The notes beneath the pieces were generated by a model that was not told where the DNA came from, did not search any database, and saw nothing but the letters and a program-made list of their open reading frames with translations. The translations under genes and the position numbers were made by a program. Of a stretch of DNA of 20,404 nt, positions 1 through 20,404 are shown one piece after another (the first letter of the stretch is position 1; each line of letters starts with the position of its first letter). The stretch covers positions 1 to 20,404 of the IMG/VR virus record IMGVR_UViG_3300031801_000038, one strand, 5' to 3'. Source of the DNA: a virus.

Positions 1-839
1 CCACGAGCAACGCTCTTGGTTCAGTCATCGGTACTACGGTATGGGGATTGGAAGGTAATCCACGGATTCCGGAAATCGACATCAAGGTCGACAGTGTTGC
101 TGTGACGGCAATCAGCAAGAAGCTGAAGGCTAAGTGGACCCCTGAGTTAGGTCAAGACCTCAACGCATACCACAACTTGGATGCAGAGGTGGAGCTTACC
201 TCGATTCTCTCTGAGCAAATTGCTCTTGAGATCGACCGTGAGATCCTGGAAGACCTCATTCTCGGTGCAACAGCCGCTACTTATTACTGGTCTCGTTCAC
301 CCGGTCTGTTCGTCAACCGCACTACGGGTGAGGAAATTGGTGCCAGCGCTGCTGCCCCAGACTTCACCGGTACCGTAAGCGAATGGTATGAGACTCTGGC
401 TGAGACCATCAATGATGTGTCGGCTCAGATCCATCGTAAGACGCTACGGGGTGGAGCTAACTTTGTGGTCTGCGGACCTGAAGTGGCTAATATCCTTGAG
501 TTCACGGCTGGTTTCCGCGCAAGCGTTACCGCTGACGACGAGAAGGGTACCATCGGTGCTGTTAAGACGGGTAGTCTTTCCAAGAAGTTCGACGTGATTG
601 TAGACCCCTACTTCCCACGTACGGTCGTCTTGGTTGGTCGACGCGGAGGCAGTTTCCTAGAGAGTGGGTATGTATACGCACCTTATGTGCCACTACAGAC
701 CACACCCACGATCTTCGGCCCTGAAGACTTCGTGCCCAGGAAGGGCGTGATGACTCGCTATGCAAAGAAGATGGTTCGTCCTGATATGTATGGCCTGGTT
801 GTCGTTCGCGGTCTCTTGGGTGAGAGCGGCTCGTCCTAA
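1..839 (+). CDS. 23: Major capsid protein, gp23-like (5' end outside window)
   Basis: This is the C-terminal 278 codons or so of the main head-shell protein of a T4-like phage; the frame is open from base 3 and the true start lies upstream. An internal TTG at 48 is not a start, because the open frame and family similarity run through it. The visible part has gp23 hallmarks: a segment around bases 93-260 reading KKLKAKWTPELGQDL, then LDAEVELTSILS and LEIDREI, which in the family form the helical part of the HK97-like capsid fold. The C-terminal VMTRYAKKMVRPDMYG stretch resembles the conserved TRY region of gp23 homologues. Codons are richer in G/C-ending forms than in the neck genes downstream, as expected for a very highly expressed protein. 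A strong terminator follows 25 bases after the stop, so the gene probably ends its own transcript. Family assignment is secure; strain-level identity is unknown. Confidence 0.93.
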   Translation, partial: TSNALGSVIGTTVWGLEGNPRIPEIDIKVDSVAVTAISKKLKAKWTPELGQDLNAYHNLDAEVELTSILSEQIALEIDREILEDLILGATAATYYWSRSPGLFVNRTTGEEIGASAAAPDFTGTVSEWYETLAETINDVSAQIHRKTLRGGANFVVCGPEVANILEFTAGFRASVTADDEKGTIGAVKTGSLSKKFDVIVDPYFPRTVVLVGRRGGSFLESGYVYAPYVPLQTTPTIFGPEDFVPRKGVMTRYAKKMVRPDMYGLVVVRGLLGESGSS

Positions 840-863
840 GCTAGTCGAGTAAGCAAGCATCAT

Positions 864-893
864 AAAACCCCTGCCTTTTGGTGGGGGTTTTTG
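864..893 (+). terminator. Rho-independent terminator after the capsid gene
   Basis: A 12-bp stem (864-875 with 880-891, two G-U pairs) closes on a TTTT loop; the 3' arm runs into TTTTT. It lies 25 bases past the capsid stop codon and should end the capsid transcript. Confidence 0.9.
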
Positions 894-905
894 TATTGTG
901 GAAGG

Positions 906-912
906 CTATTTA
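906..912 (+). promoter_or_regulatory. CTATTTA box, copy 1
   Basis: First of five identical heptamers in intergenic gaps. It sits 14 bases after the capsid terminator and 63 bases before the next start codon. It may be a late-promoter element or an mRNA-processing site; its role is inferred only from recurrence. The overlapping TATTTATA (907-914) also reads as TATAAATA on the minus strand. Confidence 0.4.
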
Positions 913-917
913 TAGGT

Positions 918-935
918 GCGAGCCAGAAGGTTCGC
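918..935 (+). other. Leader stem-loop upstream of the 976 gene
   Basis: A 7-bp stem (918-924 with 929-935, one G-U pair) with an AGAA loop starts six bases after the CTATTTA box. If transcription starts just after that box, the hairpin would lie at the very 5' end of the mRNA, where it could protect the message. No T-run follows, so it is not a terminator. Confidence 0.4.
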
Positions 936-975
936 CCTATGTTTTTTAACATGATTATAAATGGAGGGTTTAAAT

Positions 976-1476
976 ATGGGCAAAAGAGTGGGCTTGGCGA
1001 GAATGCAAGCATTAATGGAAAATTTAAAGAGAGAGATAAATCTTACTAGTACGACGTTGACAGGAAACAAAGCAGGATTTTTAGCAAAGACTGCTAACTA
1101 TACTGTTACCGCAGCAGATGGAGGCTGCACGATTCAGGTCAATCCGGCCGCAACAACTTTAATTCAGTTGCCTTCCGCGTCCACAGTTGGCGCTGGTTGG
1201 AGCATAACCATTATTGTTACCGAAGATGATGGTGGGACTCTCGACCAAAAGGTCAATATTGGCACAGCGAGTGGTGAGTTTTTCAATGGTATGATTATTG
1301 GTGGCGATGGGGGGGGTGCTGTTGTTGCTAACGGCACATCAAATGACTTTATTACCCTCTCCACCTCCGCGACGAGTGGTGAAAGGTTTGATATTACTTC
1401 TGATGGCACCCGGATGCACTGCATGGGTTGGGCTATCGATGCATCCGACACGTTGTTTGCAGATGCCGCGGCCTAA
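976..1476 (+). CDS. Small virion protein, possible capsid decoration protein
   Basis: A 166-aa protein. The start at 976 is preferred over the in-frame ATG at 961 because GGAGGG (963-968) sits seven bases upstream of 976, whereas 961 has no ribosome binding site. Residues 1-25 (MGKRVGLARMQALMENLKRE) form a likely amphipathic helix. The rest is rich in Gly, Ser, Thr and Ala with short hydrophobic beta-like stretches (GWSITIIV, NDFITLS, RFDITSD), suggesting a compact beta domain with no signal peptide or membrane segment. It is flanked by terminators on both sides and lies immediately after the capsid gene, as decoration or head-fibre proteins often do. The function is inferred from position and composition, and I recognise no specific family. 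Confidence 0.85.
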   Translation: MGKRVGLARMQALMENLKREINLTSTTLTGNKAGFLAKTANYTVTAADGGCTIQVNPAATTLIQLPSASTVGAGWSITIIVTEDDGGTLDQKVNIGTASGEFFNGMIIGGDGGGAVVANGTSNDFITLSTSATSGERFDITSDGTRMHCMGWAIDASDTLFADAAA

Positions 1477-1514
1477 CCGCATCCTAAAATAAAAATATAT
1501 CTTTATATTTTCTC

Positions 1515-1536
1515 CCCCCTCTTCGGAGGGGGTTTT
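1515..1536 (+). terminator. Terminator with TTCG tetraloop
   Basis: A perfect 7-bp stem CCCCCTC/GAGGGGG (1515-1521, 1526-1532) closes on a TTCG loop, the very stable C(UUCG)G tetraloop in RNA, and is followed by TTTT. It ends the 976 transcript. Confidence 0.9.
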
Positions 1537-1549
1537 CTCTTTAAATGTA

Positions 1550-1563
1550 CTATATACTATATA
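1550..1563 (+). promoter_or_regulatory. Tandem CTATATA, possible variant of the CTATTTA box
   Basis: CTATATA is repeated head to tail (1550-1556, 1557-1563) between the preceding terminator and the ribosome binding site of the 1583 gene. This is the position that CTATTTA boxes take in other gaps, so it may be a variant of the same signal. AT-rich chance is possible. Confidence 0.25.
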
Positions 1564-1582
1564 TTAGAAAGGAGAAAACGTC

Positions 1583-1807
1583 ATGAATCCACGTAGACGG
1601 CTATTAATGAAAAACAGGGCGAGAGCCAAGAAGGCTGCAGTTACGGTCGACACTACGGTGCCTACAACGGTTACTGAAACCCCGGTGGTGGTAGCGCCCA
1701 TGGCCGCGCCAGTTGTTGAAGTAGAGACCAAGACAAAGACTGTCAAGAAAACGCGCCCAGTGCGAAAGACCAAGGCAAAGACCAAGACTGTGACCGTTCC
1801 TACTTGA
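1583..1807 (+). CDS. Small, highly basic Lys/Thr-rich protein
   Basis: A 74-aa protein with a good ribosome binding site (AAAGGAG at 1568-1574, about eight bases before the ATG). It has three parts: a basic N-terminus (MNPRRRLLMKNRARAKKA), a middle of Val, Thr, Pro and Ala (about residues 19-48), and a C-terminal tail of alternating Lys/Arg-Thr (KTKTVKKTRPVRKTKAKTKT). The pattern resembles histone H1-type DNA-binding tails and suggests nucleic-acid binding or a disordered internal head protein; neither is demonstrated. It is a one-gene unit with terminators before and after. The minus-strand frame across it is a by-product of the repeated ACN/AAR codons. Confidence 0.75.
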   Translation: MNPRRRLLMKNRARAKKAAVTVDTTVPTTVTETPVVVAPMAAPVVEVETKTKTVKKTRPVRKTKAKTKTVTVPT

Positions 1808-1830
1808 GCGACCTTTCCGGATCCTAAAAG

Positions 1831-1860
1831 AACCCCCAGTGTGTCTGGGGGTTTTGTTTT
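1831..1860 (+). terminator. Rho-independent terminator after the basic protein gene
   Basis: A perfect 9-bp stem AACCCCCAG/CTGGGGGTT (1831-1839, 1845-1853) with a TGTGT loop, followed by TTGTTTTG. Confidence 0.9.
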
Positions 1861-1868
1861 GTAGGGCA

Positions 1869-1875
1869 CTATTTA
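1869..1875 (+). promoter_or_regulatory. CTATTTA box, copy 2
   Basis: Located right after the terminator and only 18 bases before the gp13-like start codon; the ribosome binding site AAGGAGGG (1879-1886) follows within four bases. If this is a promoter -10 element, the mRNA leader would be extremely short, which is an argument for caution. Confidence 0.35.
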
Positions 1876-1893
1876 CACAAGGAGGGCGCCTAT

Positions 1894-3165
1894 ATGCCAA
1901 CTAATCTAAGCCCCAGATCGCAAACGAGTGCGATAGTTTTACCTTCAACCGGCTCCGCTAGCAAGGTTGCAGCGGCCGTTCCTTTTGGAATTTATACGGG
2001 TTCTGTTACATTTTTAACGGGAGCAGCTTTACAAGTAAATTTTGTATATAAAAAGCTTGGGGGCGATGTTGTAGATATTGAATTAACGCCGGCAAATGTT
2101 TATGCGGCTTATGAAGAAGCAGTATTAGAATATTCTTATATCGTTAACCTCCATCAGTCTAAAAATGCTCTTTCAAACATGTTGGGAGAGCAAACGGGTA
2201 CCTTTAATCATAATGGTGAATTGGTTTCAGGGCCCTCTAATGTTAACTTAAAATTCCCTCGATTTCAAATTGGATATTCTAAAAGGGTTGGCGATGGTGC
2301 AGCAGCAGCAGGAGGTTTCGGAGGTACTATTCCAGAATACTCGGCATCTTTTAAGCCGAGCGAAAATAAACAAGATTATGATCTCCAGAACATCATTTCT
2401 TCGTCCGCCGCCGACGGTGTTGATGACGCAGGAAAGGTCGTCTCCTTCGCCGGAAAAGTAGGAGATAAAAGAGTCATTATAACTAAGGTCTTTTATCAAT
2501 CTCCCCGGGCTATGTGGCGATTCTACGGCTACTATGGTGGCGTTGGAGTAGTAGGCAACTACTCTACTTACGGACAGTTCGCAGACGACTCTACATTTGA
2601 AATCATTCCTACATGGCAGAACAAATTACAAGCAGTTATGTATGAAGATTCCATTTATACACGCACTTCTCATTATTCTTATGAGATTATTAATAATAAG
2701 TTACGTTTGTATCCCAATCCAAGTTATTGGGATTTTGGGGACCTCAATAGGATATGGGTACGCTTCTATGTAGAAGATAATTCATGGGAGGAAGATTCAG
2801 GATATCGTAGTGGGGTTAATGGGATCAACAATATGAATACATTACCTTTCGATAATCTTCCTTATCTCAATATTAATGCTATCGGTAAACAGTGGATTCG
2901 AAAATATGCACTGGCGGTTTGTAAAGAAATGTTGGGGCAGATTAGAGGTAAATTTACCACATTGCCGATTCCGGGCGAGAGCGTAACTTTAAATCATGCA
3001 GAACTACTTTCTCAAGCGAAAGAAGAACAAACAACGCTAAAAGATAAGTTGGCGGAAATGTTGAAAGAGATGGAATACGCCGCCCTTACCAAGACGGATC
3101 AAGAAATCACGGATGCAGCCACGAATGTTTTGAAGTCTTCACCACTTCCAATTTTTCTAGGATAA
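1894..3165 (+). CDS. 13: Neck protein, gp13-like head completion protein
   Basis: A 423-aa protein with a strong ribosome binding site (AAGGAGGG, 1879-1886). In T4, gp13 and gp14 form the neck ring that seals the filled head and accepts the tail. Residues 54-85 (VVDIELTPANVYAAYEEAV, then LEYSYIVNLHQSKN) are the helical adaptor-like segment. The C-terminal part starting near residue 334 (KQWIRKYALAVCKEMLGQ, then LPIPGESVTLN and a Glu/Lys helix) matches the gp13 pattern of W-I-K-R-Y...G...LPGG-V-x-L-N, ending in a short hydrophobic tail (LPIFLG). T4 gp13 is about 309 aa; the excess here is mainly a Gly/Tyr-rich central insert. A gp14-like gene follows after seven bases, the T4 order. The assignment is by motif memory, not by alignment. 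Confidence 0.8.
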   Translation: MPTNLSPRSQTSAIVLPSTGSASKVAAAVPFGIYTGSVTFLTGAALQVNFVYKKLGGDVVDIELTPANVYAAYEEAVLEYSYIVNLHQSKNALSNMLGEQTGTFNHNGELVSGPSNVNLKFPRFQIGYSKRVGDGAAAAGGFGGTIPEYSASFKPSENKQDYDLQNIISSSAADGVDDAGKVVSFAGKVGDKRVIITKVFYQSPRAMWRFYGYYGGVGVVGNYSTYGQFADDSTFEIIPTWQNKLQAVMYEDSIYTRTSHYSYEIINNKLRLYPNPSYWDFGDLNRIWVRFYVEDNSWEEDSGYRSGVNGINNMNTLPFDNLPYLNINAIGKQWIRKYALAVCKEMLGQIRGKFTTLPIPGESVTLNHAELLSQAKEEQTTLKDKLAEMLKEMEYAALTKTDQEITDAATNVLKSSPLPIFLG

Positions 3166-3172
3166 TAAATGA

Positions 3173-3664
3173 ATGGGCGACAATGAATGGAAACGCAATA
3201 AAGCACCACCTCCTCCACTCTTTCTAGGAAAGAAAGAAAGAGATCTTGTCAAACAAGTTAACGATGAACTTATTGAAAAAGTCATCGGACAACAAATTCT
3301 TTATTATCCCATTGACCTAAAGGCTACTGATTTTCATGAATTGTATGGAGAGGCGATAGAAAAAAGCTTTCTCTCTCCCATCCGTATTTATGCGTTGGTG
3401 GAATTCACCGATTATTCTACACAGTATATGGAGAATGTAGGGATAGATAAATCTTGGGAAATTAATGTTCATTTTCATAAACGAAGATTGGAAGAAGACC
3501 AAGATTTATATGTTCGTGAGGGCGATTTTGTATTATATGGCGATTATTATTATGAAATTGTGAAACTCACTCAACCTAAACTCTTGTTTGGCCAAGCCAA
3601 TAAAGAATTTGAAATCGCCGCTAAATGCATTAGAGCAAGGAAGGGACTATTTGATGCTACCTGA
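3173..3664 (+). CDS. 14: Neck protein, gp14-like
   Basis: A 163-aa protein, partner of gp13 in the neck. The ATG at 3169 four bases upstream reads into a stop after five codons, so 3173 is the start. The N-terminus is Lys/Pro-rich. From about residue 38 the sequence follows the gp14 pattern: GQQILYYPIDL (YxP motif), then a beta-rich region (RIYALVEFTDYSTQY), then REGDFVLYGDYYYEIVKL, a G-D-F/L-Y...YEI arrangement followed by the FGQANKEFEIAAKCI strand that ends the gp14 family. T4 gp14 is about 256 aa, so this is a short version. The stop overlaps the next gene by 11 bases, pointing to translational coupling within a 13-14-15 neck operon. Confidence 0.7.
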   Translation: MGDNEWKRNKAPPPPLFLGKKERDLVKQVNDELIEKVIGQQILYYPIDLKATDFHELYGEAIEKSFLSPIRIYALVEFTDYSTQYMENVGIDKSWEINVHFHKRRLEEDQDLYVREGDFVLYGDYYYEIVKLTQPKLLFGQANKEFEIAAKCIRARKGLFDAT

Positions 3665-4529
3665 TAACTTTGATTTTGCACAATTGCCTCCGGGAGATTA
3701 TAAATTAAAAGAAATAGGCATGCTAGCGTCTACCATTGAAAATATTGATTATGCGATGGTGTCGTGGCTTAAAGAAGATTTAGATTTGAGTGCCCGCGGC
3801 AATGAAGGCTTTGTAAATGTGCCTATTTTGTGGCAAACCCCCGAACGATCTTATCAAATTAAACATAATAAAGATTTAAGAGATGATGGCGGTGCTATAA
3901 AATTGCCTATCCTTTCGGTGGAACGAACAGGAATTACTAAAGACCCGAACCGCAAAGGAGGGTTTCAAGCTCAAATATATTCCAATAAGAAAAACGGACG
4001 CAGCGGCCGTATTGTGATTGCGCGAAAGATTGTTGAAGATAAAACGCGTAACTATGCAGTAGTAGGAAATACGCGGCGCGCCAATTACACTTCAGGAAAA
4101 GAACAACGACATTATCCCAGAGTTAATAAAAAAATAGTTATTCAATCTTTATCTATTCCGATTCCGGTTTATATTAATGTAGAATATAAAATTATAATTA
4201 AAACTGAATATCAGCAACAGATGAACGATCTGATTGCTCCCTTTATGGCGCGCACCGGACAATTAAATGCGTTTGTAATGAAGAGAAACGGCCATTTATA
4301 TGAAGCTTTCATCGATCAGGGATTTACACAAAGCAACAATGTAGCAAACCTCAATGAAGAATTAAGAATGTTTACATCGGAAATTAGTATTCGCGTATTG
4401 GGATATTTAATAGGTGAAGGAGAAAATGATGATCGACCTATTGTAAAAATTAATGAAAATATAGTGGAATATTTGTTTCCCAATGAAGAGACTGTTCCTG
4501 AAGGTAATGAAAATCTTTTTCTTCCTTAA
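3654..4529 (+). CDS. 15: Tail completion / sheath stabiliser, gp15-like
   Basis: A 291-aa protein. The frame extends upstream to a TTG at 3588, but the ATG at 3654 has a good ribosome binding site (AAGGAAGGGA, 3637-3646) and overlaps the gp14-like stop by only 11 bases, so I take it. In T4, gp15 caps the finished tail and joins it to the neck. The central part is a positively charged beta region. Residues about 175-260 (SIPIPVYINVEYKIIIKTEYQQQMNDLI, read in two pieces) followed by NAFVMKRNGHLYEAFIDQGF and EISIRVLGYLIGEG fit the gp15/terminator-type fold: a beta strand, a long helix with Q-M-x-x-L-I, then the C-terminal GYLI strand. Its place after gp13 and gp14 and before the sheath supports this. 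Confidence 0.7.
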   Translation: MLPDNFDFAQLPPGDYKLKEIGMLASTIENIDYAMVSWLKEDLDLSARGNEGFVNVPILWQTPERSYQIKHNKDLRDDGGAIKLPILSVERTGITKDPNRKGGFQAQIYSNKKNGRSGRIVIARKIVEDKTRNYAVVGNTRRANYTSGKEQRHYPRVNKKIVIQSLSIPIPVYINVEYKIIIKTEYQQQMNDLIAPFMARTGQLNAFVMKRNGHLYEAFIDQGFTQSNNVANLNEELRMFTSEISIRVLGYLIGEGENDDRPIVKINENIVEYLFPNEETVPEGNENLFLP

Positions 4530-4540
4530 AGGAAGCGTTT
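4521..4540 (+). other. Weak hairpin at the end of the gp15-like gene
   Basis: A 5-bp stem CTTCC/GGAAG (4521-4525, 4531-4535) contains the stop codon in its TTAAA loop and is followed by CGTTTTG. It may be a weak terminator or a 3'-end stabiliser; it is much weaker than the other hairpins in the window. Confidence 0.3.
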
Positions 4541-4554
4541 TGAAAACAAAAATA

Positions 4555-4561
4555 CTATTTA
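4555..4561 (+). promoter_or_regulatory. CTATTTA box, copy 3
   Basis: ACTATTTAATTAA lies 51 bases before the sheath start codon, after the weak hairpin that ends the neck operon. It would be well placed for a promoter giving a leader of about 45 bases. Confidence 0.4.
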
Positions 4562-4612
4562 ATTAATGATTGCACTATCACTTGTCGTACTTTATTATAA
4601 GGAAACCACATA

Positions 4613-7609
4613 ATGTCAGTTAAGAATTTTAAATTTGTATCTCCTGGAGTGTTTATCAACGAAATTGATAACTCTTTTAGACCTAAAAAGGCTGAAGTCA
4701 TCGGCCCCATCATCGTTGGACGCTCTTCACGTGGCTTGGGAATGCTTCCCACCAAGGTAGAGTCATACTCTGAGTTTGTGACAATATTTGGAGAGACAGT
4801 CCCTGGAGGTGCCAGCGGCGGCGATGTCTATCGCGATGGGAACTATCAATCTCCAATGTATGGCACATATGCAGCGAAGGCATTTTTAAGATCTAATGTG
4901 GGCCCTGTGACATATGTGCGGCTTTTGGGTACGGAAAATGTTGATCAAGACGGTACCGCTGCAGCACAGGCAGGTTGGAAGACGACAAAGGCTATCGCAC
5001 AAGATGTAACATCGAACGGTGGTGCATATGGTTTATGGGTATTTTCAAGCGGTTCTACACGTCAAACTACGACTGGTAGCTTGGCTGCTATCTGGTATCT
5101 CAATTCAGGAAGTGCTATCTATCTCAGTGGAACGTTGTTACAATTAGGATCCGCTATTGCGGCGAGTTCCTCAGTGACTGCTTCGGCCGGCGCTATAATT
5201 GGAGCGGCAACCGGTTTGTTTACGGTCCTGATTACGGGATCCCGCGGCGTCGAGAAGATTAAGTTTAGTCTCGATGATACGAACGACAATTTTATGCGAA
5301 AGAAATTCAACACCAATCCTCAATTAACTTCCGATCAGGGTACATTTTACCCATCGGCATCTGCTAAGGATTATTGGCTCGGAGAGTCATTCGAACAACA
5401 GTTGAGATGGGACAGCCTAGATACGTCTACCACCCTGCAAGGAGTGATTTTAGCTATTGCTAGTGGATCCAATAGTCCTGCAAATATGAAGGGACAAGCC
5501 ATGACGGAGGCCCGTGCCGGCTGGTTTATTGGACAAGATCTTGGAACGGCGGCACAATTTCAACCGTTTAATACTCAAAAATTGTTTCGGGTTCTCGGCC
5601 GAGGACATGGAGCATGGTTATATAAGAACGTAAAAGTATCTATCGCCAACATTCGAGCCTCCTCTAACACGGCTACAGATTATGGGACATTCTCGCTGAT
5701 TTTGCGGAAGCTACAGGACACTGACAATAATGTGATTGTAATGGAGAGGTATGATAATTTAACTCTCGATCCCAGTTCACCTAACTTTATTGCACGGCGC
5801 CTTGGTGATCAATATTATCAATGGGACACCACGGAACGCCGACTTAAGCTATACGGAGATTATCCTAATCAATCGAAGTTTGTTCGTGTTGAAATGAATG
5901 CGGATGTGGAAGCTGGTGCAACAGACGCAGTTCTTCTGCCGTTCGGATATTATGGACCTCCTAAGTTTAAGGATGTGTATGGAATGACTAATGCCTCTGC
6001 TGTAAGCGGCGGCCAGGGCATCGGCGGTTTCGGTACCGGAGGTCAGGTAGACGCTAATGCAGCCTGGAGTGGCTCTACCTTCATTGGTAACGCGTTCGTA
6101 ACCGGCTCGACAGGCATTCCCGCCGGAATTGGCACCCCCTACAAAGGGGACACTCCGCCTACCATGGTTTCGGGCTCGCCTTGTTCTGACGCTAATCCTA
6201 TTATAGCTTCAGTTTCATTCCCAACTGATAAGTTGAGAGTATCCTCCTCTGATGGCGGCTTAAGCGATACTAAGAATGCTTATTATGGATATACAACTAC
6301 GCGAGATCAAACTAGCACACGCTCAGACAGAAGTGCGGCAGATTTCCATAGACTCTTATATTCAGGTTTCCCGGATGATCCTACTTCCGCTGCTATCGGA
6401 GGCGTAAACCCTTACTCCTACATTTTTACTTTGGATGATGTTGTTCATAAAAGTGCCACCACGGTCTTTTATTATCAATCGGGTTCCCGCCAAGGTCAAA
6501 CCAATGGTGGCGCCGGAGGATATTCGGCAGGTTCATCTTACACATCAAGTTCTTACAAGGACATCTTGCAAGCCGGCGTAGATAGATTTACTGCGCCAAT
6601 GTGGGGTGGAGTTGACGGCTTTGATATCAAGGTTCCCGATCCTATGTATAATGGTGCCATGACCGAAGGTACTTCCACCGAAACCAACAGTTATGTTTAT
6701 AACACGTGGAAGCGCGCCATGGACACGGTAGCAGATCCAGAGTTTGTGAATATGAATATCTTAACTGCACCTGGGCTCACCTTAGAGAGCTTGACGACTC
6801 ATGCAGTAAATGTGTGTGAAGAACGCGCAGATGCCCTGGCGATCATCGACCTCCCCAATGTATACATTCCTTCATCTGAACAGTACTACTCAGATAAGGC
6901 TAGCCGCATTGGAACCACCCCTAATTCTGCGGCAACTGCGCTTAAGAACCGACAGATTGACTCCAGCTATGGATGTACTTTTTATCCTTGGGTCCAGGCT
7001 CGCGATGAAGCCACAAGCAAATTAGTATGGATTCCGCCCAGTGTGGCTATGATGGGTGTGCTCGCAAGTTCGGAAAGAAAGTCAGAACTTTGGTTTGCGC
7101 CTGCTGGCTTTAACCGCGGCGGACTAAGTGAAGGTGCTGCAGGAATTCCAGTTGTTGGGATCTCTGAGAGGCTAACATCTAAAAACCGAGACACACTTTA
7201 CGATGCTAATATTAACCCCATTGCATCTTTCCCCTCCACTGGAATAGTGGTCTTTGGTCAGAAGACGCTGCAATCACGCTCGTCTGCCCTAGACCGAATC
7301 AATGTGCGAAGGTTGGTGATCTTCATGAAGAAGCAGATTTCCATTCTTGCCACACGGATTCTATTCGAACAAAACGTTCAAGCGACCTGGAACAGGTTTA
7401 CAGGTCTCATTGAGCCATTCCTCGCGAATGTTAAGACCAGATTTGGTATTACTGATTATCGCCTCATTCTTGATGAGACTACGACCACACCAGATCTAAT
7501 AGATCAGAACGTTCTTTACGCGAAGATCATGATTAAACCTGCAAGAGCAATTGAGTTCATCGCAATTGACTTTGTCATCATGTCCACAGGGGCATCATTC
7601 GATGATTAA
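4613..7609 (+). CDS. 18: Contractile tail sheath protein, gp18-like
   Basis: A 998-aa protein with the ribosome binding site AAGGAAA at 4599-4605. It polymerises around the tail tube and contracts to drive it through the host envelope. The N-terminus (FVSPGVFINEIDNS, then GPIIVGRSSRGLG and VESYSEFVTIFGE) is the classic sheath start. The C-terminal domain is equally typical: DPEFVNMNILTAPG near residue 705, then RRLVIFMKKQISILATRILFE near 899-919, WNRFTGLIEPFL, and IMIKPARAIEFIAIDFVIM near the end, the part that links neighbouring subunits. T4 gp18 is 659 aa. The additional 340 or so residues lie between about 120 and 680, rich in Gly, Ser, Thr and Ala, and probably form surface-exposed domains. 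It is followed by the tube gene, as in T4. Confidence 0.95.
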   Translation: MSVKNFKFVSPGVFINEIDNSFRPKKAEVIGPIIVGRSSRGLGMLPTKVESYSEFVTIFGETVPGGASGGDVYRDGNYQSPMYGTYAAKAFLRSNVGPVTYVRLLGTENVDQDGTAAAQAGWKTTKAIAQDVTSNGGAYGLWVFSSGSTRQTTTGSLAAIWYLNSGSAIYLSGTLLQLGSAIAASSSVTASAGAIIGAATGLFTVLITGSRGVEKIKFSLDDTNDNFMRKKFNTNPQLTSDQGTFYPSASAKDYWLGESFEQQLRWDSLDTSTTLQGVILAIASGSNSPANMKGQAMTEARAGWFIGQDLGTAAQFQPFNTQKLFRVLGRGHGAWLYKNVKVSIANIRASSNTATDYGTFSLILRKLQDTDNNVIVMERYDNLTLDPSSPNFIARRLGDQYYQWDTTERRLKLYGDYPNQSKFVRVEMNADVEAGATDAVLLPFGYYGPPKFKDVYGMTNASAVSGGQGIGGFGTGGQVDANAAWSGSTFIGNAFVTGSTGIPAGIGTPYKGDTPPTMVSGSPCSDANPIIASVSFPTDKLRVSSSDGGLSDTKNAYYGYTTTRDQTSTRSDRSAADFHRLLYSGFPDDPTSAAIGGVNPYSYIFTLDDVVHKSATTVFYYQSGSRQGQTNGGAGGYSAGSSYTSSSYKDILQAGVDRFTAPMWGGVDGFDIKVPDPMYNGAMTEGTSTETNSYVYNTWKRAMDTVADPEFVNMNILTAPGLTLESLTTHAVNVCEERADALAIIDLPNVYIPSSEQYYSDKASRIGTTPNSAATALKNRQIDSSYGCTFYPWVQARDEATSKLVWIPPSVAMMGVLASSERKSELWFAPAGFNRGGLSEGAAGIPVVGISERLTSKNRDTLYDANINPIASFPSTGIVVFGQKTLQSRSSALDRINVRRLVIFMKKQISILATRILFEQNVQATWNRFTGLIEPFLANVKTRFGITDYRLILDETTTTPDLIDQNVLYAKIMIKPARAIEFIAIDFVIMSTGASFDD

Positions 7610-7614
7610 AAAGG

Positions 7615-7634
7615 ATGGGGGAAAATTCCCCCAT
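7615..7634 (+). terminator. GC-rich hairpin after the sheath gene, possible terminator
   Basis: A near-perfect inverted repeat ATGGGGG/CCCCCAT (7615-7621, 7628-7634) with an AAAATT loop, six bases after the sheath stop. No T-run follows (TACACTATTTA instead), so it may act as a transcript stabiliser or partial terminator rather than a full stop. Confidence 0.5.
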
Positions 7635-7638
7635 TACA

Positions 7639-7645
7639 CTATTTA
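7639..7645 (+). promoter_or_regulatory. CTATTTA box, copy 4
   Basis: ACTATTTAAAA sits four bases after the post-sheath hairpin and 25 bases before the tail-tube start codon, with the ribosome binding site AAAGGAG downstream. Confidence 0.4.
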
Positions 7646-7670
7646 AAATAGATTAAAGGAGTTCTTAACT

Positions 7671-8264
7671 ATGCCATTCTGGTCAACAAATTTCGCAGAA
7701 GACCCAACCCTAAACGATCCTAAAAGAAAGTTTCGATTTATGGTTTCATTTGAAAACATCGACGCTGAAATCGGCGGAGCACAAATGTGGTATGCAAGTA
7801 CCGTAGCTAAACCTGGTTTTACTATTAACGCTGCCGAACACAAGTATCTGAACCATACTTTTTATTATCCGGGTAACGTCACTTGGTCCGAAATTTCGAT
7901 GACCTTGGTGGATCCCGTTAATCCCGATATGACAGCCACTCTTTCAGATTTGATTGAGGTGTCTGGTTATGCTCCTCCCACCCTGGAAGAGGGAGGAATG
8001 GCCACCATCTCTAAGGCCAGCGCTGCAAATGCACTAGGAACGGTCTATATTATCCAGCTTAATGCCAATGGCGAACAGCTAGAAAAGTGGACCCTTTGGA
8101 ACGCTTTCCTTAGTGATGTGAAGTTTGGAGACATGTCCTATGGTGACGATGCCTTGCAGGAAGTCAGTTTAACCCTTAAGTATGATTGGGCTCAAGTTGA
8201 AGTATTAAATAAATCTTCATTGAAAGGCGGTAAGCCTGCAAAGACCAACTACTTTAAGGTATAA
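7671..8264 (+). CDS. 19: Tail tube protein, gp19-like
   Basis: A 197-aa protein with a strong ribosome binding site (AAAGGAG, 7656-7662). It forms the inner tube through which DNA passes. Visible family features: PKRKFRFMVSFENI near residue 18, the MWYASTVAKPGF strand-turn, the YPGNVTWSEISMTLVDP stretch, and the C-terminal KFGDMSYGDDALQEVSLTLKYDWA, which together are diagnostic of gp19-type tube proteins. T4 gp19 is 163 aa; the excess here is mainly between residues 95 and 130. It follows the sheath gene as in T4, and its codon use is similar to the sheath, consistent with high expression. Confidence 0.93.
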   Translation: MPFWSTNFAEDPTLNDPKRKFRFMVSFENIDAEIGGAQMWYASTVAKPGFTINAAEHKYLNHTFYYPGNVTWSEISMTLVDPVNPDMTATLSDLIEVSGYAPPTLEEGGMATISKASAANALGTVYIIQLNANGEQLEKWTLWNAFLSDVKFGDMSYGDDALQEVSLTLKYDWAQVEVLNKSSLKGGKPAKTNYFKV

Positions 8265-8289
8265 TAGATTATAAAATGAGAGGTGTATA

Positions 8290-9141
8290 TTGTCTAGAAA
8301 TAAAGAACGTCTAGGAGGCGTTCAACAACCGGATACGAGTCCACCCCCGCAAGCAATGCACACAGATACGGGTGGCTTCTCCTTCGTTGTTCCAACAGAA
8401 TTTGTGGAACTACCTTCGCGGGGTAAGTTTTATCTCGAAGGGCATCCACTGCATGGTCAGGAGAGTATTGAGATCCGTCAAATGACGGCAAAAGAAGAGG
8501 ACATTCTTACGTCACGTACGCTCCTTAAAAAGGGTATAGCTTTGGATAGAGTGATCGAGAATCTTATTGTTGATAAAAGGATCGATCCGTTATCTCTTTT
8601 AGTAGGAGATAGAAACGCTATTATTGTGGCCACGCGTGTATCGGGGTATGGTCATGTGTATGAAACTAAGGTAACCTGTCCAAGTTGTTCAGAAAGCCAA
8701 CAATACACTTTTAATTTAAATGAGGCCAATATTTATACGGGTGATGATATAGAGAAATTAGATATTAAGGATAATCAGAACAGTACTTTTGATACCGTCT
8801 TACCTAAAACGGGCCTCACAGTGACATTTAAACTACTATGTGGAAAAGATGAAAAGACTTTGATGTCGGGAATAGAGAGCGATAGAAAACGCAAAAATGA
8901 AAGACATATAACTCGACAATTAGTTAACACAGTCGTCGCGGTTAATGGCGATTCATCAGCGGATGCAATTAATTATTTAATTGAGAATATTCCCTCGATG
9001 GATTCTCGTCACGTGCGTCTAGCATATCGTCTGGCAGCCCCCAACATTGATCTTACTCAGTATTTTGAATGTAAAGAGTGTGATCATTCCCAAGATATGG
9101 AGGTGCCGCTCACCGCGGACTTTTTTTGGCCTGACCGATGA
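8290..9141 (+). CDS. 26: Baseplate hub assembly protein, gp26-like, with Cys4 zinc site
   Basis: A 283-aa protein. It appears to start at TTG 8290: the ATG (8276) and GTG (8283) just upstream are in other frames and soon hit stops, while AGAGGTG (8278-8284) forms a ribosome binding site before the TTG. The alternative is the ATG at 8356. It matches the T4 baseplate family that includes gp26: VPTEFVELPSRGKFY near residue 34, IEIRQMTAKEEDILTS near 60, and DPLSLLVGDRNAIIVATRVSGYG near 99. Two Cys pairs, CPSC (130-133) and CKEC (261-264), form a probable zinc ribbon bringing distant parts together. T4 gp26 is about 208 aa. It lies between tube and tape measure, and its end contains a T7 run described separately. 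In T4, gp26 is a hub assembly factor rather than a major virion component. Confidence 0.75.
   Translation: MSRNKERLGGVQQPDTSPPPQAMHTDTGGFSFVVPTEFVELPSRGKFYLEGHPLHGQESIEIRQMTAKEEDILTSRTLLKKGIALDRVIENLIVDKRIDPLSLLVGDRNAIIVATRVSGYGHVYETKVTCPSCSESQQYTFNLNEANIYTGDDIEKLDIKDNQNSTFDTVLPKTGLTVTFKLLCGKDEKTLMSGIESDRKRKNERHITRQLVNTVVAVNGDSSADAINYLIENIPSMDSRHVRLAYRLAAPNIDLTQYFECKECDHSQDMEVPLTADFFWPDR
9121..9127 (+). other. T7 run, possible frameshift site between gp26-like gene and next ORF
   Basis: Seven Ts in the last codons of the gp26-like gene (GAC TTT TTT TGG, stop at 9139). The downstream ORF lies in the +1 (equal to -2) frame and is open back through this run to 9047. Slippage here would fuse the two proteins. 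GGAGG at 9099-9103 lies 17 bases upstream of the run. This is inference only; simple reinitiation at 9146 is the alternative. Confidence 0.35.
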
Positions 9142-9145
9142 ATAC

Positions 9146-9397
9146 ATGCAGAACATCTATGAGCAGTTTTTCTTTTTGAAATACTCAGGTGGATGGTCTT
9201 TTTCCGAAGCCTATAATCTGCCGGTAGGGCTTCGCAAATGGTTTGTGGAGAGATTGGTTAAACAACTCCAAGATGAAAAAGCGGCGATTGAAGAAGCTTC
9301 TAAGAGCAACGGAGGTACACATCAAACATTAAGCGCACAGAATCAACCAAAACGCTCATCAGGCCTCGAAAATTTCATTAGACAGGGTAAGTCATAA
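9146..9397 (+). CDS. Small protein before the tape measure, possible tail assembly chaperone
   Basis: An 83-aa protein if begun at ATG 9146, four bases after the gp26-like stop. No ribosome binding site precedes this ATG, so translation must rely on reinitiation or on frameshifting at the upstream T7 run; the frame is open upstream to 9047. The sequence is helical: a hydrophobic aromatic start (YEQFFFLKYSGGWSFSEAYNLP), then LRKWFVERLVKQLQDEKAAIEEA, ending in a polar, likely disordered tail. The combination of small helical protein, lack of its own start signal, and location directly before the tape measure is what tail-assembly chaperones of other phages show. It could alternatively be a gp51-like hub assembly factor. 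The stop codon lies inside the loop of the terminator that follows. Confidence 0.75.
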   Translation: MQNIYEQFFFLKYSGGWSFSEAYNLPVGLRKWFVERLVKQLQDEKAAIEEASKSNGGTHQTLSAQNQPKRSSGLENFIRQGKS

Positions 9398-9412
9398 TCC
9401 CTGTCTTTTTTT
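9381..9412 (+). terminator. Terminator overlapping the end of the 9146 gene
   Basis: A perfect 7-bp stem GACAGGG/CCCTGTC (9381-9387, 9399-9405), with an 11-base loop that contains the TAA stop codon (9395-9397), followed by seven Ts. Translating ribosomes would cover it, so termination may depend on how often the small ORF is translated to its end. Confidence 0.85.
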
Positions 9413-9420
9413 ATGGGTAA

Positions 9421-9427
9421 CTATTTA
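9421..9427 (+). promoter_or_regulatory. CTATTTA box, copy 5
   Basis: ACTATTTAATTTAG lies eight bases after the terminator T-run and 27 bases before the tape-measure start codon. Confidence 0.4.
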
Positions 9428-9454
9428 ATTTAGATTATCTAAAAGGATATTTTT

Positions 9455-12301
9455 ATGGCCCCGCCGATTTCTACCGAATTACAAGCACTCATTGATGAGC
9501 TTAAGAGCTTGGGCGACAGCGACTTCGCCGCGCTCGTAGAGAAAATGGACCTCTTGCGCCAGACTGAGCTAAAGGCATTGGCCGCGTTGAAGGACACAGA
9601 AAGTGATCTAGCTGCCATGGCCAAGACCAGGCTCGAAACGGGCGCCCGCAGCGTCACGCAGCTTGAAACACAACTTGATCGTTTGAAGGAACAGGCCGAA
9701 GCAGCAGATAAGCTCAGGATCGCCTATAAAGGCATTGGAGGTGAGTTAGACGAACAAGTATTGGCTGCGGATCAAGCAGTGGTGCTGGAACAAAAGAAGC
9801 TAAGAATTGCTAAATTAGAATTAGAACTCAAAATAAAAGATAAGGGAGTAGCAACCAAAGCGGATGTGGACAACATTAAAAACGCAGAAAAACTCCTGAA
9901 ATCCAAGAAGGGCATTGCTGACACCTTAAAGAACAGCGAAGAATCAGGGAAAGAATTTGGAGAATCATTTTCCAATATGATTAAAGAGGGCCCTAATTTT
10001 AAAGACGCTCTAGATACCGACAACATACAAGGAGGTTTTAAAAAGCTGGGAGCCCTCTCAAAGTTGAATGGGGCCCAATTTGCCGCAGCAGGTAAAAAGT
10101 TTCTCGCCGGTTTCGGACCTATGGTATTTAAACGACTTCTTGACGGAATAAAAGATCTTGCTTTTGCATTAGTAGATGTTGAAAACGAATTTATGAAAGC
10201 CACGGGTGCGAATAGAGAGTTTGCCAGAGGCCTCACCCACAGCTTTGAGGCTAATCGTCAGTATGGTGTATCGATGGAAGAGAACGCGGCTACCATGGCT
10301 TCTCTCCATGGAACTTATACAGATTTTACAATGCAAGATGCAGCCACAAGAGAATCATTAACCGACACAGGTGCCGTATTAGGAAAATTAGGGGTATCCA
10401 CCGCCGACTTTGCCACAGGTATACAAAATGCCACAAAGATGTTTGGACAATCTGGGGAACAAGCAGGAAAGACAATGATGAACCTGGAAGCATTTGCACA
10501 GGACTTAGGGGTATCACCACAAAAAATGGCCGCAGATTTTGCGGGCGCAGGCTCATCGCTAGCTAAGTTTGGAGATCAGGGCGTTAAAGCATTCAAAGAT
10601 TTACAATACATCTCCAAGATTACAGGGATGGAGTTGGAGAAAGTTCTTGGAATTGCCAACAAATTTGATACGTTTGAAGACGCAGCCGAACAAACAGGCA
10701 AACTCAACGCAGCACTAGGTGGTAACTTTGTAAATGCTATGGATATGATGATGGAAACAGATCCTGCAGAACGTTTTAAGAGCATCCGCGGCGCGATTCT
10801 AGATGCCGGCTTATCTTTTGACGAGATGAGCTATTACCAGAAGCAGTTCTATACCGAATCTCTGGGGCTCTCCGATGTGGGAGATCTAGCGAAGATGCTC
10901 TCCGGAGATTTTGACGCCCTCACGGGTGATCTGGGCAAGACTAGTGATGAGTTAATAGATATGAAGGACCGTGCTGCAGAAGTAGCGGGATTCCAAGAGA
11001 AGCTTAAGGCGGCGTTCGCTAGTTTAATTCCCATTGTGACTCCTTTAATAGATATGTTACAGGATTTTTCTAATACTTTGGCTCAAAACATGCATATTAT
11101 TAAAAAGGTAGTAGGGGTTATTGCCTTAGTGACGGGGGTTATAATGTTGTTGACTGGGGCGATGGGACCCGCAGGCGCGGGAGCTATCGCCTTGAGTGGA
11201 ACGCTTATAGGATTTCCGAAGATAGCCACAGACATATTTAATGCACTTAAACAATTGATGGGATTTGTATTAGGACCATTTGTAACGATGTGGGAAGCCC
11301 TCAAGGATCAGTGGGATGATTTTAAGAGTCGAATTACAGATGAAGATATGGAAGCATTATCAAATCTCTTTACCTTTTGGGGAAAACAAATTAAAATATC
11401 ATTATTGCCTATCCTGGGTGTATTGTGGGTTATTTTTAAAGCGCTAGCACTTGCAATTGAAGGGATTTTTTGGGTCTTGAAAGAGTTGACGTTGCTTGTT
11501 GTGTGGTTCGTTGAGTTATTAGCTCCTTTATGGGAGACGAGTGTTAAGATCGTCGACGCATGGGATCAATGGATTTTCGGCGCGAAAACACTGATAGAAA
11601 CATTTGAGACACTTTACGCTGCCGTGGGAGATTTTGTTGGGTTACTGTTTGAAAAGGATGTAGGGCACTCAAACTTTCTTGAGGGAATATGGAAATTTGC
11701 CACTGGCTTTTTAGATATCGGCAATATGATAGAAAAAATCATCAGTCCTATCACCAACCTTGTAAAGGCCTTTACAACATTAGGCGAAGTCATCTTTAAA
11801 ATCTTTAATAGCGAAGGAATCAAGATTTTCTTTGAAATGTTCTTGAGTTACATTGATAAAATGTTGGCCCCTATACAAACGATAGCCAGCACGATTGCCA
11901 CCGTTTTTGAAAAGATATTCGATCCTGCTGCTTTCGGTGCCATGGCCGAAGCTATTGCAAAAATAACTGTAGCCATAGCAGAGATGCCTATAGCCAAAGG
12001 ACTGTCCTTTACAGCTTCGATGGCATCATTTGGTTTAGCAAGCACAGCACTGGCGGCTGTATCAAAGGTAGCGCCTGGAGTAGCAACCGCAGCGCTGGGA
12101 ACGACAGCCGTTGAAAATACGACAGCCACAGTTATTAATACATCACAGGTAATTGTAAAAACAGAAGGCGGTGGGACTAAAGACCAAAATGATCAAATGA
12201 AAGTTAGTATTAAACTTGATGGAATGGACCTGGCGAAATTCCTACAAGGAACAGTAGTAGAAAAGATTGGAGAATTGAGCCGTCAAGCGCTCATCAGCTA
12301 A
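9455..12301 (+). CDS. Tail tape-measure protein
   Basis: A 948-aa protein with the ribosome binding site AAAAGGAT just upstream. Tape measures set tail length, fill the tube lumen and are ejected with the DNA. Features: residues 1-165 are charged and strongly helical (many Ala, Glu, Lys, Leu; coiled coil), residues 200-540 are a helical, Ala/Gly-rich body, and two hydrophobic zones follow at about 550-590 (VGVIALVTGVIMLLTGAMG) and 648-693 (LPILGVLWVIFKALALAIEG, then TLLVVWFVELLAPLW). The C-terminal 150 residues are Ala/Thr-rich, ending in a polar helical domain. T4 gp29, the functional equivalent, is 590 aa with a tail of roughly 100 nm; by proportion this tail would be longer. It is placed after the gp26-like gene and before baseplate genes. 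No peptidase or lysozyme motif was seen. Confidence 0.85.
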   Translation: MAPPISTELQALIDELKSLGDSDFAALVEKMDLLRQTELKALAALKDTESDLAAMAKTRLETGARSVTQLETQLDRLKEQAEAADKLRIAYKGIGGELDEQVLAADQAVVLEQKKLRIAKLELELKIKDKGVATKADVDNIKNAEKLLKSKKGIADTLKNSEESGKEFGESFSNMIKEGPNFKDALDTDNIQGGFKKLGALSKLNGAQFAAAGKKFLAGFGPMVFKRLLDGIKDLAFALVDVENEFMKATGANREFARGLTHSFEANRQYGVSMEENAATMASLHGTYTDFTMQDAATRESLTDTGAVLGKLGVSTADFATGIQNATKMFGQSGEQAGKTMMNLEAFAQDLGVSPQKMAADFAGAGSSLAKFGDQGVKAFKDLQYISKITGMELEKVLGIANKFDTFEDAAEQTGKLNAALGGNFVNAMDMMMETDPAERFKSIRGAILDAGLSFDEMSYYQKQFYTESLGLSDVGDLAKMLSGDFDALTGDLGKTSDELIDMKDRAAEVAGFQEKLKAAFASLIPIVTPLIDMLQDFSNTLAQNMHIIKKVVGVIALVTGVIMLLTGAMGPAGAGAIALSGTLIGFPKIATDIFNALKQLMGFVLGPFVTMWEALKDQWDDFKSRITDEDMEALSNLFTFWGKQIKISLLPILGVLWVIFKALALAIEGIFWVLKELTLLVVWFVELLAPLWETSVKIVDAWDQWIFGAKTLIETFETLYAAVGDFVGLLFEKDVGHSNFLEGIWKFATGFLDIGNMIEKIISPITNLVKAFTTLGEVIFKIFNSEGIKIFFEMFLSYIDKMLAPIQTIASTIATVFEKIFDPAAFGAMAEAIAKITVAIAEMPIAKGLSFTASMASFGLASTALAAVSKVAPGVATAALGTTAVENTTATVINTSQVIVKTEGGGTKDQNDQMKVSIKLDGMDLAKFLQGTVVEKIGELSRQALIS

Positions 12302-12318
12302 AAAAAGGAATTTTATAA

Positions 12319-13395
12319 ATGGGAACCGACGATAGTTATAACAGTAATTTTAAATATAATCGCTATGATCCTGTAGATGAACAATTAGATAACACATTTG
12401 TTGATGGAAGTGATGCGTTAGCGAATCAACGTCAACTATTTATTTCTTTTCTACATGTACCCACCCAGAACAATGTTTTCTTCAAAGGGTTTATAACTGC
12501 ATTTAACGAAACATTTAAGTCGGATTGGGCATCTGAAACAGTTTATGGCCGCGGCGACCCTATTTATCAATTCAAAAATACCCAACGATCAGTTACTTTG
12601 ACCTTCAGAGTACCCGCAGCAAGTGATGGAGAGGCCTATGAAAATTTAGGAAAGGTCCAACAGTTGGTTCAATTTTTATATCCTCGCTATAACAAGATTA
12701 ATTCCGCACAGACTATCACTCAATCGCCCTTAATTCGTTTAAAAATAATGAACCTTTTGCGCAACGTAAACGATAGATTTGCTGCGCAGGATATAAATTA
12801 TGGCACCTCTCCTATTAAAGGGTTTGCAACAACACCCACCGCTGACAAGTATGAAAACTATAAGACAGCACAAACATGGGAATCCCATGACGGGTTGTTG
12901 GGTATTATTGACAACCTCACCGTGAACCATGGTATAGAAGGCGCCGCAGAGGATGGATCCTTTTTGGTTGGACAAAATACAATCCTTTCTAAAATGATTG
13001 AAATCCAAATTGGTTTCAATCCGATCCACGAACATGCCCTAGGATGGGATGAAAAAGGTACCTTTGGAGCCAGCACAAATAGTAAAAAGAAAGATCAACA
13101 AAGATTGTTCCCCTACGGTGTTCATCTCGACAACGTTGCTAGCACAGAAGCAGAGTTAAACAACGAAGCGAAAACAGATAGTGGCAATGCGGTGGACGAA
13201 GAGGGAGAGCCGGCAGCCCCAGATCAAACAGCACTCGACTCAGCCGCCAATGCGGTTCAGACTGGATTCATCACAACCACTGCCGAATATGGAGAAAATA
13301 TCCAGACAGCCACGGGTGTTTTTGAGTTAACATCTACGGAAACAGAAGAAGAGGTAGTTTTTAAACAAACGGCGGAAGATATTGAATATGCCTAA
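12319..13395 (+). CDS. Baseplate tube-initiator-like protein (gp48/gp54 type)
   Basis: A 358-aa protein; AAAAAAGGAATTTT precedes the ATG and supplies the ribosome binding site. Residues 43-70 (LFISFLHVPTQNNVFFKGFI) and 75-150 (SDWASETVYGRGDPIYQF, NTQRSVTLTFRVPA, YENLGKVQQLVQFLYPRY) follow the pattern R-x-D-P-I...T-x-R-x-I/V-x-x-x-F...N-L-x-x-I/V-x-x-L...Y-P seen in baseplate proteins that share the tail-tube fold and nucleate tube assembly. In T4 these are gp48 and gp54. The last 70 residues or so are acidic, rich in Glu, Ala and Thr and probably disordered. It lies directly after the tape measure and before a gp53-like gene, which fits a role at the hub-tube junction. The fold family is my inference from motif order. 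Confidence 0.55.
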   Translation: MGTDDSYNSNFKYNRYDPVDEQLDNTFVDGSDALANQRQLFISFLHVPTQNNVFFKGFITAFNETFKSDWASETVYGRGDPIYQFKNTQRSVTLTFRVPAASDGEAYENLGKVQQLVQFLYPRYNKINSAQTITQSPLIRLKIMNLLRNVNDRFAAQDINYGTSPIKGFATTPTADKYENYKTAQTWESHDGLLGIIDNLTVNHGIEGAAEDGSFLVGQNTILSKMIEIQIGFNPIHEHALGWDEKGTFGASTNSKKKDQQRLFPYGVHLDNVASTEAELNNEAKTDSGNAVDEEGEPAAPDQTALDSAANAVQTGFITTTAEYGENIQTATGVFELTSTETEEEVVFKQTAEDIEYA

Positions 13396-13414
13396 TTCAA
13401 GAAGGAACTAAACC

Positions 13415-13750
13415 ATGTCAAGATATATTAATGATACAATCTTAAAAAATGCCAGCGAATATTATGAGTTTCTACGTAAGGAACGTGGTGTAAAGGTTAT
13501 TGAACAATACGAAACAATTATCATGCGGCAGCCGACGTTGGCGGATCGCGTTAGATTATCAACCACCGCCCACATATGGAAGTACGGGGATAGATTTTAT
13601 AAACTAGCCAGCCAATATTATGGAGATCCTCGTTTGTGGTGGGTCATTGGCTGGTATAATGGATATCCCACTGAAGTAGACATTAAGCCAGGTGCAAGCA
13701 TAAGAATCCCGCTGGACATTGAAAGTACCTTAGTGGCATTAGGATACTAG
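13415..13750 (+). CDS. 53: LysM-type baseplate wedge protein, gp53-like
   Basis: A 111-aa protein with the ribosome binding site AAGGAA about eight bases upstream of the ATG. The second half is a LysM-like domain: KYGDRFYKLASQYYGDPRLWW near residues 53-73, then VIGWYNGYP and the closing KPGASIRIP. LysM baseplate proteins such as T4 gp53 help clamp the wedges around the hub or bind peptidoglycan. T4 gp53 is 196 aa, so this is a shorter form lacking most of the N-terminal extension. The adjacent 1112-aa gene starts four bases after the stop. Confidence 0.75.
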   Translation: MSRYINDTILKNASEYYEFLRKERGVKVIEQYETIIMRQPTLADRVRLSTTAHIWKYGDRFYKLASQYYGDPRLWWVIGWYNGYPTEVDIKPGASIRIPLDIESTLVALGY

Positions 13751-13753
13751 AAG

Positions 13754-16700
13754 ATGTCCGTTCACATCATAGAACCAGAAGCTGGAGAACCCACATCTCA
13801 GGCTGAGATAATAAAAGCGAACGCAGCAGAGAATTTAAAATATTATAACGACATTATTAAGGCGGTAAAGGCATATGGGAAACATACCGATGCCGCCTAC
13901 GACGCCGCGCAAGACGCCGGCGTCGACTCCTGGGTCGCGCATTTTTCGCTCATAACCTGGGCCGATTTGGCACCGTTAGTGGTTGTTGATGAAAACATCA
14001 CCAAACAAAACGCTGAAGGCCTCCTCCAGGCTAACCAAAATATAACTAATTTAATGAGTATGTTTGGACTCTACACCCAGATGGCCACTCCTGATAGTTT
14101 TGTATCTAAGCATGCTGAAGAATTAGAAGAGAAGCTAAAAGAGCAACCGACCGCAATGTCGGGGAAGGGCAAAGCAACGGCCGCTGAGATTGCGCGCGCC
14201 GTAAAACAAGCCAAGACACAAGCTAAGACGATAGCTCGTAAGATATCCAAATATTATCAAAACGTAGAAGAGGCCTATTCTGCCGGTCGCGCAGAAGACA
14301 AGGCCAAGGCCGCAGCAAATGCCGATTATCAATCTCTGACGGCACAACAAATAGGTCAACAGGCCATGGCTGCCACCGCTCAAGGACTTGGTCAGGCAGT
14401 TGCTCAACAATCGGCAGAACAAAAAGCCAAAGACGCTGCTCTGGCCGCTGCCGTCAGTGGCAGCATAACCAAGGAACAGGTTCTTTATAGAGAACAATGT
14501 TTTTTGATGGCAAATATTCAGGAGTTTATAAACTATAAAAGGAATATGGATAAAACGAATAAGGTCTTGCCCTATCAGCCCAATATGGATTCTGGCGTTA
14601 ATGCTTGCCTCTTGGCCGAAGACAGTCCTTTTGCGTTTATGAATAAATTAACTCAATATCCTCATGCGAAAGAATTTTTTGCGATGACACCGGCACAACT
14701 TTCGAACTTGGTACCTATGATAAGATTATATAAAGTAGTGCAAGGAAATAATGGAGAAGAAACAGATGTAGAGTTTAATTTCTTTTCCAATACTACATTT
14801 AATGAGATTCAGAATTATACTAAGGACAAAGAGAAGAGAGGGTTTGGAGTAGGTATAAAGGATTTCTCCTTTACATATGATGGAAATAATCCTTTTGCGG
14901 CTAAAAAAAGTATTAAAGCGAAACTAACTCTTTTTGCCAATGGACTCGATGAATTATTTATGTGTCGTGGCGCCAACAAATGCGATAGCACCGTGAAGAA
15001 AGATTATTCTACGTCATATCGGTATGTGGATCTAGCCCTAAAAACCGGCCGCAGTAAGTCCTCTAAAAAAAGTACAGATGTAGGGAAGCCCCAAGAGGGA
15101 TGTACGACTTCGGTGGATCCCGAAGCCAATTTGGCTAAATTAAATTTTAGATTGAAGGCAGTTGTAGGATGGGCAATGCCCCATAACTTTCCTAATGCAG
15201 TAGACAATCCCAAGTTGTTGGACGCTCTTAACAATTCTTTTGTTACTCTCAATTTAACTCCTACAATTCACGATTTTGATATTGATGAGATAGGCCGCGT
15301 CAACTTCACGATTAATTATTTGGCTTACATAGAAGAGTTTTTCGACCAGCCGCAATTTAATATTTTTGCAGATCCAGAAATTTCTGCCAAGAGAACCTTA
15401 CGTAGATTAATATTTCAGTCATTAGAAGACCAGAGTGAGTGTAAAGCCACCGAAATAAATGAATTAAAGAAAATGGAGGCGGACAAGATCGCCGTAGAAA
15501 AAAAGGAATCTATTCAATTTATTACTAAACAATTATTAAAACCTAATGATCAAAATAAAAGCAAAATGAAATACATTAATCTTAAACGCGAAGAATTGGT
15601 TAAATTTCAATTTGAAGGACTGTTTTATCAAATGCCAGAAGGGGGTGTTACCTCTTTGATCGTGGATAACACTAGCGATCCTAAAGCCTTAATGGCAGAG
15701 ATGGATAAGACCATGTCTAAATTGACTGACAAAGAGAAAAAAGGGAGCGATCCTCCCAAAGATTCTACCGAAGAGGAAAACAAAGATGCTTTTGATAAAC
15801 TGATGATGGAACCAGGAAGTGAACAAATTCCATTTTTTTATGTAAGTGATTTGGTTGATGTTATCTTAAAAGGAATCGGGGAAAATTTAAATACATTACC
15901 TACGAACCTGGCTTCTCAATTCTTTAAAGTGGAGGAAGAATTCCCGGCTGCTGCGCTAGCGGATATGGGCCAAGTTATATCTCTTATAAAATCCGAAACA
16001 ACAATTGCAGCCAAGTTCGCAGAGAGATTTAAAAAGTTTAGAGTTTTCTTGGGACCCTTAGAAGTAAAAGATTTTAAAGGTGGCTTTAGTCAAACAAATG
16101 CTAGTATCGGTGATATGCCTATTTCTTTTAAATATTTCCTTGAATGGCTAACTAAGAAAATGCTTGCTTTGGATGATACAACGTACCACTTAGCTAAATT
16201 TTTGAATGATTTTTTCAATCTTCTCCTTAAAGAATTTATGAACAATGATACATGCTTTAGAGTTAACGCCAATCAGAAAGTTCGGTTAACTCAAGCCACA
16301 ATCACTTCTTATAAAAAGAAAGGAGCCAAGGGCCCGGATGAAATTACTCAGGCTATTCTTAAAGGAGGAGGAAAAAGGCTTAACATGGATAGTGTAGGGC
16401 CACCGAAGGGTAGTATCCCAATGCCATTGCTTAATATTTCGGGCCCCGAAGATCTTCCTCTTACTCACAAGAGTGTAGATTTTGAAACAAACTATTTAAC
16501 TTTTTTTGCTGGTCGCGTGCAACCATCGGAGTTCATGAATGGAAATCGCATAGAGGATGAAAAGCGCGGGTTATTTCATTTTTCAATGGGGCGCCAAGAT
16601 GGCTTGGTAAAAAACATTTCTCTTTCAAAAACTACTGCAAAATATTTAAAAGAAGTAAGATTTGAACAGGATGGCTATGATGGCTTAAAACAATTGAGGG

Positions 16701-17092
16701 AGGTATATGATGTGACAATTGATACATTCCCTATTGTCAATGCCTATCCTGGTGTTTATATTTATGTAGAGCCTCGTGGTTGGTCACCAAGTTCGAACAG
16801 CAAAGATCTTACAGAGCTAGGCATTGGAGGGTATCACATGATATGGAAATCTGAACACTCCTTCGCACCAGGAAAAGCTGAATCAAAAATATATGCCAAA
16901 TGGGTCGCCTCCATAGGAACTTGTGCTTCGAAGAGATCTATTGATGATCCAGCCGATAGCGGTGGTGGATCCACCGATGGGGATAAAGTTACCAAATGTG
17001 GCAGTATGCTAAAAAAGATTGAGGAAGGAAAAACCGCCGGCGAAGCCGCGGCGGCCACGAGAGATGAGGTGGGGGCCGCCCCCGCAAAATAA
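13754..17092 (+). CDS. Large baseplate-region virion protein, family unknown
   Basis: A 1112-aa protein that I cannot assign to a T4 gene. AGGATACTAGAAG before the ATG may serve as ribosome binding site. Residues 1-240 are Ala/Gln/Lys-rich helices, with a long coiled-coil-like stretch at about 125-235. Residues 240-600 are a mixed domain (PMIRLYKVVQ, KDFSFTYDGNNP, FTINYLAYIEEFF), and 600-700 is a charged Lys/Glu linker. The C-terminal domain at about 910-1060 contains SMGRQDGLVKNISLSKTTAKY, YPGVYIYVEPRG, LGIGGYHMIWKSEH and KIYAKWVAS, a beta-rich pattern like that of phage baseplate proteins. It ends in a Gly/Ser/Ala tail of low complexity. The position after gp53-like and before another structural gene makes a baseplate hub or wedge role likely; this is inference from context. 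Confidence 0.85.
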   Translation: MSVHIIEPEAGEPTSQAEIIKANAAENLKYYNDIIKAVKAYGKHTDAAYDAAQDAGVDSWVAHFSLITWADLAPLVVVDENITKQNAEGLLQANQNITNLMSMFGLYTQMATPDSFVSKHAEELEEKLKEQPTAMSGKGKATAAEIARAVKQAKTQAKTIARKISKYYQNVEEAYSAGRAEDKAKAAANADYQSLTAQQIGQQAMAATAQGLGQAVAQQSAEQKAKDAALAAAVSGSITKEQVLYREQCFLMANIQEFINYKRNMDKTNKVLPYQPNMDSGVNACLLAEDSPFAFMNKLTQYPHAKEFFAMTPAQLSNLVPMIRLYKVVQGNNGEETDVEFNFFSNTTFNEIQNYTKDKEKRGFGVGIKDFSFTYDGNNPFAAKKSIKAKLTLFANGLDELFMCRGANKCDSTVKKDYSTSYRYVDLALKTGRSKSSKKSTDVGKPQEGCTTSVDPEANLAKLNFRLKAVVGWAMPHNFPNAVDNPKLLDALNNSFVTLNLTPTIHDFDIDEIGRVNFTINYLAYIEEFFDQPQFNIFADPEISAKRTLRRLIFQSLEDQSECKATEINELKKMEADKIAVEKKESIQFITKQLLKPNDQNKSKMKYINLKREELVKFQFEGLFYQMPEGGVTSLIVDNTSDPKALMAEMDKTMSKLTDKEKKGSDPPKDSTEEENKDAFDKLMMEPGSEQIPFFYVSDLVDVILKGIGENLNTLPTNLASQFFKVEEEFPAAALADMGQVISLIKSETTIAAKFAERFKKFRVFLGPLEVKDFKGGFSQTNASIGDMPISFKYFLEWLTKKMLALDDTTYHLAKFLNDFFNLLLKEFMNNDTCFRVNANQKVRLTQATITSYKKKGAKGPDEITQAILKGGGKRLNMDSVGPPKGSIPMPLLNISGPEDLPLTHKSVDFETNYLTFFAGRVQPSEFMNGNRIEDEKRGLFHFSMGRQDGLVKNISLSKTTAKYLKEVRFEQDGYDGLKQLREVYDVTIDTFPIVNAYPGVYIYVEPRGWSPSSNSKDLTELGIGGYHMIWKSEHSFAPGKAESKIYAKWVASIGTCASKRSIDDPADSGGGSTDGDKVTKCGSMLKKIEEGKTAGEAAAATRDEVGAAPAK

Positions 17093-17106
17093 AAAGGAGC
17101 CAATAA

Positions 17107-18318
17107 ATGTCCGAATTTTATGCTGCAGGGAATAATGAATCCACTAAAGCTCTATTCTTAAAGAGAACCTACTATAGAGGAACCACCACTGACTCAAAGA
17201 ATTTATCCAATTTGGTAGATTTTAATTTTGGAGAAAAGTATTTTTATGGTAGAGTCAACCGCTTTTTTATGCCGATGCATTATGTTAATCGTACGATTGC
17301 TTTGAAGGGGTTGACGGGAAATGATGAGAATGGTGTCCCACTGAGGGCCATGAGCTTTGTGGTAGATGCGTTTAAAGATTTAAGTCAACAATTTAATAAA
17401 TGTGCTTTAACCGGCAAGATAGATAACAATGATTTGTTCTTATCTAGTTTAAAAGTATACAAAGCATTTGAGGATCCGGTGGTCCAGTATAATAAATATT
17501 TAGCTAGCACGTTGGATGTAGTAGCTATGCAATTTATAAAAGGCAAAGTCGTATTTAAAAATTTTGATGAATTCATAAATGAATTGATGGGTTTTTTAAT
17601 AGCCCTTACGCGCCAATATCCTATTACAATGCCAGCATATATTAAAAGCAAATATTGCTCCATCACAACATCAGGACTCGCAATTGAAATAGCAGATCTC
17701 GATGCATCTAATGATAATATTAAAACCGAACAATTTGTTCAAAGTTTAAATTGGGATTTCTATGTGAATGCGTGTAATACTTATGGGTTTATGATTGATA
17801 AGTTTGTACCGTGGCGATTGGTAGCAGACATTGGTTCGACGCCCATGTTACAATATGCAAAAAACTATCCATTTTTGAATTCAACCGATGCAATCATTAA
17901 TCTTGGATACAGTACATCCCAGAACGACTTTTATAATAAATTTAAATATTATTTATTAAATTTGTATAATAAAGTTAAAGGGAAAGGGTTCCTAGTCACT
18001 GAGGATTGCGGTGGAATTACTCAAGCCAAACTTGTAGTTCCCGAAGAATATGACATAGCCAAATTGACGAGCAAATATAATGAGATCTATTTCCTTCAAT
18101 TATATTTTACTCTGCGTTTTAATGAGGAAGTGTCTCCCTTGGATGAGGGGGACCGAACACGCCTAATAGATGACGCCATCGAAATGTATATGAGCCAGGG
18201 GATAGAAAAAAGTTTATACAATTTTGAAAGAATTCTTAGTAAACCATTTGACTATCGCGGCTCTTTGAGTTATATTAATAAACACCAGCAAGCAGTTCGC
18301 GATTCGGAGGGCCCTTGA
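17107..18318 (+). CDS. Virion-associated protein of unknown family
   Basis: A 403-aa protein with a strong ribosome binding site (AAAAAGGAG) in the 14-base gap before the ATG. It is rich in Tyr, Phe, Asn and Lys, with no signal peptide and no clear membrane segment; a hydrophobic stretch around residue 160 (INELMGFLIALTRQYP) is amphipathic. I see a helical central part with repeated aromatic residues (FYVNACNTYGFMIDKFVPW, NKFKYYLLNLYNKVKG) and a C-terminal helical region. It resembles no T4 protein I know. It sits directly after the 1112-aa baseplate-region gene and shares the operon, so a structural or tail-assembly role is likely but unproven. Its stop codon overlaps the polymerase start (TTGA at 18315-18318). 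Confidence 0.85.
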   Translation: MSEFYAAGNNESTKALFLKRTYYRGTTTDSKNLSNLVDFNFGEKYFYGRVNRFFMPMHYVNRTIALKGLTGNDENGVPLRAMSFVVDAFKDLSQQFNKCALTGKIDNNDLFLSSLKVYKAFEDPVVQYNKYLASTLDVVAMQFIKGKVVFKNFDEFINELMGFLIALTRQYPITMPAYIKSKYCSITTSGLAIEIADLDASNDNIKTEQFVQSLNWDFYVNACNTYGFMIDKFVPWRLVADIGSTPMLQYAKNYPFLNSTDAIINLGYSTSQNDFYNKFKYYLLNLYNKVKGKGFLVTEDCGGITQAKLVVPEEYDIAKLTSKYNEIYFLQLYFTLRFNEEVSPLDEGDRTRLIDDAIEMYMSQGIEKSLYNFERILSKPFDYRGSLSYINKHQQAVRDSEGP

Positions 18319-19505
18319 TATTCCAGACACTGGATGATAAAACAGAATGCGTGGGTGTGTATGCGGACGGTAAACTTTATTTTGAGGATATACCATCGGA
18401 TTTAACGCACACCTGGAAATACACCGGCACCCTAAAGAACAAAGAGATAAAGTATGCATGGCTTTATTGCAGCGGCCGTAGTTTAGAACAAGCAGCCCCA
18501 GAAGACATGCTAGCCGAATTGGCAAAAGCCCAGCGTCGGTTTAATGCCTATATGAAATCTTTTAGAATTGCGAAGATTAATATGCGTGAACATTGTGTAT
18601 TCGATTTAGTGCCCGCAGATTTCCTTAAACAGTTTTGCGAAATAAAAAATAAGATTACTAAGTATGTGTTTGAGAATTATGATAAACCAGATCACTATGA
18701 CCATCTAGCGGAGGTGCAAGCACTTCTTTATAAAATTAAATACCAAGATTTAAACCTCACCAATGATGGGTGTAGAAATCTTTTTTACAGAACCAGAGAT
18801 AGAGACAAAATTAAAAACCTTCTCGATGGTTATACACATATCGACTATAATTTGTTTGGAACGGTAACAGGGAGATTGGCCACCAACCCCGAGTCCTTTC
18901 CCATGTTGACTCTCCGTCAAGACTATCGCAAAATTATTAAACCTCACAACGATTTCTTTTTGTCGTTAGATTATAATGGAGCAGAGGTACGTACACTGCT
19001 AGGGCTATCCGGAGTGGAACAACCTACGGGGGACATTCACCAATGGAATATGGAAAATGTATTCGGTTCGCAGATGAATATAAATAGAGAGGTTGCTAAA
19101 ACACTTTTCTTTGCCTGGTTATATAACCCCTCCTCTCGCGCGATTGACACGGAATACTATGATCGTCAGAAGCTGTTGGGACAATGGTATACCGATGGTA
19201 TAATCACCACCCCTTACCATAGGAGCATCAAGGTAACCGAAGAAAAAGCATTCAATTATCTGATCCAAAGCACGACTGCAGACATTGTACTGGAGAAAGC
19301 TGTAGAGATTGATAAGATGCTAGAGGGAAAGAAATCATTTATTTCCCATATCATTCATGACGAAATTGTAATCGACTTAGCGGACGAAGAGAGGGATCTT
19401 ACGCCCCAGATTAAGAAGGTGTTCAGCGAAACACGATACGGAAGTTATATGGTAAATCTTCAGGCCGGCAAAAATTATTTTGACCTAAAAGAGTTGAAGT
19501 TATGA
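18315..19505 (+). CDS. Compact family-A DNA polymerase (polymerase domain only)
   Basis: A 396-aa protein with the PolI-type polymerase core. Motifs in order: TGRLAT (185-190, R187 like E. coli R668); motif A SLDYNGAEVR with catalytic D219 and E224; O-helix R258-K262-F266-Y270, exactly the R-x3-K-x3-F-x3-Y spacing of E. coli R754/K758/F762/Y766; QSTTADIV (318-325); motif C HIIHDEIVID with H348, D349, E350. The residue matching E. coli 762 is Phe. There is no 3'-5' or 5'-3' exonuclease domain, and motif B to C is only 87 residues (124 in E. coli), so the fingers appear trimmed. It starts at TTG 18315 with GGAGGG (18306-18311) just upstream; the next in-frame ATG, at residue 65, would still keep the motifs. 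Lying at the end of a tail operon, it is unusual, since T4 uses a family-B polymerase. Confidence 0.88.
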   Translation: MIFQTLDDKTECVGVYADGKLYFEDIPSDLTHTWKYTGTLKNKEIKYAWLYCSGRSLEQAAPEDMLAELAKAQRRFNAYMKSFRIAKINMREHCVFDLVPADFLKQFCEIKNKITKYVFENYDKPDHYDHLAEVQALLYKIKYQDLNLTNDGCRNLFYRTRDRDKIKNLLDGYTHIDYNLFGTVTGRLATNPESFPMLTLRQDYRKIIKPHNDFFLSLDYNGAEVRTLLGLSGVEQPTGDIHQWNMENVFGSQMNINREVAKTLFFAWLYNPSSRAIDTEYYDRQKLLGQWYTDGIITTPYHRSIKVTEEKAFNYLIQSTTADIVLEKAVEIDKMLEGKKSFISHIIHDEIVIDLADEERDLTPQIKKVFSETRYGSYMVNLQAGKNYFDLKELKL

Positions 19506-20341
19506 TTTCCATTGTAGGACTAGGGAATGCCGCATCCGCCATTGCGGAAAATTTTAATGCAACCTCCAATTATAATGTGTTTTTAATGAATGATAAGGTA
19601 TCTCGCACGTCTAAGTATAAATTTAAATTAAAGTCCTATGAAAAACCAGAAGAATATGAGAAGAACATCCCTAATGTAAAAAAGTTTTTTAGTAATCTCG
19701 ATGAGCACGTGCAGTTTTTGATTGTGGGTTCTTCCTATAGCTCGAATTATTCATTAGGCATTTTACAACAATTGAAAAAGAAGAGAGTAGATATTATTTA
19801 TATCAAGCCAGATATAGAATTGTTGACCGGGGTTCCCAAGCTGCTTGAAAACGTAGCATTTGGTGTGCTCCAAGAGTATGCGCGCTCCGCCTTATTAAAT
19901 TCGATGACTCTTATATCAAATTTTAAACTGGAAGAGATCCTCCAAAACGTTCCGGTGAAAGAGTATTACAATGTACTCAATAATTCTATTTACTCCACAG
20001 TACATTACTTAAACTTTTTTGAACACAATGAGCCAGAAATTGGTTTAGTAGCTAAGCCGTCTGAGTTATGTCGGATTAGAACGGTAGGAATTTTAGACAT
20101 GGAAACTCTTGAAGAAAAGTGGCTCTTTGACCTTGACGTTGAGAGAGAACTATGTTATTATATGTGTATCAATCAAAAAAGATTGGAGGAAGAGGGTGGC
20201 TTACACCGGAAGATCGTAGGAATGTTGAAGAGCAAACCAAGGAATGCCTTTCGCAAGATTTCGTATGCGATTTACGAGACGCCTTTACAACAAGACTTTG
20301 GGTTTGTCGTGGCCCACACAAACACGATACAATCAAATTAA
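19502..20341 (+). CDS. Possible divergent tubulin/FtsZ-like protein
   Basis: A 279-aa protein whose ATG overlaps the polymerase stop (ATGA). It starts directly with a beta strand and glycine loop (ISIVGLGNAASAIAENF, residues 2-18), then a second strand (NVFLMND, 25-31). A further strand ends in a Ser-rich loop (FLIVGSSYSSNYSLGILQQL, 72-91) where FtsZ/tubulin has GGGTG(S/T)G. Next come IIYIKPD (98-104), a helix NVAFGVLQEYARSAL, and TLISNFKLEEIL (136-147), an order that mirrors FtsZ's VVTxPF...EG...helix...LIVIPN. The GGGTG box and the NxDxxD catalytic loop are not conserved, so GTP hydrolysis is doubtful. The simpler alternative is a Rossmann NAD-binding protein of unknown role. The C-terminal 90 residues are charged and unassigned. 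The gene call is firm; the family is a hypothesis. Confidence 0.85.
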   Translation: MISIVGLGNAASAIAENFNATSNYNVFLMNDKVSRTSKYKFKLKSYEKPEEYEKNIPNVKKFFSNLDEHVQFLIVGSSYSSNYSLGILQQLKKKRVDIIYIKPDIELLTGVPKLLENVAFGVLQEYARSALLNSMTLISNFKLEEILQNVPVKEYYNVLNNSIYSTVHYLNFFEHNEPEIGLVAKPSELCRIRTVGILDMETLEEKWLFDLDVERELCYYMCINQKRLEEEGGLHRKIVGMLKSKPRNAFRKISYAIYETPLQQDFGFVVAHTNTIQSN

Positions 20342-20345
20342 ACTC

Positions 20346-20374
20346 TTGACTTGCTTTGTCGAGAGTGTTATAAT
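20346..20374 (+). promoter_or_regulatory. Sigma70-type promoter
   Basis: TTGACT (20346-20351), a 17-base spacer and TATAAT (20369-20374): 5 of 6 and 6 of 6 consensus with optimal spacing. It begins five bases after the stop of the preceding gene and points to a new unit outside the window. Such host-type promoters usually drive early phage genes. Confidence 0.85.
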
Positions 20375-20375
20375 A

Positions 20376-20400
20376 GAACAATAAGGAACGCTTATTGTTC
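20376..20400 (+). promoter_or_regulatory. Perfect inverted repeat at the transcription start
   Basis: GAACAATAAG / CTTATTGTTC (20376-20385, 20391-20400) is a perfect 10-bp repeat around GAACG. It spans the expected start point (about 20381), so it could be an operator that blocks the promoter or a hairpin near the 5' end of the mRNA. No T-run is visible before the window ends, though a terminator cannot be excluded. Confidence 0.6.
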
Positions 20401-20404
20401 ACTC

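Follow-up and report, generated by a model that had tools for sequence, protein, structure and literature searches.

The window analysed here, a 20.4-kb fragment (20,404 nucleotides) of the genome of an uncultured marine bacteriophage, carries near its right end a gene for a protein of 279 aa, TubB, which is read from the forward strand between an ATG start and a TAA stop codon (Table 1). The sequence-only reading of this DNA had placed the ORF at exactly these positions, and the strings it quoted (GLGNAAS, NVFLMND, VGSSYSSNYS, IIYIKPD and TLISNFKLEEIL) are each present in the translation. Upstream lie genes for a minimal family A DNA polymerase (PolA) and for a protein without an assigned family, and directly 3' of the tubB stop codon there is a strong sigma-70-like promoter, matching 11 of the 12 consensus positions with a spacing of 17, that probably serves the gene for a gp32-like SSB past the window end. 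Exact matches to the promoter were found at 15 of 232 loci. In longer homologues of TubB, the reading frame continues into the promoter stretch and encodes the tail TLDKLEQE, which means that the last codons of tubB and the -35 box can share sequence.

Table 1. Genes, promoter and TubB sequence elements at the tubB locus (positions in the window; residues numbered from the TubB start).
Feature	Positions	Strand	Basis
Protein of 403 aa, family not assigned, upstream neighbour of PolA	17107-18318	+	ORF list; constant neighbour
Minimal family A DNA polymerase (PolA), ~395 aa	18315-19505	+	Pfam PF00476, E 3e-16
Overlap of PolA stop and TubB start, ATGA (translational coupling)	19502-19505	+	Same offset in 159/162 loci
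TubB (P0001), predicted degenerate tubulin-superfamily protein, 279 aa	19502-20341	+	ORF, relatives, AlphaFold model, PDB matches
T1 loop, residues 6-13, GLGNAASA	19517-19540	+	Motif table; aligned to T1 of FtsZ, PhuZ and TubA
T4 loop, residues 76-83, GSSYSSNY, replacing GGGTG(S/T)G	19727-19750	+	Model and family conservation
T6, residues 139-140, SN, counterpart of FtsZ IPN(D)	19916-19921	+	Profile alignment, register correct, score not significant
Core helix H7, residues 152-175	19955-20026	+	Model and conservation
T7 region, residues 176-190, without NxDxxD and without H8 before S7	20027-20071	+	Model DSSP and motif table
Strong sigma-70-like promoter, TTGACT-17-TATAAT	20346-20374	+	Sequence pattern

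TubB belongs to a large family. A search from the single sequence returned 41 relatives with 59–95% identity, and alignment-based searches raised the number to 423 and then to 538, so that more than 500 relatives are now recognised in marine viral contigs. A divergent seed sequence gave a second clade of 100 loci, clade A being that of the window's copy, and further members of a third sub-clade were recovered in an additional search. The full-length intact ORFs collected number 242, of which 150 are unique, and the lowest pairwise identity among them is 43%. Compared with its closest relative, TubB has a dN/dS of 0.05 (0.023/0.431, NG86) and, on these substitution rates, is a genuine gene under strong purifying selection. 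No relative was found by tblastn among 50,697 cultured-phage records, in the bacterial and archaeal genomes searched, or in Pfam and PHROGs when single proteins and 15 members were scanned. The few Pfam or PHROG matches, such as uteroglobin, were dismissed as chance.

The sequence-only reading proposed a highly divergent member of the tubulin/FtsZ superfamily, in which strands and loops follow the order of the GTPase domain, and structure prediction agrees with this. The AlphaFold model of TubB (67 homologues, no templates; mean pLDDT 92.4, pTM 0.91) retains that order, and has the two domains and core helix H7 by which the fold is recognised. Its elements, named after FtsZ/tubulin by our own assignment onto the model DSSP, are S1 (residues 2–7), H1 (9–20), S2 (24–30), S4 (69–75), H4 (79–89), S5 (95–102), H5 (110–128), S6 (134–139), H6 (140–147), H7 (152–175), S7 (192–198), S8 (216–224), H10 (234–243), S9 (252–260) and S10 (266–273). 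Against the PDB, Foldseek placed FtsZ and TubZ on top (E 5e-12). VIA-align gave Z 23.3 for CetZ (3zid_B; 257 residues, 3.2 Å), 22.3 for TubZ, 21.5 for FtsZ and 20.8 for tubulin; the scores for these four groups range from 23.3 to 20.6 and the matches span residues 1–279, where the sequence-only reading had looked for such matches across residues 1–180. Identity in the structural alignments with FtsZ and CetZ is 9–14%. In a viral structure library, FtsZ/tubulin-like phage proteins also ranked first. That TubB adopts the complete two-domain tubulin/FtsZ fold is, as judged from the model, close to certain. It is very hard to believe that the protein is instead an NAD(P)-binding Rossmann enzyme, or has some other fold, and that the tubulin match is an AlphaFold artefact. 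Sequence profiles do not detect a tubulin in TubB, and subthreshold, weak Pfam matches to CoA_binding_2 and F420_oxidored occur in 3–4 of 15 members, but the model shows the two tubulin domains and the long H7 with high confidence, the best 50 PDB matches are all of the tubulin superfamily in both programs, with no dehydrogenase (the outcome that had been named as counting against a tubulin) among them, and in the viral list epimerases and oxidoreductases do not appear before E ~1e-3 to 1e-2.

Profile comparisons, to which the sequence-only reading had also looked, did not give the same answer as structure. PF00091 matched none of 15 TubB members and nothing within the window, a PDB sequence search with the TubB profile returned nothing, and the PHROG for PhuZ (phrog_4733) did not match TubB. 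Alignments by hhalign with FtsZ, PhuZ and TubA profiles (TubA being the second tubulin described below) were not significant, also after clade B was added; E was 0.07 against 10 PhuZ sequences, compared with 2e-7 for an FtsZ–PhuZ control in the same set-up. The hhalign registers are right at T1 and at T6–H7, and the score was reached by 1 to 3 of 40 column shuffles; as proof of homology, these scores were therefore set aside as lying within the shuffled-column null. Homology thus rests on the predicted structure together with the T1 loop of clade B. In clade A this loop is degenerate (GLGNAASA), and in clade B and the third sub-clade it reads GIG(E/D)AGCN and GIGTAGEN, respectively, retaining the FtsZ-type GxGxxGxN (GIGxAGxN in B/C). 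This retention is independent support, from sequence, for common descent. On predicted fold and deep ancestry TubB is here counted within the superfamily, whereas its motifs place it outside the GTPase families.

The GTPase motifs themselves are degenerate, in line with the degenerate or new branch that had been suggested. At T4, a Ser/Asn loop had been read in place of GGGTG, and the family bears this out: the loop is GSSxSSNY in clade A and GSSFSANY or G(S/A)GRTANA in clades B/C, and GGGTG is absent from every member inspected. G76 is invariant and S78, S80, S81, N82 and Y83 are conserved in at least 90% of the family. NxDxxD, already described as unrecognisable, was not found in residues 176–190, and in the model this segment passes directly into strand S7 with no helix H8. 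D/E188 was considered as a possible counterpart of the second T7 acid, but with no H8 at this place in the model the alignment was given up. Helix H7 has K153, N160, H168, N171 and F173 invariant, and the residues around the expected pocket (G8, G76, P103, D104, S139 and N140 of T6, and N160) are all conserved at 98% or more in all clades. Since the pocket loops are so strongly conserved, TubB probably still binds some ligand, perhaps a nucleotide. For GTP hydrolysis, one tubulin subunit must supply T4 and the adjoining one T7. With T4 altered and both T7 and H8 missing, TubB is predicted to be unable to hydrolyse GTP, and should not trigger hydrolysis in another subunit either.

It could be supposed that TubB nevertheless polymerises alone, either with a novel mode of nucleotide binding through its altered T4 or with no hydrolysis at all, and represents a second, independent phage cytoskeleton. 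The full-length two-domain fold and the strong conservation of both pocket loops and C-terminal domain are in keeping with this, but in known FtsZ/tubulin members the T7 acids and H8 form the longitudinal contact, and their loss argues against canonical protofilaments, making this an unlikely explanation.

The genetic context points to replication. In contigs that are long enough the order is constant (1112-aa protein, 403-aa protein, PolA, TubB, gp32-like SSB), the first of these being probably a virion protein, and the PolA/TubB overlap measures 4 nt in 159 of 162 loci, which bears out the claim that TubB is encoded in one unit with virion genes and a polymerase. Pairwise identities of PolA and TubB correlate (r 0.79), as expected for co-inherited genes. 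Further downstream, long contigs carry RecA/UvsX-like, 5'-exonuclease-like and DnaB-like helicase genes, named by eye. PolA gave no match to an exonuclease family or domain in Pfam or PHROG, and its best cultured relatives are ~24% identical; a phage with T4-like virion genes would not usually be expected to have a family A polymerase of only ~395 aa. The 403-aa protein had no credible match in either database. A related uncultured phage of 484 kb, LR756508, keeps the structural–PolA–SSB–RecA order (LR756508.1, 237348–246268; L356) with no detectable TubB in its PolA–gp32–RecA block, and since the block is otherwise comparable, TubB looks like a lineage-specific addition. At the place of TubB, LR756508 has a 358-aa acidic protein.

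Two explanations have to be weighed against this context. TubB could be a former tubulin that now acts as an accessory to the polymerase or replisome (a clamp, processivity or nucleotide-sensing factor), working as a monomer or small oligomer without forming filaments. The near-universal overlap with PolA, the adjoining SSB gene, the small size of a polymerase lacking an exonuclease match, the loss of T7/H8 and GGGTG, and the equally constant 403-aa neighbour all suit such a role; LR756508, however, indicates that the polymerase block can do without TubB, and every large TubB-bearing record also carries a gene for TubA, so we consider an accessory factor rather unlikely. A second proposal, that TubB binds host FtsZ as a decoy subunit and blocks or diverts cell division, appears improbable. 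Its fold is nearest to FtsZ/CetZ/TubZ, and the missing T7 would be expected to stop subunit addition, but a gene that overlaps a polymerase gene and is found in all parts of the lineage is more readily seen as part of core replication than as an accessory used to take over the host.

Beyond what the sequence-only reading had envisaged, related phages encode a second tubulin, TubA (P0004, 383 aa), with intact motifs: GVGGGGNKMA at T1, AGGGGGTGSS at T4 and SFDSKDLE at T7. Its match to Pfam Tubulin (42 bits) is above cut-off and its best PDB sequence match is Staphylococcus aureus FtsZ (E 3.5e-10). Among ten TubB-bearing records searched, Pfam Tubulin was above cut-off in all six that exceed 100 kb, whereas the four shorter records gave no such match. 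In total, TubA is present in eight of eight TubB-bearing records of >100 kb, five of which are 189–196 kb. One of them (G011, 191 kb) combines TubA with a clade B TubB; it was found via TubA and so cannot serve as independent evidence in that direction. Another (G022, 194 kb) carries the third TubB sub-clade and has TubA split across the contig ends, and is therefore probably a complete, circularly permuted genome. The records that have TubA and no TubB (G012–G019) lack PolA as well, and so are most likely fragments. No second tubulin is visible in the window, itself no more than a 20.4-kb piece. Neither TubA nor TubB is found in LR756508, or in Microcystis phage Mel-JY01, Flavobacterium phage immuto and HTVC008M, which were picked as nearest cultured relatives by tail sheath. 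In the genomes inspected, the TubA gene follows a gp47/gp46-like recombination gene and, in the records read, overlaps it; it lies in a different part of the genome from tubB.

A phage that has an intact tubulin in addition to TubB makes a regulatory subunit the simplest reading of the latter, and the coupling of TubB to the polymerase suggests attachment to replication sites. TubA would form GTP-driven filaments of the TubZ/PhuZ kind, and TubB would be a non-hydrolysing partner that attaches to TubA at one end or on one face and acts as its cap, nucleator or adaptor. Because its synthesis would be coupled to that of the polymerase, TubB would hold the TubA filament at the phage replication machinery, and the filament could thereby place or segregate replicating genomes inside the host cell. 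The co-occurrence of the two genes in the large records, the overlap with PolA, the gp32-like gene downstream and the gp47/gp46-like neighbour of TubA speak for this partnership; against it, the genes lie apart in the genome, the window's own fragment shows no second tubulin, and the two proteins do not change at matching rates, TubA being 81–91% identical and TubB falling to 43%. Such a role at the replication machinery is put forward tentatively, as a possibility with a little less than even standing. The broader picture is more speculative: the 190-kb T4-like marine phages of this widespread lineage might have a two-component system, in which a GTPase tubulin and a pseudo-tubulin co-translated with the polymerase form a mixed or capped filament tethered to replication.

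Phage tubulins known to date are the GTPase families TubZ of c-st and PhuZ (PMC7950403), and PhiKZ-like marine jumbo phages are also known to encode tubulin (PMC9123017). No report of a phage tubulin lacking GGGTG, or of a phage that encodes two tubulins, was found in the openly searchable literature. PhuZ, or phiKZ TubZ, of nucleus-forming jumbo phages shares with TubB a phage-encoded tubulin fold (PMC7950403, PMC3678025) and a likely involvement with phage DNA inside the cell. PhuZ, however, is reported to be a dynamic GTPase filament (PMC7950403) and has a recognisable T4 box (GGASGS in phiKZ), whereas TubB has no such box and no T7, is ~50 aa shorter, and comes from 190-kb T4-like phages; a weak test in five records of the TubB lineage did not find phiKZ chimallin. 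TubZ of Bacillus plasmids and Clostridium phage c-st, so close to TubB in structure, offers a possible functional parallel in its partition-type role, in which it acts with TubR and centromere DNA (PMC7950403), but it retains the GTPase motifs that TubB lacks. FtsZ and CetZ provide the best fold matches, and share GxGxAGxN at T1 with clade B of TubB, yet differ from TubB in the low identity, the lack of a significant profile match and the possession of GGGTG and NxDxxD/H8. Other divergent branches of the superfamily, FtsZl1 and FtsZl2 of Makarova and Koonin, both have GGGTG(S/T)G, and one was discovered by motif search (PMC2875224). TubB lacks GGGTG and would therefore have been missed by searches of that kind; the same paper mentions no phage members (PMC2875224). 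Two tubulin paralogues per organism are seen also in BtubA/BtubB and alpha/beta tubulin, but TubA and TubB have drifted much further apart from each other and their genes are not adjacent. In the alpha/beta pair, one of the two sites is non-hydrolysed.

TubB adds a very divergent branch to the tubulin superfamily, one whose fold has been kept under strong selection after the loss of catalytic elements, and its lineage points to phages that carry both an active and a degenerate tubulin beside replication genes. Together, TubB and TubA suggest a viral skeleton built of two parts, for which no earlier description was found. If the two interact, they would provide a simple model for the regulation of an active tubulin by an inactive one, and would be a sign that replication is helped by a cytoskeleton also in common marine phages that are not nucleus-forming jumbo phages.

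TubA has some further features of its own. Its AlphaFold model, made from 15 near-identical sequences, is poor (pLDDT 50), and although a fold search with it was still led by FtsZ/CetZ, the assignment of TubA rests on sequence match and not on this model. Among cultured phages only phage G matches TubA, and weakly: gp138 of Bacillus phage G (JN638751, 78773–79360), annotated without function, gives E 8e-4. In L183 (1297–2448) and its relatives, the tubulin domain of TubA is preceded by a conserved N-terminal extension of ~65 aa (DFGMVEDFGLQMEYSDEDLLPENTAP), which is possibly a linker or binding tail.
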